Shown piece after piece: positions 1 through 64,000 of a DNA stretch of 64,000 bases. Positions within the stretch are counted from its first letter, which is position 1. The number at the start of each line of letters is the position of its first letter. A program made the position numbers and the translations under genes. The notes under the pieces were generated by a model. That model searched no databases and was not told the DNA's origin. It saw only the letters and a list, made by a program, of their open reading frames with translations. The DNA comes from Kineococcus rubinsiae (lineage in GTDB: Bacteria > Actinomycetota > Actinomycetes > Actinomycetales > Kineococcaceae). Where the stretch lies: assembly GCF_011839805.1 (NCBI RefSeq), contig NZ_VWPY01000001.1, positions 310,001 to 374,000 on the forward strand, in the 5' to 3' direction.

Positions 1-153
1 AACCTGCCCGTGACGATCGTCGCGGCCCTCGCCCCCGCCCTGCTGGCGATCGGGGCGGGCGGCGGCAGGAACTTCGCGGCCCTGTTCCTGGCCGGCGCCC
101 TCTCGGCCGTCGTCGGCGGCCTGCTCATCCAGTTCGTCCGCGGCACCCGCTGA
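1..153 (+). CDS. C-terminal end of a membrane transporter (MFS-like), partial
   Basis: Only the last 50 codons are inside the window; the frame is open from base 1 to a TGA. They hold two hydrophobic stretches rich in Ala, Leu and Gly, separated by GAGGGRNFA, and end in a short basic tail (RGTR). This is what the last two helices of a major facilitator protein look like. The next gene is a GH1 glycosidase 43 bases downstream on the same strand, so a sugar or glycoside permease is plausible. The family call is inference from hydrophobicity and context. Confidence 0.55.
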   Translation, partial: NLPVTIVAALAPALLAIGAGGGRNFAALFLAGALSAVVGGLLIQFVRGTR

Positions 154-196
154 CCACCGCACCCGTCCACCACCGCACCGCAGGAGAGAGCACGAG

Positions 197-1456
197 ATGA
201 CCGACACGTCCGCCGCCGCAGAGCTTCCCGCCGGGTTCCTCTGGGGTGTGGCCACCGCGGGGCACCAGACCGAGGGTGACAACGTCGCCAGCGACACCTG
301 GTTCCTGGAGCACACCACGCCGACGCTGTTCCGCGAGCCGAGCGGACCCGCCTGCCGGTCCCTCGAGCGGTGGGCGGAGGACCTCGACCTGGCCGCCTCG
401 CTCGGGCTGGACGCGTTCCGGTTCTCGGTGGAGTGGGCGCGCGTCGAGCCCGTGCGCGGGCAGGTCGACGCCGCGGCGCTCGACCACTACGAGCGCGTCG
501 TCGACGGCTGCCTCGAGCGCGGCCTCGCCCCGCTCGTCACGTACAACCACTTCACCTCGCCGCACTGGTTCTCCGCGGCCGGTTCCTGGCTCGCCGACGA
601 CGCGGCCGAGGTGTTCGCGGCGCAGTGCGACCGCGTGACGGCCCGCGTCGGGGACCGGATCGCCGCGGCGGTGACGTTCAACGAGCCGAACCTGGAGCAG
701 CTCCTGCAGGCCGGGCACAAGCTCCCGCCCGAGGCCGAGCAGCTGAAGAAGGCCATGCTCGCGGCCGCGGCCCGCGCCGCGGGGACCCCGAGGTACTTCT
801 CCTCCAACGTCGTCCCCGCGGCCGTGCAGGAGGAGTTCCAGGAGGCGATGACGCGCGCGCACCGCACGGCGCGCGCCGCGGTGAAGGCCCGTCGCGGCGA
901 CCTGCCCGTGGGGGTCTCCCTCGCCGTCGCCGACGAGGTGGCGCTGCCCGGCGGCGAGGCGCACCGCGACGCCAAGCGCGCGGCCGTCTACGACCACTGG
1001 CTGCGCGTGGCCCGCGAGGACGACTTCGTCGGGGTGCAGAACTACGAGCGCCTCTTCCACGGCCCCGACGGCGAGGTCGTCCCCGGCGGCCCCCGCAACG
1101 GCATGGGGTCGGTGGTCGACCCGGCCTCGCTCGCCGGAGCCGTGCGCTACGCCCACCAGGTGTCCGGGGTCCCCGTCCTGGTCACCGAGCACGGCGTGCA
1201 GACCGACGACGACTCCGTGCGCGCCGCGTTCCTCCCGGCCGCCCTGGGGCTGCTGGCCGCGGAGGTCGCGGCGGGGACCCCGGTGCTGGGCTACTGCCAC
1301 TGGACCCTGCTGGACAACTTCGAGTGGATCTTCGGGTACGGGCCGAAGCTGGGCCTCGTGGCCGTGGACCGCGAGACGTTCGCGCGCGTCCCGAAGCCGA
1401 GCGCGGCCGTGTACGCGGACGTCGTCCGGGCGCACCGCGCCGTGCCGGTGGGCTGA
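197..1456 (+). CDS. Glycoside hydrolase family 1 (beta-glucosidase-like)
   Basis: Predicted retaining beta-glycosidase with a GH1 (beta/alpha)8 barrel, cytoplasmic because no signal peptide is seen. The N-terminus has the family signature FLWGVATAGHQTEG. The acid/base glutamate lies in TFNEPN (about residue 158) and the nucleophile glutamate in VTEHG (about residue 332). WTLLDNFEW near the C-terminus is the usual aglycone-site motif. At 419 residues it is slightly shorter than typical GH1 enzymes (440-480). The ATG is preceded by CAGGAGAG at a good distance. It follows a transporter and precedes a TetR gene by about 30 bases, which suggests a small glycoside-use locus under that regulator. 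Substrate cannot be read from the sequence. Confidence 0.9.
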   Translation: MTDTSAAAELPAGFLWGVATAGHQTEGDNVASDTWFLEHTTPTLFREPSGPACRSLERWAEDLDLAASLGLDAFRFSVEWARVEPVRGQVDAAALDHYERVVDGCLERGLAPLVTYNHFTSPHWFSAAGSWLADDAAEVFAAQCDRVTARVGDRIAAAVTFNEPNLEQLLQAGHKLPPEAEQLKKAMLAAAARAAGTPRYFSSNVVPAAVQEEFQEAMTRAHRTARAAVKARRGDLPVGVSLAVADEVALPGGEAHRDAKRAAVYDHWLRVAREDDFVGVQNYERLFHGPDGEVVPGGPRNGMGSVVDPASLAGAVRYAHQVSGVPVLVTEHGVQTDDDSVRAAFLPAALGLLAAEVAAGTPVLGYCHWTLLDNFEWIFGYGPKLGLVAVDRETFARVPKPSAAVYADVVRAHRAVPVG

Positions 1457-1487
1457 GCGCCGCGGCGCGACCGTAGTGTCGACCCCC

Positions 1488-2078
1488 GTGCCGGGACCAC
1501 GGGGTGAGTACCGCAAGAGCGCCCAGCGGCGCGAGGAGATCCTCGACGCCGCGTTCGAGGTGTTCTCGCGCTCGGGCTACGCCGCGTCCTCGGTCAGCGA
1601 GATCGCCCGGACCGTGGGGATGACGCAGACCGGTCTCCTGCACCACTTCGACGGCAAGCTCGCACTCCTGCAGGCGGTCCTGGAACGTCGCGACCGCGAC
1701 GCGCGGGAGGTCCTCGAGGGCCGCCGCGGGGTGGAGTGGCTGGCCGGGCTGCTCGAGATCAACCGGCGGAACACCGGACGGCGCGGGGTGGTGCAGCTCT
1801 ACGCGATCCTCGCGGCGGAGGCCACGGTCCCCGACCACCCCGCGCGGCCCTACTTCGTCGACCGGTTCGCGGTCATCGTCGACGCCACCGAGCGGGCGTT
1901 CGTGCAGTGCCGCGAGGACGGGGTCCTGCGGCCCGGCGTCGACCCCCGGCAGACGGCCGTGGACACGGTCAGCCTGACCGAGGGCGCCCAGCTGCTGTGG
2001 CTGTCGGACCTGCCGGGCGTCGACGTGCTGGCGAGCGTGCGCCGCTGCATCGCGGCGGCCCTCACCGTCCCGTTCTGA
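1488..2078 (+). CDS. TetR/AcrR family transcriptional regulator
   Basis: The N-terminal helix-turn-helix is typical: RREEILDAAFEVFSRSGY, then SVSEIARTVGMTQTGLLHHF. The remaining 130 residues would be the ligand-binding, dimerising domain. It starts about 30 bases after the GH1 gene and probably controls that locus. Two GTG starts are possible. The one at 1476 overlaps a TAGTGT -10-like box at 1474-1479, so I prefer 1488, which such a promoter would read as a leaderless or near-leaderless start. The last 17 bases overlap the convergent MFS gene. The ligand is unknown. Confidence 0.85.
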   Translation: MPGPRGEYRKSAQRREEILDAAFEVFSRSGYAASSVSEIARTVGMTQTGLLHHFDGKLALLQAVLERRDRDAREVLEGRRGVEWLAGLLEINRRNTGRRGVVQLYAILAAEATVPDHPARPYFVDRFAVIVDATERAFVQCREDGVLRPGVDPRQTAVDTVSLTEGAQLLWLSDLPGVDVLASVRRCIAAALTVPF

Positions 2079-3303
2079 GGACCGCTGCGTCGCCCGTCCC
2101 GGGGCCCGGGTGCCGCAGCCGGCGGTGCGCGGTCAGCGCCAGGGCCCCCAGCGCCAGGGCGGCCGAGGCGGTCGTGAGCACCGACGTGTGCCCGCCCACG
2201 AGGAACAGGCCCCCGGCCGCTGCGCCGGTCGCGATGCCGACGTTGAACATGGCGTTGACGACCGCCGGGGCCGCGTCGGGGCTGCTGGCCCACCGCATGG
2301 CGAGGGTCTGCAGGAGCGACGGCATGGCGGCGAAGGCGGCCCCCCACACCACGACGGTCACCGCCGTGCCCGTCCCCGAGTCCCGGAACACCGACAGCGC
2401 CGCGAGGCAGAGGACGGTCAGCACGATCGCGGTGCGCAGCGTCGCGACGGGGTGGTGGTCGGCGAGCGCACCCGAGGCCAGCACGCCGGCGAAGCCCGCG
2501 ACGCCGTACCCGAGCAGCACGAGGCTGACGGCGCCGGCCGGGACCCCGGCCCGCAGCACCAGCGGGGTCACGTAGGTGTAGGCGCTGAAGTGGCCCAGGG
2601 CGAAGACGGCGGTCGTGATGGCCACGAGCAGCAGCCCCGGTCCGCGCAGCGCCGCGAGCACCGCGCGGCCCGGTGCGGCGCCCGCAGGCGCGCCTCCCGC
2701 GTCGGCGGGCAGGGCCAGGGCCGTGGCGCCGGCGAGGAGCACGAGGAGCAGCGACACCGACGCGAACGCCCACCGCCAGCCGACGGCACCTCCGAGCGCC
2801 GTGCCCAGGGGGACCCCGAAGGCGAGCGCGAACGTCGACCCGGCGCTGACCGCCGCGATGGCCCGCCCCGTGCGCCGGGGCGGGGCGAGCGCCGAGGCGG
2901 TGGCCACCACGACCGAGAACACGCCCGCGTGGGCCAGGCCCCCGAGCAGCCGGGCGACGAGGGCGAGCCAGAAGCGCCCCTCCGCGGCGACCACGAGCGC
3001 GTTGCTCAGCGCGTACGTCACCAGCAGGACGAGCAGGGCGCGCCGCTTGGGCCAGCGGGCCAGCACGGCCGTGACCGGGACGGCACCCGCGGCGACCACC
3101 AGGGCGTAGCCCGACATCCACCACCCGATGCGGGCCTCGCTCACCGCGAACGCGTCCGCGAGCTGCGGCAGCAGGCCGACGGGCAGCACCTCGGTGGTGA
3201 CGGCCGCGAAGACGGCCGCGGCCAGCACGGCCAGCCGCGCCCACGGGAGGCGCTCGGCCGCGGCCGGCGCGAGGGGGACGGCGACCTGCTCGGTGGGACC
3301 CAC
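2062..3303 (-). CDS. MFS transporter, DHA1-type (arabinose/multidrug efflux-like)
   Basis: About 413 residues with 12 predicted hydrophobic helices, the usual DHA1 size. Visible motifs are EVLPVGLLPQLADAFAVSEA in helix 1, as in sugar-efflux and chloramphenicol-resistance-like (AraJ/CmlR) proteins, and the RLLGGLAHAGVF region of helix 4. The GTG start lies 7 bases after a TATATT box on the minus strand, a leaderless arrangement, and no Shine-Dalgarno sequence is seen. It is divergent from a ROK repressor with a 29-base palindrome in the 70-base gap, so ROK control is likely. Substrate is unknown; sugar or drug export both fit. Confidence 0.85.
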   Translation of the reverse strand: MGPTEQVAVPLAPAAAERLPWARLAVLAAAVFAAVTTEVLPVGLLPQLADAFAVSEARIGWWMSGYALVVAAGAVPVTAVLARWPKRRALLVLLVTYALSNALVVAAEGRFWLALVARLLGGLAHAGVFSVVVATASALAPPRRTGRAIAAVSAGSTFALAFGVPLGTALGGAVGWRWAFASVSLLLVLLAGATALALPADAGGAPAGAAPGRAVLAALRGPGLLLVAITTAVFALGHFSAYTYVTPLVLRAGVPAGAVSLVLLGYGVAGFAGVLASGALADHHPVATLRTAIVLTVLCLAALSVFRDSGTGTAVTVVVWGAAFAAMPSLLQTLAMRWASSPDAAPAVVNAMFNVGIATGAAAGGLFLVGGHTSVLTTASAALALGALALTAHRRLRHPGPGTGDAAVLRTGR

Positions 3304-3308
3304 GTCTG

Positions 3309-3337
3309 GCAATATACTCGCCGTTCGAGTCAATTGC
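3309..3337. promoter_or_regulatory. 29-base imperfect palindrome, likely operator of the ROK regulator
   Basis: Left arm GCAATATACTCG, 5-base spacer CCGTT, right arm CGAGTCAATTGC. The arms match at 10 of 12 positions. It lies between the divergent MFS and ROK starts and overlaps the minus-strand -10 box TATATT (3311-3316). Its AT-rich flanks contrast with the surrounding GC. NagC/XylR-type ROK repressors bind palindromes of this kind, so repression of the MFS gene and autoregulation are likely. The binding protein is inferred. Confidence 0.65.
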
Positions 3338-3373
3338 TCCGCGACCAGCCGCTCCACGACGTCAGGGGGGACC

Positions 3374-4522
3374 GTGCCGATCAGCGCCCGCGGGCGGCAG
3401 CTGCTGCGCCTGGCCCACGAGCAGCCGGGGCTCACGCGCGCGGGAGCCGCTGCGCTGCTGGGCCTCAGCTCGGGTGCGGCCACCGACCTCGTCACCGCGC
3501 TGGCGCAGGCCCACCTGCTCGCGGAGGAGCCCGTCGCGCAGGCCGGCCGCCGCGGACGGCCGACCCGCCGCCTCGCGGCCCACCCGCAGGGGCCCGTCGT
3601 CCTCGCGGGCGTGCTCGCGCACGAGTCCTGGCGGCTGGTCGCCGTCGAGCTCGGCGGTGCCGTCCTCGACACCTCGGCCGGGACCCACCCCGGCACCGAC
3701 GCCGCGCCCGTCCTGCGCGCCCTGCGCACGGCGGGCCGGCGCCTCGAGCGCCGGTTCCCGGGCCGCGTGCGGGGGCTGGGCCTCGCCGTCCCCGGGCTCG
3801 TGCAGGCGGGCCACCTGCTCGACGCGCCGATGCTGGACTGGCACGCGCTGGACCTGCGCCCCGCGGCGCCCGCGGGCGTCGAGCTCACCGCCGGCAACGA
3901 CGCCACGCTCGCGGCCGTGGGCGAGGCCCGGCGCGGCGCGGCCGTCGGCACCGCCCTGGCGATCCACCTGCACGTCGACGCCGGCCTCGGCGGGGCCGTC
4001 ACCGTCGCCGGGCGGGTCCTGGCCGGGGCGCGGGGCCTCGCGGGCGAGTTCGGGCACATGCCGTTCGGCGACCCCGCCGTCCGCTGCGCCTGCGGTGCCC
4101 GCGGGTGCTGGGGCACCGCCGTCGACGGCTCGGCGATGGCGCGCACCCTCGGCGACGGGCCGCCGCGCGACCCGGTCGCCTACGCCCACCGCGTCCTCGA
4201 CCGCGCCGGCGGCGGGGACCCCGCCGCGCACCGGGCGCTCCGCGACGCGGGCACCGCCCTCGGCCGCGGCATCGCGGGCCTCGTCACCGGCCTGGACCCC
4301 GACCTCGTCACGCTGGGCGGGCTGGGCACCGACCTGCTGCACCACGTGCCCGGCGAGGTCCGGGCCGCGTTCACCGCCGGGCTGATGAGCTTCCGGCGCG
4401 ACGCCCCGCCGGAGATCGCGGCGGCCGCGCTCGGCGTCGACGGGCCGCTGGTCGGCGCCGCGGAGGAGGTCTGGTCCCGGGTCCTGGGCGACCCGACGGA
4501 CGGCGGGTCCCCGCTCGGGTGA
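3374..4522 (+). CDS. ROK family transcriptional regulator (NagC/XylR type)
   Basis: 382 residues: an N-terminal winged helix (about 1-65, LTRAGAAALLGLSSGAATDLV) followed by a ROK sugar-kinase-like domain. The ROK zinc motif is CACGARGCWG (about residue 240), and the phosphate-site glycines and GEFGHMPFG are present. The GTG at 3374 follows AGGGGGGAC; an earlier start would run through the operator and the MFS promoter. Such proteins are repressors released by sugars or sugar phosphates. The divergent MFS gene and the 29-base palindrome are the probable targets. Confidence 0.87.
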   Translation: MPISARGRQLLRLAHEQPGLTRAGAAALLGLSSGAATDLVTALAQAHLLAEEPVAQAGRRGRPTRRLAAHPQGPVVLAGVLAHESWRLVAVELGGAVLDTSAGTHPGTDAAPVLRALRTAGRRLERRFPGRVRGLGLAVPGLVQAGHLLDAPMLDWHALDLRPAAPAGVELTAGNDATLAAVGEARRGAAVGTALAIHLHVDAGLGGAVTVAGRVLAGARGLAGEFGHMPFGDPAVRCACGARGCWGTAVDGSAMARTLGDGPPRDPVAYAHRVLDRAGGGDPAAHRALRDAGTALGRGIAGLVTGLDPDLVTLGGLGTDLLHHVPGEVRAAFTAGLMSFRRDAPPEIAAAALGVDGPLVGAAEEVWSRVLGDPTDGGSPLG

Positions 4523-4566
4523 CCCCGGCCGCCTCAAGCGCGGCCCGGGCGTGTCGACACCTGATC

Positions 4567-6474
4567 GTGGCCGTGCTCCAGCCGACGCCACCGTCGGCGA
4601 CCTCCCCGCTGGCCAGCGGTGCGTCCACGCCCCGCGGGCTCGCGGTGACGTCCGGGAGCTTCTACCTCGGCGGCGGGGTCACCGCGCTGCTCGTCACCTG
4701 GGGTGCCGTCGGCTTCGGCACGCCCGAGGGACGCTTCCTCACCGTCGTCGCCGCCCTGGCCCTCACCGTCGGGGCCGTCCTGCTCGCCTGGCGGCGCCCG
4801 CTGCCGGAGCCGGTGTGGCACGTCGTCGTCGCCGCCGGCACGGGGCTCGTGGCCGTCGCCGTGGTGGTGTGCCCCGACGAGGCCTCCGCCGTCGCGCTCT
4901 CGACGGTGTTCACGTTCATCGCCATCGACGCCTTCTGCTTCTTCCGCGTGCGCGAAGCCGTCGCGCAGCTGTCCCTGCTCGTCGCCGCCTCCACCACCTC
5001 GCTGCTGTCGCACGCCGACGTCGGGCTGGGCACCGCGGCGGGGGTGGCGGTCGTCCTCGCCTGCATCGCCTTCGTCGTGGGACGGCTGGTCGCGACGGCC
5101 TCCGGCGCCACCCGCGACCCGCTGACCGGACTGCTCAACCGGCGCGGCTTCGACCGCGCCTACGAGGAGCTGCTGAGCACCGCCGAGCGGACGCGCGCGC
5201 CGCTGTCGCTGGCGCTCATCGACGTCGACGACTTCAAGGCCGTCAACGACGGCCTCGGCCACGCGGCGGGCGACGAGCTCCTGCGCGGCCTCGCGGCGGG
5301 GTTCCTCACCGCCCTCCCCGCACCGGCCGTGGTGGCGCGGTGCGGCGGTGACGAGTTCCTCGTCCTCCTGCCCGGCCTGACGGGAGAGCGGGCCCTGGAG
5401 GTGGTGGACGGGCTGCGCCTGCCGGGCGGCGACGCGACGCTGTCATGCGGGATCGCGGAGCTGGCGGCGGGCGAGAGCGGCGCGGACCTGCTGCGGCGCG
5501 CGGACACCGCGATGTACGCCGCCAAGCGGGGCGGCCGCGACCGCAGCTCGCTCGCCGACGCCGGCTCCCCCAGCCTTGCGCTCGACCTGGCGCACGCCGT
5601 GCGCGCGGGCGACGTCGCGGTCGTGCTGCAGCCGATCCTGCGCCTGAGCGACCGCACGGTCATCGGGGTCGAGGCGCTGGCCCGCTGGACGCACCCCGTG
5701 CGGGGGCCGGTGTCCCCCGCCGAGTTCATCCCCGTCGCCGAGGCGGCCGGGCTCATCGACGAGCTGGGCCTGGCCGTGCTCGCGCAGGCCTGCCGCGACA
5801 CGTCGCTGCTCGGCGAGGCCTGGGGCCTCCCGCTCCTGCTCACCGTCAACGTCTCGGGACGTCAGCTCGTCGCCCCGGGTTTCGCCGCCCGCGCCCTGTC
5901 GGTGCTGGCCGCCACCGGCTGGTCGCCGGCCGCCCTGGTGGTCGAGGTGACCGAGAGCCTGCTGGACGCGACCACCGCCGCGGCGACGAACAGCCTGAAG
6001 GAGCTGCGCGACGCGGGCGTGGCGGTGGCCATCGACGACTTCGGCACGGGCTACTCCGCGCTGAGCCGCCTGGACACGGTGCCCGTGGACGTCGTCAAGC
6101 TCGACGCCGACTTCATCGCCCACATCACGACGTCCCCGCGGCGCGCGGCGGTGCTGCGCGCCGTGCTGGACCTGTGCTCCTCCCTCGGGCTGGCCGTGGT
6201 CGCCGAGGGCGTCGAGCGGGCGGACCAGGCGGAGCTGCTGCGGCAGCTGGGGTGTCCCCTCGCGCAGGGCTACCTGTTCCACCGCCCGCTGCCGGTCGCC
6301 GACCTCGTCCGGCGCGACCCCGGGAACCTGCCGCCCGTGCCCGCGTCAGTTCCCGGACACCGAGAAGTGCTGGTAGTCCTTCAGGGTCCGCCACGACCCG
6401 CCCCAGGAGAAGCCCGCCGCGGCGAAGGCCTGCACGACCGCGTCGCCCGCGACGACGACCCCGGGCCGCGGTGA
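4567..6474 (+). CDS. Membrane-anchored GGDEF-EAL protein (c-di-GMP synthase/phosphodiesterase)
   Basis: The N-terminal 165 residues hold about five to six membrane helices. A GGDEF domain with intact RCGGDEF (about 259-263) follows, then an EAL domain with VEALARW (about 367), NVSGRQL, EVTES, DDFGTGYS, KLD and AEGVE, all the expected catalytic and metal residues. Both activities are therefore possible: making c-di-GMP from GTP and cutting it to pGpG. No I-site RxxD is seen just before GGDEF. The frame continues about 40 residues past the EAL fold and overlaps the convergent M15 peptidase gene by 129 bases. The GTG start is the first plausible one; GTG at 4573 is an alternative. Confidence 0.9.
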   Translation: MAVLQPTPPSATSPLASGASTPRGLAVTSGSFYLGGGVTALLVTWGAVGFGTPEGRFLTVVAALALTVGAVLLAWRRPLPEPVWHVVVAAGTGLVAVAVVVCPDEASAVALSTVFTFIAIDAFCFFRVREAVAQLSLLVAASTTSLLSHADVGLGTAAGVAVVLACIAFVVGRLVATASGATRDPLTGLLNRRGFDRAYEELLSTAERTRAPLSLALIDVDDFKAVNDGLGHAAGDELLRGLAAGFLTALPAPAVVARCGGDEFLVLLPGLTGERALEVVDGLRLPGGDATLSCGIAELAAGESGADLLRRADTAMYAAKRGGRDRSSLADAGSPSLALDLAHAVRAGDVAVVLQPILRLSDRTVIGVEALARWTHPVRGPVSPAEFIPVAEAAGLIDELGLAVLAQACRDTSLLGEAWGLPLLLTVNVSGRQLVAPGFAARALSVLAATGWSPAALVVEVTESLLDATTAAATNSLKELRDAGVAVAIDDFGTGYSALSRLDTVPVDVVKLDADFIAHITTSPRRAAVLRAVLDLCSSLGLAVVAEGVERADQAELLRQLGCPLAQGYLFHRPLPVADLVRRDPGNLPPVPASVPGHREVLVVLQGPPRPAPGEARRGEGLHDRVARDDDPGPR

Positions 6475-7065
6475 GCGGTCGACGAACGCGCGGCCCGCGG
6501 CGGGCAGCACCGTCGTGCCCTTGACGTAGGGGTTCTCCACCGGGTTCAGGTCGATCGCGGTGCCGTAGGAGTGCTCGGAGAACGAGGTCCCGCCCGTGGT
6601 GGCCCGGCAGTTGAACGCCGAGGTGTTGTCCGCGTCCATGGACGCGTCGTCGGAACCGCCGAACACGTCGACGGGCCGCATCGACGCGATCGGGTAGCGC
6701 AGCTCGTAGAGGCGGCCGAACACGTGCGCGGTCGCCTGCGCGACCGACGCCGCGACGACGATCGTGCCGCGGCGCGCGTGCCCGGCGGGGTCGAGGTAGG
6801 TGACGCTGACGGCGCGCAGGTCGGCCGGCCCGACGGGGCACCCCGGGCGCCAGCTCGCCGGCAGGTCGGCCGCCGTCACCCGCGTCACGGCCCACGTGTA
6901 GCCCGGCAGCGGGGCCTTCGCGGGCACCCGCGCGTGGCGTGCCACGACGGGGGCGTCAGCGCTGGTGGCGGCGACGGCGGCCGGCTGCGGTGACGCGGCG
7001 GCGACCGCAGACAGGGCGCCGGCGACCAGACCCAGCGCGACGGTGACGGAGCGGAGTCGTCCCAT
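6346..7065 (-). CDS. Secreted M15 family peptidase (D-alanyl-D-alanine carboxypeptidase-like)
   Basis: 239 residues with a signal peptide (basic start MGRLR, then an Ala/Leu-rich core ending near AVAATSADA). The zinc motif SEHSYGTAIDLNP supplies the His and Asp ligands and DYQHF near the C-terminus supplies the second His, as in M15 (VanY/Peptidase_M15_4) enzymes that trim D-Ala-ending peptides in the cell wall. The ATG at 7065 is preceded at 6 bases by TACGGT, a leaderless promoter, which argues against the in-frame start 12 codons upstream. The 3' end overlaps the GGDEF-EAL gene for 129 bases. Confidence 0.85.
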   Translation of the reverse strand: MGRLRSVTVALGLVAGALSAVAAASPQPAAVAATSADAPVVARHARVPAKAPLPGYTWAVTRVTAADLPASWRPGCPVGPADLRAVSVTYLDPAGHARRGTIVVAASVAQATAHVFGRLYELRYPIASMRPVDVFGGSDDASMDADNTSAFNCRATTGGTSFSEHSYGTAIDLNPVENPYVKGTTVLPAAGRAFVDRSPRPGVVVAGDAVVQAFAAAGFSWGGSWRTLKDYQHFSVSGN

Positions 7066-7071
7066 CGCCCG

Positions 7072-7077
7072 ACCGTA
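7072..7077 (-). promoter_or_regulatory. -10 box of a leaderless promoter for the M15 peptidase gene
   Basis: TACGGT on the minus strand ends 6 bases before the ATG, so transcription would begin at or next to the start codon. No Shine-Dalgarno sequence is present. Confidence 0.5.
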
Positions 7078-7119
7078 GCGCCGGCGACCACCTCGACGCA
7101 CGCACCCTGCTCGGCCCCG

Positions 7120-7728
7120 CTACCTCCGCGAGCGCAGCAGCTCCACCACGACGGGGACGAGCGAGACGACCACGACGACGGCGATGATCGGCAGCAGGTA
7201 GCGGTCGAGCCCGGGGATGCGGGCGCCCAGCACGGAACCCGCCAGCGCGACGCCCTGCGACCACACGAGCCCGCCGACGACCTGCCACAGCGTGAACCGC
7301 GCGGCGGGGACGCCCACGGTCCCCGCGAGCGGGTTCATGAGCGTCCGCACGACCGGGATGAAGCGGGCGATGACGACGGCCTTGCCGTGGCCGTAGCGGT
7401 CCAGGACGTCGGCGGCGCGGGCGATCCCGGCGGCCCGGCGGGGGTGCCCCTCGGCCCGCAGCAGCGCGGGGCCGGCGCGGCGCCCGATGAGGTACCCCAC
7501 CTCGGCCCCCAGCAGCGCACCCGCCCCGGCCGCGACGAGCACCGGGGTGAGCGAGAGGTGCGCGGCGGACCCGGAGGCGGTGGCGGTGAGCAGCCCCGCC
7601 GTGAACAGCAGCGAGTCGCCCGGGAGGAAGAACCCCACGAGCAGTCCCGTCTCCGCGAAGAGGACGACGAACACCCCCAGCGCGCCGTAGGAGGCGAGGA
7701 GGTGGGTGGGGTCGAGGAGGCCGCTCAC
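7120..7728 (-). CDS. DedA/SNARE-associated family membrane protein
   Basis: 202 residues with four to five hydrophobic segments. DedA hallmarks are ETGLLVGFFLPGDSLLFTAGLL near the N-terminus and the basic-Pro motif ARFIPVVRTLMNPLAG. Family members are proton-dependent lipid-handling proteins that include undecaprenyl-phosphate flippases. It is the last gene of a five-gene operon; its GTG overlaps the TGA of the COG4705 gene (GTGA). The link to an ABC exporter and a two-component system suggests envelope or lipid-carrier stress, which is inference. Confidence 0.88.
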   Translation of the reverse strand: MSGLLDPTHLLASYGALGVFVVLFAETGLLVGFFLPGDSLLFTAGLLTATASGSAAHLSLTPVLVAAGAGALLGAEVGYLIGRRAGPALLRAEGHPRRAAGIARAADVLDRYGHGKAVVIARFIPVVRTLMNPLAGTVGVPAARFTLWQVVGGLVWSQGVALAGSVLGARIPGLDRYLLPIIAVVVVVSLVPVVVELLRSRR

Positions 7729-8570
7729 GCCCGGTCCGCCCCGGCCTCCGCCGGCGTCCTGCGCCCGGCGTCGCGGTGCCGCACCGTCACCAGGGCGACG
7801 AGGACGGCGATCGCGGCGAGCGCGACGAGGGCGACCGGCCCGTCGCCGACGCCGAGACCCGCCCCGACGTCGTGCGGCTTGGCGACCCAGTCCGCGAACG
7901 AGGCGCCCAGCGGGCGGGTCAGCACGTAGGCCGCCCAGAACGTCAGGACGGGGTTCGCCCCCGCCCGCCACGCGACGAGCGGGACGGCGATGGCGGCGAG
8001 GAACAGCAGCCCCGACGGGAGGAACCCGAGGTGGAGCGTCAGCCCCGTCAGGTCGCCCACCGCGGTGCCCAGCGCGAAGGTGGCGATGACCGTGGCCCAG
8101 TAGAAGCGCTCGCGGCGCGGCGTCGTGATGCTGTGGACGTCGACGGTCCCCTCGCTGCGCCACCACCAGGCGAGGAGGACGGCCACGGCGAGGGCGTACA
8201 CCGCGGAGGTCACGTCGTACGACAACCCCGTCGCCACGTGCAGGACGTCCGCCACGATCGTCCCGAACACCGCGATCATCGCGACGCAGGTCCAGTAGAC
8301 CGGCGGTGAGTACCGCGGGGAGCGCAGCTGCCACCGCAGCGCCAGCAGGAAACCCCCGACGCCCACGACGCCGCCGAGGACGAGGTTCGTCGTCCCCAGG
8401 TAGTCCGAGGCGGCCTCGCCCATCCCGGTCGTGAGGACCTTGACGAGCCAGAACACCGCGGTGATCTCCGGCACCTTGGGGGCGAGCACCGCGGCGGGTG
8501 CGGCGGAGCGGGGGGCGGGGGTCACGGGCATCTCCGATCGATCGGGCAGTGAGGTCGTCCGGTACCGCAT
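7725..8570 (-). CDS. COG4705-type integral membrane protein of unknown function
   Basis: 281 residues, with about eight hydrophobic segments after a polar N-terminus. The region KVPEITAVFWLVKVLTTGMG followed by EAASDYL is typical of COG4705 membrane-anchored proteins. ATG at 8570 overlaps the upstream stop as TGATG, which favours coupling over the later ATG at 8531, which has GGAG directly against it. The C-terminal 25 residues are charged. It lies between a secreted protein and DedA in one operon. No biochemical role is established for the family that I know of. Confidence 0.75.
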   Translation of the reverse strand: MRYRTTSLPDRSEMPVTPAPRSAAPAAVLAPKVPEITAVFWLVKVLTTGMGEAASDYLGTTNLVLGGVVGVGGFLLALRWQLRSPRYSPPVYWTCVAMIAVFGTIVADVLHVATGLSYDVTSAVYALAVAVLLAWWWRSEGTVDVHSITTPRRERFYWATVIATFALGTAVGDLTGLTLHLGFLPSGLLFLAAIAVPLVAWRAGANPVLTFWAAYVLTRPLGASFADWVAKPHDVGAGLGVGDGPVALVALAAIAVLVALVTVRHRDAGRRTPAEAGADRA

Positions 8571-9028
8571 CAGGCGTCCGGGTCGAAGCAGACGTCGAAC
8601 GCGCTGAGGGGGTTGGCGACGTCGACACCCCGGGCGTCGGGGATCGTGAACCCGCCGAGCAGCTTGGCGGGGCCGGCCGCGGTGTAGCAGGCGTTCGCGT
8701 GCACCTGCAGCTCGAACTTCCCCTCCTGCGCGGCGCCCGTCTGGTCGGTGAAGTCGACGAGGCAGATCCAGTCGCTGCCGGCACCCACGTCGGCCACCGC
8801 GGGACCCCCGCGGTCGCACGTGCTCCGCGCCGCGGCGGCGGCGACGCTCACGTCGTGGCCGAGGATCCGCTGCTGGTCCACGTACAGGCGGCCGAACGCC
8901 GGGGTCAGCGAGTCCTCGACGCGCGCCCGCGTGACGTCGGGGTGGCCGGCGGCGCTCAGCCCGGCCACGAGCGCGGCGGCGACGGCGAGCCCCGCCGCCG
9001 GCCTCGCGACGGTCCTCAGGTTCCTCAC
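8570..9028 (-). CDS. Secreted small protein of unknown function, four cysteines
   Basis: 152 residues. A clear signal peptide (MRNLRTVARPAAGLAVAAALVAGLSAAG) precedes a mature part with four cysteines (STCDRGG, DWICLVDF, NACYTA, DVCFDPD) that could form two disulfides. The GTG has GGAGG 6 bases upstream, partly inside the permease stop region, and the stop overlaps the next ATG. I do not recognise a named family. Its place between an ABC exporter and COG4705/DedA membrane proteins suggests an extracytoplasmic partner or sensor, but that is inference. Confidence 0.75.
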   Translation of the reverse strand: MRNLRTVARPAAGLAVAAALVAGLSAAGHPDVTRARVEDSLTPAFGRLYVDQQRILGHDVSVAAAAARSTCDRGGPAVADVGAGSDWICLVDFTDQTGAAQEGKFELQVHANACYTAAGPAKLLGGFTIPDARGVDVANPLSAFDVCFDPDA

Positions 9029-9030
9029 GA

Positions 9031-9921
9031 TCAGCCTCCGGTGATGTCGCGGCGCACCAGGGTGCGGTGGGCGACGGCCAGGCAGACCGCCGTCCAGGCC
9101 AGGGACACGAGGGCGCCCTGGACGAGCGGCCCCGTGACGGGGGTGGCGGTGAACAACCCGTGCCACGCCTCGAGCGGCGTGCTCAGCAGCGCGCGGCGCA
9201 GCCGGCCCGTCCCGCCCAGTGACCCCACGAGCCCCATGAGCAGGCCCAGCACCAGCGGCCCGACCACCCCCAGCGCGGGGTTGCGGGTCCGCACCGACAG
9301 CAGCACGGCCAGCGCCGTGTACCCGAGCAGCGGTGCCGCCGTGCTCGCCCAGGCGGCCGCGACGAGGGCGGCCGCCTGCGGCGCGCCGATGCTCTGCCCC
9401 GACAGCCCCGTCAGCGGCTGCGTGCCCACGAGCAGCACGCCCGAGGCGATCGCGCTGCCGCCCAAGACGACGAGGACGGCGGCGGCGAACGTCACGGCCG
9501 CCAGGGTCTTGGCCCGGAACACCTGCGTGCGGCTCACCGACCGGGTCAGCAGCGTCTTCCACGTCCCGTGCTGGTCCTCGCTCGCGAACACGTCCCCCGC
9601 GACGATGCTGGTCAGCAGCGGGAACAGGTACTGGGTGGCGAACCCGAGCAGCAGCAGCGGGACCGCGAACCCGCTGTCGTGCACGTGGCGGCCGAACAGC
9701 GTGTCCGCGGGCGGGCGCTGGCCCCGCAGCACGAGCACGACCAGCGGGGGCGCGATCAGCACCCCGGCCAGGACCGCCCGAGTGCGCACGAGGGCGGCGA
9801 GCTTGACCAGCTCCCACCGGTAGGCCGTCCACGTGCCCGGGGGACGCGGCGGGCGCGACGGACGGGGGACGAGGTGCGCGGCGGTCGACCTCTCGACGGC
9901 CCGGACCGGGGAGGGGTTCAC
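9031..9921 (-). CDS. ABC transporter permease (ABC-2 type)
   Basis: 296 residues with about six membrane helices after a 45-residue basic, proline-rich cytoplasmic start. The pattern TWTAYRWELVKL, then a large loop with DVFASEDQHGTWKTLLTRSVSRTQ, is characteristic of ABC-2 exporters such as bacitracin- and lantibiotic-type permeases. The GTG overlaps the TGA of the ATPase gene (GTGA), so the two are translationally coupled and form one exporter. Confidence 0.87.
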   Translation of the reverse strand: MNPSPVRAVERSTAAHLVPRPSRPPRPPGTWTAYRWELVKLAALVRTRAVLAGVLIAPPLVVLVLRGQRPPADTLFGRHVHDSGFAVPLLLLGFATQYLFPLLTSIVAGDVFASEDQHGTWKTLLTRSVSRTQVFRAKTLAAVTFAAAVLVVLGGSAIASGVLLVGTQPLTGLSGQSIGAPQAAALVAAAWASTAAPLLGYTALAVLLSVRTRNPALGVVGPLVLGLLMGLVGSLGGTGRLRRALLSTPLEAWHGLFTATPVTGPLVQGALVSLAWTAVCLAVAHRTLVRRDITGG

Positions 9922-10919
9922 GGGTGCACCTCCTGCCCGTCGGGGCCGGCGGGCGGACCCTCGGCGGGGGCGGGTTCGGTGAGCAGGAAGAACAGCGCCT
10001 CCAGCGGCGCCTCGCCGAGCGTGAGGCTGCGCACGGCCAGGCCGGCCCGCACGACCACGGAGACGTACAGGTCCACCGCCCCCTGCGTCCCGCGCACGGC
10101 CAGCTCCGCCCCGGCCCGCGCGACCTCCAGGCCGGGACGCCCCTGCGCCAGTTCGAGGGCACGGGTGTCGTCGCTGGTGCGCAGCAGGTGCGCCTGCGGC
10201 GGGGCCTGACGCCGGAGTTCCGCGATCGGCCCGTGGTGGGCCACCGAACCCCGCTTCATGATCGTGACGTCGTCGCAGACCTGCTCGACCTCGTCCATGT
10301 CGTGGCTGCTCAGCAGCACCGTGAGCCCCGACGCCGCGAGGCGCGCCACGAGGGCGCGCATGTCCCGGATGCCCGCGGGGTCCAGGCCGTTGGCGGGCTC
10401 GTCCAGCACGAGCAGGCGCGGGTCGCGCAGCAGCGAGGCCGCGACCCCGAGGCGCTGGCGCATCCCGAAGGAGTAGCCCGCCACCGCCTCCGTCTCCCGC
10501 CCCGTGAGGTCCACGACGTCGAGGACCTCCTCGACGCGCCCGGGCGCCGTGCCGCCGTCGAGGCCGGCGAGCAGCTGCAGGTTCCGCCGCCCGGAGAGGT
10601 AGGGGTAGAACCGGGGGCTCTCGAGGAACCCGGCCACGCCGTCCAGCGTCGCGTTGCCGTCGCGCGACCAGCTGCGCCCCAGCACCTCCAGGACCCCGGC
10701 GTCGGGGCGGACCAGCCCGAACAGCATCCGGAGGAAGGTCGTCTTGCCCGCGCCGTTCGGGCCGAGCATCCCGTGCACCTCGCCCTCGGCCACGTGCACC
10801 GAGATGCCGTCCACCGCGGTCAGGGTGCCGTAGCGCTTGGTCAGCCCCTCGGCCCGCACCGCCCACCCGGCGCGGGGCGCGGCGACGGCCCGTTCGGCGG
10901 TCGTCGGCTCGCTCGTCAC
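9918..10919 (-). CDS. ABC transporter ATP-binding protein
   Basis: 333 residues. Walker A is GPNGAGKTT, the signature YSFGMRQRLGVA, Walker B RLLVLDEPANGLDP, and the switch His is in SSHDMDE. The 90-residue C-terminal extension is typical of DRA/Bcr-type drug and peptide exporters. The GTG at 10919 lies 7 bases after TACCGT, a leaderless start. It is the first gene of the five-gene operon and is divergent from the response regulator. Export substrate is unknown; antimicrobial peptide or drug defence would fit the layout. Confidence 0.9.
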   Translation of the reverse strand: MTSEPTTAERAVAAPRAGWAVRAEGLTKRYGTLTAVDGISVHVAEGEVHGMLGPNGAGKTTFLRMLFGLVRPDAGVLEVLGRSWSRDGNATLDGVAGFLESPRFYPYLSGRRNLQLLAGLDGGTAPGRVEEVLDVVDLTGRETEAVAGYSFGMRQRLGVAASLLRDPRLLVLDEPANGLDPAGIRDMRALVARLAASGLTVLLSSHDMDEVEQVCDDVTIMKRGSVAHHGPIAELRRQAPPQAHLLRTSDDTRALELAQGRPGLEVARAGAELAVRGTQGAVDLYVSVVVRAGLAVRSLTLGEAPLEALFFLLTEPAPAEGPPAGPDGQEVHP

Positions 10920-10926
10920 CCGCACG

Positions 10927-10932
10927 ACGGTA
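10927..10932 (-). promoter_or_regulatory. -10 box of a leaderless promoter for the ABC exporter operon
   Basis: TACCGT on the minus strand lies 7 bases before the GTG of the ATPase gene, with no ribosome-binding site in between. Confidence 0.5.
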
Positions 10933-10938
10933 GGCACG

Positions 10939-10959
10939 CCACGTGAAGCCACGATGAAG
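10939..10959. promoter_or_regulatory. Tandem TGAAG repeat in the divergent ABC/two-component promoter region
   Basis: CCACGTGAAG is followed directly by CCACGATGAAG, so the TGAAG cores at 10944 and 10955 are 11 bases apart. OmpR/PhoB regulators bind head-to-tail repeats at one-helical-turn spacing. The response regulator encoded next door is the natural candidate. It could switch both the exporter operon and its own gene. Inference from pattern only. Confidence 0.45.
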
Positions 10960-10985
10960 GCCGCGGGTGGGTCACACTGGCCGGC

Positions 10986-11663
10986 GTGCGGGTGCTGATC
11001 GCGGAGGACGAGGTGCGGCTCGCGGAGCTGCTGCACCAGGCCCTGACCGAGGTCGGCTGGCGCCCGCAGGTCGTCGGCGACGGCACGGCGGCCCTCGCGG
11101 CCGCGCGCGCCGGGGGTGTCGACGTGGTGCTCCTCGACTGGATGCTGCCGGGCCTGCAGGGCCCCGAGGTGGTCGCCGCGCTGCGCGCCGAGGGGAACCT
11201 CGTCCCCGTCCTCATGCTCTCGGCCCGCGGTGGCCTGCAGGACCGGATCGCCGGGCTCGAGACGGGGGCCGACGACTACCTCGCGAAGCCCTTCGAGCTC
11301 GAGGAGCTCGTCGTCCGGCTGCGGGCCCTGCACCGGCGCGCGCAGCCGCCGTCCGCCGGGACCCTGCGCGCGGGCGACCTGCACCTGGACCCGGCCGCCC
11401 GCACCGTGACCCGCGCGGGGAGTCCCGTCGCCCTCTCGGCGCGGGAGTTCGACGTGCTCGCGGTGCTCATGGACCGCGCGGGCGAGCACGTCAGCCGCTT
11501 CGTCCTGCTCCAGGAGGTGTGGGACGGGAACACCGACATCGCGAGCAACGTCATCGACGTCCACATCGCCAAGGTGCGGGCGAAGATCGACACCCCGTTC
11601 CGGCGCAGCGCGATCCAGACGCTGCGCGGCGTCGGCTACCGCCTCGACCCCGCGGGCGGGTGA
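10986..11663 (+). CDS. OmpR/PhoB-family response regulator
   Basis: 225 residues. Receiver domain with acidic pocket AEDE near the start, phosphoacceptor Asp about 51 in LLDWMLPG, and Lys about 101 in LAKPF. The C-terminal winged helix (about 130-225) has LSAREFDVLAVLM and ends in the typical RGVGYRL. It overlaps the sensor kinase start (GTGA), so the pair is coupled. The GTG has a CACACT box 7 bases upstream and is probably leaderless. The divergent ABC operon is its likely target. Confidence 0.92.
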   Translation: MRVLIAEDEVRLAELLHQALTEVGWRPQVVGDGTAALAAARAGGVDVVLLDWMLPGLQGPEVVAALRAEGNLVPVLMLSARGGLQDRIAGLETGADDYLAKPFELEELVVRLRALHRRAQPPSAGTLRAGDLHLDPAARTVTRAGSPVALSAREFDVLAVLMDRAGEHVSRFVLLQEVWDGNTDIASNVIDVHIAKVRAKIDTPFRRSAIQTLRGVGYRLDPAGG

Positions 11664-13120
11664 ACCGCCTGCGCGGGCCGCGCGGCGTGCTCGCCCGACT
11701 GCCGCTGCGGCTGCGGCTGGTCGCCGGGTTCGGCGCGGCCATGCTGGTCCTCCTGACCGCGGCCGGCGCCTTCGTGTACTGGCGCGTCGGGTACGCGCTC
11801 GACCGCGGCCTCGACGTCGACCTGCGGGCCGCGGCGGACGAGGTGCGCCCGCTCCTCGCCGGTGACGGGACCTTCCGGGCCGCGGCCGCCGGCGTGCCCG
11901 AGCTGCGGGACGCGCAGGTCGTCGACGCCACGGGCCACGTCGTCAGCGCGGGGACGGACCTCGGCCCCGCACCGCTGCTGAGCGCGGCGTCCCTCGCGCA
12001 GGCCCGCCGCGGTCCCGTGACCGTCGAGGTGGGTTCCCTGCTCCCGATCAGCGCGCGCCCGCTGCGGCTGCTCGCGCAGCCCCTGGGCGACGCCGGCCTC
12101 GTCCTGGTCGTGGGGGTGCGGCGCGACGACCGCGACGAGGCGCTGCGGGAACTCGTGCTGCAGCTGACGATCGCCGGGCTGGGGGCCCTGCTCGTCTCCA
12201 CCGTGGTCGGTGAGCGCCTCGCCAAGGCGGCCCTCGCGCCCGTCGAGCGCTACCGCGCCCAGGCGCAGCGCATCGCCGCCGGCGCCACGGGCGTCCGGCT
12301 CGACGTGCCGCCCGCGCGCGACGACGAGGTGACCCGCCTCGGGCGCACCCTGAACGAGATGCTCACGAACCTCGAGGCGTCGGTGGCGCGCGAGCGGCGG
12401 TTCGTCGACGACGCCAGCCACGAGCTGCGCACCCCGCTCACCGTCCTGCTGACGCGCGTGCAGCTCGCCCTGCGGCGCAGCAGGTCCGTCGCGGAGCACG
12501 AGGCGGTGCTGCGCGAGCTGCAGACCGACGTCGCCCGGCTCGTGGAGCTCTCCGAGGACCTGCTGGCCCTCGGTGCCGCGGACGCCGGGACCCCGCAGGC
12601 CGGGGCGACCGACGTGGTGGGGCTCGCCCGCGACCTGGCGCGCTCCACCCGCGACGGTTCTCCCGACCTGCCCGCCACGTGGTCGCTCACCGGCCCGGAC
12701 GGGGGCACGGCTGCCGTCGACGTGCCCGAGGCGCGCCTGCGTCAGGTGCTGCTGAACCTGCTCACCAACGCGCAGCGGCACGGCGCGGACCCCGTCGCGG
12801 TCACCGTCGGGACCGCCCGCGGCGCCGCGGGAGACGTGGTCGTCCTCACCGTCACCGACGCCGGACCCGGAGTTCCTCCCGCGTTCCTGCCCCAGGCCGC
12901 CGAGCGGTTCGCCCGCACGGCCGAGGCGCGCTCCCGCCCGGGTTCCGGGCTCGGCCTCGCCCTCGTGGACGCCGTCGTGGCGGGTTCCGGAGGTGAGTTC
13001 CGCCTCTGCTCCGGCGGGGTCCACCACCGCTTCGAGCAGCGCCACGACGTCGCCTGCACCCACCCCGACGACGTCACCGCCGCCGTGGTCCTCCTGCCGC
13101 GCAGCGCCTCCGGCCGCTGA
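11660..13120 (+). CDS. Sensor histidine kinase
   Basis: 486 residues: TM1 about 17-40, an extracytoplasmic sensor of about 110 residues, TM2 about 160-180, HAMP, then a HisKA domain with DDASHELRTPLT (His about 253) and an HATPase domain with NLLTNAQRHG (N box), DAGPGVP (G1) and GSGLGLAL (G2). It is coupled to the response regulator by a GTGA overlap. The sensor has no recognised fold. Its stop is 2 bases from the convergent mntP remnant. Confidence 0.92.
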   Translation: MNRLRGPRGVLARLPLRLRLVAGFGAAMLVLLTAAGAFVYWRVGYALDRGLDVDLRAAADEVRPLLAGDGTFRAAAAGVPELRDAQVVDATGHVVSAGTDLGPAPLLSAASLAQARRGPVTVEVGSLLPISARPLRLLAQPLGDAGLVLVVGVRRDDRDEALRELVLQLTIAGLGALLVSTVVGERLAKAALAPVERYRAQAQRIAAGATGVRLDVPPARDDEVTRLGRTLNEMLTNLEASVARERRFVDDASHELRTPLTVLLTRVQLALRRSRSVAEHEAVLRELQTDVARLVELSEDLLALGAADAGTPQAGATDVVGLARDLARSTRDGSPDLPATWSLTGPDGGTAAVDVPEARLRQVLLNLLTNAQRHGADPVAVTVGTARGAAGDVVVLTVTDAGPGVPPAFLPQAAERFARTAEARSRPGSGLGLALVDAVVAGSGGEFRLCSGGVHHRFEQRHDVACTHPDDVTAAVVLLPRSASGR

Positions 13121-13122
13121 GG

Positions 13123-13473
13123 TCAGGCGCCCAGGACTCCGAGGTGCTCGAGCAGGATCCGGGTGCCGATGCGGTCCTCGTCCGCGGCGTCGTCCTCGCG
13201 GGCGGTGACCGCCTCGTGGACCATCTTCACCCCGATGAGGAGCAGCAGGCCGAAGGCGATCCAGTGGTCGACGGCCTCGATGCGGTCGCGGAACCCCCGG
13301 CCCAGCGCCCAGCCCAGCAGCGGCATGAGGGCCTGGAACCCGCCGAACGCGAGGACGAGGGCGACGGCGTCGCGGACGGTCAGCCGCCGCAGGTGCAGGC
13401 CCTTGGCCAGCGCGACCGCGAAGGCGTCGGCGGACACGCCGACGGCGATCACCAGGAGCGTGAGGAGGGACAT
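13123..13473 (-). pseudogene. mntP: mntP remnant: manganese efflux pump with internal in-frame deletion
   Basis: The first 95 residues match MntP (DUF204): VIAVGVSADAFAVALAKG with the conserved Asp, then FGGFQALMPLLGWALG and DHWIAFGLLLLIGVKM, giving the first three helices. After the acidic loop AREDDAADED the sequence jumps to RIGTRILLEHLGVLGA, which resembles the very end of full-length MntP (GIGxxILxEHL). Full-length members have about 190 residues and six helices; here 116 remain, so about 75 internal residues including helices 4 to 6 are missing without loss of frame. It is probably non-functional, unless it dimerises as a half-transporter. ATG preceded by GGGAGC-type sequence. Confidence 0.7.
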
Positions 13474-13503
13474 GGAGCGCGGGAGCCGATCCGGTGCGGG
13501 GCC

Positions 13504-13521
13504 GGCGAGCAGTCGCTCGCC
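13504..13521. other. Perfect GC hairpin in the mntP leader
   Basis: Arms GGCGAGC and GCTCGCC around a 4-base loop, about 30 bases before the mntP start. It could be part of an RNA leader, but I cannot find the conserved yybP-ykoY manganese riboswitch sequence. The rest of 13474-13702 holds no gene. Confidence 0.35.
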
Positions 13522-13671
13522 CGCCGGGATCCTGCCACACCCGGGGCCGTTCCCCGAAACCCCGGCGCCATCCAGAACCGTTGTCCCGCAACAGCTTGAC
13601 GTCCGTCACGGCGAAACCGCGTTGTCGGCCCGCCGTCCGCCGCGAGTGCGGTGCACCGAACTCCGCCGTGC

Positions 13672-13701
13672 GGCGGACCGGCGGGCGGCGGACCGGCGGG
13701 C
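13672..13701. repeat. Perfect 15-base tandem duplication
   Basis: GGCGGACCGGCGGGC occurs twice without a gap, directly downstream of the stop of the minus-strand reductase gene. It may be a slippage product. It can fold, but no clear terminator is formed. Confidence 0.6.
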
Positions 13702-13702
13702 G

Positions 13703-14857
13703 TCAGGGCAGCAGGCGCGCGTCCCGGTAGCGCTGCAGCGTGGCGAGCAGGGCCCGCTCGGTGCTGACGTAGCCGGTGAACCCCGCCAGCCGGCTGTTGG
13801 TCATGTCGGCGATGACCTCCATCGGCCGGCCGAGGTCGCTGTCGGTGTGCCACCACGACGCGACGCGCGTGACGTCCGGCTCGGCGAGCCCGTGCTCCGC
13901 GACGAGGCGGTCCCACACCTCCTGCGCGCCCGCCATCTGCTCCTCCAGCGGCTGGGGCTCCTCGCCCGGACCCACCGGCTCGACCCCGAGGTCGGCGGCG
14001 AGGCGCACCCAGAGCCGGCGCCAGCGCACGACGTCGCCGTTCACCACGTTGAAGGCCGTGTCGGCGGCCGCGGGCGTCGTCGCGGCCCACAGCTGGTGGT
14101 CGGCGAGCTGACCGGCGTCGGTGACGTCGACGACGCCGTTCCACTGCGCGAGCGAGCCCGGGAACACGAACTCCCCGCCGGTCGCCCGCACCACCGCCGC
14201 GTAGGCGCCGAGCGTCGAGGCCATGTTCATCGCGTTGCCCACCGCGAAGCCGAACACGGTGTGGGAGCGGTGGACCGACCACGTGAACCCGTGGCGGGCC
14301 GCGGCGGCGAACAGCTCGTCCTCCTGCGCGTAGTAGAAGTTCTCCACGGGCAGGCGCTCGGCGTCCTCGAGGAACGGGGTGTCCGGCACCTCGCCCTGGG
14401 CGTAGGCCTCGAACGGCCCCAGGTAGTGCTTGAGCCCGGTGACCAGCGCGACGTGCTGCAGCGAGCCCTGCTCCCCCAGCACGCGCAGCAGGTCGCGGAC
14501 CATCCCGCCGTTCACGCGGATGTTCTCCGCCTCGGTGTCCTGCCGCGCCCACGCGGTGATGAACACGTGCGTGGGGCGCAGGTCCGCGAGGGCGGCGGCG
14601 AGCGCCTCCGGGTCGCCCGCGAAGAGGTCCGCGGGCACGTGGGCGACGCCCTCGACCGTGGGCGTCCGGCGGGAGATGCCCGCCGTGCGCCAGCCCGCCG
14701 CGACGAGCTGCTCGCCCAGCGCCGTCCCCGTGATCCCCGTGGCACCGACCACGAGCGCGTGCGCCCCGGGGGGCGGGGTCCGCACCGGAGTCGGTGCGCG
14801 GTCGGGCGCCGGGGCGCCGTCGCGGCCGCTCGCCTGAATCTCGGAGTATCCACTCAT
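13703..14857 (-). CDS. PRISE-type SDR (NAD(P)H-dependent enone reductase family)
   Basis: 384 residues. Rossmann motif GATGITGTALG (about residue 38), then TGLKHYLGPFEAY and NFYYAQEDEL. These are the Lys and Tyr motifs of the PRISE family (progesterone 5-beta-reductase/iridoid synthase-like SDRs), which replace the usual YxxxK pair. SVHRSHTVFGFAVGNAMN matches the family substrate region. Such enzymes reduce C=C bonds of enals and enones. ATG follows TACGAT by 6 bases (leaderless). It is divergent from an XRE-cupin regulator, with GTATCCA repeated in the gap. Confidence 0.8.
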   Translation of the reverse strand: MSGYSEIQASGRDGAPAPDRAPTPVRTPPPGAHALVVGATGITGTALGEQLVAAGWRTAGISRRTPTVEGVAHVPADLFAGDPEALAAALADLRPTHVFITAWARQDTEAENIRVNGGMVRDLLRVLGEQGSLQHVALVTGLKHYLGPFEAYAQGEVPDTPFLEDAERLPVENFYYAQEDELFAAAARHGFTWSVHRSHTVFGFAVGNAMNMASTLGAYAAVVRATGGEFVFPGSLAQWNGVVDVTDAGQLADHQLWAATTPAAADTAFNVVNGDVVRWRRLWVRLAADLGVEPVGPGEEPQPLEEQMAGAQEVWDRLVAEHGLAEPDVTRVASWWHTDSDLGRPMEVIADMTNSRLAGFTGYVSTERALLATLQRYRDARLLP

Positions 14858-14923
14858 GTCAGCATCGTATCCAGTGCGCGAGGACCCGCCACCCCGCCGG
14901 GAACTCCCGGGGCGCACTACGCT
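14846..14923. promoter_or_regulatory. Divergent leaderless promoters with GTATCCA direct repeats
   Basis: TACGAT (minus strand, 14864-14869) lies 6 bases before the reductase ATG. TACGCT (plus strand, 14918-14923) lies 7 bases before the regulator GTG. GTATCCA occurs at about 14846 and 14867 (21 bases apart, two helical turns), a possible site for the XRE regulator. Confidence 0.45.
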
Positions 14924-14930
14924 GACGCCC

Positions 14931-15548
14931 GTGACCGCGCACGAGCCCACTGCCGCAACGGCTGACGGCGCGGGCATGACCGCCGCGCTCGACGAGGCCC
15001 TCGCCCGCGTGCTGCGCGGGGCCCGGCTCGCGCGCGGGCTGAGCACGGCCGCGCTGGCCGCCGCCTCCGGGGTGTCGCGCGCCTCGATCGTGAAGGTGGA
15101 GCGGGCCGACTCCCAGCCGAGCGCCGCCCTGCTGGCGCGGCTCTGCCCGCCGCTGGGCCTGACCCTGTCGGAGCTGTTCGCCCGGGTCGAGGGTCCGGGC
15201 ACCGCCGCGGACCGGGTGTCCCGGGCGCAGGACCAGCCCGTCTGGACCGACCCGGGCACCGGGTACGTGCGGCGGAACCTCTCCCCCCGCTCGGCCTCGA
15301 CCCTGGAGCTCACCGAGATCCTGCTGCCGGCCGGCGCGCAGGCCACCTACCCCGCCCAGGCCTACGCCGACCTCCACCAGCAGCTGTGGGTGCTCAAGGG
15401 GACGCTGCGCCTGCGCGAGGGCGCGCAGGTCCACGACCTGGGGGCCGGGGACTGCATCGAGCTCGGGCCGGCCGCGGAGTGCAGCTTCGCCAACCCGGGC
15501 CGGGCCGCCAGCCGCTACCTCGTCGCGGTGTCCCGGCGCCGCCCCTGA
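14931..15548 (+). CDS. XRE-family regulator with cupin sensor domain
   Basis: 205 residues. An HTH_3 domain (about 15-75: LRGARLARGLSTAALAAASGVSRASIVKVERADSQPS) is followed by a single cupin barrel (about 120-200: ADLHQQLWVLKGTLRLREG, DLGAGDCIELGP). Such regulators usually control a neighbouring catabolic or detoxification gene. The divergent PRISE reductase is the probable target. An in-frame ATG at 14856 would overlap the reductase start by two bases. The GTG at 14931 fits the TACGCT promoter better. Confidence 0.82.
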   Translation: MTAHEPTAATADGAGMTAALDEALARVLRGARLARGLSTAALAAASGVSRASIVKVERADSQPSAALLARLCPPLGLTLSELFARVEGPGTAADRVSRAQDQPVWTDPGTGYVRRNLSPRSASTLELTEILLPAGAQATYPAQAYADLHQQLWVLKGTLRLREGAQVHDLGAGDCIELGPAAECSFANPGRAASRYLVAVSRRRP

Positions 15549-15563
15549 CGCCTGCCCCGTCGA

Positions 15564-15582
15564 CGGTCCCGTCACGGGACCG
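15564..15582. terminator. Bidirectional hairpin between convergent genes
   Basis: Perfect arms CGGTCCCG and CGGGACCG around TCA. It sits in the 50-base gap between the XRE-cupin and TetR stops. No U-run follows, as is common for GC-rich actinobacterial terminators. Confidence 0.55.
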
Positions 15583-15599
15583 GCTGCGGCGCAGACCGG

Positions 15600-16289
15600 T
15601 CAGCCGCCGGCGGGGGACCGCACCGGCGCGAGCCAGAGCCCGACGAGGGCGTCCACGAGCCCGTCCGCGCAGTCGGACCAGCTGGCCCGCGCGGGCCGGC
15701 GCCCCTCCGCGAGCGCCGTCTCCCGCTCGGCCAGCACGTGCGTGACGAGCAGCCGGACCATGTCGCTGCGCTCGGCCCGCGCCGCGGCGGGCAGGTCGGG
15801 CAGGCAGGTCTGGAGGCCGTCGACGATGCCGCGCAGCGACGGGGAGCGCATCGCGGTCTCGACGACGAGGGCGTGGCGGCGGGGGTCGGCGGCGAGCTGC
15901 GCCGACAGCCGGGCGTACCAGGTGGGGTTCCCCAGCTGCTGCAGGTGCTGCGCCGTGGGCCGCACGAGCCCGTCGACCCAGTCGCGCAGCTCGGTCGAGC
16001 CCTGGACGCGGGCGAGGTGGAGCGCGCGGAGCTCCTCGACAGCGCCCGCGTGGCGGGCGACGACGGCCTGCACGAGGTCCGCGGCCGCGCCGAAGTGGTA
16101 GGTCACGGCGGCGTTGTTGCCCTGCCCGGCGGCCGCGCTGATCTGGCGGTGGGAGACGTTGTCGACGCCGTGCTCGGCGAACAGGCGCTCGGCCGCGTCG
16201 AGGATCGCCTCGCGGGTGGCCTGCCCGCGCGGGACGGGCCGCGCCCCGGGGGCGCCCCCGTCGTGCTCGGCCTGCGTCCTGCGCGCCAC
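15600..16289 (-). CDS. TetR family repressor of the MFS-cassette transporter
   Basis: 229 residues. The HTH is ATREAILDAAERLFAEHGVDNVSHRQISAAAGQGNNAAVTYHF, written here only for recognition of its start and end motifs, ATREAIL and AVTYHF. The GTG at 16289 has AGAGGGG 7 bases upstream; longer in-frame starts would run into the operator. It is divergent from the MFS-cassette gene, and a 20-base palindrome lies between them, so it most likely represses the transporter and itself. Ligand unknown, presumably a transported compound. Confidence 0.87.
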   Translation of the reverse strand: MARRTQAEHDGGAPGARPVPRGQATREAILDAAERLFAEHGVDNVSHRQISAAAGQGNNAAVTYHFGAAADLVQAVVARHAGAVEELRALHLARVQGSTELRDWVDGLVRPTAQHLQQLGNPTWYARLSAQLAADPRRHALVVETAMRSPSLRGIVDGLQTCLPDLPAAARAERSDMVRLLVTHVLAERETALAEGRRPARASWSDCADGLVDALVGLWLAPVRSPAGG

Positions 16290-16343
16290 CGCGAGCGCCC
16301 CTCTCTGGTTGCCTCTTGAAACGACCTGCCGGGTGTGCTCCAC

Positions 16344-16363
16344 TAAGTCAAGCACTTGACTTA
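16344..16363. promoter_or_regulatory. 20-base palindromic TetR operator
   Basis: TAAGTCAAG, CA, CTTGACTTA: two perfect 9-base arms. It is AT-rich in a GC-rich setting and lies between the divergent TetR and MFS starts. Size and symmetry match TetR dimer sites. Confidence 0.75.
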
Positions 16364-16393
16364 ACTGTAGCCCCACCCGACCGAAGGACCAGC

Positions 16394-18763
16394 ATGTCGT
16401 CCTCCTCCCCCGCCGCCGCGCCGGCGACCTCCGCGCCGCACCACGGCCCCCAGCCCGGGCTGGTCGTCGGGATCCTCGCGCTGGCCGGGATCTCCGTCTC
16501 GCTCATGCAGACGCTGGTCATCCCGATCGTCGGCCAGCTGCCCGTGCTGCTGGGCTCGACGCCCACCAACACGGCCTGGGCCATCACCGCCACGCTGCTC
16601 GCCGGCGCCGTGGTCACGCCCATCGCCGGGCGGCTGGGCGACATGCTCGGCAAGCGGCCCGTCCTGCTGGCCAGCCTCGCGGTCATGGTCGCGGGCTCCG
16701 TGGTCTGCGCCTTCGCCGACTCGCTGCTGCCGATGATCGTCGGGCGCGGCCTGCAGGGCTTCGCGGCGGGCGTCATCCCGCTGGGCATCAGCCTCATGCG
16801 CGATGTCCTTCCCGCTGAGAAGCTCGGGCCCGCCACGGCCCTCATGAGCGCCTCCCTCGGCGTGGGCGGCGCGCTCGGCCTGCCCGCCGCCGCGCTCATC
16901 GCCGACAACGCCGACTGGCACGCCCTGTTCTGGGTCGCCGCCGGCCTGGGCACCGTCGTCCTCGTCCTCATCGCCGCCCTCATCCCCGCGCCCCGCGGCG
17001 CCGCCCGACCGGCCGCGCGCTTCGACGTGCCGGGCGCGATCGGCCTCTCCGCCGCCCTGGTCGCCCTGCTGCTCGGCGTCTCCAAGGGCAAGGACTGGGG
17101 CTGGACCAGCGCCACGACCCTCGGCCTGCTCGCCGCCGCGGTGGTCCTCGCGATCGCCTGGGGCGCCTGGGAGCTGCGCACCGCGCACCCGCTGGTCGAC
17201 CTGCGCACGGTCGCCCGCCGCCAGGTGCTGCTGACCAACGTCGCCTCGCTGGTCTTCGGCTACGCCATGTTCGGCATGTCCCTGGCGCTGCCGCAGATCA
17301 TCCAGCTGCCGGCCGCCACCGGGTACGGCCTGGGCGAGTCGATGCTCGTCGCGGGCCTCGCGATGGTGCCCGGCGGACTGGTCATGATGGTGACCGCCGG
17401 GGCCTCCGCGAAGGTCACCCGCGCGCACGGGCCCAAGGTCAGCCTGATGATCGGCGCGGTCGTCGTCGCCGCGGGCTACGTGCTGGGCGCGGTGTTCATG
17501 GACGCCGTGTGGCAGCTCTCCGTCGTCTCGGGCGTCATCGGCGCCGGCATCGGGTTCGCCTACGGGGCCATGCCCGCGCTCATCATGTCCGCCGTCCCCG
17601 CGAGCGAGACGGCCTCGGCCAACAGCTTCAACACCCTCGTCCGCTCGGTCGGCAGCTCCGTCTCCAGCGCCGTCGCCGGCGCGGTGCTCGCGGCCTCTGC
17701 CACGACCCTGGGCACGGTCACCGTCCCCTCGCAGGACGGCTTCCGCACGGTCCTGCTCGTCGCGGCCGGGGCCGCCCTCGTCGCGCTGGTCGTCGCGGCC
17801 TTCCTGCCGCGCCGCACGGCGACCGCGCAGCCCGCGGCCCCGCTCGCGACACCCGACCCCGCCTCCCCCACCACCGGGTCCCCCACCGGCGCCGCCGTTC
17901 CCGGCCCCCGCGTCCGCCACTCCACGGCCGGGGACGCTCCCGCGGCCACCGCCCCGGGCGTCCGGGGCACCGTCTCGGCGGCGGGCGCGCGCCCGCTGCC
18001 CGGTGCCGTCGTCACCGTGACCGACGCCGCGGGACGACAGGTCTCCCGCACCACCACGGGCCCCGACGGCCGCTTCGAGCTCGCCGTCCCGACGGGCGGG
18101 ACGTACCTGCTCATCACGGCGGCACCCCAGCTCGCGCCGCACGCGACGCTCGTCGCCGTGGCCGACCGGCCCGTCACGCAGGACGTCCGCCTCGCAGGGC
18201 GCTCCACCGTGACCGGACGCGTCCTCGCGCCCACCGCGCAGGACCCCGCGGACACGGTCCCGGTCGTGCCCGGGGCGCTGGTCAGCCTCACCGACGCCAC
18301 GGGCCACGTCGTCGCGACCAGCACGACGGACGGCTCGGGCACCTACGAGTTCAGCTCGCTGGCGGGCGGCGCCTACGTCCTCGCCGCCCAGGCCACCCGG
18401 CACCGCCCCACGGCGGTCGGCGTCGACCTCGGCGACGACAGCGCCTCGACGCTGGACCTCGTCCTGACCCCCGGCGCCCACCTCGCCGGCACGGTGACGG
18501 CGGGGCCGGGGCAGCAGCCGCTGGCCGACGCCGTCGTGACGCTCGTGGACGAGGACGGTCAGGTGGTCGCCCGCGCCACGACCGGTGGCGACGGCGGGTA
18601 CCGCTTCGCCGACCTGCCCGACGGCGAGTACGTCCTCACCGCCGCGAGCTACGCACCCACCACCCGGCGGGTGTCGCTGGCGGGCGGGCGCGTGCACGCG
18701 ACCGACGTCCACCTCGGCGCCGAGCCGGCGGACGTGCCCGCGGACGTGCCCGCGACCGCCTGA
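16394..18763 (+). CDS. MFS (DHA2, 14-helix) exporter fused to three carboxypeptidase-regulatory-like domains
   Basis: 789 residues. Residues 20-480 form a drug:H+ antiporter with 14 hydrophobic helices; GRLGDMLGKRPV is the loop 2-3 motif. A Pro/Ala/Thr-rich linker (about 480-520) leads to three beta-sandwich repeats (about 520-605, 610-695, 700-780). Each has the pattern GAxVxVTDxxGxxV, D/G-rich turn, Y/F, GGxYxLxA, typical of CarboxypepD_reg/SdrC-like domains. DHA2 C-termini lie in the cytoplasm, so these domains would too, which is unusual because the fold is mostly extracellular. The MMPL transporter 1.2 kb downstream has the same cassette. ATG with GAAGGACC upstream. Divergent TetR control. 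Confidence 0.88.
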   Translation: MSSSSPAAAPATSAPHHGPQPGLVVGILALAGISVSLMQTLVIPIVGQLPVLLGSTPTNTAWAITATLLAGAVVTPIAGRLGDMLGKRPVLLASLAVMVAGSVVCAFADSLLPMIVGRGLQGFAAGVIPLGISLMRDVLPAEKLGPATALMSASLGVGGALGLPAAALIADNADWHALFWVAAGLGTVVLVLIAALIPAPRGAARPAARFDVPGAIGLSAALVALLLGVSKGKDWGWTSATTLGLLAAAVVLAIAWGAWELRTAHPLVDLRTVARRQVLLTNVASLVFGYAMFGMSLALPQIIQLPAATGYGLGESMLVAGLAMVPGGLVMMVTAGASAKVTRAHGPKVSLMIGAVVVAAGYVLGAVFMDAVWQLSVVSGVIGAGIGFAYGAMPALIMSAVPASETASANSFNTLVRSVGSSVSSAVAGAVLAASATTLGTVTVPSQDGFRTVLLVAAGAALVALVVAAFLPRRTATAQPAAPLATPDPASPTTGSPTGAAVPGPRVRHSTAGDAPAATAPGVRGTVSAAGARPLPGAVVTVTDAAGRQVSRTTTGPDGRFELAVPTGGTYLLITAAPQLAPHATLVAVADRPVTQDVRLAGRSTVTGRVLAPTAQDPADTVPVVPGALVSLTDATGHVVATSTTDGSGTYEFSSLAGGAYVLAAQATRHRPTAVGVDLGDDSASTLDLVLTPGAHLAGTVTAGPGQQPLADAVVTLVDEDGQVVARATTGGDGGYRFADLPDGEYVLTAASYAPTTRRVSLAGGRVHATDVHLGAEPADVPADVPATA

Positions 18764-18786
18764 CGGCCACCACCCGGCGTCGGCCC

Positions 18787-18820
18787 CGGGCTGCGTGCGG
18801 CACCGTCCGCGCGCAGCCCG
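18787..18820 (+). terminator. Strong hairpin after the MFS-cassette gene
   Basis: CGGGCTGCG and CGCAGCCCG pair perfectly. Inside, a U-G wobble and GCGG/CCGC extend the stem to 14 pairs around a 6-base loop. It starts 24 bases after the MFS stop. No U-run. Confidence 0.6.
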
Positions 18821-18913
18821 TCGACGCCCCTGCCGGTGACGCGCTGTGGTCGAGGTGCTCCAATCGGTGAGAGCGACGGGCAGGCGGCCCGCGCTGGTCC
18901 CCGGGGAGGGCAC

Positions 18914-19951
18914 GTGGTCCGGCGAGGTCGGCGGTGGCAGCGGGCGCGACGGCTGGGCGCCTGGCGCGCTCTGGCGGGCGCCCTCGTCGTGCTGTCGCTG
19001 GCGTGCGCGGCCCTGGTCCTGACCGGCCCCACGCGGCCGGGACCGCCGCCCAGCCGGGGCCTGCCCGACCTCTTCGCCGAGGACGTGCGCAACGCCCCGG
19101 GCGCGGCCGGGCGGGCGGCGGACCCCACCCGGGTGCCCCTGGACCAGCAGCTCAACCTCGACGCGGGCAAGCTCATCGGCGCCGGGCTGGTCACCGAGGT
19201 CCGCATCACGCAAGGCCCCCGGGTGGTGGTCTACCGGCGGCACACTCCCCCGGACGACGAGGTCAGCCGGCCGCTCGCGCCGGTCGACGAGTACCTCGAC
19301 GGCGAGCGCTACCTCATCGAGGTGAGCGTGGCCCAGCCCGCGGACCTCGCGGCGCTGCGCTGGCGCCACGCCGTGCTGCAGGTGCTCGTCGTGACCCTGC
19401 TGGTGCTCGCCGCGGGCGGCCTGTGGGTCAGCCGCCGCCGCCACGCCGAGCAGGAGCGCATCACCCTGGTCGACCCCCTGACGGGTGCCGGCAACCGGCG
19501 GCAGCTGCAGCGCCTCGCGGCCCGGGCCCTGCGCGACCCCGCCGGCGGGCGGCGCCACGCCCTGCTGCTCGTGGACCTCGACCGGTTCAAGCAGCTGAAC
19601 GACCGCTTCGGCCACGCCCACGGCGACGCCGCGCTGCGCCGGCTGGCCGGCGCGCTGCAGGAGGCCGTCCGCCCCGGCGACCACGTCGTGCGCCTCGGCG
19701 GGGACGAGTTCGCCGTCCTGCTGCACGACGTGCCCGGCGAGCCCCGGGACGCGCTCCTGCTGCACCAGGTGCTGCAGCGCGTCCGCCAGCAGCTGCCGGA
19801 CCTCGGCGTCAGCGGCGGCGGGGCCGTCTGGCCGCGCGACGCGGCCGACCTGGCCGGCCTGACGCACGCCGCGGACCAGGCGATGTACGCCGACAAGCGG
19901 CGGCGGCGCGAGACCCTCGACCTGCGCGCCACCGACCCCGCCACCCGCTGA
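18914..19951 (+). CDS. Membrane-bound diguanylate cyclase with small extracytoplasmic sensor
   Basis: 345 residues. TM1 is at about 17-38. An extracytoplasmic part of about 100 residues with charged, Asp/Arg-rich sequence follows, then TM2 about 155-175 and a GGDEF domain with DPLTGAGNRRQ, LVDLDRFKQLND and intact RLGGDEF (about 262-266). It should make c-di-GMP. No EAL domain. The GTG at 18914 follows GGGGAGGG. An in-frame start 26 codons upstream is possible. It lies between the two cassette transporters, its stop 10 bases from the convergent MMPL stop. Confidence 0.85.
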   Translation: MVRRGRRWQRARRLGAWRALAGALVVLSLACAALVLTGPTRPGPPPSRGLPDLFAEDVRNAPGAAGRAADPTRVPLDQQLNLDAGKLIGAGLVTEVRITQGPRVVVYRRHTPPDDEVSRPLAPVDEYLDGERYLIEVSVAQPADLAALRWRHAVLQVLVVTLLVLAAGGLWVSRRRHAEQERITLVDPLTGAGNRRQLQRLAARALRDPAGGRRHALLLVDLDRFKQLNDRFGHAHGDAALRRLAGALQEAVRPGDHVVRLGGDEFAVLLHDVPGEPRDALLLHQVLQRVRQQLPDLGVSGGGAVWPRDAADLAGLTHAADQAMYADKRRRRETLDLRATDPATR

Positions 19952-19961
19952 CGGGCGCGGC

Positions 19962-22900
19962 TCAGCGGTCCGCGGTGCTCCGCCCGGCCGCCGCCGCGTC
20001 GTGCGAGCCGTCGTGCGCCACGTCGTGCGAGCCGTCGTCCGCCGGCCGGGTCGCGCCCAGCACCAGGTCGACGGTCCCCGCCACGCCGTCCTCGACCCGC
20101 ACCGTCCTGGCCACGGGCGCGTAGCCGACCGCGGTCAGCGTGTACGGGCCGCCGGTGAGGTCGTCGAAGCGGAAGCCGCCGTCCTCGTCGCTGGCCACCG
20201 TGTCGACCACGGCGCCCGCGGCGTCCACGAGCGTGAGGGTGGCCTCCCGCACGGGCCGCCCGGAGGCGCTGACGGTGCCGACGAGGCGACCGCCCGCGCT
20301 GAGCCGGACGTCCGCGGTCGCCTCGCCCGCCTCGGGGACCTCGACGCCCTGCGCGACCGGCCGGTGGGAGTCCGACAGCGCGCTGAGGACGTAGGAACCG
20401 CCCGTGAGGCCGTCGACCCGGTAGGCCCCGCCGGCGTCCGTGCGGGTCGTGGCCACGACGGCGCCGCGGACGTCGAGCAGCGTCAGGACGACGCCGGCGA
20501 CGCCGTGACGAGCGGCGGGGGCGTCGGCGGCCGAGACCCGCCCGGTGAGGGCGGCGGCCCCGGCCAGGCGCAGGTCCCGGCGCACGGGCCGGTCGGCGAC
20601 GGCCACCGAGGCGGCGGCGGGCCGCACCCCGCCCGCGGCCACGATGAGGACGTAGGTGCCCCCGGCCGTCAGCGGCAGGGCGAAGCGGCCGTGCTCGTCG
20701 CTCGCCCCGCGCGCGACCTGGCGCCCCGCGGAATCGGTGACGGTGAGCGCCGCCCCGGCCAGGGCGCGACCGGCGCCGTCCAGCACGGTGCCGTGCACGG
20801 CCGGGCCCTCGACGGCGGCGTGCGCCGGGGTGCGCGGGGCGGGCACCGCAGCGGCCGCGGGGACCTGCCCGCCGTCCTCGGCCGCGAGCAGCGCGTCGAG
20901 CCCGCGGCCCTCGGCGTCCACGTTCGGCACGAGGCGCTGCATCCAGCGCGGCATCCACCACGCCGCCTCGCCCAGCAGGGTGAGAGCGGCCGGCACCAGG
21001 ACCATCCGCACGACGAGCGCGTCGACGAGGACGCCCACGGTCAGCGCCATCCCGATCGTGCCGATGGTCGCCTCGCCCGAGAACGCGAACCCGGCGAACA
21101 CCCCGCACATGATGAAGGCGGCCGAGACGACGACCGGGGCGGAGCGGCGGAAGCCGGCCAGCACGGCGTGGGTCGGGCTGTGCCCCTTGGAGTGCGCCTC
21201 GTGGATCGCCGAGACCAGGAACATCTGGTAGTCCATCGCGAGCCCGAACAGGATGCCCACGACGAGGACCGGCATGAAGCTCAGCAGCGGAGCGGGCTGG
21301 GCGACGCCGAACACGGCGGAGAGCCAGCCCCACTGGTAGATCGCGACGGTGGCGCCGAGGCTCGCGCCCAGCGACAGCAGGAACCCGAGGGTGGCCAGCA
21401 CCGGCACCGCGAGGGAGCGGAACAGCATCACGAGCAGGGCCAGCGCCAGCACGACGATGAGCGCGATGTAGACCGGCAGCGCGTCGTTCAGGGCCTGGGT
21501 GACGTCGATGTTCAGGGCCGTCTGACCGGTCACGAGGACGTCGGCGCCGGGCGTCGAGGCGACCGCGGAGCGGATGTCGCGCACCAGGTCCGCCGTCGCG
21601 GCGTCCGTCGGGCCCGACCCGGGGACCACGGTGATCAGCTGCGTGCTGCCGTCCGCGGAGGGCACGGCCGGCGTGACGGCGACGACGTCGCCCAGGGCCT
21701 GCACCTGCCGGGTCACGGTGGCCGCGGCGGTGGCCACGGCCTCCGGCGCCGACCCGCTGCGGCCGTCGACGAGGACGACCAGCGTCGACTGGCTGCCCTC
21801 GCCGAAGCCCTCGACGAGCAGGTCGTAGGCCTGGCGCGCGGAGCTGTCCGGGTCGGCGTTCTCGGCCGACGGCAGGGCGGTGCGCATGCTCAGGACGGGC
21901 ACGGCCGCGGTGCCGACGACGAGGACCGCGGCGAGCAGGGCGAGGACGGGGTGGCGGGTCACCGAGCGCGACCAGCGGCCGAGGAACCCGGGGCCGGCCA
22001 GCGTCGCGTCGGACACGTCCGCGGCCTGCTGCCCCGACTGCGCGACGGCGTCCGCCGCGCGGAGCCCGGCCAGGTCGCGGTGGCGCTCGCGCGCGGGCAG
22101 CACCCGGCGGCCGAGGACCGTCAGCAGCGCCGGCACCGCGGTCAGCGCGATGAGGACGGCGACCGCGACGGTGGCCGCGGCGGCGAGGCCCATCTGGGTC
22201 AGGAAGGGGATGTCCACGACGGCGAGGCCGACGAGCGCGACCACGACGGTGGTGCCGGCGAAGACGACGGCCGTGCCCGCCGTCCCGGTGGCCTTGGCGA
22301 CCGCCTGGGCCACGGGCGCACCGGCCCGCAGCTCGGTGCGCGTGCGGGCGAAGATGAAGAGCGCGTAGTCGATCCCGACGGCGAGGCCCAGCATCGAGGC
22401 CAGCGCCGGGGTCGTGGTGGAGAGGCTGACGACCCGGCCGAGGGCGGTGATGCCGAGGACGCCCACGCCGACGCCGATGGCGGCGGTCAGCAGGTTCGCG
22501 CCCGCGGCGGCCAGGGAGCCGTAGGTCAGCAGCAGCACGATGAACGCCACGACCACGCCGACGGCCTCGGCGCTGTGCGCGCCGCCGCCCTCGGGCAGGT
22601 CGGAGGTCACCTCGACGCGGACGTCGGCACCGCCGGCGGTGGCGTCGTGGTCGGTCGCGGCCTCGAAGGCGGCGCTGGTGTCCGCGCTGACGTCCCCGGC
22701 GGCGGTGGCGAAGGTCACGGTGGCGGCGGCGATGGTCTGGTCGGCGTTGACGCGCGGCATCTGCGGCGCCAGCGGATCGCTGACGGCCGCGATCCCGTCG
22801 ACGGCGCGCACCTGCGCGAGGACGTCCTCGAGCGCCGCGGCGTTCGCGCCCGTGAGGGTCTGCCCCGCCGGCGCCTGGAACACGACGGTCGCGCTCGCCC

Positions 22901-23111
22901 GGTCGGCCCCGTTGGAGAACTCCCGCCCCAGGACGTCGAGGCCCTGGCTGGCCTCGGTGCCGGGGATGGAGAACGAGGTGTCGGGAGACGCGCTGCGCGG
23001 CAGGCCGAAGGCCAGCGCGGCGACCGCGGCCAGCAGCAGCGCCCACACGCCGAGGACGAGGCGGTGGCGGCGGGCGCTGAAGCGGCCCAGGCGGTAGAGC
23101 AGGGTGGCCAT
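19962..23111 (-). CDS. MMPL/RND-family transporter fused to three carboxypeptidase-regulatory-like domains
   Basis: 1049 residues. Residues 1-735 form an MMPL exporter: 12 helices in two halves with large extracytoplasmic loops after helices 1 and 7, and the family motifs GLAVGIDYALFI and LFGLAMDYQMFL. After a linker (about 735-770) come three repeats (about 770-1020) that align one by one with those of the MFS gene: HGTVLDGAGRALAGAALTVT, LTLLDVRGAVVATTRTDAGG, LTLVDAAGAVVDTVASDEDG. The end is a His/Asp-rich tail with DGSHD twice. ATG preceded by GAGGAG. Divergent from a TetR gene with a perfect 14-base palindrome in the leader. MMPL proteins export lipids, siderophores or drugs; substrate unknown. 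Confidence 0.9.
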   Translation of the reverse strand: MATLLYRLGRFSARRHRLVLGVWALLLAAVAALAFGLPRSASPDTSFSIPGTEASQGLDVLGREFSNGADRASATVVFQAPAGQTLTGANAAALEDVLAQVRAVDGIAAVSDPLAPQMPRVNADQTIAAATVTFATAAGDVSADTSAAFEAATDHDATAGGADVRVEVTSDLPEGGGAHSAEAVGVVVAFIVLLLTYGSLAAAGANLLTAAIGVGVGVLGITALGRVVSLSTTTPALASMLGLAVGIDYALFIFARTRTELRAGAPVAQAVAKATGTAGTAVVFAGTTVVVALVGLAVVDIPFLTQMGLAAAATVAVAVLIALTAVPALLTVLGRRVLPARERHRDLAGLRAADAVAQSGQQAADVSDATLAGPGFLGRWSRSVTRHPVLALLAAVLVVGTAAVPVLSMRTALPSAENADPDSSARQAYDLLVEGFGEGSQSTLVVLVDGRSGSAPEAVATAAATVTRQVQALGDVVAVTPAVPSADGSTQLITVVPGSGPTDAATADLVRDIRSAVASTPGADVLVTGQTALNIDVTQALNDALPVYIALIVVLALALLVMLFRSLAVPVLATLGFLLSLGASLGATVAIYQWGWLSAVFGVAQPAPLLSFMPVLVVGILFGLAMDYQMFLVSAIHEAHSKGHSPTHAVLAGFRRSAPVVVSAAFIMCGVFAGFAFSGEATIGTIGMALTVGVLVDALVVRMVLVPAALTLLGEAAWWMPRWMQRLVPNVDAEGRGLDALLAAEDGGQVPAAAAVPAPRTPAHAAVEGPAVHGTVLDGAGRALAGAALTVTDSAGRQVARGASDEHGRFALPLTAGGTYVLIVAAGGVRPAAASVAVADRPVRRDLRLAGAAALTGRVSAADAPAARHGVAGVVLTLLDVRGAVVATTRTDAGGAYRVDGLTGGSYVLSALSDSHRPVAQGVEVPEAGEATADVRLSAGGRLVGTVSASGRPVREATLTLVDAAGAVVDTVASDEDGGFRFDDLTGGPYTLTAVGYAPVARTVRVEDGVAGTVDLVLGATRPADDGSHDVAHDGSHDAAAAGRSTADR

Positions 23112-23129
23112 CGGGGCTCCTCAGGGGTG

Positions 23130-23143
23130 GACGGACGTCCGTC
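23130..23143. promoter_or_regulatory. Perfect 14-base palindrome in the MMPL leader
   Basis: GACGGACGTCCGTC is fully self-complementary and lies 18 bases before the MMPL ATG, just ahead of its ribosome-binding site. It suits a TetR dimer; the adjacent divergent TetR is the candidate. Confidence 0.6.
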
Positions 23144-23181
23144 GGCTCCGGTGGCGACGTCGCACGGTAACCGCGGAACCA

Positions 23182-23242
23182 GCCGAGCGGCAAGCGCGGG
23201 CGCTGCCGATCGGCTAGTTCCCGCCTTGCCGAGCGGCAAGCG
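23182..23242. promoter_or_regulatory. Duplicated 15-base element and inverted repeat between MMPL and TetR
   Basis: GCCGAGCGGCAAGCG occurs at 23182-23196 and 23228-23242. The second copy completes the palindrome CTTGCCG-AG-CGGCAAG (16 bases), and GCCGATCGGC (23205-23214) lies between. This could be a two-site operator for the TetR protein. The rest of the 220-base gap holds no gene. Confidence 0.5.
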
Positions 23243-23333
23243 GGCGAGGCTGCGGAGGGGCTACGCTCGGCACCGGGGTCCGAGACCCGGGACGCCCCAC
23301 CCGCCCGTTCGCCCGACCGCCGACAGGAGCACC

Positions 23334-23921
23334 GTGACCACCGCAGTCCACGACGACCGGGCCGGCACCGGAGCCGGCCGCGCCCGGCTGCAGGAGGCGG
23401 CGCTGCGCCTGTTCGCCGAGCACGGGGTCAGCGGCACGTCGCTGCAGATGATCGCCGACGACGTGGGGGTCACCAAGGCCGCCGTCTACCACCACTACAA
23501 GACCAAGGACGAGATCGTCCTGGGCGTGGTGACGCCGCTGGTCGAGCGGCTGCAGCCCGTGCTGGAGGACGCGCAGGCCAAGCGGGGCCGCCGCGCGCAG
23601 GTCGAGGCCGTGCTCGAGGGGCTCGTCGACCTCGTCATCGACGCGCGCCGCGTGTACCGGGTGATGGCCAGCGACCCCTGCTACCCGGCGCTCGCGGCGC
23701 ACGAGCCGCTGCTGCAGGGGGTCGGCGAGGGACTGGTCGCCCTGCTGTCCGGGCCCGAGCCGGACGAGGAGACGTGCGTGACGGTCAACCTCTTCCTCAT
23801 GGGCCTCGTCGGGCCCCTGCGCGCGCCCGACTGCGCCGACGTCGCCGACGACACGATGCGCCGCACCCTGCTCGACCTCGGCCGCCGCCTGCTGCTGCCC
23901 CGCCGGGCCGCGCGCGCCTGA
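23334..23921 (+). CDS. TetR family repressor of the MMPL-cassette transporter
   Basis: 195 residues. The HTH is RLQEAALRLFAEHGVSGTSL then MIADDVGVTKAAVYHHYKTKDE, a classic TetR N-terminus; the C-terminal domain ends RRLLLPRRAARA. GTG with AGGAG 4 bases upstream. It is divergent from MMPL with palindromes in the gap. This mirrors the TetR/MFS pair 7 kb away, although the two TetR proteins are not close copies. Confidence 0.88.
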   Translation: MTTAVHDDRAGTGAGRARLQEAALRLFAEHGVSGTSLQMIADDVGVTKAAVYHHYKTKDEIVLGVVTPLVERLQPVLEDAQAKRGRRAQVEAVLEGLVDLVIDARRVYRVMASDPCYPALAAHEPLLQGVGEGLVALLSGPEPDEETCVTVNLFLMGLVGPLRAPDCADVADDTMRRTLLDLGRRLLLPRRAARA

Positions 23922-23922
23922 G

Positions 23923-23940
23923 CGGCCCCCGACCGGGCCG
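23923..23940. terminator. GC hairpin between convergent TetR and P450 genes
   Basis: CGGCCC, 6-base loop, GGGCCG, starting 2 bases after the TetR stop and 20 bases before the P450 stop. Weak (6 pairs, no U-run) but well placed for both. Confidence 0.4.
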
Positions 23941-23960
23941 GGTGGCCGCACCGCGGCCCG

Positions 23961-25193
23961 TCACCGGCGGCGCACCCGCAGCGGCAGTGAGGCCCACGCC
24001 CGCATGGTGTTGTTCAGGTGCCGCCGCGGCGTCTCCGCGAGTTCCACCGTCTCGACCCGCTCGAGCAGGGCCTGGAGCACGGACTCGGCCTCGAGCCGGG
24101 CGACGTGCTGCCCGACGCACTGGTGCAGGCCCATGCCGAAACCCACGTGCCCCGACGGGTCGCGCCCGAGGTCGAACTCGTCGGGCCGCTCCCAGCGGCG
24201 CGGGTCGCGGTTCGCGGCGCCGAGGAACATGACGATCTTCTCGCCGTCGGGCACCACGGCGCCGCCGATCCGCACGTCGCCCGTGGCGGTGCGGAAGAAC
24301 AGCTGCACGGGCGAGGCCCAGCGCACGGCCTCGTCGAAGGCGACCCGGGCCAGCCGGGGTTCCGCGCGCAGCCGCGCCCACTGCGCGGGGTGGGTCGCGA
24401 CGGCGTGCAGGAGCGCCGCGAGGCCCTGCACGGTCGTGTCGACCCCGGCGGACAGCAGCGAGCGCACGACGAGCGGCGCCTGCGCGGGGGTGATGTCGCC
24501 GCGGTCGGCCGCAGCCCAGATCGCGGCGCCGAAACCGCCGGGCCGCAACGCCTCCCGCGCGCACTGCGCGTCCACCCACGCCCCGTGCTCCGCCCGCCGC
24601 GGGGCGCCCCGCGCGACGAGGGAGTTCGCGGGGCCGAACGCGTTGAACAGGTGGTCGCCGTAGGGCAGCAGGTGCTCGCGGCCCTCGGTGCCGATCCCCA
24701 CCGCGTCGGGGAACACGCGCAGCGGGAACGCCTCCGCGATCGCCGGCACCGCGTCGAACTCCTCCTCCCGCAGCACCTCGTCGACGAGGTCGCGGGCGTC
24801 GGCCGCCCACTGCTCCCGCAGCCGCCGCAGCGCCCGCGGGGAGAGCACCTTCTCCAGCACGACGCGGGGCGCGTCGTGGTGCGGTGGGTCGGTCTCCAGC
24901 AGCAGGCTCGGCGGTCGCCACGGCGGTTCCCGGCGGAAGTTGCTGAGCCCCACGCCGGCGCCGGACGCGAACGCCTGCCAGTCCACCAGGGCGGCGTGGA
25001 CCTGCTCGTAGCGGCCGAGGGCGTAGACGTCGTAGCGCGACAGGTGCACGACCGGGCCGGCGTCGCGCAGGGCGGCGTGGAACGGGCCGGGGTCGCCGAG
25101 CACCTCCTCGCCGAAGGCGTCGGTGTCGTCGACGGGCAGCGGCGCGGGGGTGGTCGTGGCGGGGGTGGTCGTGGCGGGGGCGGTCGTGCTCAC
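23961..25193 (-). CDS. Cytochrome P450, CYP199A-like (para-substituted benzoate monooxygenase)
   Basis: 410 residues. Heme loop GFGMGLHQCVGQHVARLE (Cys about 358), ExxR as EAVR, and I-helix SAGVDTTVQ. As I recall the family, several stretches match CYP199A enzymes of Rhodopseudomonas closely: GVGLSNFRREPPWRPPSLLLE-type N-terminal motif (read as GVGLSNF and PWRPPSLLLE), HLFNAFGP, PGGFGA and NNTMRA. Those enzymes O-demethylate 4-methoxybenzoate or oxidise other para-substituted benzoates. The N-terminus is an unusual Thr/Pro/Ala-rich stretch. GTG with AGGAGG. It is co-oriented with the reductase 26 bases upstream, its probable electron donor. Confidence 0.85.
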   Translation of the reverse strand: MSTTAPATTTPATTTPAPLPVDDTDAFGEEVLGDPGPFHAALRDAGPVVHLSRYDVYALGRYEQVHAALVDWQAFASGAGVGLSNFRREPPWRPPSLLLETDPPHHDAPRVVLEKVLSPRALRRLREQWAADARDLVDEVLREEEFDAVPAIAEAFPLRVFPDAVGIGTEGREHLLPYGDHLFNAFGPANSLVARGAPRRAEHGAWVDAQCAREALRPGGFGAAIWAAADRGDITPAQAPLVVRSLLSAGVDTTVQGLAALLHAVATHPAQWARLRAEPRLARVAFDEAVRWASPVQLFFRTATGDVRIGGAVVPDGEKIVMFLGAANRDPRRWERPDEFDLGRDPSGHVGFGMGLHQCVGQHVARLEAESVLQALLERVETVELAETPRRHLNNTMRAWASLPLRVRRR

Positions 25194-25219
25194 GGGTCCT
25201 CCTGGGCTGGTGGTGGCGG

Positions 25220-26209
25220 TCAGACGTCGAGGACGAGGCGCCCGGAGCAGGCCCGCGAGACGCAGACGAGCAGGCAGTCGCCCGCCGCGCGCTCGGCGTC
25301 GTCGAGCACGCTGTCGCGGTGGTCGGGCACGCCCTCCAGCACCGCGGTCTCGCACGTCCCGCAGAGCCCCTGCCCGCACGAGGACAGCACGCGGGCGCCC
25401 GCCCCCTCCAAGGCCTGCAGCACGGTCGTCGACGCGTCGACGACGACGCTCGTGCCGCTGCGGGCGAGGACGACCTCGAACGGGTCGCTGCGCACGGGGG
25501 CGGCCTGCGCCGCGGCGCTGAACCGCTCGGTGCGGACGGACCCCGGGGGGCGGCCGGCGGCGGCGCGCTCGGCGTCGGCGACCATGCCCGCGGGCCCACA
25601 GCAGTAGACGCGGGCCTGCGGGCCGGCGGCGGCCACGAGCGCGGCCACGTCCAGGCGCCGGCCCTCGTCGCGCGCGTGGACCGAGACCCGCGCCGGGTCC
25701 CCGGGCAGGTCGGCGAGGAAGGGCATGGCCGCCCGCGAGCGCCCGCCGTAGGCCAGGTGCCAGTCGGCGCCGAGGCGCTCGGCCTGCTCGATCATGGGCA
25801 GCAGCGGGGTGATGCCGATGCCGCCCGCGAGGAACAGGTACTCCTGCGCGGGCACGAGGGGGAACGTGTTGCGCGGGCCGCCGACGCCGACGAGGTCGCC
25901 GACCGCGAGGTGGTCGTGCACGTGCGCCGACCCGCCGCGGCCGGCCGGCTCGCGGCGGACCGCGACGCGGTAGGTCAGCGGGTCGTACCGGTCGCCGCAC
26001 AGGGAGTACTGGCGCACGACCCCGCCGGGCAGCACGAGGTCCACGTGGGCGCCGGGCGCCCAGTCGCGCAGCCGGTCGCCGGCGGGGTCCGCGAGCACCA
26101 GGACGACGACGTCGCCCGCGGTGAGCTCCCGGGCCACCACCCGCAGGACGGTGCCGCCCGCCTCGGACCCTGCCCCCGGACGGGTCCGGGCGTCGCGCTG
26201 CTCTCCCAC
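25220..26209 (-). CDS. Ferredoxin-flavin oxidoreductase (phthalate dioxygenase reductase/VanB-like)
   Basis: 329 residues: flavin-binding barrel with RQYSLCGD, NAD-binding domain with GGIGITPLLPM and YCCGPAGMV, then a C-terminal plant-type [2Fe-2S] domain with CGQGLCGTC and a distal CLLVC. This order is that of phthalate dioxygenase reductases. It would pass electrons from NADH to the adjacent P450, making a compact two-protein P450 system. GTG preceded by GGAGGAG. The usual partners of CYP199A are a separate ferredoxin and reductase, so this pairing differs. Confidence 0.88.
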   Translation of the reverse strand: MGEQRDARTRPGAGSEAGGTVLRVVARELTAGDVVVLVLADPAGDRLRDWAPGAHVDLVLPGGVVRQYSLCGDRYDPLTYRVAVRREPAGRGGSAHVHDHLAVGDLVGVGGPRNTFPLVPAQEYLFLAGGIGITPLLPMIEQAERLGADWHLAYGGRSRAAMPFLADLPGDPARVSVHARDEGRRLDVAALVAAAGPQARVYCCGPAGMVADAERAAAGRPPGSVRTERFSAAAQAAPVRSDPFEVVLARSGTSVVVDASTTVLQALEGAGARVLSSCGQGLCGTCETAVLEGVPDHRDSVLDDAERAAGDCLLVCVSRACSGRLVLDV

Positions 26210-26233
26210 GTCTCCTCCTCGAGCTCGGGGAGG

Positions 26234-27088
26234 TCAGCGTGCGGGCAGCGCCGGGTCCGGGGCCAGGGGGTTCTCACCCAGTGAGAGACCGGCTCGCCCG
26301 GGGCCGTCGCCCGGCACCCCCGCGGACAGCCGGCGGGTGGTGCCGCGGGCCGCGGCCTGCAGCGCGGGCACCAGCCGCCGCGCCGCCGAGGTGGCGGGCA
26401 CGATCGCGGACAGGGCCGCGACGACGTCGCCGCGCCCGTCGCGCACGGGCACGGCGATGCCCGTGGCCTCGGGGTGGACGTGCCCGACGCAGAGCGCGTA
26501 GCCCTGCGCGCGCACGCGGGCGACCTCGGCCCGCAGCCGCGCGGCCGTCGTGATGGACGCGGGCGTCAGGCCGGGCAGCTCCGCAGCCTGCACGTGCGCG
26601 CGCACCTCCTCGGGGGCGGCGGCCAGCAGCACCAGCCCCGAGGAGGACAGGTGCAGCGGCAGCCGGCCCGCGATGCGCGAGAGGTTCACGACGGCGCCGG
26701 CCGCGCTGAGCCGCTCGAGGTGCAGGACCTCGTGGCCGTCGAGGACCGCGAGCTGGACGTGGTGGCCGACCACGCCGTGCAGGTCCTGCAGGGAGGGCAT
26801 CGCGGCCTCGCGCAGGCCCAGCGTCGGCGAGGCCCGCGAGGCCAGCTCCCACAGGCGCACCCCGGGCCGCACGCGCCGGTCGTCCAGCCGGACGAGCAGA
26901 CCCTGCTGCACGAGCTCGGCCACCAGCCGGGACGCGGTCGCGACGTGCAGCCCGGAGCGCCGGGCGATCTCGGACACCCCCAGCGCGGTGTCGCCCGGGG
27001 CGAAGGCGTCGAGCAGCCGCACGACCCGCGACACCACGGACTCCCCCGGCACCCGCTCAGCGTGCGGGCGCGGGGGCGTCCTGTCCAC
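26234..27088 (-). CDS. IclR family transcriptional regulator
   Basis: 284 residues. An N-terminal winged helix (about 15-75: VVRLLDAFAPGDTALGVSEIARRSG read as two parts, VVRLLDAF and VSEIARRSGLHVATASRLV) is followed by an IclR effector domain with LPLHLSSSGLVLLA, GYALCVGHVHPEATGIAVPV and AALSAIVPA. IclR regulators often control aromatic catabolism, fitting the P450 and reductase directly downstream (25 bases). The start is uncertain: GTG at 27088 gives a 15-residue leader, and in-frame GTGs follow at 12 and 17 codons. Confidence 0.85.
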   Translation of the reverse strand: MDRTPPRPHAERVPGESVVSRVVRLLDAFAPGDTALGVSEIARRSGLHVATASRLVAELVQQGLLVRLDDRRVRPGVRLWELASRASPTLGLREAAMPSLQDLHGVVGHHVQLAVLDGHEVLHLERLSAAGAVVNLSRIAGRLPLHLSSSGLVLLAAAPEEVRAHVQAAELPGLTPASITTAARLRAEVARVRAQGYALCVGHVHPEATGIAVPVRDGRGDVVAALSAIVPATSAARRLVPALQAAARGTTRRLSAGVPGDGPGRAGLSLGENPLAPDPALPAR

Positions 27089-27117
27089 GAGCCGCCGGTC
27101 GACGGGCTCCGCGGGCC

Positions 27118-29103
27118 TCAGCCGCCGACGTGGATGCTGGGCCGGCGCGCGGCGTCCGGCTCGGCCGAGCGGAGGATCTCCCGCACGACGGGGGCCGTGT
27201 CCCCGCGGCCCAGGATCAGGTACCGCATGAGGTGGCCCAGCGGGTTCCCCTCGGTCCACTCGAAGTGGGCGTGCGGCCGGACGCCGGTCGCGTCGCGCAG
27301 CGCGAGGAGGATCGCCGCGATCGCGTTCGGGGCGGCGGGCGCCTCGGTGCGCAGGACCCGGAACCCGCCGACCACGACCCCGCGCACGCAGAGGACGTCG
27401 GAGAACGCCGACGGGTCGACGACGGCCACCTCGAGGAACTCGACGTCGGCCCCGCCGGGCACCGGGTCCATGCCGCGGATGCGGGCCTCCTTGGCCGCGT
27501 ACTCCTCGGGCGTCCCGCTGCCCGGGCGGTTCCCGATCAGGTGCAGGGCGCCGTCGAACTCCAGGGACTCGGTGATGATGCGCCGCGCCTCCTCGTCGAA
27601 CTCGATCCGCTCGGCGCGCAGCTCCGTGGTGCGCGAGACGCGGGACACGAGGGAGACGACGACGATGCCCGCGATGAACAACCCCGAGATGGCGATGCCG
27701 TCGGGCTTCTCCCAGACGTTGTCGAGCAGCGCGTACAGCAGGACCGCGGTCAGCAGCCCGAACGCCGGGGTGGCCACCCGCTGGCGCCTGCGGGCCGAGG
27801 ACACCGTGACGGCCACGGCGCCCGAGACCATCATCGCCAGCACGCCCGTCGCGTAGGCGCCGGCCTGGGCGTCGACGTCGGCGTGGAACGCGATGGTGAG
27901 CAGGACGCTGATCGCCGTGTAGACGAGGACGACGGGCCGCACGGCGCGGCCCCACTCCGGGGCCATCCCGTACCCGGGCAGGTAGCGGGGCACGATGTTC
28001 ACCAGGCCGGCCATCGCGGAGGCGCCCGCGAACCACAGGATCAGGACGCTGGAGACGTCGTAGGCGGTGCCGAAACCGTTGCCCAGCCGCTCGTGCGCCA
28101 GGTAGGCCATCGCGCGCCCGCTGGCCGCTCCGCCGTCGGCGAACTCCGCGGGCGGGATGAGGACGGTCGTGACGAAGCTCGTCGCGAGCAGGTAGACGCT
28201 CATGATCAGCGCGGCCGCCGTCAGCAGCCGGCGCGTGTTGCGCACCCGCGAGGCGAGCTGCTCCTCGGGCGTGCGGCCCTCCGCCGCGACCAGCGGCATC
28301 ATCGAGACGCCGGTCTCGAAGCCCGACAACCCCAGCACCAGCAGGGGGAACGCGAGCACGGCCGGACCGAGGACCCCGCCGAACCCGCCGCCGCCCGCCG
28401 TGAGCCGGTCGGTCCACGCGCTGAACGACGCCCCGTCGGCCACCACGTCCGCGACGCCGACGACCACGACGGCGGCGTTCAGCAGCAGGAACGCGGCGAC
28501 GAGCGGGATCGCCACCGTCACGGCCTCGTTGAAGCCGAGGAGGAACACCCCGCCCAGCACGAGCAGCAGGGCGACCGTGATGAGCACGGCGTGGCCGTCG
28601 AGCGCGGCCGGCAGGTAGGGGTTCTCCAGCAGGTGCACGCTCGCGTCGGCGCTGGACAGGGTGATGGTGATGATCCACGAGGTCGCCACGAAACCCAGGA
28701 GCACGAGGACGAACACCTTGCCCCGCCAGAACGGCAGGAGGTCCTCGAGCATCGCCACGGAACCCTGCCCGTGCGGGCTCTCGGCGGCCACGCGGCGGTA
28801 CATCGGCAGCATCCCCAGCAGGGTCAGCGCCACGATCAGCAGGGTCGCCACCGGGGACAGGGCCCCGGCGGCGAGGGCGGCGATGCCGGGCAGGTAGGAC
28901 AGCGTCGAGAAGTAGTCGACACCCGTCAGGCACATGACCTTCCACCAGGCCTGCGGGTGGACGTGCTCGCCCTGAGCGGCGGGCCCTGCGGGCTGCACGC
29001 GGTTCGCCAGCAGCCAGTGCCGGAACCCGGTCGCGGGCGGCCGGGGGCCTGTCGCGGGGCAGTCCACCTCGGCCGGGACGGCGTAGTCCTCCCCGACGCT
29101 CAC
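27118..29103 (-). CDS. APC-superfamily permease with C-terminal cytosolic domain
   Basis: 661 residues. A polar N-terminus (1-55), about 12 helices (56-500), and a C-terminal soluble domain of about 160 residues. The segment [22 protein letters not shown] and helix [18 protein letters not shown] (read in part) are typical of COG0531-like permeases of about 600-650 residues found in actinobacteria. Overall size and layout resemble KimA-type K+ permeases, but I cannot show the substrate. Amino acid, K+ or organic acid are all possible. Its GTG overlaps the stop of a 78-residue protein, and IclR starts 30 bases after its end, so it may belong to the same transcript as the P450 genes. Confidence 0.8.
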
Positions 29104-29336
29104 CGCTCGGTCGAGGACAGGTACGCGGCGACCAGCTCCTGCGTCAGGCCGCTGCCGGGCGGGGCGCCCTCGACGGTGATCGCACGGCGCCCGTCCGGGG
29201 TCTGCTCGAAGAGGTCCCAGTCGCCGTCCAGGCGCGGCTCGAGCGCCAGTCCGCGGCGCTGCGCCTCGGCGGTGAGCTCACCGATCCGCGGGGCGACGCG
29301 GTCGGCGAAGGGGTCGTCCCCCAGGTGGTCGTCCAT
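29100..29336 (-). CDS. Small acidic protein coupled to the APC permease
   Basis: 78 residues, soluble, rich in Asp, Glu and Arg, no membrane segment or Cys. Sequence such as [18 protein letters not shown]-like helix and a short strand region around [17 protein letters not shown] suggests a small alpha/beta fold. The stop overlaps the permease start (GTGA), so the two proteins are probably made together. A CAGACT box lies 6 bases before the ATG, again leaderless-like. Family not recognised; a permease regulator is a guess. Confidence 0.6.
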
Positions 29337-29431
29337 GGCCCGAGTCTGCCGCCGGGGGCCGGACGCGGCGACACGTCGCGGCCGCGGTGACCGCCCCCCG
29401 CCCTCGGGACGCCGGCCGCCAGGCGGGTCGG

Positions 29432-29437
29432 TAGGGT
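29432..29437 (+). promoter_or_regulatory. Candidate -10 box for the Gfo/Idh-ThuA operon
   Basis: TAGGGT lies 31 bases before the GTG, leaving a short leader with GGAGACGGGG as ribosome-binding site. No convincing -35. Confidence 0.35.
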
Positions 29438-29468
29438 TCCCGCGACGGTCGACGGAGACGGGGACGCA

Positions 29469-30551
29469 GTGACGATCAGGCTCATCCACGCAGGGCTCGG
29501 CGGCTGGGGCGGGGACTGGGAGGCGAACGCGATCGGGCCGGTCGCGGAGGTCGACCGCGTCGCCGTGGTCGAGCCCCACGAGCCCACCCTGCGCCGGTTC
29601 CAGGAACTCCGCGGTCTCCCGGACGCCGCGTGCTCCACGTCGTTCGAGGAGACCCTCGCGAGCGTGGACGCCGACGCCGTGCTGCTGACGACGCCCGTGC
29701 GCACCCACGTGCCGATGGCGCTGCAGGCCCTCGAGGCCGGCAAGCACGTCCTCGTGGAGAAGCCGTTCGCGAGCACGGTCGAGGAGGCCGCGGTCGCGGT
29801 GCGGCGGGCGGAGGAGCTCGGGCTCGTGCTGCAGGTCAGCCAGAACTACCGGTTCTACCCGGCCCCGCGCGCGGCGCAGCAGCTCCTCGCGGCGGGCGAG
29901 CTGGGCGACCTGTCCGGCATCAGCGTCGACTTCCGCCGCTGGGACCACGACGCGGCGGCGGGCACCTACGGCCACTACGACTTCCCGCACCCGCTGATCC
30001 ACGACATGGCGATCCACCACTTCGACCTGCTGCGCAAGATCACGGGCCAGGAGGCGGTGCGCGTGTTCGCGCGGGCGAGCGACCCGGACTGGAGCCGCTA
30101 CGCCGAGGAGGCCGCCGCGGTGATGTCCATCGAGCTCGCCGACGGCCTCGTCGTCAGCTACCGCGGCAGCTGGGTCAGCCGCCTGCCGCAGACGAACTGG
30201 GGCGGCACCTGGACGGTCGACGGGTCCGAGGGCGCGCTGACCTTCACCACCCGCGCCGGGGGGCCCGCGGGCCCGGACGGCGACGCCGTGACCGTGTTCC
30301 GGCCCGGCGCCGACCCGGCACCCGTCCCGCTGCCCGAGATGCCCCTGTGGGGACGCTCCGCCGGCTTGCAGGAGTTCGCCCGCGCCGTCGAGGGCGGTCC
30401 CGCGTCGGAGGCGAACGCCCGCGGGAACCTCGGCAGCGTGGCCCTCATGGAGGCCGCGACCCGGTCCGCGGCGTCCGGGCGCGTCGAGGACGTCGTCGTG
30501 CCCGCCGACCTGCGCGTCCCGCCCACCCCCCGCACGGAGGTCCCCCGGTGA
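29469..30551 (+). CDS. Gfo/Idh/MocA family sugar oxidoreductase
   Basis: 360 residues. N-terminal NAD(P) fold (GLGGWGGDWEANAI region), with the family EKPFAST motif at about 97-103 in HVLVEKPFAST, and the C-terminal alpha/beta domain with HPLIHDMAIHHFDLLR carrying the catalytic-type His residues. Enzymes of the family oxidise or epimerise sugars, inositols and related compounds. It overlaps the ThuA gene (GTGA), a pairing seen often in sugar-conversion loci. Substrate unknown. Confidence 0.87.
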   Translation: MTIRLIHAGLGGWGGDWEANAIGPVAEVDRVAVVEPHEPTLRRFQELRGLPDAACSTSFEETLASVDADAVLLTTPVRTHVPMALQALEAGKHVLVEKPFASTVEEAAVAVRRAEELGLVLQVSQNYRFYPAPRAAQQLLAAGELGDLSGISVDFRRWDHDAAAGTYGHYDFPHPLIHDMAIHHFDLLRKITGQEAVRVFARASDPDWSRYAEEAAAVMSIELADGLVVSYRGSWVSRLPQTNWGGTWTVDGSEGALTFTTRAGGPAGPDGDAVTVFRPGADPAPVPLPEMPLWGRSAGLQEFARAVEGGPASEANARGNLGSVALMEAATRSAASGRVEDVVVPADLRVPPTPRTEVPR

Positions 30552-31303
30552 ACGACGCTCCCGTCCGCGTGACGGTCTGGAACGAGAACGTCCACGAGTC
30601 CACGGGCAACCCGCCGAGCATGGCGCAGGACTACCCCGACGGCCTGCACGGCGCCATCGCCCAGGCCGTCGCGGAGCTCGTGCCCGGGGCGCAGACGCGC
30701 ACGGCGGTGCTCTCCGACCCGGAGCACGGCCTGAGCGAGGAGGTCCTCGCGCAGACCGACGTCCTCATGTGGTGGGGGCACGTCGCGCACGGCGACGTCG
30801 CCGACGAGGTCGTCGACCGCGTGCAGCGGCACGTGCTGGCCGGGATGGGCCTCGTCGTCCTGCACTCGGGCCACTTCTCGAAGATCCTCATCCGGCTGCT
30901 CGGCACCACGTGCTCGCTGGCGTGGCGCAACGAGGGCAAGCGCGAGGTCGTCTGGACCGTCGCGACCGCGCACCCGATCGCGGCGGGGGTCCCGAACCCC
31001 TTCGTCATCGAGCAGCAGGAGATGTACGGCGAGCCCTTCGACGTGCCGGCGCCCGACGAGCTGATCTTCATCAGCGCGTTCCCGGACGGCGAGGTGTTCC
31101 GCTCCGGCATGACGTACCTGCGCGGGCGCGGGCGGATCTTCTACTTCAGCCCGGGCGACCAGGAGTACCCCGTCTACCACCACCCCCAGGTGCGGCGGAT
31201 CCTCGCCAACGGCGTGCGGTGGGCGCACCAGCCCGGCCTGGAGCGCGCCGTCCCCGCCGTCACGAACCCCGCCACGGGACCGTTCTCCCCCTCCGGGGAC
31301 TGA
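30548..31303 (+). CDS. ThuA-like domain protein (trehalose/sugar utilisation)
   Basis: 251 residues with a class I glutamine amidotransferase-like flavodoxin fold: VTVWNENVHE at the start, DVLMWWGHVAHGDV, GLVVLHSGHFSKI and, near the end, YHHPQVRRILANGVRWA. This matches ThuA family proteins linked in rhizobia to trehalose use. GTG overlaps the Gfo/Idh stop, so the two act in one pathway. ThuA has been proposed to work with ThuB, which is itself a Gfo/Idh enzyme. Confidence 0.87.
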   Translation: MNDAPVRVTVWNENVHESTGNPPSMAQDYPDGLHGAIAQAVAELVPGAQTRTAVLSDPEHGLSEEVLAQTDVLMWWGHVAHGDVADEVVDRVQRHVLAGMGLVVLHSGHFSKILIRLLGTTCSLAWRNEGKREVVWTVATAHPIAAGVPNPFVIEQQEMYGEPFDVPAPDELIFISAFPDGEVFRSGMTYLRGRGRIFYFSPGDQEYPVYHHPQVRRILANGVRWAHQPGLERAVPAVTNPATGPFSPSGD

Positions 31304-31310
31304 CCCGACC

Positions 31311-31316
31311 TAGGCT
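31311..31316 (+). promoter_or_regulatory. -10 box of a leaderless promoter for the LigD-type polymerase
   Basis: TAGGCT lies 6 bases before the ATG and 7 bases after the ThuA stop, so the polymerase gene is probably transcribed on its own. Confidence 0.5.
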
Positions 31317-31322
31317 GCGGGG

Positions 31323-32552
31323 ATGGCGACGTCCCCCACCGCGGCGCAGGTCCTCGAGCTCGCCGGCCGCGAGGTGACGATCACCAACCCCGGCAAGGTG
31401 GTGTTCCCCGACGCCGGCCACACCAAGGCCGACCTCGTCGCCTACTACCTCGCGGTCGCCGACGGGGCGCTGCGCGGGGTCCGCGGCCGGCCCATGGTCC
31501 TCAAGCGGTTCGTCAAGGGGATCGGCGAGGAGGCCGTGTTCCAGAAGCGCGCCCCCGCCAAGCGCCCCGACTGGGTCGAGGTCGCGGAGCTGCACTACGC
31601 GTCGGGGACGTCGGCCGCCGAGACGGTCGTCCGCGACGAGGCCGGGCTCGCCTGGGTGGTCAACCTCGGGTGCGTCGACCTGAACCCGCACCCGGTGATG
31701 GCCGAGGACCTGGAACACCCCGTCGAGCTGCGCATCGACCTCGACCCGATGCCGGGCGTGGACTGGCAGCAGATCGTCGACGTGGCGCTCGTCGCGCGCG
31801 AGGTCCTCACCGACCACGGCCTCACGGCGTGGCCCAAGACGTCCGGCTCCCGCGGCATCCACGTCTACGCCCCGCTCGACGCCGTGCACGCCTACCGCGA
31901 GGTGCGCCTCGCCGCGGAGACGGTGGCGCGCGAGATCGAGAACCGCGTGCCGGAGCTCGCGACGAGCCGGTGGTGGAAGGAGGAGCGCCAGGGCGTGTTC
32001 GTGGACTTCAACCAGAACGCCAAGGACCGCACGGTCGCCAGCGCCTACTCCGTGCGCGGCCGCGCCGACGCCCGGGTCTCGACGCCGCTGGAGTGGGACG
32101 AGGTCCGCGAGGTCGACCCCGCCGAGCACACGCTGACGACGGTGCCGCGCCGGTTCGCCGAGCGCGGCGACCCCTGGGCCGGCATGGACGGCCTCGGAGG
32201 TTCCCTCGGCCCGCTGCTGGAGCTCGCGGAACGGCTCGGGCCGGCCGAGAAGGCCCCGCGCGGCAAGGGGTCGCGCACCATGACGGTCCCCGTGATCGAG
32301 GTGGCCCGGGCGCGCACGAAGCCCGAGGTGCTCGCGGGCCTGGAGACGTGGAAGGGCCGCCACCCCGAGGTCGTGCCGCTGCTCGAGGAGCGCGACGTGC
32401 TCGTCGACGGCATGCGGGGCAGCAGCTCCCTCTGGTACCGGGTGCGGATCAACCTGCAGCACGTGCCCGAGGAGCTGCGGCCCGAGCAGGCCGCCCTCGA
32501 GGTCGACTACGACCCGTGGGCGACCTACCGCGGGAGCCAGCGCCGCCGCTGA
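31323..32552 (+). CDS. ligD: Stand-alone LigD polymerase domain (primase-polymerase, NHEJ)
   Basis: 409 residues, one PolDom of the archaeo-eukaryotic primase superfamily. ITNPGKVVFPDAGHTKADLVAYY opens the domain in all LigD polymerases (read as TNPGKVVFP and TKADLV). The metal-binding pair is RIDLDPMP (about 138 and 140), and SGSRGIHVY is the nucleotide-binding His motif. No ligase or nuclease domain is attached and no Ku gene is adjacent. The domain adds ribo- or deoxynucleotides during break repair. The C-terminal 100 residues beyond the usual 300 carry basic RARTKPEVLAGLETWKGRHPE-type sequence (start RARTKPEV) of unknown role. Confidence 0.87.
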   Translation: MATSPTAAQVLELAGREVTITNPGKVVFPDAGHTKADLVAYYLAVADGALRGVRGRPMVLKRFVKGIGEEAVFQKRAPAKRPDWVEVAELHYASGTSAAETVVRDEAGLAWVVNLGCVDLNPHPVMAEDLEHPVELRIDLDPMPGVDWQQIVDVALVAREVLTDHGLTAWPKTSGSRGIHVYAPLDAVHAYREVRLAAETVAREIENRVPELATSRWWKEERQGVFVDFNQNAKDRTVASAYSVRGRADARVSTPLEWDEVREVDPAEHTLTTVPRRFAERGDPWAGMDGLGGSLGPLLELAERLGPAEKAPRGKGSRTMTVPVIEVARARTKPEVLAGLETWKGRHPEVVPLLEERDVLVDGMRGSSSLWYRVRINLQHVPEELRPEQAALEVDYDPWATYRGSQRRR

Positions 32553-32555
32553 CCC

Positions 32556-33977
32556 TCAGCGGCGCAGCACGTGCCCGGCCCCGCGCGGCAGCCGCAGGCC
32601 GCCGACGGTGCTGGCCAGGGCGGCCACGGCCATGACGAGGAGCGCCACCCGGTACCCGTGAGGTGCTGCGGCGCCGGGGGTCAGGGCCTGCGCGCTGCGG
32701 ACGGCGAGCGCCGCGACGGCCACCCCGAGGCCGGTGGCGAGCTGGGCGCTGACGGCGGCCAGGGCGTTGGCCGGGCCCATCCGCGGCGGCGGGACGTCGG
32801 CGAACTGCAGGGTGTTGTAGGCCGTGAACCCCACCGAGCGGGCGACCCCGGAGACCAGCAGCACGAGGGCGACCAGCGCCCGCGGGGTCCCGGGCTGCAG
32901 CGCCGCGCTCGCGACGAACGTGGCCGCGAGGACGACGGCCGCGACCAGCGCGATCGGCACGACGGGGAACCGGCGCAGCAGCGGCGTCGTGAACGGCTTG
33001 ATCCCGAGGTTGCCCACGAAGACCCACATGAGCATCAGCCCGGCGTCGACGGGGCTCCAGCCGAAGCCGTCCTGCAGCAGCAGCGGCACGAGGAACGGCG
33101 CGGCGCTGACGGCCGCGCGGTAGACGGACCCGGACCCGTTGGAGACCCGGAAGGTGGGGATCCGCAGGGTCGTGAGGTCCAGGAGGGGGTGCTCCGCGCG
33201 GCGCAGCCACCACCACGACGCGAGGCCGCTGACCGCGGCGAGGACGAGCAGGGCGCTCCCGCGCCCCGCCGTGGCCGGGTCGGTGACGGCCTCGAACCCC
33301 AGGACGAGCGCGGCGATCGCGACGGCGCTGCCGAGGAGGCCGGGGACGTCCAGGGGGCGCCGGCGCGTCGCCACGTGCGGCACGACCCGCCAGGCCACGA
33401 CGAGCAGCAGCACCCCGACGGGCACGTTGACGAGGAAGATCCACGGCCAGCCCGCGTACTCGGTGAGCAGGCCCCCGACGAGCGGCGCCACCACGGGCGC
33501 CACGAGGGCGGGCCACGTCAGGTAGGCGATGGCGCGCACCAGGTCCGCCTTGCCCGTCTCGGCCAGCACCACGAGCCGCCCGATGGGGACCATCATGCTG
33601 CCCGCGAAGCCCTGGACCAGGCGCGCGAGCGTCAGGGTCCGCAGGTCCGGGCTCAGCGCGCAGGCCACCGACGCCAGCGTGAACAGCGCCACCGCGCCGA
33701 GGAACACGGGCCGGGAACCCCACCGCTCCGCGAGCCAGGACCCGAGCGGGATGAACGCCGCGACCGCGACCAGGTAGGCGGTGATGGCGATGCTGACCTG
33801 CGCGGCGGGCACGCCGAAGCCGCGGCCGATCGAGGTGGTCGCCGTCGCGAGGATCGTCGCGTCGAGGTTCTCCATGAAGAACGCCGCGGCGACGACCAGG
33901 GCGACGGAGCGCGACCAGCCGCGGGCCGCGGGGTCGCCGAGCGTGGAGGGCAGGGAGCTGCCGCCGGGTCCGCTCAC
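32556..33977 (-). CDS. MFS transporter, DHA2/EmrB-QacA type
   Basis: 473 residues, about 14 helices. Helix 1 reads [19 protein letters not shown], the N-x-D-x-T-I motif C of proton-linked multidrug exporters, and the loop 2-3 motif is [16 protein letters not shown] overlaps the stop of the HxlR regulator (GTGA), so the pair is coupled and the regulator is the likely local controller. Drug export is the usual role; substrate unknown. It ends 4 bases from the convergent polymerase gene. Confidence 0.88.
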
Positions 33978-34378
33978 CGGCCGTCGTCGTAGCGGCGCTG
34001 GGCGTCCAGGACGCCGCCGAGGTGCTCGACCGCCCACTCCTCCAGCGCCCGCAGGGGTTCGCGCAGGGAGGTGCCGGCCGCGGTGAGGCGGTACTCCACG
34101 CGCGGCGGGACGACGGGGTGCACGGTGCGGGTGACGAGGCCGTCGCGCTCGAGGGCGCGCAGCGTCTGCGTCAGCACCTTGGGCGAGACGCCCTCGACGC
34201 GGCGGGCCACCTCGGAGAACCGCAGCGTCCCCTCCGCGAGCGCCCCGATGACCAGGACGGTCCACCGGTCGCCGATGCGGTCGAGCACCCGGCGGGTCGG
34301 GCAGGCCTGCCGGTAGGGGTCGCCCGCGGGCACGGGGGCGGCGGGGTTCGGCGAGGGGGGGCTCGCGAGGTCGGGCAC
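33974..34378 (-). CDS. HxlR/MarR-like winged-helix regulator
   Basis: 134 residues. HxlR signature: [22 protein letters not shown] with the redox-capable N-terminal Cys, [30 protein letters not shown] (read as FSEVARR and [19 protein letters not shown]) and VEYRLTAAG. These proteins respond to electrophiles or oxidants and control a neighbouring oxidoreductase or transporter. GTG at 34378 has TACCTG 6 bases upstream (leaderless-like). An in-frame start at 34414 would add 12 residues. Confidence 0.85.
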
Positions 34379-34421
34379 GCCCCACAGGTACCAGGCGGGG
34401 GCGCTTCCGTCCACGCAGCGA

Positions 34422-35924
34422 CTACCCCTCGGGAACCGCCTCGCCGCGCAGCACGGGCGCGGGCCCCGCCGCGGGCAGCGGGGTCCGGGACCGCACGGCG
34501 CGCAGCAGGGACGCGACCGCGACGACCCCGGCGGCCGCGCCCCAGACGGCGACGACCACCTCGGCGGGGGGCACGACCGAGTTCACGACGGCGCCGGGCA
34601 GCGCGACGACGAGCCACTCGGGCCGGCGGGCCAGGGCGGCGAGCGCGACGACGGGCAGCGCGTACCAGGGGTAGTTCGGGGTCAGCACGAGCAGCGTCGT
34701 GCCGTACAGGACGACCGCCCCGACGAAGGGCCGCTCCGGGTCGGTGCGCCACGCGACGACGACGGCGACGGCCAGCAGCACCGCCACCGCGAGCGCCGAG
34801 CGCGCGGCCGGCGGCACCTGCAGCACGGCCAGGACGGAGAACTTCGTGGCGCCGGAGTCGAAGCCGTTCTCGTCGAGGTAGCCGCCGAGGTAGCCGAACA
34901 CCAGTCCCCCGGCGCCGAGCACGTAGGGGACGTAGGTGGCGGCGACGGTGAGCAGCGCGACGGGCGCCGCGAGCCAGGGCCCGAAGCGGTGCCGCAGCGG
35001 CACGGTCACGGGCAGCAGCGCGAGCGGCAGCAGCTTCGCGGACACCGCGAGGCCGAGGGCGATGCCGCCGAGGACGGGCGCGAGCACCCTGCGGCGCAGG
35101 CTGAGCAGCGCGAGGGCGGCCACGGCCGCGGCGGCCACGAGGACGTCGGCGTGGGCGCCGTTGCCCGTCTCGGCCAGGGTGACCGGCGCCCACCCCCACA
35201 CCAGCGCCCAGCGCGGGTCGCCGCCCCGGCGCGCCAGGACGAGGCCGATGACGAGGGTGGTGAGCAGCGCCAGCAGCGCCGAGCTGATCTGCAGGCCCAG
35301 GGTCCCCGCCGACCACGGCGTCACGAGCGCGACGGCCGCGAACCAGGCCTCGGCCGCCGGCGGGTAGATGGTCACGGTGCGGGGCCGGTTGATGCGCACC
35401 CGCGGGTCGTCGTGGATGACGGCGTCGAACGCGGCGCGCTCGCGGGGCAGGTCGCGCACCGTGGTGAGGCCGCTGCTGTCGTCCGGGCCGAGGCCGGGGA
35501 AGAGGATCGGGTCGCGCAGCCGCGCGAGCGCGTCGTCGGCGGGTGCGTAGCGGTAGGGCGAGACGCCCGCGACCTGCACGCGGCCGTCCCAGGCGTAGCG
35601 GTAGGCGTCGGTGGACGACAGCGGGATCGAGCTCAGCCCCGGCAGCTGGCAGAGCGCCGCCACGAGCAGGACGAGCCCGAGCGCGCGGCGCCGGCTGCGG
35701 GGCGTCGCGGGGGCCGGCGCCCGCAGCGCCCACCAGGCGCTGAGCCCGAACGCGGCCCAGGAGGCCAGCAGCACCGCGAGCCACGGGGCCCGCGCCGCGC
35801 CCATGGGCCCGACCACCAGCATGGCGACGGACGCGGCGACGCTGACGGCCCCCGCGACGGCGAGCCGCACGAGCCCCGGCCGGGCGAGGTCGGGTTCCGC
35901 GCCGCCGGCGCTCTCGCTCTGCAC
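34422..35924 (-). CDS. GT-C type glycosyltransferase (GT87/MptB-like polyprenol-phosphate mannosyltransferase family)
   Basis: 500 residues with about 12 hydrophobic helices. After helix 2 comes [25 protein letters not shown] (read as [10 protein letters not shown] and GVSPYRYAP), the typical catalytic loop of actinobacterial GT87/MptB-like enzymes with an acidic residue near the first loop. [10 protein letters not shown] and [11 protein letters not shown] are further family landmarks. Such enzymes transfer sugars from polyprenyl phosphate outside the membrane. It starts 65 bases after the lipoprotein gene in the same direction and may complete an envelope-polymer operon. GTG start without a clear ribosome-binding site. 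Confidence 0.75.
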
Positions 35925-35989
35925 GCTGAGGACGATCCCAGACGCGCTCGCGGCCCGCCCGGGCGCCGTGCCGGGGCGGGCCGCGGACG

Positions 35990-37540
35990 TCAGGTGGTCG
36001 CCGCGGTGCCGGTGCCCCCCGTGCCGGTGTCCCCCGTGCCGGTGTCCGCGGGCGCCGGGCGGGTCCCGCCGCCGAACCCGCCCCGCCCGCCGCCGCCGCC
36101 GGCCGCGGCCGTCTCGACGGTCGCCGCGGTCGCGGTGCCGACCTGGGTGAGCCCGTCGACGGTCGTCGTGCTCGTCGCCCCGGTGCCACCGGCCCAGACG
36201 GTGTACGTCTGCCCGGCGACGAGGCCGGTCGCGGCGACGACGACGGAGGTCGCCGCGGGCTGCGGGTAGCTCGCCACGACGTTCCCGTCGGCGTCGGCGA
36301 GGGCGACGAGCTGCCCGGCGCTCACCCCGTCCGTCGCCACGGTGACCGCGGCCGGCGCGCTCAGCGTGCCGTTGACGTCGAAGGCGCCGTCGCCGCCGCC
36401 TCCGCCCGCCGCGGCGCTCACGACCGTGGTCCCCCCGCTGATCGTGGCGGACCCGTTGGAGTCGATCCCGTCGCTGCCGGCGGTGACGAGCACCGTTCCG
36501 CCGCTGACGGTCAGCAGGACCCCGTCCTCCGCGTCCTCGCCCCCGCCGCTGACGCTGCCGTCGGTCGCGTTCAGGCCGTCGTCGGAGGCGGTGACGTCGA
36601 CGGCGCCGCCGGTGACGGTGATGACCGCCGCCTCGAGGCCCTCGCCGGAGGCGGGGACCGTGAGGCTGCCGCCGGTCACGTAGACGGCCCCGACCGCGTC
36701 GGCGCCGTCGGACTCGCCCGAGACCGTGAGGGTGCCCCCGTCGACGAGGATCCAGCCCAGCTCCCCGGCGGTGTCGTCGTCGGACTTCAGGCCGTCGCCG
36801 CCGGCGCGGACGGTGAGGTCCCCGCCCTCGACGACGAGGTAGTCCTTGCCGCGCAGGCCGTCGTCGACCGCGTCGACGGTGATCGTGCCGGACAGGACGA
36901 CCAGCCCGTCCTTGCTGGCGATGCCGTCGTTGCTCGCCCCGGTGACCGTCAGCGAGCCGGTGCCCGCGATGGTCAGGTCGGCCATCGAGAAGAGCGTGGC
37001 GGTGGGGGCGTCCTCCTGGTCGTCGTCCGCGGCGGAGGCGGCCGAGTCCGCCAGGACGTTGGTGGAGCCGTCGGCCAGGACCACGACCGCCTCGTCCGCC
37101 GCGGTCACGACCAGTGGCGACGTGGTCGAGGACGTGAGGTCGACCCCGTCCAGGACGAGGACGACCTTCCCCTCCCCCGCGCTGTCGACGACGACCTGGC
37201 CGTCGGTGAGGGTCCCGGACAGCGTGTAGGTCCCCGCCTGGGTGATCGTGACGACGTCCCCGTCCACGCTCGCGCCCGCCCCGTCGACGGTGCTGGCGCC
37301 GTCGGCCAGGGAGACGGCCGTGGCGGTCGACACGTCGACGTCCCCGTCGTCGGCCTGGGCGTGGGTGTCGGCGAGGGTGGGCACGGTCGAGGCGATCGTG
37401 CTCGCGTCGACCGTGCTGCTGCTGGAGGCGCTGGTCGAGCCGGTGACCGCGTCGGTGCCGGCGGTGCACGCCCCCAGGGCGAGGACGAGGGCGGCGGCGC
37501 CCGCGGCGACGAGGCGGCGGAGCGGGGCGGGGTGCGTCAT
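35990..37540 (-). CDS. Lipoprotein with Cthe_2159-type beta-helix carbohydrate-binding domain
   Basis: 516 residues. The lipobox LALGACTAG puts the acylated Cys at about 27. A Ser/Thr-rich stalk (28-70) leads to a repeated strand-turn pattern, VxxGGxLxVxxxxDGLxxxD, repeated about ten times (for example DGIASKDGLVV, DDGLRGKDYLVVEGG, GGDGLKSDDD). This is a right-handed parallel beta-helix with acidic Ca2+-type turns, as in the Cthe_2159/DUF4353 carbohydrate-binding family. A Gly/Thr-rich tail with GTGDTGTGGTGT follows. ATG overlaps the VTC stop (ATGA) with GGAGGAA upstream. It would display a polysaccharide-binding fold on the outer face of the membrane. Confidence 0.83.
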   Translation of the reverse strand: MTHPAPLRRLVAAGAAALVLALGACTAGTDAVTGSTSASSSSTVDASTIASTVPTLADTHAQADDGDVDVSTATAVSLADGASTVDGAGASVDGDVVTITQAGTYTLSGTLTDGQVVVDSAGEGKVVLVLDGVDLTSSTTSPLVVTAADEAVVVLADGSTNVLADSAASAADDDQEDAPTATLFSMADLTIAGTGSLTVTGASNDGIASKDGLVVLSGTITVDAVDDGLRGKDYLVVEGGDLTVRAGGDGLKSDDDTAGELGWILVDGGTLTVSGESDGADAVGAVYVTGGSLTVPASGEGLEAAVITVTGGAVDVTASDDGLNATDGSVSGGGEDAEDGVLLTVSGGTVLVTAGSDGIDSNGSATISGGTTVVSAAAGGGGGDGAFDVNGTLSAPAAVTVATDGVSAGQLVALADADGNVVASYPQPAATSVVVAATGLVAGQTYTVWAGGTGATSTTTVDGLTQVGTATAATVETAAAGGGGGRGGFGGGTRPAPADTGTGDTGTGGTGTAATT

Positions 37541-38319
37541 GAGGTGGTTCCTCCGGTGGGCCGGGTCGGGCAGGACAGGTGGCGTTCGAGGGCGCGGTGC
37601 CACTTCAGGCGCGGCAGCCCGGGGTGCAGGGCGGCCATGCCGGCCCCGAACTTCGAGATCCGCACGGGCCGGTGCCCCCGCGCCCAGAGCAGGCGGTCGA
37701 CCGGCGAGGGCGTCGACCCGGTCTTCGTCTCGACGATCGCGAGCCGCGGGCGCGTGAGCTCCCGACCGCTGGTGAGCGAGGCCCAGCCGAGGTCGACGTC
37801 GACGGTGACGCGGGCGGCGGCGCCCGGGAGCAGCAGCGTGCTGCGCCGGTAGGTCGTCACGAGCACGGGCCGCAGGGCTCCCGCGGTCCCGGGCCCCACC
37901 ACGCCGTCGAGCAGGGCGGTCCCCTCGGGGCAGAAGGCTCCCTGCGCCGGGCCGGGACGGGCGAGGCGCCGCTTCACGGTCTGGTTCCGCGGGCCGGCGG
38001 TCTTCACCTCCAGCCACGTCCCACCCGTGTCCTCGTAGGTCCGGTCCCGGACCTTCCACCGGCCGCGGGAGGAGCGGCCGGAGGTGAGGTAGCTGCGCAG
38101 GTCGGGGGTGTCGAAGTACGTGGAGCGGTAGCCGAAGTCGCGCTCCCCGTCGATGCGCAGGACGCGGGTGCCCGGGGGCACCTGCCCCAGGAGGGCGTCG
38201 ACCTCGTCGATCCCGACGACGTACTTGCGGTCCACCCGGACCAGCAGCTCGGCCTCACGGACCAGGTCGTCGAGCCCGACCGCCGGGAGGTGGCGGAGCC
38301 GGACCGGGGCCGGGCTCAC
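37537..38319 (-). CDS. VTC-domain protein (polyphosphate polymerase superfamily)
   Basis: 260 residues, tunnel-fold VTC domain of the CYTH-like superfamily: LLVRVDRKYVV at the start, GYRSTYFDTPDL, WKVRDRTYEDTGGTWLEVKT and IVETKT near the end. These supply the Lys/Arg and Glu residues that line the tunnel for nucleotide, metal and polymer. Yeast Vtc4 makes polyphosphate with this domain; bacterial copies next to DUF4956 genes are little studied. GTG overlaps the DUF4956 stop, and its stop overlaps the lipoprotein start, so the three are coupled. Confidence 0.87.
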   Translation of the reverse strand: MSPAPVRLRHLPAVGLDDLVREAELLVRVDRKYVVGIDEVDALLGQVPPGTRVLRIDGERDFGYRSTYFDTPDLRSYLTSGRSSRGRWKVRDRTYEDTGGTWLEVKTAGPRNQTVKRRLARPGPAQGAFCPEGTALLDGVVGPGTAGALRPVLVTTYRRSTLLLPGAAARVTVDVDLGWASLTSGRELTRPRLAIVETKTGSTPSPVDRLLWARGHRPVRISKFGAGMAALHPGLPRLKWHRALERHLSCPTRPTGGTTS

Positions 38320-38930
38320 CGCAGCGACTCGACGCGGTGAGGCTCGAACCGCTCGGCCGGGACGACGGCGGGAGCCGTCTCCGCGGCGGCGGGCGGCCGG
38401 TAGCGGACGTCGACGAGGGTCGTGTCGTTGACCAGGTCGGTGCGCAGGACCTTCGTGGCGAGGACCGGTCCGCCCACGAGCGCCTCGAGGTGGTGGCGCA
38501 GCGCCGTCTCGTCGGTGTGGGCGCGGTCCAGCAGGAGCTGCTGGGAGCGCGTGCGCGGGCTGACGCGGGGGTGGTCGCCGATCGCGACGGCGGCGAGCAC
38601 GGCGGCCATGAGCGCCAGGTCGACGAGGTCGGCGCCGGCGCTTAGCCCGCCGAGCAGGCCCAGCGCGAGCGCCGCGAAGTAGTAGGCGACCTCGTGCTGG
38701 GACAGCTCCTCCGACCGCAGCCGGATGATCGACAGGATGCCGAACAGGCCGAGCCCGAGGCCGGCCCCGATGGTGCTGCTCGCGAGCGCCGCGGAGACCG
38801 CGAGGACCCCGACGTTGGTCGTGAGGAAGGCGACGACCAGTTCCGGGCGGCGGTGGCGGGGCAGGAAGAGCCCGAAGACGAGGATCGTGATCCCGGCGAG
38901 GTCGGCCAGGGGAAGGACGTACGGGGCCAT
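38316..38930 (-). CDS. DUF4956 membrane protein
   Basis: 204 residues: four to five hydrophobic helices (1-125) with the family motif GLGLGLFGILSIIRLRSEELSQHEVAYYFAALALG, read as FGILSIIRLRSE and EVAYYFAALA, then a cytosolic domain of about 80 residues. DUF4956 genes accompany VTC-domain genes in many bacteria and are thought to act with them at the membrane. First gene of the operon. ATG with GGAGGG upstream. Confidence 0.87.
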   Translation of the reverse strand: MAPYVLPLADLAGITILVFGLFLPRHRRPELVVAFLTTNVGVLAVSAALASSTIGAGLGLGLFGILSIIRLRSEELSQHEVAYYFAALALGLLGGLSAGADLVDLALMAAVLAAVAIGDHPRVSPRTRSQQLLLDRAHTDETALRHHLEALVGGPVLATKVLRTDLVNDTTLVDVRYRPPAAAETAPAVVPAERFEPHRVESLR

Positions 38931-39035
38931 GGGATGCCCTCCGGTTCAGCGGCAGGTGGACGACACCACGGAACCGGAACCGCCTGTCCCCCTGCGCTGA
39001 CCCTCCCGTGCGCCTCCTGTGAGCCGCGGGCAGGT

Positions 39036-39055
39036 CCCGGGTCGGGGGACCCGGG
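39036..39055 (-). terminator. Hairpin directly after the GGDEF-EAL stop codon
   Basis: CCCGGGTC, GGGG loop, GACCCGGG: 8 perfect pairs. On the minus strand it begins right after the TGA at 39056. No U-run. The remaining bases of 38931-39035 show nothing but the DUF4956 ribosome-binding site. Confidence 0.55.
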
Positions 39056-40990
39056 TCAGCCCTCCCGGCCGGTCGGGACCCGGCTCCTCCGGCGGAACTG
39101 CGGGGCGAGGGACGCAGGCGGTGCGAGCAGCGCCAGCCGGGCGCCCGCCTCGACCACCGCGGCCGGGAGGTCGACGCGGGGCACCGCGCGGGCGAAGTAC
39201 CAGCCCTGCGCGGCCCCGCAGCCCGCGGCGCGCAGCTGCTCGGCCTGGCGGGCGTCCTCCACGCCCTCGGCGACGACCGACATGCCGAGGGCCCCGGCCA
39301 GGGACAGCACCGCCAGCACGAGCGCCCGGTCGCGCGGGCAGGAGGCCATCCCGGCGACGAAGGAGCGGTCGACCTTCACGACGTGGAAGGGCAGCTCCTG
39401 CAGCTGCGACAGCGAGGAGTAGCCGGTGCCGAAGTCGTCCAGCAGCAGCGTCACGCCGAGGTCGCGCAGGCGCTGCAGCACCTCCGCGGCGGTGCCGCCG
39501 GTGACGACGGCGGTCTCCGTGAGCTCCAGGCCCAGGCTGGCCGCCCCCAGGCCGTGGCGCGCCAGCAGCTCGGCGACCCGGTCGGGCAGGGCGGCGGTGA
39601 GCTGGTGGGCGCTGACGTTGACGGCGACCTGGAAGTCCTCGTCCACCTCGCCGCGCGCCCGCCAGCCCGCGAGGTCGCCCAAGGCGCGGTCCAGCACCCA
39701 GTCCCCCAGCGCGGCCACGAGCCCCGCGCCCTCGGCGACGGGGACGAACTCGTCCGGACCGACGGCTACGAGCTCCGGGCTCGACCAGCGCAGCAGCGCC
39801 TCGGCCCCGAGGGTGCAGCCGGCGGCGGCGCCGGAGAGGGCGACGACCGGCTGGTAGTGGACCGTCAGCTCGTCGCGCTCCACGGCCTGCTGCAGGCCCT
39901 GCTCCAGCATCAGCAGGCGCTCGGCGCGGGCGGAGACGTCGTCGGAGAACAGCCGGAAGGCCCCGGGGCCGCTGCGCTTGGACTCGTACATGGCGGCGTC
40001 GGCGTCGCGCAGCAGCGTCCGCGGCGTCGCCCCCTCCCCGGCGACCGCGACCCCGGTGCTGCCGCTGACGTGCAGGCTGCGCCCCCCGACGGCGAACGCC
40101 CCGCCCCACACCGCGGTGAGCCGGGCGGCCACCCCGACGGCGTCCCGCCCGGCGCCGAGGCCCTCGCAGACCACGGCGAACTCGTCGCCGCCGAGGCGGG
40201 CCAGCACGTCGCCGGGTTCCAGCGCCGCCAGCAGCCGGGGCACCACCTGCTGCAGCAGCGCGTCGCCGCTCTCGTGGCCGAAGGTGTCGTTGACGTGCTT
40301 GAACCGGTCCAGGTCGATCAGGAGGACGGCCACCGTGCCGCCGCGCGCGGCGCGCCGGGCGAGGGCCGCGCGGGCGGCGGCGGTGAGGATGCGGCGGTTG
40401 GGCAGCCCCGTCAGGGGGTCCTGGGTGGCGCTGCGCCGCAGCCGGGCGGTCATCCGCGACGTCAGCATGCTGGTGATGAGCACCGTCGCAGCGAAGATCA
40501 CCACACCCACCGCCTTCGCGGCCGGTGCGCCGGGGACCCACCACGAGGCGACGACCAGGGCGGTGCAGCCCGCGGCGACGTGCAGCCAGCGGGCGCGCGC
40601 GGAGAAGATCCCCGCGTAGGGCGCCGTCCACAGCAGGAACAGCAGCAACGGGCCGCCCGGGGCCCGGGCCACGACGTGCGCGACGGCGACGACGACCTGC
40701 GCGGACAGGATGCAGGCGTGGGACAGGACCGTCAGCGTCGACGAGGACACCCGCACCACGCTGACGACGCCCATCGCGGTCCCGGCGCCGAAGGCGGTGA
40801 GGGCGCAGGCCAGGACCGGCGTCCGCGTCGCGTCGGGCAGGACCAGCAGGGCGAAGGCCAGGGCCAGGGCACCGCCGAGGACGTACTGCAGGCCCAGCAC
40901 GCGGGCCAGGCTGCGGCGGGTGAACACGTCGTCGGCGACCTCGGCCGCGACCAGCGGCGCGAGTGCGCGCCACATCTGAGCGAGATCCAC
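39056..40990 (-). CDS. Membrane-anchored GGDEF-EAL protein, second copy
   Basis: 644 residues. An N-terminal membrane region of about six helices (25-190) is followed by GGDEF (DPLTGLPNRR, LIDLDRFKHVNDTFGH, RLGGDEF about 267) and EAL (AEALLRW about 394, NVSAHQL, ELTET, DDFGTGYSSL, KVDRSFV, AEGVED). All catalytic residues are present, so it may be bifunctional. It shares the architecture of the protein at 4.6 kb, but the membrane domains differ. GTG with GGAGGGG 7 bases upstream. Confidence 0.9.
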   Translation of the reverse strand: MDLAQMWRALAPLVAAEVADDVFTRRSLARVLGLQYVLGGALALAFALLVLPDATRTPVLACALTAFGAGTAMGVVSVVRVSSSTLTVLSHACILSAQVVVAVAHVVARAPGGPLLLFLLWTAPYAGIFSARARWLHVAAGCTALVVASWWVPGAPAAKAVGVVIFAATVLITSMLTSRMTARLRRSATQDPLTGLPNRRILTAAARAALARRAARGGTVAVLLIDLDRFKHVNDTFGHESGDALLQQVVPRLLAALEPGDVLARLGGDEFAVVCEGLGAGRDAVGVAARLTAVWGGAFAVGGRSLHVSGSTGVAVAGEGATPRTLLRDADAAMYESKRSGPGAFRLFSDDVSARAERLLMLEQGLQQAVERDELTVHYQPVVALSGAAAGCTLGAEALLRWSSPELVAVGPDEFVPVAEGAGLVAALGDWVLDRALGDLAGWRARGEVDEDFQVAVNVSAHQLTAALPDRVAELLARHGLGAASLGLELTETAVVTGGTAAEVLQRLRDLGVTLLLDDFGTGYSSLSQLQELPFHVVKVDRSFVAGMASCPRDRALVLAVLSLAGALGMSVVAEGVEDARQAEQLRAAGCGAAQGWYFARAVPRVDLPAAVVEAGARLALLAPPASLAPQFRRRSRVPTGREG

Positions 40991-41093
40991 GAGCGAACCC
41001 CTCCAGCCCCCGCCCCGCGGGGCGCCCGCCCCTACCGTCGCTCCGACCGTACTGCAGCCGGTGCGCAGCGGGCGGTGGCCGGACGGCGGGTCG

Positions 41094-42245
41094 TCAGAGC
41101 CAGTCCTTGGCCCGGAACACCGCGTAGAGGCTGACGCAGACGCTGAGGATGACCCCGAGCACGACGAAGTACCCGTACCGGGTGCTCAGTTCCGGCATGT
41201 TCTGGAAGTTCATGCCGTAGATCCCGGCGATCGCCGTCGGCACCAGGGCGATCGCCGCCCACGCGGAGATCTTGCGCATGTCCTCGTTCTGCCGGGCCGC
41301 GACGCGGTTCTGCCGCACGCTGACCTGCGTGAGGTGCGCCTGCAGCACATCGGTGAGCAGCCGGTCGTAGCCGTCGATCGCGTCCACGGCGCGCAGCAGG
41401 TGGTCGAGGACGTCGCGGTAGTACGGGCGCTTCTCGGCGGCGATCGTGGCCGACGCCGTGGAGCCCGGGTCCCCCTCGACGAGGCGCTGCAGCGGCCCGA
41501 CCAGCGGCCCGACGGACCGCTTGAACGTGAGCACCTCGCGCTTGAGCTTGTAGATCCGCTCGGCGTGGTCGTCCTCGCCCCCGCTGAACACCGCCGCCTC
41601 GATCTCCTCGATGTCGATCGCGATCTCGTCGACGGCCTCGGTGTAGCCGTCCACGACGTGGTCCAGGAGGCGGTACAGGACGGAACCCGGGCCCGTCGGG
41701 GCGTGCTGCGCGTCCGAGTCCACCTCGGCCCGCACGCCCGCGACGACGGTCGACTCGCCGTGGCGGACGGTGATGAGGAAGTGCTCCCCCAGGAAGATCG
41801 CGATCTCGCTGACGTCGACGACCTCGTCGTGGTCGACGTAGCGCACGGGCTTGAGGACCGCGAACGTCATGCCGGGGTACTGCTCGAACTTCGGCCGCTG
41901 GTGGGCGTTGATGGCGTCCTCGACCGCGAGCGCCGGCAGCTGGAAGAACCCGGCGAGCCGCTCCAGGTCCCGGGCGCTGGTGCCGTGCAGGCCGATCCAG
42001 ACGAACCCGCCGTCGGTGCGGGCGGTCGCCAGCGCCCCGTCGAGGTCGTCGACGCGGCAGTGCCCGCCCTGGGCGTCGTAGAGCTTGCAGTCGACGACGG
42101 GCAGCATGGCCAGCCCGTCGCCCCGCCCGCGCGGCGCGGCGTGGTCGGCCTCCGCCTCCGCCTCCGCCTCCGCCGGGACCGGCGGCGGAGCGGCGGCCGG
42201 GGGTGCGCCCGCGCGGCGGCGCAGCGACAGCGGTCGAGCGGTCAC
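41094..42245 (-). CDS. corA: CorA-type Mg2+/divalent cation channel
   Basis: 383 residues. A large cytosolic N-terminal domain, a long helical stalk, then two C-terminal helices with the pore motif YGMNF (about 343). KPVRYVDHDEVVDVSEIAIFLGEHFLITVRHG (read as EIAIFLG and FLITVRHG) is typical. The N-terminus has a low-complexity EAEAEAEA run from a GCCTCC microsatellite. GTG at 42245 follows GAGGAGG. It is co-oriented with kdpD 55 bases upstream, in the position where kdpE is often found. Confidence 0.9.
   Translation of the reverse strand: MTARPLSLRRRAGAPPAAAPPPVPAEAEAEAEADHAAPRGRGDGLAMLPVVDCKLYDAQGGHCRVDDLDGALATARTDGGFVWIGLHGTSARDLERLAGFFQLPALAVEDAINAHQRPKFEQYPGMTFAVLKPVRYVDHDEVVDVSEIAIFLGEHFLITVRHGESTVVAGVRAEVDSDAQHAPTGPGSVLYRLLDHVVDGYTEAVDEIAIDIEEIEAAVFSGGEDDHAERIYKLKREVLTFKRSVGPLVGPLQRLVEGDPGSTASATIAAEKRPYYRDVLDHLLRAVDAIDGYDRLLTDVLQAHLTQVSVRQNRVAARQNEDMRKISAWAAIALVPTAIAGIYGMNFQNMPELSTRYGYFVVLGVILSVCVSLYAVFRAKDWL
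42148..42174. repeat. GCCTCC hexanucleotide microsatellite inside corA
   Basis: Four perfect copies plus GCC. On the coding strand it makes alternating Glu-Ala near the N-terminus. Copy-number change would stay in frame. Confidence 0.7.
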
Positions 42246-42300
42246 GGGGTTCCTCCTCGGGGCGGACGGTGCGGGCGGGCCGCCGGACACGTTCCCACTG

Positions 42301-44913
42301 TCACACCTCCTCCTCGCGCACGGGTCGCGCCGCCTCGTCGGGGACGAGCACGTGGGCGTGCCCGGCCAGGGGCAGGTCCAGCACCATCGTCAGCCCGCCG
42401 CCCGGGGTGTCCTCCGCGACGAGGTGGCCCCCGACCGCCTCGGCCAGGCCACGGGCCACGGCGAGCCCCAGCCCGAGCCCCGCGCCGGAGCGGTCGCCGA
42501 GCCGCTGGAACGGCGTGAAGGCCCGCTCCTTCGCGGCGCCGGCGAGGCCCCGGCCGTGGTCGACGACGAGCAGCCGCACCTGCCGGCGGCCGTCGTCCAC
42601 GGAGACGCTCGCGACGACCTCGACCCGCGCGGGTGCCGCGGCGCCGGGGCCGGCGCCGCCGCCGTGGCGCTGGGCGTTCTGCACGAGGTTGGCCACGACC
42701 CGCTGCAGGAGACCGGGGTCGGTGCAGACCGGCGGGAGGTCCGCGGGCACGTCGACGGAGAGCCGCGCGCCCTCCCGACCCGAGACGTCGAGACCGGGGA
42801 CGTCGAGGCCGGCGACGGCGAGGTCGACGACCTCGTCGAGGCCGACGACGACCATCCGCGGCTCGACGACGCCGCTGCGCACGCGCGTGAGGTCCAGCAG
42901 GTCGTCGATGAGCCCCTGCAGGCGGTCCGCCGAGCCGCCCACCGAGGCGAGCAGCTCCGCGCGCTCCGCCGCGGACAGCTCGATGTCGGTGGCGCGCAGG
43001 CTGTCCACGGACGCCTTGAGGGTCGCCAGCGGGGTGCGCAGGTCGTGGGAGACCGCGGTGAGCAGGGCACCGCGCACGGCGTCGCCCTCCTCCAGGCGCC
43101 GGACCTGCGCGGCCTCGGCGCGCAGCCGCTGGCGCTGGCGCAGCGCGGCGAGCTGCCCTGCGAAGGCCACCAGGACGCGGCGGTCGTCGGCGCTGATCAG
43201 CCGGCCGCGCAGGGCGAGGCAGACGGTGTCCTCGACGACCACCTCGGCGTCTGCGTCGGCCGGTGCGCCGCACGCGGGGTCCCCGGCCGCGGCGACCAGC
43301 CGCCAGGGCGACGCCGCGTCGTCGCGCTCGAGGAGGCTCACGGCGTCGACCGCGAACGTCTGGCGGGTGTGCTCGAGCGCCTCGTCGAGGGGGTGGGCCG
43401 CGACGAGGGCGGTGCGGGTGAGGACCGACAGCGCCTCGGTCTCGGCGCGGCTGCGGGCCGCGTCCTGGCTGCGGCGGGCGGCGCGGTCGACCGTGCCCGA
43501 CACCGCGACGGCGACGAGCAGGAACACGCCGAGGGCGGCGGCGTTGGCCGGCTGGGCGATCGTGAGCTGGTGCAGGGGCACGGTGAAGAACCAGTTCACC
43601 AGGAGGCTGCCGAGCAGGGCCGCGCCCAGGGCGGGCCACACCCCGCCGGTGAGGGCCGCGGCCACCACGACGACGAGGAACGGCATGAGATCGGTGGACA
43701 GGTCCTGGGGCGGCAGGGCGAGCAGCAGCGCGGTCAGGACCGCGGGACCGCCGAGGGCGACGAGCCAGCCGAGCAGCCGGCGGCTGGGCGAGAGCGCGGC
43801 GCGCGCGCGGCGCGGCAGGCGCAACCCCTCGGGGTGCTGGTCGTGGGTGACGACGAGCACGTCGATGGCGCCGGAGCCGCGCACCACGCCGTCGCCGACG
43901 CTGCGCCGGAACAGGGCCGACAGGCGCCCGTGCCGGCTGGCGCCCACGACGATCTGGCTGGCGTTCAGCCCGGTCGCGAACTCCAGCAGCGACTGCGCGA
44001 CGTCCTCCCCGACGACCTGGTGGTAGGTGCCGCCGAGGGTCTCGGCCAGCGCCCGCTGCTGGGCGAGCAGGACCGGGGAGGAGCGCACGAGCCCGTCCGC
44101 GCTGGCCACGTGCACCGCGTGCAGCTCCCCGCCGGCCCCGCGGCCGGCCAGGCGCGCGGCCCGGCGCACGAGCGTGTCCCCCTCGGCTCCCCCGGTGAGG
44201 GCGACGACGACGCGCTCGCGCGCCGGCCAGGGCGCGTCGATCCCCTGCTGCGCGCGGTAGCGCTCCAGCCCCTCGTCCACCCGGTCGGCCAGCCAGAGCA
44301 GAGCGAGCTCCCGCAGGGCCGTGAGGTTGCCGAGGCGGAAGTAGTTCGACAGCGCCGCGTCCACCTTGGTGGAGGCGTACACGTTGCCGTGCGAGAGCCT
44401 GCGCTGCAGGGCCTCCGGGGTCATGTCGACGAGCTGGACCTGCTCGGCGCGGCGCAGCACCTCGTCGGGGACCGTCTCGCGCTGGCGGACGCCGGTGATG
44501 TGCTCGACGACGTCGTTGAGGGACTCCAGGTGCTGGATGTTCACCGTGGACACGACGTCGATCCCCGCCGCGAGCAGTTCGGCGACGTCCTGCCACCGCT
44601 TGGGGTTCTTCGCCCCCGGCACGTTGGTGTGGGCGAGCTCGTCGACGACGGCGACCTCGGGGGCGCGGCGCAGGACGCCCTCGAGGTCCAGCTCGTCGAA
44701 CTCCACGCCGCGGTGGGTGCTGCGCTGCCGCGGCATGACCTCGAGCCCCTCGAGGGCGGCGGCCGTGCGCTCGCGGCCGTGGGTCTCCACGACCGCGACG
44801 ACCACGTCGGTGCCCCGCTCGGCCCGGCGGTGGGCCTCGTCGAGCATCGCGAAGGTCTTGCCGACCCCGGGGGCGGCGCCGAGGAAGACCCGCAGCCGGC
44901 CGCGCTCGCCCAC
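42301..44913 (-). CDS. kdpD: KdpD sensor kinase
   Basis: 870 residues, the family length. KdpD domain with GAAPGVGKTFAML (Walker A) and VVDELAHTNVPG (Walker B); USP-like domain about 230-350 with VVGASRHGRL; four helices about 375-480; GAF-like region; HisKA with VSHDLRTPLATL (His about 623); HATPase with NLVQNAQRHGG and GAGLGLGLAVARG. It senses K+ limitation and turgor and controls kdpFABC through KdpE. No kdpE follows; corA does. GTG with GGAGGGG. Confidence 0.93.
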   Translation of the reverse strand: MGERGRLRVFLGAAPGVGKTFAMLDEAHRRAERGTDVVVAVVETHGRERTAAALEGLEVMPRQRSTHRGVEFDELDLEGVLRRAPEVAVVDELAHTNVPGAKNPKRWQDVAELLAAGIDVVSTVNIQHLESLNDVVEHITGVRQRETVPDEVLRRAEQVQLVDMTPEALQRRLSHGNVYASTKVDAALSNYFRLGNLTALRELALLWLADRVDEGLERYRAQQGIDAPWPARERVVVALTGGAEGDTLVRRAARLAGRGAGGELHAVHVASADGLVRSSPVLLAQQRALAETLGGTYHQVVGEDVAQSLLEFATGLNASQIVVGASRHGRLSALFRRSVGDGVVRGSGAIDVLVVTHDQHPEGLRLPRRARAALSPSRRLLGWLVALGGPAVLTALLLALPPQDLSTDLMPFLVVVVAAALTGGVWPALGAALLGSLLVNWFFTVPLHQLTIAQPANAAALGVFLLVAVAVSGTVDRAARRSQDAARSRAETEALSVLTRTALVAAHPLDEALEHTRQTFAVDAVSLLERDDAASPWRLVAAAGDPACGAPADADAEVVVEDTVCLALRGRLISADDRRVLVAFAGQLAALRQRQRLRAEAAQVRRLEEGDAVRGALLTAVSHDLRTPLATLKASVDSLRATDIELSAAERAELLASVGGSADRLQGLIDDLLDLTRVRSGVVEPRMVVVGLDEVVDLAVAGLDVPGLDVSGREGARLSVDVPADLPPVCTDPGLLQRVVANLVQNAQRHGGGAGPGAAAPARVEVVASVSVDDGRRQVRLLVVDHGRGLAGAAKERAFTPFQRLGDRSGAGLGLGLAVARGLAEAVGGHLVAEDTPGGGLTMVLDLPLAGHAHVLVPDEAARPVREEEV

Positions 44914-44928
44914 GTCGCCCCTCCGCCG

Positions 44929-45582
44929 TCAGCCGGCCGTCGCGGCGAGCGCGACGTTCAGCTCGAGGACGTTCACGTGCTCCTCGCCGAGGAACCCCGC
45001 GGCCCGCCCGGACGTGTGCGCGGCGACCAGCCCCGCGACGACCGTCAGGTCGAGGCCGCGGGCCCGCGCGACGCGCGCCACCTGCTCCTGCGCGTACGCC
45101 GGCGAGATGTCCGGGTCGAGCCCGCTGCCGGACGCGGTGAGCGCGTCGGCCGGGACGGACGCGGGGTCGACGCCGTCGGCGGCGGCCACCGCGGCCCGCC
45201 GCTCCGCCACCGACGTCGCGAGGTCGGTGCTCTCCGGCCCGAGGTTGGAGGCGCCGGAGGCCAGCGGGTCGTACCCGTCGCCCGCCGCCGAGGGCCGGGG
45301 CGCGAACCACTGCGCGCCCGTGAACTGCTGCCCGATCAGCGCCGACCCGACGGGCCGGCCGTCCACGCGGACGACCTGCCCGTCGGCGCGCTCGGGCACG
45401 AGCCGGCCGACGGCGTAGACGACGCCGGGGTAGACCAGGCCGAGCAGCGCGGTCATGGCCACAAGCAGGACGAGGCCGGTGCGCGCCTGGCGCACGAGAG
45501 CGGTGAGCGAGGCCGTGGGAGCCCCGCCGTTCTCCGTCGAACCCGCGGGTTCGAGGGTGGCGGTGCTTGCGGTGGAGGACAT
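44929..45582 (-). CDS. kdpC: K+-transporting ATPase subunit C
   Basis: 217 residues: one N-terminal helix (about 32-55, TGLVLLVAMTALLGLVYPGVVYAVG), then the periplasmic-side domain with IGQQFTGAQWFAPRPSAA, SGASNLGPES, SGLDPDISPAYAQEQVARVARARG (read as LDPDISPAYA) and NVLELNVAL, all KdpC landmarks. It stabilises the KdpFABC complex. It begins one base after the kdpB stop. N-terminus longer than in most bacteria (30 polar residues). Confidence 0.93.
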   Translation of the reverse strand: MSSTASTATLEPAGSTENGGAPTASLTALVRQARTGLVLLVAMTALLGLVYPGVVYAVGRLVPERADGQVVRVDGRPVGSALIGQQFTGAQWFAPRPSAAGDGYDPLASGASNLGPESTDLATSVAERRAAVAAADGVDPASVPADALTASGSGLDPDISPAYAQEQVARVARARGLDLTVVAGLVAAHTSGRAAGFLGEEHVNVLELNVALAATAG

Positions 45583-45583
45583 G

Positions 45584-47707
45584 TCAGCCGATCCCCGGGA
45601 TGGTCGAGACGAGCAGGTCGATGAGCTTGATGCCGACGAACGGGACGAGGACGCCGCCCAGGCCGTAGACGAGGATGTTGCGGCGCAGCAGGGCGGCGGC
45701 GCTGGAGGGCCGGTAGCGCACGCCCCGCAGGGCCAGCGGGATCAGCGCCACGATGACGAGGGCGTTGAAGACGATCGCCGAGACGATGGCGGACTCGGGC
45801 GTCGCCAGCCGCATGACGTTCAGCCGGTCCAGCTGCGGGAACGTCGTGACGAACATCGCCGGGATGATCGCGAAGTACTTGGCGACGTCGTTGGCGATGG
45901 AGAACGTCGTCAACGCCCCACGCGTGATGAGCAGCTGCTTGCCGATCTCCACGATCTCGATGAGCTTGGTGGGGTCGGAGTCCAGGTCCACCATGTTCCC
46001 GGCCTCCTTGGCGGCCGAGGTGCCCGTGTTCATCGCGACGCCCACGTCGGCCTGGGCCAGGGCGGGGGCGTCGTTGGTGCCGTCGCCCATCATGGCCACG
46101 AGCCGCCCGCCGGACTGCTCCTGGCGGATCAGGGCGAGCTTCTCCTCGGGCGTGGCCTCGGCGAGGACGTCGTCGACGCCGGCCTCGGCGGCGATGGCCC
46201 GGGCCGTGCGCTCGTTGTCGCCGGTGACCATGACGGTGCGGATGCCCATGGCGCGCAGCTGCTCGAAGCGTTCCCGCATGCCCTCCTTGACGACGTCCTT
46301 GAGGTGGACGACGCCGAGCACGCGGGCCTGGCCGCGGACGGACTCGGCCACGACGAGCGGGGTCCCGCCCGCGGTCGAGACCTCCTCGACGCACCGGCCG
46401 ACCTCGGCGGGGACCTCGCCGCCCTCGGCGCGCACCCACCGGGTGACGGCCGCGGCGGCGCCCTTGCGGACCTGGCGCACGCCGTCGCCCGCCGTGGGCA
46501 GGTCGACGCCGCTCATGCGGGTCTGCGCCGTGAACGGCACGAACGTCGCACCCGGTAGCTCGCCCTCGGCGCGGGCGCGCAGCCCGTGGTGCGCCTCGAC
46601 GAGCACGACGATCGAGCGGCCCTCGGGGGTCGCGTCGGCGAGGCTGGACAGCTGCGCCGCGTCGGCCAGCTCGGCCTCGTCCACCCCGGGGGCGGGGAGG
46701 AGCTCGTGCGCCTGGCGGTTGCCGAGGGTGATGGTGCCCGTCTTGTCCAGCAGCAGCGTCCCGACGTCCCCGGCGGCCTCGACGGCCCGCCCGGACATGG
46801 CGAGCACGTTGCGCTGCACCAGCCGGTCCATGCCGGCGATGCCGATCGCGGACAGCAGGGCCCCGATCGTCGTGGGGATGAGGCAGACCAGCAGGGCCAC
46901 CAGGACGACGACGCTCTGCGGGCGGCCGGAGTAGACGGCCATGGGCTGCAGCGTGACCACGGCCAGCAGGAACACCAGCGTGAGGCTCGCCAGCAGGATG
47001 TTCAGGGCGATCTCGTTGGGCGTGCGCTGGCGCGCGGACCCCTCGACCAGGGCGATCATCCGGTCGACGAAGCTCTCGCCCGGCTTGGCGGTGATCCGCA
47101 CGACGATGCGGTCGGACAGGACCGTGGTCCCGCCCGTGACCGCGCTGCGGTCACCGCCGGACTCGCGGATGACCGGTGCCGACTCCCCCGTGATGGCGGA
47201 CTCGTCGACGCTCGCGACGCCCTCGACGACGTCCCCGTCGCCGGGGACGGTCTGCCCGGCCTCGACGACCACCAGGTCGCCCGGGCGCAGCTCGCTGGAG
47301 CGGACGTTCTCCTCCGCGCCGCAGCCGGGCGGGAGCCGGCGGGCGCTGGTCTCGGAGCTGACCTTGCGCAGGGACGCGGCCTGCGCCCGGCCGCGGCCCT
47401 CGGCGACGGCCTCGGCGAGGTTGGCGAACACGACGGTGATCCACAGCCAGACCACGATGACCCAGGCGAAGACCGACGGGTCGCTGACGGCGAGGACGGT
47501 GGACAGCGCCGCCCCGACGGCCACGACGAACATGACGGGGGTCTTCACCAGGTGGCGCGGGTCCAGCTTGCGCAGCGCGTCCGGCAGCGACGCGACGAGC
47601 TGGCGGGGGCTGAAGGCCCCGCTGGCGACGCGGTGCGGCGCAGCGGTTCCGGCCGGCTCCGAGGGGCCGGCGGGGGTGGAGGTGCCGGGGAGGGTGGGCG
47701 TGCTCAT
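45584..47707 (-). CDS. kdpB: K+-transporting P-type ATPase subunit B
   Basis: 707 residues. Phosphorylation site [12 protein letters not shown] (Asp about 322), [16 protein letters not shown] in the actuator domain, [10 protein letters not shown] and [12 protein letters not shown] in the P domain, and [14 protein letters not shown] in the first helices. It powers K+ uptake through KdpA. ATG overlaps the kdpA stop (ATGA). Confidence 0.95.
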
Positions 47708-49392
47708 GCGAGAGCCTCTGCGAGGGGTCCGAGGGACAGGGCGGGGAAGAACGTGAGACCGGCGACGACGAGGACGACCGCGGCGTGCAGGCCGGCGAAC
47801 GTGACCGAGGACGTCGGGAGCGTGCCCGTGGTGGCGTCCGCGGGCCGCTGCCGGGCGAACGCCCCGGCCAGCGCCAGGACGAGGAGCAGCGGCACGAAGC
47901 GGCCGAGCAGCATGGCCAGGCCGAGCGCGGTGTTGTAGAAGGGCGTGTTCGCGCCGAACCCGGCGAAGGCGCTGCCGTTGTTGTTGGCCGCCGAGGCGAA
48001 GGCGTACAGCAGCTCCGAGAGCCCGTGCGGGCCGGAGTTCAGCATCGCCGAGCGGGTCGACGCGCCGGACAGCGCGACGGCGACCCCGACGAGCAGGGCG
48101 AACGGCGTCGCGAGGATGTACAGGGCGACGAGGGTGATCTCGCGCTGGCGGATCTTCTTGCCGAGGTACTCCGGCGTGCGGCCCACCATGAGGCCGCCCA
48201 GGAACACCGTGAGGATCGCGAGGACGAGCATCCCGTACAGGCCGGAACCGACCCCGCCGGGGGTGACCTCGCCGAGCATCATGTTCAGCAGCAGGGCGCC
48301 GCCGCCGAGGGCGGTGTAGCTGTCGTGGAAGGAGTTCACGGCGCCCGTGGACGTCATGGTCGTCGAGGTCGCGAACAGCGCCGACGCCCACTCGCCGAAG
48401 CGGACCTCCTTGCCCTCCATCGCACTGCCGACGGCCTGCGGCACGGTGCCGAGCGCGTGCGTCTCGGCCCACGTCGTGACGGCCAGGGACGCGCCCCACA
48501 GCCCGCCCATGACCGCGAGGATCGTGAGGCCCTGCCGGTGGTCGCCGACCATCGTGCCGAACGCGCGGGGCAGGCTGAACGGGATGACCAGCAGCAGGAA
48601 CACCTCGAGGAGGTTCGAGACGGCGTTCGGGTTCTCGAACGGGTGGGCGGAGTTCGCGTTGAAGAAGCCGCCGCCGTTGGTGCCGAGCTCCTTGATCGCC
48701 TCCTGGGAGGCGATCGGCCCGCCGACGATCGTCTGCGACCCGCCGGCCAGCGTCGTGTACTCCGTCGCACCGGTGAGGTTCTGCACGACGCCGGTCAGGA
48801 GCAGCAGGACGGCCGCGAGGAGCGCGAGCGGGAGCAGGACGCGCACGGTCGAGCGGACGAGGTCCACCCAGAAGCTGCCGATCGTCGACGTCCCCCGGCT
48901 GACCAGGCCGCGCACGAGGGCCACGGCGACGGCCAGCCCGACGGCCGCGGAGAGGAAGTTCTGCACGGTGAGGCCGGCCATCTGCACGAGGTGACCGAGG
49001 GCCGACTCCCCCGAGTAGGACTGCCAGTTGGTGTTGGTCACGAAGGACACGGCGGTGTTCCACGCCTGCGTCTGCTCCATCGCGCCGAACCCGAGCGAGA
49101 GCGGCAGGAAGCCCTGCAGACGCAGGAACGCGTACAGCAGCAGGATCGAGACGGTCGAGAAGCCGACGACGGACAGCGCGTAGGTGGGCCAGCGGGTGTC
49201 GGCGTCGGCGTCCACGCGCAGCAGGCGGTACGCGGCCCGCTCGACGCGCAGGTGGCGCGACGAGGTCATCGTGCGGGCGATGTGGTCGCCCAGCGGCACG
49301 TGGACCGCGGCGAGCAGCAGGAGCAGGAGGCCGATCTGCAGGAGACCGGCCGCCGTGTCGGACAGGGAGCCGGCGTCGGACAGGGAGCTCAC
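47704..49392 (-). CDS. kdpA: K+-transporting ATPase subunit A (channel-like)
   Basis: 562 residues, ten or more helices. Four selectivity-filter-like segments are seen: [36 protein letters not shown] (read as LGTNGGGFF), [13 protein letters not shown] and [14 protein letters not shown]. It binds and conducts K+ to KdpB. GTG start; the kdpF stop is 6 bases upstream. Confidence 0.95.
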
Positions 49393-49398
49393 GACGCC

Positions 49399-49488
49399 TC
49401 AGAACCTCTCGGGGCGCAGCAGGGCGAGCAGCAGGTACCCCGCGAGCAGGACGGCGAGGACGAGGCCCACGGCCTCACCCGCGCTCAC
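49399..49488 (-). CDS. kdpF: KdpF small membrane subunit
   Basis: 29 residues: short polar start MSAGEA, one hydrophobic helix [18 protein letters not shown] and a charged RPERF end, which is the KdpF pattern. It stabilises the complex. GTG overlaps the stop of a second microprotein upstream (GTGA). Confidence 0.85.
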
Positions 49489-49568
49489 CGGCGTTCCAGC
49501 GCGCGGACGAGCAGCGTCGCGACCAGCGCGAGCACGAGGGTGAGGGCGACGAACCCGAGGTCGAGCAC
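49485..49568 (-). CDS. 27-residue membrane microprotein upstream of kdpF
   Basis: MLDLGFVALTLVLALVATLL followed by VRALERR: one hydrophobic helix with a basic end. GTG preceded by AGGAGT at 5 bases; the TGA overlaps the kdpF GTG. It resembles KdpF in size and helix but is a separate gene, so this operon starts with two single-helix proteins. Similar short frames occur before kdpF in other actinobacteria as far as I recall. Likely an accessory Kdp subunit. Confidence 0.65.
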   Translation of the reverse strand: MLDLGFVALTLVLALVATLLVRALERR

Positions 49569-49641
49569 GGGGACTCCTGGGGAGGGGGTGGACGGTGGCA
49601 CGTCCGGAGTCCAGCACCGCGGGACCCCCGCCCCGTCCGTC

Positions 49642-49691
49642 TTGACGCCCCCCTGACGCGGGCACCCCGTTCCTTGACGCGTCCTTGACGC
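49642..49691. promoter_or_regulatory. Four phased TTGACGC-type boxes upstream of kdp (candidate KdpE array)
   Basis: TTGACGC at 49642, CTGACGC at 49653, TTGACGC at 49674 and 49685. Spacings of 11, 21 and 11 bases keep all four on one face of the helix; 7-base boxes with 4-base spacers match the Pho-box-like architecture of OmpR/PhoB regulators. The last two are part of a perfect 11-base tandem repeat (CCTTGACGCGT). They lie 74 to 124 bases upstream of the first kdp start. Rest of the 155-base gap: nothing seen. Confidence 0.6.
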
Positions 49692-49723
49692 GTGGACCGC
49701 CGCCCCCCGGGTAGGAGCGGCCC

Positions 49724-49972
49724 GTGGACGAGATCCAGGACCCCGCACCGGACAGCGCGATGGCCACCGGCAGCGACGCCGGGGAACCGGGTGGTCCCGG
49801 CCCCGGTGACTCCCCCGGCGGGGACGCGCCTCACGTCGAGGCCTCGCCGCAGGCCGGCCTCTCGGCGGACGACGACGCCCCGCTGCCCGCCCTGACGCCG
49901 CGGGACGGCGCCGACGGGGACCCGGCCGACGGCCTGACGCCGTCGTTCCGGGAACCTCCCGCCGACGCCTGA
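49724..49972 (+). CDS. Small acidic low-complexity protein, hypothetical
   Basis: 82 residues, rich in Asp, Pro, Gly and Ala, no hydrophobic segment, no Cys. Start MDEIQDPAPDSAMATGS, end PSFREPPADA. GTG preceded by GGAGCGG. It is divergent from the kdp operon and shares the phased-box region. Composition suggests an unfolded protein. It may not be a real gene; codon-position GC looks coding but low complexity weakens that sign. Confidence 0.4.
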   Translation: MDEIQDPAPDSAMATGSDAGEPGGPGPGDSPGGDAPHVEASPQAGLSADDDAPLPALTPRDGADGDPADGLTPSFREPPADA

Positions 49973-50003
49973 GCCCACCTCTCGACCTCGTCGTCGCCGA
50001 CCG

Positions 50004-50050
50004 TTGACGCGTCCGGACGACGGTCGTAGTCTCGGCAATCGATTATCGAT
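50004..50050 (+). promoter_or_regulatory. Promoter and ATCGAT operator of the sugar-acid operon
   Basis: TTGACG (50004-50009), 17-base spacer, TAGTCT (50027-50032): the best sigma-70-like promoter in the window. ATCGAT-T-ATCGAT (50038-50050) lies on the expected start point, a natural repressor site of the GntR/IclR/LacI kind. No regulator gene is adjacent. Confidence 0.7.
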
Positions 50051-50063
50051 CAGAGGAGCGACG

Positions 50064-51104
50064 ATGCTCGCAGCGCGCTACGTCAGCGCCCGCACCGTGG
50101 AGGTCGGCCCGGCCGACACCGCGCCGCCGGCCGCCGGTCAGGTCCAGGTCGCCCCCGCGTTCACCGGGGTCTGCGGGACCGACCTGCACATCTTCCACGG
50201 GGACATGGACCAGCGGGTCTCGCGTCCCGCCGTCATCGGCCACGAGGTGTCCGCGGTCGTCGCGGCCGTCGGCGAGGGCGTCGAGGGCTGGGCGGTCGGC
50301 GACCGCGTGACCGTCATGCCGCTGGCCTGGGACGGCACCTGCCCCGCGTGCCTCGCCGGGAACCAGCACGTCTGCCAGCACCTCGACTTCATCGGCATCG
50401 ACTCCCCCGGCGGCCTGCAGCAGCGCTGGAACGTCCCCGCCTCCACCCTCGTCCGGCTACCCGACGGGCTGTCGCTGCGCGACGCCGCCCTGGTCGAGCC
50501 GACCGCGGTGGCCGTGCACGACGTGGGACGCGCCGGCGTGCAGGCCGGGGAGACGGTCGTCGTCGTCGGCGCGGGGCCGGTCGGCCTGCTCATCGCCCTC
50601 GTCGCCACCAGCACCGGCGCGGACGTCCGCGTGGTCGAGCTCGACGCGCACCGGCGCTCGGTCGCCGCGGGCCTCGGGCTGCAGACGCTCGACCCGCGCG
50701 AGCAGGACGTCGTCGCCGCGGTCGAGGAGTGGACCGGGGGCGCCGGCGCGGCCGTAGCCTTCGAGGTGTCCGGCGCCGCCGGCGGCGTCACGACCGCCGT
50801 CGACGTCCTGGGGGTCCGTGGGCGCCTCTGCCTCGTGGCCATCCACCCCACGCCGCGCGAGGTGAACCTGCACCGGTTCTTCTGGCGGGAGCTGACGCTC
50901 ATCGGCGCCCGGCTGTACGAGCGCAGCGACTTCGAGCGGGCCGTCGAGCTCGTCGCCTCGGGAGCGGTCCCGGCCGACACCGTGATCTCCCGCGTCGTGC
51001 CGCTGGCGCAGGCCGCGGACGCGTTCGCCGCCCTCGAGGGTGGCGCGGGCGTCGTCAAGGTCCTCGTCGACTGCCGCGAGGACACCGGAGCGCCCCGTGG
51101 CTGA
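50064..51104 (+). CDS. Zinc-dependent medium-chain dehydrogenase (polyol/sugar-acid type)
   Basis: 346 residues. Catalytic zinc Cys and His in GVCGTDLHIFHGD and GHEVSAVV; structural zinc cysteines in CPACLAGNQHVC; NAD fold VVGAGPVGLLIAL with Glu/Asp after strand 2 (VVELDAHR), pointing to NAD. Close in type to sorbitol, threonine and L-galactonate/idonate 5-dehydrogenases. First gene of a five-gene operon; ATG with AGAGGAG. The 3' end overlaps the next gene by 8 bases. Confidence 0.87.
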   Translation: MLAARYVSARTVEVGPADTAPPAAGQVQVAPAFTGVCGTDLHIFHGDMDQRVSRPAVIGHEVSAVVAAVGEGVEGWAVGDRVTVMPLAWDGTCPACLAGNQHVCQHLDFIGIDSPGGLQQRWNVPASTLVRLPDGLSLRDAALVEPTAVAVHDVGRAGVQAGETVVVVGAGPVGLLIALVATSTGADVRVVELDAHRRSVAAGLGLQTLDPREQDVVAAVEEWTGGAGAAVAFEVSGAAGGVTTAVDVLGVRGRLCLVAIHPTPREVNLHRFFWRELTLIGARLYERSDFERAVELVASGAVPADTVISRVVPLAQAADAFAALEGGAGVVKVLVDCREDTGAPRG

Positions 51105-51870
51105 CGCACCGGCGAACCCGTTCGACCTCACGGGCCGGCTCGCGGTCGTCACGGGCGCGCGCCGCGGCATCGGGTTCGCGATGGCGACGGCGCTGGCCGC
51201 CGCCGGCGCGGACGTCATCGGGGTGAGCGCGCAGCTGGAGGACGGTAGCGAGGTGGAGCAGGCCGTGCGCGGGCTCGGCCGCACCTTCGAGGGCCTGCGC
51301 GTCGACCTCTCCGACCGCGCCGCCACGACGCAGCTCGCCGCCGACCTCGCCGCCCGCGACCGCCCCGTGGACGTGCTGGTGAACAACGCGGGCACCATCC
51401 GCCGGGCCCCCGCGGCCGAGCACCCCGACGCCGACTTCGACCACGTGCTCGAGGTCAACCTGGCCGCCCCGTTCGTGCTGGCCCGCGGCCTCGGCGCCGC
51501 GATGCTCGCCCGGGGTTCCGGCAAGGTCGTGTTCACGGCGTCGCTGCTGAGCTTCCAGGGCGGCATCAACGTCCCCGGCTACACCGCCGCGAAGTCCGCC
51601 GTGGCCGGGCTCACCCGGGCCCTGGCCAACGAGTGGGCGGGGCGCGGCGTCAACGTCAACGCCATCGCGCCCGGCTACGTCGCCACCGACAACACCGAGG
51701 CCCTGCGCGCCGACGCCGCCCGCAGCGCCTCGATCCTCGAGCGCATCCCGGCCGGGCGCTGGGGCACCGCCGACGACCTCGCGGGCGCCACCGTCTTCCT
51801 GGCCTCGCGCGCCTCGGACTACGTCCACGGCGTGGTCCTGCCCGTGGACGGCGGGTGGCTCGGCCGGTGA
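51097..51870 (+). CDS. SDR oxidoreductase, KduD-like (2-deoxy-D-gluconate 3-dehydrogenase type)
   Basis: 257 residues. TGARRGIG cofactor loop, NNAG, Ser in FTASLLSFQGG, YTAAK catalytic pair, and the end PVDGGWLGR. The stretches VFTASLLSFQGGINVPGYTAAKSAV (read as SLLSFQGG and VPGYTAAKSAV) and NAIAPGYVATDNTEALR are hallmarks of KduD-type enzymes acting on deoxy-ketoglyconates. Translated from a GTG inside the previous gene. Confidence 0.87.
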   Translation: MADAPANPFDLTGRLAVVTGARRGIGFAMATALAAAGADVIGVSAQLEDGSEVEQAVRGLGRTFEGLRVDLSDRAATTQLAADLAARDRPVDVLVNNAGTIRRAPAAEHPDADFDHVLEVNLAAPFVLARGLGAAMLARGSGKVVFTASLLSFQGGINVPGYTAAKSAVAGLTRALANEWAGRGVNVNAIAPGYVATDNTEALRADAARSASILERIPAGRWGTADDLAGATVFLASRASDYVHGVVLPVDGGWLGR

Positions 51871-51937
51871 GGACGCGAGAGGCTCCACCCCGGTGCGGGG
51901 GTCCCCGCACCGCAGGTCACGAGATCGGAGAACCGTC

Positions 51938-52786
51938 GTGAAGCTGGTGCGCGTGGGTCCCGCGGGCCGTGAGGTGCCCGCCGTCCTGACCGACGACGGT
52001 CGCCTGCTGGACGCCTCGGGCGTCGTGGCCGACATCGACGGCGCGGCGCTGTCGCCCGAGGGGCTGGCCGCGATCGCCGCCGCCGTCCCCGGGCTGCCGG
52101 AGCTGCCCGCCGCGGAGCACCGCTTCGGCGCCCCGATCGCGCGCCCGGGCAAGGTCGTGTGCATCGGGCTGAACTACGCGCTGCACGCCAAGGAGTCCGG
52201 CGCGGACATCCCGGGGGAACCCGTGGTGTTCCTCAAGACGACGGACACGGTCGTCGGCCCCCACGACGAGGTGCTCGTCCCGCGCGGCAGCACCAAGACC
52301 GACTACGAGGTCGAGCTGGCCGTCGTCATCGGCCGCCGGGCGCGCTACCTCGCCGACGCGGACGAGGCGCTCGCGTGCGTGGCCGGCTACGCCGTCAGCA
52401 ACGACGTGTCCGAGCGGGAGTTCCAGCTCGAGCGCGGCGGCCAGTGGGACAAGGGCAAGAGCTGCGAGACGTTCAACCCGCTGGGCCCCTGGCTGGTCAC
52501 GGCCGACGAGGTCCCCGACCCGCAGGCGCTGCGGCTGTGGCTCAGCGTCGACGGCCAGGTGCGCCAGGACGGCGGGACCTCCGACATGGTGTTCGGCGTC
52601 GCGGAGATCGTCCGCTACCTGAGCCAGTTCATGGTGCTGGAACCCGGTGACGTCATCAACACCGGAACCCCGGCCGGGGTGGCGCTGGGCCACCCGGAGC
52701 CGAAGCCGTACCTGCGCGCCGGCCAGGTGGTCGAGCTCGGGATCGACGGCCTCGGCGTGCAGCGCCAGGTGGTGGGGCAGGCGTGA
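51938..52786 (+). CDS. Fumarylacetoacetate-hydrolase family protein (2,4-diketo-3-deoxy-fuconate hydrolase-like)
   Basis: 282 residues. FAH fold with RPGKVVCIGLNYALHAKESG (read as KVVCIGLNY), metal ligands in DYEVELAVVIG and SNDVSEREFQ, and CETFNPLGPWLVT near the active site, then INTGTPAGVALG. Enzymes of this kind hydrolyse C-C bonds of acyl-pyruvates. Beside two SDRs and an aldose dehydrogenase, a role as 2,4-diketo-3-deoxy-L-fuconate hydrolase (giving pyruvate and L-lactate) is likely. GGAG 7 bases before the GTG. Confidence 0.87.
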   Translation: MKLVRVGPAGREVPAVLTDDGRLLDASGVVADIDGAALSPEGLAAIAAAVPGLPELPAAEHRFGAPIARPGKVVCIGLNYALHAKESGADIPGEPVVFLKTTDTVVGPHDEVLVPRGSTKTDYEVELAVVIGRRARYLADADEALACVAGYAVSNDVSEREFQLERGGQWDKGKSCETFNPLGPWLVTADEVPDPQALRLWLSVDGQVRQDGGTSDMVFGVAEIVRYLSQFMVLEPGDVINTGTPAGVALGHPEPKPYLRAGQVVELGIDGLGVQRQVVGQA

Positions 52787-53535
52787 GCGGCGGGGACTTC
52801 AGCGGTCTCGCGGCCCTCGTCACGGGGGGCGCGTCGGGCATCGGCCGGGCGACCGCCCTCATGCTCGTCGCGCGCGGCGCGCGCGTGGCCTCGCTCGACC
52901 TGCGCCCCGCCGAGGAGACGCCAGGGATCGTGGAGGTCCTCGCCGACGTCTCCGACGACGCGTCCGTGCGGGCGGCCGTCGGGCGCGCCGCCGCGGAGCT
53001 CGGTGGTCTCGACGTCGTCGTGAACAACGCGGGCGTCGGGGCGCGCGGCACCGTGGAGGACACCGAGGACGACGAGTACCGGAAGCTGTTCGAGGTCAAC
53101 GTCCTCGGCATCGTCCGCGTCAGCCGCGCCGCCATGCCGCACCTGCGGCGCTCCGAGCACGCGGCCATCGTGAACACCGGCTCGATCGGCGGCTGGACGG
53201 GCCTGCAGCAGCGGGCCGCCTACGACGCCTCGAAGGGCGCGGTGCACGGTCTCACCCTGTCGATGGCGGCCGACCACGTGGGCGAGGGGATCCGCGTCAA
53301 CGCCGTGGCCCCCGGCACCGCGGACACCCCGTGGGTGCAGCGGTTGCTCGCCAGCGCACCCGATCCCGAGGTCGAGCGCCGCTCCCTGGAGGCGCGCCAG
53401 CCGCTCGGCCGCCTCGTCTCCGCCGACGAGGTCGCGCACGCCATCTGCTACCTCGCCTCCCCGCTGTCGGGTTCCACCACGGGAACCCTGCTCGGCGTCG
53501 ACGGCGGTTCGCACAGCCTGCTCATCACCCGCTGA
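52783..53535 (+). CDS. SDR oxidoreductase (2-keto-3-deoxy-L-fuconate dehydrogenase-like)
   Basis: 250 residues. TGGASGIG, NNAGVG, Ser in NTGSIGGWTG, YDASK, and APGTADTPWVQRLL with TTGTLLGVDGG at the end. The APGTxDTPW segment is typical of 2-keto-3-deoxy-fuconate/rhamnonate 4-dehydrogenases as I recall them. GTG overlaps the hydrolase stop (GTGA), so the oxidation and the hydrolysis steps are coupled. Confidence 0.85.
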   Translation: MSGGDFSGLAALVTGGASGIGRATALMLVARGARVASLDLRPAEETPGIVEVLADVSDDASVRAAVGRAAAELGGLDVVVNNAGVGARGTVEDTEDDEYRKLFEVNVLGIVRVSRAAMPHLRRSEHAAIVNTGSIGGWTGLQQRAAYDASKGAVHGLTLSMAADHVGEGIRVNAVAPGTADTPWVQRLLASAPDPEVERRSLEARQPLGRLVSADEVAHAICYLASPLSGSTTGTLLGVDGGSHSLLITR

Positions 53536-53552
53536 TCCCCCCAGGAGCCCCG

Positions 53553-54557
53553 ATGTCGACGACGACGCTGCCCACGCGGACCCTGCCCACGTCCGGGCTC
53601 GAGCTGACGGAACTCGGCTTCGGCGCCGCCGTCATCGGCAACCTCTACCGCGAGACGTCCGACGAGGACGCCCGCGGTGCCGTCGACGCGGCGTGGGAGG
53701 CGGGCATCCGCTACTTCGACACGGCCCCGCACTACGGGCTCGGCCTGTCGGAGCGGCGGCTCGGCGCGGCCCTGGCCGGGCGCCCGCGCGACGAGTTCGT
53801 GCTCTCCTCCAAGGTGGGTCGCCTCCTGGTCCCGAACGAGGAGCCGACGGAGCAGGACACCGAGGGGTTCGCCGTCCCGGGCGACGTGCGGCGGGAGCTC
53901 GACTACAGCCGCGACGGGGTCCTGCGCTCGATCGAGGCGACGCTGCAGCGCACCGGGTTGGACCGGATCGACGTCGTGTACGTCCACGACCCGGACGAGC
54001 ACTGGCGGCAGGCCGCCGACGAGGCCCTGCCCGCGCTCGCGGAGCTCCGCGACCAGGGGGTCGTCGGGTCGATCGGGGCCGGCATGAACCAGTCCGCCAT
54101 GCTCGCCCGGTTCCTGCGCGAGACCGCGGCGGACGTCGTCATGCTCGCCGGGCGCTACACCCTGCTGGAGCAGGACTCCCTCGACGACGTGTTCCCCGCG
54201 GCCGAGGAGAGCGGCGGCAGCGTCGTCGCGGTCGGCGTCTTCAACTCCGGTCTGCTCTCGCGCGACCGGCCCGCGCCGGGGGCGAAGTTCGACTACGCGG
54301 ACGCTCCCCCGGAGCTCCTGCGCCGCGCGCACGCCATCGCCGACGTGTGCGAGCGGCGCGGCACGACCCTGCCCGCCGTGGCCGTGGCGTTCCCGCTCGC
54401 CCACCCCCGCGTCGTCAACGTGACCCTGGGCATGCGGACCGCCGACCAGGTGCAGCGCAACGCCGGGCTCGTGACCCAGACCGTCCCGCCGGCCGTGTGG
54501 GAGGAGCTGCGCGCCGAGGGCCTGCTGCGCGAGGACGCCCCGGTCCCCACCGCCTGA
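53553..54557 (+). CDS. Aldo/keto reductase, L-fucose/D-threo-aldose 1-dehydrogenase type
   Basis: 334 residues. Barrel with Asp/Tyr/Lys tetrad in YFDTAPHYGLGLSERRLG and FVLSSKVGRLLVP; IDVVYVHDPDEHW; CERRGTTLPAVAVAFPLAHP. The N-terminal LGFGAAVIGNLYR and SSKVGRLL motifs are those of D-threo-aldose 1-dehydrogenase/pyridoxal dehydrogenase, which oxidises L-fucose to the lactone. Last gene of the operon; CCAGGAG before the ATG. It ends 4 bases from a convergent gene. Confidence 0.87.
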   Translation: MSTTTLPTRTLPTSGLELTELGFGAAVIGNLYRETSDEDARGAVDAAWEAGIRYFDTAPHYGLGLSERRLGAALAGRPRDEFVLSSKVGRLLVPNEEPTEQDTEGFAVPGDVRRELDYSRDGVLRSIEATLQRTGLDRIDVVYVHDPDEHWRQAADEALPALAELRDQGVVGSIGAGMNQSAMLARFLRETAADVVMLAGRYTLLEQDSLDDVFPAAEESGGSVVAVGVFNSGLLSRDRPAPGAKFDYADAPPELLRRAHAIADVCERRGTTLPAVAVAFPLAHPRVVNVTLGMRTADQVQRNAGLVTQTVPPAVWEELRAEGLLREDAPVPTA

Positions 54558-54561
54558 GCGC

Positions 54562-54999
54562 TCAGCCGCGTGGCACCCGGGTGCGGGCGGGCGGACCCTC
54601 CGGGGCGCGCACGACGAGGTGGCGCTGCGCCGCGGCGTAGGCCAGCACGTCCGCCAGCAGCACGCGGCGGTGGGTTCCGGGCTGGGTGTACGGCAGCGCG
54701 CCGCTCTCCAGCAGCCGCACGAGCGTCGGCCGGCTGACGCCGAGGACGTCGGCGGCCTCCTGCGTCGTGAGCATGGCCTCGTGCGGGGTGAGGGTCACGG
54801 CCTCGCCGTGGGCGAGGGCGGTGACGAGGACCCGCAGCGCCCCGGCGAGCTCGGCCGGGACCGCGGCCGAGTGCCGGCCGGCCCGCAGGACGAGGGCGGC
54901 GGAGGGGTTGCCGCGCAGCAGGTCGGCGAGGTCGTCGAGCCCCTCGAGCTCCGGGCGGACGGTCACCTCGGCACCGTGCGGGGCAGGCGTGGAGGACAC
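54562..54999 (-). CDS. Excisionase-family HTH protein (antitoxin-like), solitary
   Basis: 145 residues. N-terminal half of unknown fold (about 1-65), then a MerR-like/excisionase [48 protein letters not shown] (read as [20 protein letters not shown] and [14 protein letters not shown]). In actinobacteria such proteins often precede a PIN-domain toxin, but here the downstream gene is a convergent sugar enzyme. It may instead regulate the divergent Mrp operon. GTG lies 6 bases after TACCGT (leaderless). Confidence 0.75.
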
Positions 55000-55005
55000 C
55001 TCGCG

Positions 55006-55056
55006 ACGGTAACGCAGCCGTCTCGAATCGAACAAGACGAAAACCGCCGGTACAGT
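55006..55056. promoter_or_regulatory. Divergent HTH/Mrp promoter region
   Basis: Minus strand: TACCGT (55006-55011), 6 bases before the HTH GTG. Plus strand: TACAGT (55051-55056), about 40 bases before the mnhA GTG. Between them CGTCT (55019) and AGACG (55035) form an inverted repeat around TCGAATCGAA, a possible HTH-protein site. Confidence 0.45.
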
Positions 55057-55095
55057 GGGGACGAACCGACCTGCCCCCCGACGTGAGGACCGGCC

Positions 55096-57927
55096 GTGCT
55101 CGCTCTGCTCGTGCTCCACACCGTCGCCGCGCTGGTCGCCGTCCCCCTGGTGCGGCTGCTGGACCGGCGCGCCTTCCCCCTGCTCGCCCTCGCCCCCCTG
55201 GCCACGACGGTCTGGGCCGCCGTGCAGGGACCCGCCGTGCTCGACGGTCGCGGCCCCGTCCAGGTGGTGCCCTGGGTGCCCTCCCTCGGCGCGGAGCTCG
55301 CGTTCCGCCTCGATCCGCTGTCGTGGGTGCTGACCCTGCTCGTCGGGGGCGTCGGCGCGCTCGTGCTCGTCTACTGCGGCGGCTACTTCCCCGCCGGCGA
55401 CCCCCGCACCGCCCGCTTCGCCGCCGTGCTGACGGGTTTCGCCGGCGCCATGACGGGGCTGGTGCTGGCCGACGACCTGGTGCAGCTCTACGTGTTCTGG
55501 GAGCTCACGACCGTCTTCTCCTACCTCCTGATCGGCCACGACGCCGCGAAGCGGACGGCGCGGCGGGCCGCGACGCAGGCACTGGTCGTCACGACGTTCG
55601 GCGGGCTCGCGATGCTCGTCGGGATGGTCGTGCTCGGGCAGGCGGCCGGGACGTACCGCGTCTCGGAGGTGCTCGCCGCGTTCCCCACCGGCACGGGGGC
55701 CACCGTCGCCGTCGTCCTCCTGCTCGCGGGCGCGCTGTCGAAGTCGGCGCTCGTCCCCCTGCACTTCTGGCTGCCCGCCGCGATGGCGGCCCCCACGCCC
55801 GTCAGCGCCTACCTGCACGCCGCGGCCATGGTGAAGGCGGGCGTGTACCTCGTCGCCCGGTTCGCCCCGGCCGCCGCGCAGCTGCCCGCGTGGCAGGTCA
55901 CCGTCCTCGCCCTCGGCCTGACGACGATGCTGCTCGGCGGCTACCGCTCGCTGCGCCAGCACGACCTCAAGCTGCTGCTCGCCTACGGCACGGTGAGCCA
56001 GCTCGGGTTCCTCGTCGTCCTCGTCGGTGCCGGCACGCGCGCGGCGATGCTCGCGGGCACCGCCCTGCTCGTCGCCCACGCCACGTTCAAGGCCGCCCTG
56101 TTCCTCGTGGTCGGGATCGTCGACCACCAGACCGGCACCCGCGACCTGCGGGAGCTGTCCGGGCTGGGTCGCCGGATGCCGCTGCTGGGCGCGGTCGGGA
56201 CGGTCGCCGCGCTGTCGATGGCGGGCGTCCCGGTCACGGTGGGGTTCGTCGCCAAGGAGGCGGCCTACGAGGCGTTCCTGCACGAGCGGCCCTGGGTGCT
56301 CGCCGTCCTGGTCGCGGGTTCGGTCCTGACCGCCGCCTACTCGGCCCGCTTCGTGTGGGGGGCGTTCTGCCGCAAGCCGGGTGTGGCCGACACCACCGCG
56401 GCGCGCCCGGGTGCGGCCCTGCTCCTCCCGCCGCTGCTGCTGGCCGCCGCGACCCTGCTGCTGGGGCCCCTGTCGGGGTTCCTCGACGTCCCCGCCGCGC
56501 TCGTCGCGCAGCAGCTGCCCGACGACGGGGAACCGCTGCAGCACCTGGGGCTGTGGCACGGGTTCACCCCCGCCCTCGGCCTGACGGCCCTCACGCTGGC
56601 CGCCGCGGCCGCGCTGTTCCTGCTGCGCGAGCGCGTCTCGCGGGCGCAGGACCGCGTTCCCGTCGTCGCCGACGCGGACCGCGCCTACCGCCGCACCGTC
56701 CGCGTCGTGGACCGGATCGCGGTCGAGGTTACCGGCGCCACCCAGCGCGGGTCGCTGCCGCTCTACCTGGCCTCGATCCTGCTCGTGGTGGTCGTCGTGC
56801 CCGGCGGGGCGCTGGTCTGGAACCGGCCGTGGCCGGCCGACGTCGTCGTGGCCGACAGCGCGGGGCAGGTCCTCGTCGGGGCCGTCGTGATCGCCGCCGC
56901 GGTCCTCACCGTCCGCGCGCGGCGGCGGCTGCGGGCCGTGCTGCTGGCGGGTGTCACGGGGTACGGCACGACCCTGCTGTTCGTCCTGCACTCCGCCCCG
57001 GACCTCGCGCTCACCCAGGCGCTGGCCGAGACCCTCACCCTGGTCGTCTTCGTGCTGGCGCTGCGGCGGCTGCCCCCGCACTTCTCCGCCCGGCCGCTGC
57101 TGACCTCGCGCGGGGTCCGCGTCGGGATCGGCGTCCTCGTCGGGGCCTGCACCTCCGCCTTCGCCCTCGTGGCCGCCGGGGCCCGCGTCGCGGTGCCGAC
57201 GTCGGTGGACCTGCCGCAGTGGGCCTACGACTACGGCGGTGGCCGGAACGTCGTCAACGTCACCCTCGTCGACGTCCGCGCGTGGGACACCATGGGCGAG
57301 ATCTCCGTCCTGCTCGTCGCCGCCACCGGCGTCGCGAGCCTCGTGTTCCACCGCCGTCGGAGTCCGGGCGCCGTCGCCGCCGCTCCGCCCGAACCCGCGC
57401 CGGAGCGGGTGTCCGGCGACGGAACCGTCTCCCCCGAGCGCCGCTCGGTCGTGTTCGAGGTCGTCACCCAGCTGACGTTCCACGCGGTCGTCGTGTTCTC
57501 CGTCTACCTGGTGTTCGCCGGGCACAACGCGCCCGGCGGGGGCTTCGCCGGCGGGCTCGTGGCCGGGCTCGCCCTCGTCGTGCGCTACCTGTCCGGCGGG
57601 CGCCGCGAGTTCGACACCGCCGTGCCCATCAGCGCCGGCTGGCTGCTCGGGCTCGGCCTGTTCCTGTCCGCCGGCACCGGCCTGGTCGGGATCCTGCTGG
57701 GGGGCAACGTCCTGCAGACCGCGATCATCGAGTGGGACCTGCCTGTCCTGGGGCACGTGAAGCTCGTGACGTCGCTGTTCTTCGACGTGGGGGTGTACCT
57801 GCTCGTCCTCGGTCTCGTGGTCGACGTCATCCGCAGCCTCGGCACCGAGGTGGACCGCCAGATCGAGGAGCACGACGAAGCAGACCCGTCCGACGACGAC
57901 GTCCCCGAGGAGGCGCTCGCCCGATGA
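55096..57927 (+). CDS. mnhA: Mrp Na+/H+ antiporter subunits A and B, fused
   Basis: 943 residues. The first 500 form an NuoL-like proton-pumping core: [57 protein letters not shown] (read as [20 protein letters not shown]) with key Lys and Glu residues. The C-terminal 140 carry the MnhB domain: [27 protein letters not shown]. The fusion is usual in actinobacteria. The complex trades H+ for Na+ and supports pH and salt tolerance. GTG with GAGG upstream; the stop overlaps mnhC. Confidence 0.93.
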
Positions 57928-58418
57928 GCCCCAACGTCACCCTGGTCCTGGTCTCCGGCGTGCTCGTCGCGTGCGGGGTCTCCCTCCTGCTGGAACGCAC
58001 CCTCACCCGGGTCCTCGTCGGCGTCGTGCTGCTCGGCAACGGCGTGAACGTGCTGTTCCTCGTGGCCAGCGGGCGCCCCGGAGGTGCGCCGATCCTCGGC
58101 GTCAGCGAGGCCGCGGACATGAGCGACCCGCTGCCGCAGGCGATGGTGCTGACCGCCATCGTCATCACCCTCGGGATGGTCGCGTTCGTGCTCGCGCTGA
58201 GCTACCGCAGCTGGCAGCTCAACGGTCACGACGAGGTGCAGGACGACGTCGAGGACCGCCGCATCGTGCGGCGCGCCGAGCTCGACGAGGCCTCCGCCAG
58301 CTACGACGACGACACCCGCGACACCCCCGAGCCCCGGGCCGTCCCGGGGCACCGCGACACCCCGCCGCTCGCGGACGCGCTGCGGCCCGACGACTCGGAG
58401 GCCGTCGGCCGTGGTTGA
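57924..58418 (+). CDS. mnhC: Mrp Na+/H+ antiporter subunit C
   Basis: 164 residues, NuoK-like: three helices with [26 protein letters not shown] (read as [16 protein letters not shown]), [21 protein letters not shown], then a charged C-terminal tail of about 70 residues, longer than in most family members. ATG overlaps the mnhA stop (ATGA); its end overlaps mnhD by 8 bases. Confidence 0.92.
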
Positions 58419-60024
58419 TCCCGCCACCCTCGTCGAGGGCACCGCCGAGTGGGCCCGCGTCCTGCTCCCGCTGCCCGTCGTGCTGCCCCTGTTCGGCGCC
58501 GGGCTGACCCTGGCGCTGGCGCACCGGCCCCGGGCCCAGCGCACCATCAGCGTGAGCGTCCTGTCGATCGTGCTGGCCGCGGCCGTGACGATGCTGGTGC
58601 TCACCGACCGCGGCGCCGGCACCTACTCCGTCGACGTCGGCGGGTGGCCCGCGCGCCTGGGCATCCCGCTCGTGGCCGACCGCCTCTCCACGCTGATGCT
58701 CGTGGTCAGCTCGCTCGTCACGCTCGCCGTCCTCGTGTACTCCCTCGGCCAGGGCGTCGCCGACGGCGAGCGGGGCACCCCCGTCTCGATCTACCACCCG
58801 ACGTACCTGGTGCTGTCCGCCGGCGTCTCCAACGCGTTCCTGTCCGGGGACCTGTTCAACCTCTACGTCGGCTTCGAGATCCTCCTCGTGGCCAGCTACA
58901 TCCTGCTGACGCTGGGCGGGACGCGAGCCCGCGTGCGGGCCGGCACGACGTACGTCGTCGTCAGCCTGCTCTCCTCCATGATCTTCCTGACGGCGATCGC
59001 CCTGATCTACGCCGCGACGGGCACGGTGAACATGGCCGAGCTGTCGGTGCGGCTGCAGGAGATCGACCCGGACGTCCGGCTCGTCCTGCACCTGCTGCTG
59101 CTCGTCGGGTTCGGCGTGAAGGCCGCAGTGTTCCCGCTCTCGGCGTGGCTGCCGGACAGCTACCCGACGGCGCCCGCCCCCGTGACCGCGGTGTTCGCCG
59201 GGCTGCTGACGAAGGTGGGCGTCTACGCGATCATCCGGGCCGAGACGCTGCTGTTTCCCGGCGGCGAGGCGGACCGGCTGCTGATGTGGGCGGCGCTGGC
59301 GACGATGCTCGTCGGCATCCTCGGGGCGATCGCCCAGAGCGACGTGAAGCGGCTGCTGTCGTTCACCCTGGTCAGCCACATCGGGTACATGGTGTTCGGG
59401 ATCGCGCTGGGCAGCGCCGCCGGGCTGTCGGGCGCGGTGTTCTACGTGGCCCACCACATCACCGTGCAGACGACGCTGTTCCTGGTCACCGGGCTCGTCG
59501 AGCGGCACGCGGGCAGCACGAACCTCGACGCGCTGGGCGGTCTGGCCCGGCGCGCGCCGCTGGTGGCCGTCCTGTTCTTCGTGCCCGCGATGAACCTCGC
59601 CGGCATCCCGCCGTTCTCCGGGTTCCTCGGCAAGCTGGGGCTGCTGCAGGCCGGCGTGGACGACGGGAGCCCGCTGGCGCTCCTGCTGGTCGCCGGCAGC
59701 GTCGTGACGAGCCTGCTGACCCTCTACGCCATCGCGAAGGTGTGGAACCGCGGGTTCTGGCAGGAACCCCCCGCCCCCGAGGACCGGCCCGTGCGCGAGG
59801 ACGGCGACGTCGGCGGTGGCGTGACCACGGCCGTGACCGTGGGCGAGCGGACGTCGGCGACCCTGCTGGCCCCGACCGCGGGCCTCGTCGTCGTCGGGGT
59901 CGCCCTCACCGCGATCGCCGGGCCGCTGTTCGGCGTCAGCGACCGCGCCGCGGCGGACCTGCTGCAGCGCACGCCGTACACCTCCACCGTCCTGCACGAC
60001 CGGGTGCCGGAGGTGGGCCGGTGA
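58411..60024 (+). CDS. mnhD: Mrp Na+/H+ antiporter subunit D
   Basis: 537 residues, NuoN/NuoM-like, about 14 helices: FNLYVGFEILLVASYILLTLGG with the key Glu, KAAVFPLSAWLPDSYPTAPAPVTAVFAGLLTKVG (read as FPLSAWLPDSYPTAP) with the key Lys residues, and SDVKRLLSFTLVSHIGYM. It probably forms the second proton path of the complex. Translationally coupled on both sides. Confidence 0.93.
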   Translation: MVDPATLVEGTAEWARVLLPLPVVLPLFGAGLTLALAHRPRAQRTISVSVLSIVLAAAVTMLVLTDRGAGTYSVDVGGWPARLGIPLVADRLSTLMLVVSSLVTLAVLVYSLGQGVADGERGTPVSIYHPTYLVLSAGVSNAFLSGDLFNLYVGFEILLVASYILLTLGGTRARVRAGTTYVVVSLLSSMIFLTAIALIYAATGTVNMAELSVRLQEIDPDVRLVLHLLLLVGFGVKAAVFPLSAWLPDSYPTAPAPVTAVFAGLLTKVGVYAIIRAETLLFPGGEADRLLMWAALATMLVGILGAIAQSDVKRLLSFTLVSHIGYMVFGIALGSAAGLSGAVFYVAHHITVQTTLFLVTGLVERHAGSTNLDALGGLARRAPLVAVLFFVPAMNLAGIPPFSGFLGKLGLLQAGVDDGSPLALLLVAGSVVTSLLTLYAIAKVWNRGFWQEPPAPEDRPVREDGDVGGGVTTAVTVGERTSATLLAPTAGLVVVGVALTAIAGPLFGVSDRAAADLLQRTPYTSTVLHDRVPEVGR

Positions 60025-60617
60025 CCCGGATCCCGGTGCGCGAGCGCGTCAGCCTGCCGCTGCTGACCGGGCTCGTCGTCCTGTGGCTGCTGCTGTGGGG
60101 CGACGTGTCCTGGGCCAACGTCCTGTCCGGCCTCGCCGTCGGGCTGCTCGCGACGCTGGTCCTGCCGCTGCCCGCGCTGCGGGCCCCCGTGCGGCTGCGG
60201 CCGCTGCGCGTCCTCGCGCTCCTGGCCCGCTTCGCCGTGGACCTGGTGCGGGCCAGCGCGCAGGTCGCCTGGCTCGCCGTGCGGCCGGGGCAGCAACCCC
60301 GCAACTCCGTCGTCGGCGTCCCCCTGCACAGCGGGTCGGACCTCTTCGTGGCCGCGACGGCCCAGCTGACGTCCCTCGTGCCCGGCAGCGTGATCGTCGA
60401 GATCGGGCCGCGGCCCGGGGAGGAGCAGCCGGTGTGGATCTACGTGCACGCGCTGGGTGTCGCGGACCCCGCGGCGCGGGACCGGGCGCGCGCCGCGGTG
60501 CGCGCTACCGAGCGCCGGGTCGTCCGGGCCTTGGCGACGCGCGACGCCCTGGCCTCCTACGAGGAGCGCTGCCGCGCCGCCGACGTCGCGGATCGTCGCG
60601 AGGAGGCCTCCCGGTGA
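60021..60617 (+). CDS. mnhE: Mrp Na+/H+ antiporter subunit E
   Basis: 198 residues: two to three N-terminal helices with LLLWGDVSWANVLSGLAVG, then a cytosolic domain with SVVGVPLHSGSDLFVAATAQLTSLVPGS (read as SDLFVAATAQLTSLVPGS) and YVHAL, both typical of MnhE. GTG overlaps the mnhD stop (GTGA). Confidence 0.92.
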   Translation: MTRIPVRERVSLPLLTGLVVLWLLLWGDVSWANVLSGLAVGLLATLVLPLPALRAPVRLRPLRVLALLARFAVDLVRASAQVAWLAVRPGQQPRNSVVGVPLHSGSDLFVAATAQLTSLVPGSVIVEIGPRPGEEQPVWIYVHALGVADPAARDRARAAVRATERRVVRALATRDALASYEERCRAADVADRREEASR

Positions 60618-60877
60618 GCGTCGTGGTCGGGACCTGCCTGGCGATGCTCACGGTGGCGGCCGCGCTGGCGCTGCTGCGCGTGGCGCGGGGGCCGACGATG
60701 CTGGACCGCGTCGTCGCCCTCGACATCATCGTCGCCGTCGTGGTCATCGCCCTGTGCGTGGAGGCGGCCGTGAACCGGCACGCCACGACGCTGCCCGCCA
60801 TCGTCGTGCTGTCCCTCGTCGGGTTCCTCGGCGCGGTGTCGATCGCCCGCTACGCGGCGAAGGAGGAGGAGCGGTGA
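60614..60877 (+). CDS. mnhF: Mrp Na+/H+ antiporter subunit F
   Basis: 87 residues, three helices: RVARGPTMLDRVVALDIIVAVVV (read as GPTMLDRVVALD) is the MnhF signature with its conserved Asp. GTGA overlap with mnhE and GTGA overlap with mnhG. Confidence 0.92.
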   Translation: MSVVVGTCLAMLTVAAALALLRVARGPTMLDRVVALDIIVAVVVIALCVEAAVNRHATTLPAIVVLSLVGFLGAVSIARYAAKEEER

Positions 60878-61248
60878 ACGGTTCCACCGTGCTCGACGTC
60901 GCGTCCGCCACCTTCCTGCTGCTCGGGTGCCTGCTGACCCTGCTCGCCGCGGTCGGGCTGCTGCGGCTGTCCGACGTCCTCGCGCGGCTGCACACCGCGG
61001 CCAAGCCCCAGGTGCTCGGCGTGCTCCTCGCCCTGCTCGGCGTCGGCCTGCAGCTCACCGACGACGCCGACGTGGCGATGCTGGTCGCGATCGGCGTGTT
61101 CCAGCTGCTCACCGTTCCCGTGGCGGCGCAGCTCGTGGGCCGGGCGGCCTACCGCTCGGGTCAGGTGGACGTCTCGCAGATCGACGCCGACGACCTCGCC
61201 GACCGTCTGGCCGAGGAGGAGCACGACCGCGGTCACACCGGCGCGTGA
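60874..61248 (+). CDS. mnhG: Mrp Na+/H+ antiporter subunit G
   Basis: 124 residues, three helices: AAVGLLRLSDVLARLHTAAKPQVLGV carries the MnhG motif RLSDVLARLHTAAK. The tail is acidic (DADDLADRLAEEEHD). Last Mrp gene; its final 16 bases overlap the convergent P-loop gene. Confidence 0.92.
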   Translation: MNGSTVLDVASATFLLLGCLLTLLAAVGLLRLSDVLARLHTAAKPQVLGVLLALLGVGLQLTDDADVAMLVAIGVFQLLTVPVAAQLVGRAAYRSGQVDVSQIDADDLADRLAEEEHDRGHTGA

Positions 61249-61919
61249 CCGCCCGCGGTGAGGCCCAGTGCCTGCGCCACACGGTCCACCGAGTCCCGCT
61301 CGGACCTCCCGCGGTCGACCTCCTCGACGGTCAGCCCCAGCAGTCGTGCCTGCCGGCGCAGCTCGTCGGTGAACATCCGGTCCCGCGTCAGCAGGTTCTC
61401 CAGCGCACGCGCCGGAGCGCTCGTGCGGCCGGCGATCTCCCACAGCCCGCCGCGGGACGCCAAGGCCGCGCGCCGGAACTCCGGGGTGGGCAGCAGCCAC
61501 ACCGCCTGGCGCGGAGCGCTCAGGAGCGGCGCCACGAGCGCCGGCAGCAGCCGGAAACCCTCGACCAGGACCACCCGGTCCGTCGGGAGAGCCAGCAGGT
61601 CCTCCACGACAAGCCCGAATCCCTCGCCCCCGAACCAGGGGAACGTCCGCAGCATCTCCTCCGGCGTCCGGAGCAGCCACCGCTCGTCCGTGCTCATCGC
61701 GGAGAAGGCCTCGAGGTCCGGGCAGTCGCCCGGGGGGCAGCGTTCCGCGTGGTCGGTCAGGTGCGCGTCCGTGGCGTAGACGACCAGGTCGTGCTCGGCG
61801 ACCAGCCGGCGGGCCACGGTCGACTTTCCGGCCCCGCTGCCTCCGCCCAGCCAGCGGACGTGGCGCAGGCGGCGCGCCAGGTCGAGGGCGGACCCGTCGT
61901 GCCCGTCGATCCTCGACAC
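61233..61919 (-). CDS. P-loop NTPase of uncharacterised kinase-like family
   Basis: 228 residues. Walker A GGGSGAGKSTVARRL (about 22-34), then YATDAHLTDH, and DRVVLVEGFRLLPALVAPLL as a possible Walker B/lid region. CPPGDCPDLEAF may bind metal. No nuclease or transferase domain. Size and motif order resemble small uridine/adenylate-kinase-like proteins, but I cannot name a substrate. GTG at 61919 has GGGAGG 5 bases upstream; a TACGAT box at 61971-61976 (minus strand) would give a short leader. Confidence 0.75.
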   Translation of the reverse strand: MSRIDGHDGSALDLARRLRHVRWLGGGSGAGKSTVARRLVAEHDLVVYATDAHLTDHAERCPPGDCPDLEAFSAMSTDERWLLRTPEEMLRTFPWFGGEGFGLVVEDLLALPTDRVVLVEGFRLLPALVAPLLSAPRQAVWLLPTPEFRRAALASRGGLWEIAGRTSAPARALENLLTRDRMFTDELRRQARLLGLTVEEVDRGRSERDSVDRVAQALGLTAGGHAPV

Positions 61920-62022
61920 GCTGGCCTCCCGCCGTCTCGCCGGCGGCCGCGCACCGCGCCGGGACTCCAGATCGTACTCACCGGTCACAGAACTGGCTCT
62001 GGTTGCGAGGCAGCGGTTCCCG

Positions 62023-62028
62023 TAGACT
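62023..62028 (+). promoter_or_regulatory. -10 box of a leaderless promoter for the DUF222-HNH gene
   Basis: TAGACT lies 7 bases before the GTG, with no ribosome-binding site between. Confidence 0.5.
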
Positions 62029-62035
62029 CGTACAC

Positions 62036-63331
62036 GTGTTCGAACCTGCTGCGCTGCCCGCACCCGACATCCTCCCGGGTGCTCGGGACGCCGCGCTGGT
62101 GGACCTGCTGATCACCCTCGACCGCGAACGCTGCCGCCTCGACGCGCTCGGGTTGCGAGCCGTGGAGGAACTAAGGCAGCGGCGCGTCGCAGAGCACCCC
62201 GGTCTCGCTGCGGCCGACGAGACCGATCTCGTACAGCTCACCGGGGAGCAGGTCCTCGCCTCCGAACTCTGCGCGGCCCTGCGCATCGCGGACGCCACCG
62301 CCGCGCAGCGCATCTCCACCGCCCGCACCCTGACCGAGGAGCTGCCCGCGACGCTCGAGGCCTACGCCGCGGGCGACCTGCACATCGGACACGTGAAGGC
62401 CGTCCTGGCCACCAGCGAGCTGCTTGCGGAACGAGTCGTCGACGGCGACGGGAACGACCAGGACCCGCTCTACGCCGACGACGCGCTGCGCCGGGCCCGC
62501 GCGGAGCTGGAGAAGACCTGCCTCACCGGTCCCGAGGACCTGTCCGTGCGGCAACTCCGACGCCGCCTGCGCCGGACGCTGGCCCGGCTCTCCTCGCGAC
62601 ACACCCTGCGCACGAGAGTGACGCGCGAAGCGGGTCAGTTCGTCCGCATCGACGTCTGCGACGACGGGCTCACCGCGCACCTGTCCGGACCGCTCCCCCT
62701 GACCGAGGCACTGCGGCTCGACGCGTTCCTGACCGGCTGCGCCGACGCCACCAACCCGGAGAACCCCCGCGGCATCGACGGCGAGGGCCGCTCCCACGCC
62801 GCCCGGCGGGTCGACGCCCTCCTCGACCTCAAAGCCGGCAGCGGAACCTCCCCGTCGATGCACGTCAACGTCACCGTCGCGGCCACCACCCTGCTCGGCC
62901 TGGACGACGAACCTTCCGAGGTCGTCACCCCTACTCTCGCGCTCAGCGTTCCCGCGGAGGTCGCCCGCGACCTCGCGGCCTGCGGGACCTGGCGGCGGAT
63001 CCTCACCGACCCGGCCGGGAACGTCGTGGACGTCGGACCCCGCACCTACAAACCGTCAGCGGCCACCGCTCGCAGGGTTCGAGCCCGTGACTCGACCTGC
63101 ATCTTCCCCGGCTGCACCCGACCAGCGCAGAACTGCGACCTGGACCACGTGATGCCTCACGCGCGGGGCGGACCCACGACGGTGGAGAACCTGGCGCCGG
63201 AGTGCCGGCACCACCACCGCCTCAAGACCCACACCCGCTGGCAGGTCGAACCCCTGCCCACGCGCGGCTGGCGGTGGACCTCACCCACCGGTCACACCTA
63301 CGACACGAACACCGACCCACCGCCCTACTGA
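62036..63331 (+). CDS. DUF222/HNH endonuclease domain protein
   Basis: 431 residues: DUF222 (about 40-330), all-helical with LRIADATAAQRISTARTL and LPATLEAYAAGDLHIGHVKAV (read as YAAGDLHIGHVKAV), then an HNH nuclease with CIFPGCTRPAQNCDLDHVMPHARGG (read as CIFPGCTRPAQNCDLDH) and NLAPECRHHHRLKT. Zinc Cys and catalytic His are present. The family is very common and multicopy in actinobacteria; its role is not settled. Base use is slightly less GC-biased than in neighbours (more gaa, act, aca codons), which may mean later arrival. Confidence 0.88.
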   Translation: MFEPAALPAPDILPGARDAALVDLLITLDRERCRLDALGLRAVEELRQRRVAEHPGLAAADETDLVQLTGEQVLASELCAALRIADATAAQRISTARTLTEELPATLEAYAAGDLHIGHVKAVLATSELLAERVVDGDGNDQDPLYADDALRRARAELEKTCLTGPEDLSVRQLRRRLRRTLARLSSRHTLRTRVTREAGQFVRIDVCDDGLTAHLSGPLPLTEALRLDAFLTGCADATNPENPRGIDGEGRSHAARRVDALLDLKAGSGTSPSMHVNVTVAATTLLGLDDEPSEVVTPTLALSVPAEVARDLAACGTWRRILTDPAGNVVDVGPRTYKPSAATARRVRARDSTCIFPGCTRPAQNCDLDHVMPHARGGPTTVENLAPECRHHHRLKTHTRWQVEPLPTRGWRWTSPTGHTYDTNTDPPPY

Positions 63332-63392
63332 CCTGCGGCTCCTAGGCCGGGGCGCGACCACCGGACCCTCCACGTCGACCAGCGCCCTTCGG

Positions 63393-63398
63393 TAGCGT
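63393..63398 (+). promoter_or_regulatory. -10 box of a leaderless promoter for the terminal P-loop gene
   Basis: TAGCGT lies 6 bases before the GTG at 63405. Confidence 0.45.
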
Positions 63399-63404
63399 CC
63401 CGTC

Positions 63405-63958
63405 GTGCCGAACCGCCCGCCGACCGCTCAGGCCGCCGTCCTCATCACCGGCACGGTGGGTTCCGGCAAGACCACGACGGCCTGGGCGGTCGCGGACCTG
63501 CTCCGCCACGACCGCGTCCCGCACGCGGTGATCGACGTCGACGCCCTGCGCAGCGCGTGGCCCAGCCCGGACGGCGACCCGTTCCACCTGGAACTGGCGC
63601 TGAGGAACCTGCGCGACGTCGCGCGCCACCACCGGGCCGCCGGCGCCGAGCGCCTCGTCCTCGCGGACGTGCTCGAGGACCCGTCCGTCCGGGCGCGGTA
63701 CGAGGAAGTCCTGGGCGTTCCCCTCACGGTGTGCCGCCTGCGCGTCGACCTGGCGACCGTCGCGGCGCGCCTGCAGCGGCGGCACGCGGACGACCCCGCG
63801 GGCCTCGACTGGCACCTGCGGCGCAGCGGCGAGCTGGACGGGATCCTCGACGCGGCGGGCATCGGGGACGTCGTCGTCCCCGTCGCCCGGGTGACACCGC
63901 CGCGGACGTCGCGCGGGCCGTGGTCCGCGCCCTGGGCTGGGCGTCGACGGCCGGCTGA
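63405..63958 (+). pseudogene. P-loop kinase-like gene with probable frameshift near its 3' end
   Basis: From the GTG the frame reads MPNRPPTAQAAVLITGTVGSG then KTTTAW (Walker A GTVGSGKTT at about 16-24), with VIDVDALRSAWP as the substrate motif; this is the small AAA/adenylylsulfate-kinase-like type of about 180 residues. Near 63885 the frame changes character: it runs on without stop to the window end as Pro/Arg-rich sequence. A +2 frame from there gives GDTAADVARAVVRALGWAST and ends at TGA 63958, exactly the kind of C-terminal helix expected. So a one-base change or sequencing error is likely. Confidence 0.6.
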
Positions 63959-64000
63959 TCCGGGTGGCGCTGTCTCAGTCCGAGGCCACGAGCGCCCGGC

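Follow-up and report, generated by a model that had tools for sequence, protein, structure and literature searches.

A three-domain transthyretin-like cassette on actinobacterial MFS and MMPL exporters, whose often adjoining YceI family gene suggests a possible port for cargo docking

A cassette of three tandem CarboxypepD_reg domains is a recurrent module of actinobacteria. It was found on exporters of at least three lineages (EmrB/DHA2-type MFS, P0001-type MFS and MMPL) as well as in a soluble stand-alone protein, and its strongest associate is the gene of a soluble CarboxypepD_reg-YceI (lipocalin-like) protein. YceI being a lipid-binding family, the adjoining gene suggests that the cassette acts as a docking port for cargo. 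Cassette homology, domain order, distribution, gene linkage and optional presence are computed results and are given as such below. Two of the exporters, the mutually unrelated P0001 and P0002, are encoded in the window, i.e. the whole stretch of 64,000 nucleotides of the soil bacterium Kineococcus rubinsiae that was analyzed (Table 1).

Table 1. Features of the window discussed in the text.
Feature	Position	Strand	Basis and remarks
P0001, 14-TM MFS exporter (DHA2/EmrB-like), three-domain cassette at C-terminus	16394..18763	+	profile search, hydropathy, structure model
P0001 cassette D1, residues 522-603	17957..18202	+	tail alignment, Pfam, structure model
P0001 cassette D2, residues 604-695	18203..18478	+	tail alignment, Pfam, structure model
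P0001 cassette D3, residues 696-776	18479..18721	+	tail alignment, Pfam, structure model
P0002, 12-TM MMPL exporter, three-domain cassette at C-terminus	19962..23111	-	profile search, hydropathy
P0002 cassette D1, residues 771-852	20556..20801	-	tail alignment, Pfam
P0002 cassette D2, residues 853-941	20289..20555	-	tail alignment, Pfam
P0002 cassette D3, residues 942-1020	20052..20288	-	tail alignment, Pfam
TetR-type regulator divergent from P0001	15600..16343	-	TetR_N 6e-9; start either 16343 or 16376 (uncertain)
Perfect 9-bp inverted repeat TAAGTCAAG-CA-CTTGACTTA between TetR gene and P0001	16344..16363		candidate operator (putative function)
GGDEF gene between P0001 and P0002	start 18836 or 18914, end 19951	+	profile match
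TetR-type regulator divergent from P0002	23334..23921 (start approximate)	+	TetR_N 1e-13

The cassette and its two exporters in the window

Both open reading frames were confirmed where the preliminary description had placed them. P0001 belongs to the MFS (Pfam MFS_1, E 6e-42; 144 bits, cut-off 33), with 14 transmembrane (TM) segments by hydropathy and 14 long helices in the full-length model; its 155 bits against the EmrB subfamily model TIGR00711 were under the cut-off of 230, and it is therefore classed as EmrB-like, not as EmrB. The membrane part is common to the DHA2/EmrB-type 14-TM MFS exporters EfpA, EmrB, NorC and QacA, whose solved chains, as far as listed among the matches, cover this part only, whereas P0001 has the three-domain cassette in addition. 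P0002 is a member of the MMPL family (Pfam MMPL, E 7e-88) with 12 TM segments by hydropathy ahead of the cassette, as in MmpL3 and MMPL/RND exporters, with which it aligned up to residue 728; against the MmpL3 model NF052608 it scored 194 bits, under the cut-off of 1400. Passages of PMC10171966 describe the C-terminal domain of MmpL3 as cytoplasmic and probably disordered; P0002 has a beta-sandwich cassette instead.

The proposal that one three-domain cassette is fused to both an MFS and an MMPL exporter held when the two C-terminal regions were compared with each other: the tails aligned significantly (168 bits, E 1e-55) with 122 of 265 aligned positions identical (46%), and the domains paired one to one, the best cross-protein match of each having the same rank (A1-B1, 5e-21; A2-B2, 7e-16; A3-B3, 4e-16). 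CarboxypepD_reg (PF13620) matched three stretches of each protein over its cut-off (P0001, 9e-34, 116 bits; P0002, 3e-32, 111 bits). The P0001 cassette was modeled as a transthyretin-like fold (pLDDT 91), and in the full model of P0001 the linker of residues 475-518 had a pLDDT under 50. Across 27 diverse cassette rows the domain order and 12 invariant columns were retained. Fold and sequence family are common with carboxypeptidases N and D, hydroxyisourate hydrolase and NOMO2, from which the cassette differs by its three domains in tandem at the predicted inner end of exporters. Fold class and sequence matches are also common with SdrD B-like and SpaA/CnaB surface domains, but unlike in those proteins no surface anchor was seen at the C-termini of P0001 and P0002. 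CnaB/SpaA isopeptide domains need a lysine for their intramolecular isopeptide bond. Neither window cassette contains a lysine (0-2 across the 27 rows), so that both lack a CnaB-type isopeptide bond and fall outside CnaB/SpaA.

Judged from sequences and models, the cassettes of P0001 and P0002 most likely lie on the cytoplasmic side of the membrane, in agreement with the topology first assumed: 14 and 12 TM segments precede them, the EfpA/EmrB and MmpL3 structures align, and soluble relatives have no hydrophobic N-terminus. Hydropathy also marks one segment inside the P0001 cassette, which is a beta strand in the model, and two inside the P0002 cassette.

Distribution and gene neighborhood

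The genome of K. rubinsiae contains four three-domain cassettes, compared with two in the preliminary description. The idea of one module recruited by different exporters was strengthened by the three or more exporter lineages that carry it and by the cassette tree, for which incomplete, repeated or unrelated rows (16 out of 108) were removed and the remaining 92 were reduced to 55 at 80% identity, with two own-genome rows added. Each cassette clustered with cassettes on the same transporter type from other species (SH-aLRT 95 for the P0001-type or MFS1 clade and 93 for the MMPL clade). This grouping gives no support to a recent domain exchange between P0001 and P0002, which their tandem location had suggested; nor do the sibling loci, since MFS1 and MMPL cassette genes never adjoined in the fetched loci (0/13 MFS1 or MMPL loci). 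Among the best 30 P0001-type MFS matches the cassette was present on 3, and its absence from most close MFS homologues indicates that it is dispensable for the transporter fold. Single CarboxypepD_reg-type domains were found on DUF1275 membrane proteins too. In Actinomycetospora and Gordonia a soluble stand-alone cassette, with an N-terminus neither hydrophobic nor signal-like, is encoded directly upstream of the CarboxypepD_reg-YceI gene. Further stand-alone candidates were rejected because the end of a contig or locus truncated them (L107, L119 and L160) or because they resembled a degraded MFS (L111); L107, L111 and L119 stayed in the tree, and the tree count of stand-alone rows was thus not used. 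Domain-profile matches were also set aside for a small protein, taken by us to be hydroxyisourate hydrolase, that has urate-type gene neighbors (L139, L156) and for long proteins with repeats (L053, L134). One genome (G003; L038, L144) has MMPL and its cassette in different frames and was counted among the MMPL cases.

In a sample of 394 genomes of the class, the CarboxypepD_reg-YceI gene lay just downstream of the cassette in 35 of 37 cases, class-wide counts being lower bounds with 4, 6 or 10 candidates scored per genome; omission of the genomes that supplied query rows left 29 of 31. All 11 congeneric genomes had exactly one such gene, adjoining a cassette MFS. The commonest operon order was MarR, MFS-cassette, CarboxypepD_reg-YceI, and 22 of 38 locus-level pairs of cassette and CarboxypepD_reg-YceI genes overlapped by 4 nt, with genes of siblings and loci called by a GC-position script whose start positions are uncertain. 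The partner protein encoded outside the window on contig C61 matched the YceI profile (E 3e-44). A CarboxypepD_reg domain precedes its YceI domain and, judged by eye, it has no signal peptide. The partner's CarboxypepD_reg domain scored best with D1 in 15/15 comparisons, over D2 by just 3-18 bits. The common cytoplasmic partner that had been postulated finds support in outline, with CarboxypepD_reg-YceI genes beside cassettes in many genera, but none adjoins P0001 or P0002. Neither of two ligand-binding neighbor types accompanied 27 of 91 cassettes; CarboxypepD_reg-YceI genes also occurred beside an MFS without cassette (L179), in an operon without any MFS (L178) and, for 20 more distant proteins, with no adjoining cassette. 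The YceI domain is shared with Burkholderia BcnA, a bacterial lipocalin that is reported to raise resistance by antibiotic capture (PMC5350466) and whose gene, bcnA, shows linkage to that of a membrane protein (PMC9113575). BcnA is secreted and cytochrome b561-linked, whereas the partner protein lacks a signal peptide by eye, carries CarboxypepD_reg ahead of YceI and has its linkage with an MFS exporter.

The divergent TetR-type genes described for each window transporter were both found. A TetR homologue recurred beside MMPL-cassette genes (6/9 sibling loci), whereas the P0001-type MFS had none adjoining it (0/4), and the suggested link to a diguanylate cyclase was not borne out, a GGDEF gene being present in the fetched flanks of just 1 of 17 sibling loci (L138-L154).

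A possible docking platform and its alternatives

Our preferred reading, to which we give slightly less than even chances, is that soluble carriers of hydrophobic ligands dock on the cassette, which serves them as a platform in the cytoplasm. The portable cassette would be held by its flexible linker at the cytoplasmic C-terminus of exporters whose substrates are presumably hydrophobic. In the MarR/MFS-cassette/CarboxypepD_reg-YceI operon, the soluble and probably cytosolic YceI/lipocalin-like protein would take up a hydrophobic substrate or metabolite, as its family membership suggests; contacts between the cassette and its own D1-type domain would recruit the loaded protein to the exporter, where cargo may be passed on or sensed. 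Within the genus, the same cassette lineage also occurs on the second MFS family (P0001) and on the MMPL exporter (P0002), both with no adjoining carrier gene, and these would use the genome's single CarboxypepD_reg-YceI protein in trans.

The transthyretin-like domains might instead bind substrate or signal and regulate the exporter, with YceI buffering the same ligand and no docking. Transthyretin is itself a ligand binder, transthyretin-ligand complexes were among the fold matches, and a common ligand would agree with the operon linkage to a ligand-binding family; we nonetheless consider such a sensing or gating module unlikely, as the D1-type domain of the YceI protein and the long disordered linker suit tethering better. 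Somewhat less probable again is a scaffold, oligomerization or localization tag that positions exporters in the membrane, with the YceI linkage secondary: parts of PMC10171966 assign (polar) localization and protein contacts to the MmpL3 C-terminal domain, and the single domains on DUF1275 proteins would fit, but the linkage in 35 of 37 cases and the soluble cassettes would be left unexplained. That the cassette is optional and was coupled to transporters repeatedly would also agree with a neutral or weakly useful tail, spread by recombination among repetitive GC-rich genes and having no defined partner; the conserved domain order and invariant columns and the tight gene linkage in distant genera make this improbable. 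Ordinary extracytoplasmic surface domains on transporters of unusual topology, to which the best Foldseek and several sequence matches (TIE protein 6fwv, SdrD, pilins) would point, are highly improbable given the number of preceding TM segments, the homologous structures, the missing lysines and the soluble relatives without hydrophobic N-terminus.

Extending the docking platform to a so far unrecognized actinobacterial carrier-to-exporter system of the cytosol, in which soluble lipocalin-like carriers reach MFS and MMPL/RND exporters, whose superfamilies are unrelated, through one exchangeable cassette and gain of the cassette amounts to access to cargo, is a more doubtful step. In an open-access library of the literature we found no description of such a module, nor a match joining an MFS transporter with a YceI family protein or CarboxypepD_reg with MFS. 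CarboxypepD_reg and related beta-sandwich domains are commonly seen as decorating the outside of the cell. In actinobacteria, among them many Streptomyces-like genomes in which MFS pumps are important for natural product export, we found them joined to exporters at what is predicted to be the inner face. If the docking holds true, a soluble partner would supply MFS and MMPL pumps, and a transferable tag would steer cargo to the pump. The MarR-MFS-YceI operon provides a test system at hand in laboratory Streptomyces.

A common three-domain tail on an MFS and an MMPL exporter

Both open reading frames named in the preliminary description were present in the window: the MFS exporter P0001, composed of MFS_1 and three CarboxypepD_reg domains according to Pfam, and the MMPL exporter P0002, composed of MMPL and three such domains (D1, D2 and D3, called the cassette hereafter). 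The two tails aligned with 46% identity over 265 positions (168 bits, E 1e-55) and in register, each domain with its counterpart, which bears out the proposal that the same three-domain tail is found on both exporters. The AlphaFold2 model of the P0001 cassette consists of three beta-sandwiches and has a mean pLDDT of 91. At full length, the best Z score was obtained with surface protein 6fwv, a poor fit (Z 14.2, rmsd 14.7 Å over 246); D1 alone closely fitted transthyretin-like domains of carboxypeptidases N and D (Z 14, 1.2 Å over 77 residues).

Hydropathy indicated 14 hydrophobic segments preceding the P0001 cassette and 12 preceding that of P0002, and also flagged one stretch inside the P0001 cassette, a beta strand in the model, and two inside the P0002 cassette. 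The full-length P0001 model showed 14 long helices and a linker (residues 475-518) with pLDDT under 50. P0001 could be aligned with the EfpA, EmrB, NorC and QacA structures, and P0002 with solved MmpL3 up to residue 728; the C-terminal domain of MmpL3 is described as cytoplasmic (PMC10171966). Given an even number of TM segments and an N-terminus inside, as judged from homologues, both tails are probably located inside the cell. This placement is independently supported by stand-alone cassettes without a hydrophobic N-terminal segment (Actinomycetospora L040, L042, L045; Gordonia L049, L050; L109, L115, L122) and by 15 aligned CarboxypepD_reg-YceI proteins in which no signal peptide was seen by eye.

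Distribution and relationships of the cassette

Besides the window pair, the genome itself encodes two more three-domain cassettes, both on MFS proteins of another contig, which brings its total to four. All 11 Kineococcus genomes contained cassettes, 29 in total: 14 on EmrB/DHA2-like MFS proteins (MFS2), 10 on MMPL (including G003, where cassette and MMPL part occupy different frames) and 5 on P0001-type MFS proteins (MFS1). One genome from another genus of the family yielded none at E 1e-10. In the order sample, 13 of 297 genomes were positive at E 1e-25; with a broader profile at least 81 of the 394 class genomes were positive at E 1e-20, and at least 91 matches across 53 genomes reached E 8.5e-42 or better (best 4, 6 or 10 candidates per genome scored). 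Named carriers are Planosporangium, Dactylosporangium (MAG), Streptomyces, Actinopolymorpha, Actinomycetospora, Mangrovactinospora, Nocardia and Gordonia; the Streptomyces anthocyanicus plasmid copy is annotated 'MFS transporter' and adjoins a MarR gene. L116 is an MMPL fusion outside Kineococcus, two-domain versions occur on MFS1-like proteins (e.g. L103, L126), and single D1-like domains are found on MFS and DUF1275 membrane proteins in Actinomycetospora. D1 scored highest for all three DUF1275 domains; one of two single-domain MFS tails preferred D1 and the other D2. The DUF1275 genes of L045 and L042 lie close to genes for a stand-alone cassette and a CarboxypepD_reg-YceI protein. The Saccharopolyspora permease (Table) may represent a further class of transporter that carries this type of tail.

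Among the 30 best matches to the P0001 membrane part in 394 genomes, 26 had an open frame under 660 aa and thus no room for an MFS and three domains. The remaining four comprised P0001, G503 and G611, which carry the cassette, and G410, which is long enough and has none. Shown on 3 of 30, the cassette is an optional add-on to P0001-type MFS proteins. The first residues of the stand-alone cassette in L109 are similar to the beginning of an MFS-cassette protein, as though left over from an in-frame loss of the MFS part.

Table. Coordinates of features in the window and in compared loci
Feature	Location	Strand	Remark
Perfect 9-bp inverted repeat, candidate operator	window 16344-16363		between P0001-side TetR gene and P0001
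GGDEF protein, two likely TM segments	window 18914-19951	+	directly downstream of P0001, same strand
Two DUF1275 proteins, each with single terminal D1-type domain	L042:8283-9350 and 9443-10489	-	Actinomycetospora
DUF1275 protein ending in single D1-type domain	L045:8340-9446	-	Actinomycetospora
ABC2_membrane_3-type permease, one C-terminal CarboxypepD_reg domain	L061:3519-5324	+	Saccharopolyspora
Polyketide_cyc2-type gene	L106:9235-9675	-	upstream of MFS-cassette gene
Stand-alone cassette	L109:6385-7188	+	in place of MFS-cassette gene of syntenic L106
Two tandem MMPL genes resembling P0002	L142:4394-7465 and 7580-9509	+	second ends at contig edge

In a cassette tree of 57 rows (quick method, SH-aLRT support only), Kineococcus MFS1 cassettes formed one clade (95) and Kineococcus MMPL cassettes a separate one (93, under the tool's star); both fell, together with Kineococcus MFS2 cassettes and two MFS2 rows of other genera (L031, L069), into a clade of 21 rows (99). 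The cassettes of P0001 and P0002 did not group as sisters, an argument against any recent swap; the domain exchange between neighbours suggested earlier is not supported. MFS1 cassettes from outside Kineococcus (L108, L169) were placed elsewhere, as was L116, on a long branch of unsure placement, and starred branches require at least two label changes for MFS1 and likewise for MMPL. Three exporter families of Kineococcus thus bear related cassettes, and similar couplings arose elsewhere too.

Regulatory neighbours had also been pointed out. Next to MMPL-cassette genes, a homologue of the P0002-side TetR recurred in 6 of 9 sibling loci, of which one is a short contig, and none of the four MFS1 sibling loci gave a TetR match, so that this link held on the MMPL side only. 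The GGDEF gene could be co-transcribed with P0001; a GGDEF match in 1 of 17 sibling loci does not make the supposed diguanylate cyclase link a recurrent neighbourhood.

Genes adjoining the cassette

On the second contig, a same-strand cluster consists of two MarR-type genes, an MFS-cassette gene and a CarboxypepD_reg-YceI gene that shares 4 nt with the MFS-cassette gene. The class sample was searched with the alignment of 15 such proteins, and the best candidates of each genome split into two groups by score, 37 with E 2.4e-115 or better and 20 full-length matches at 5e-86 to 1e-75. Of the strong matches, 35 follow a same-strand cassette match and begin 15-403 nt past its end; none of the 20 weaker ones is so placed. 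Six query rows came from the class sample, and dropping their genomes left 29 of 31 linked. The exceptions are L179 (MarR, MFS2 without cassette, CarboxypepD_reg-YceI) and L178 (MarR, CarboxypepD_reg-YceI, no MFS). Each of the 11 Kineococcus genomes has exactly one such gene, adjoining an MFS2 cassette, and in Actinomycetospora and Gordonia a stand-alone cassette lies directly upstream. The 4-nt overlap was seen in 22 of 38 locus-level pairs, some being one operon in overlapping loci. For the partner's own CarboxypepD_reg domain, D1 scored highest in 15 of 15 (3-18 bits over D2). Distant CarboxypepD_reg-YceI genes in Streptomyces-like genomes (L171-L177; that of L176 was missed by the gene-calling script) have no cassette adjoining.

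Another MFS2-cassette line, in the Streptomyces-like genus g112, has a Polyketide_cyc2 gene (lipid-transport type) upstream. The candidates scored included 37 close relatives of the L106 gene, every one in g112; 29 lie upstream of a cassette, as does none of eight more distant ones tested. Conserved synteny could by itself explain this linkage because a single genus is involved and the two genes in L106 lie about 250 nt apart. Neighbours of the 91 cassettes were YceI in 35 cases, Polyketide_cyc2 in 29, both in none and neither in 27, the window pair being among the last.

Possible role of the cassette

Every part of the system belongs to a known family; no description of the cassette, its fusions or the operon was found in the open-access library searched. 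Antibiotic capture (PMC5350466) and linkage to cytochrome b561 (PMC9113575) have been described for YceI lipocalins, and an uptake aid was proposed for a YceI gene beside sulfonamide-degradation genes (PMC6868719). Two features call for explanation. One is a domain set, optional, flexibly tethered and probably on the inner side, that occurs on different exporters; the other is its soluble operon neighbour, a member of a lipocalin-like family that has such a domain itself. The cassette may serve sensing or scaffolding, or may be a neutral tail. Both features would be accounted for most simply if a hydrophobic-ligand carrier docked on the exporter via the cassette. Docking would require P0001 and P0002 to share the sole CarboxypepD_reg-YceI protein in trans, with which its presence in all 11 Kineococcus genomes is compatible.
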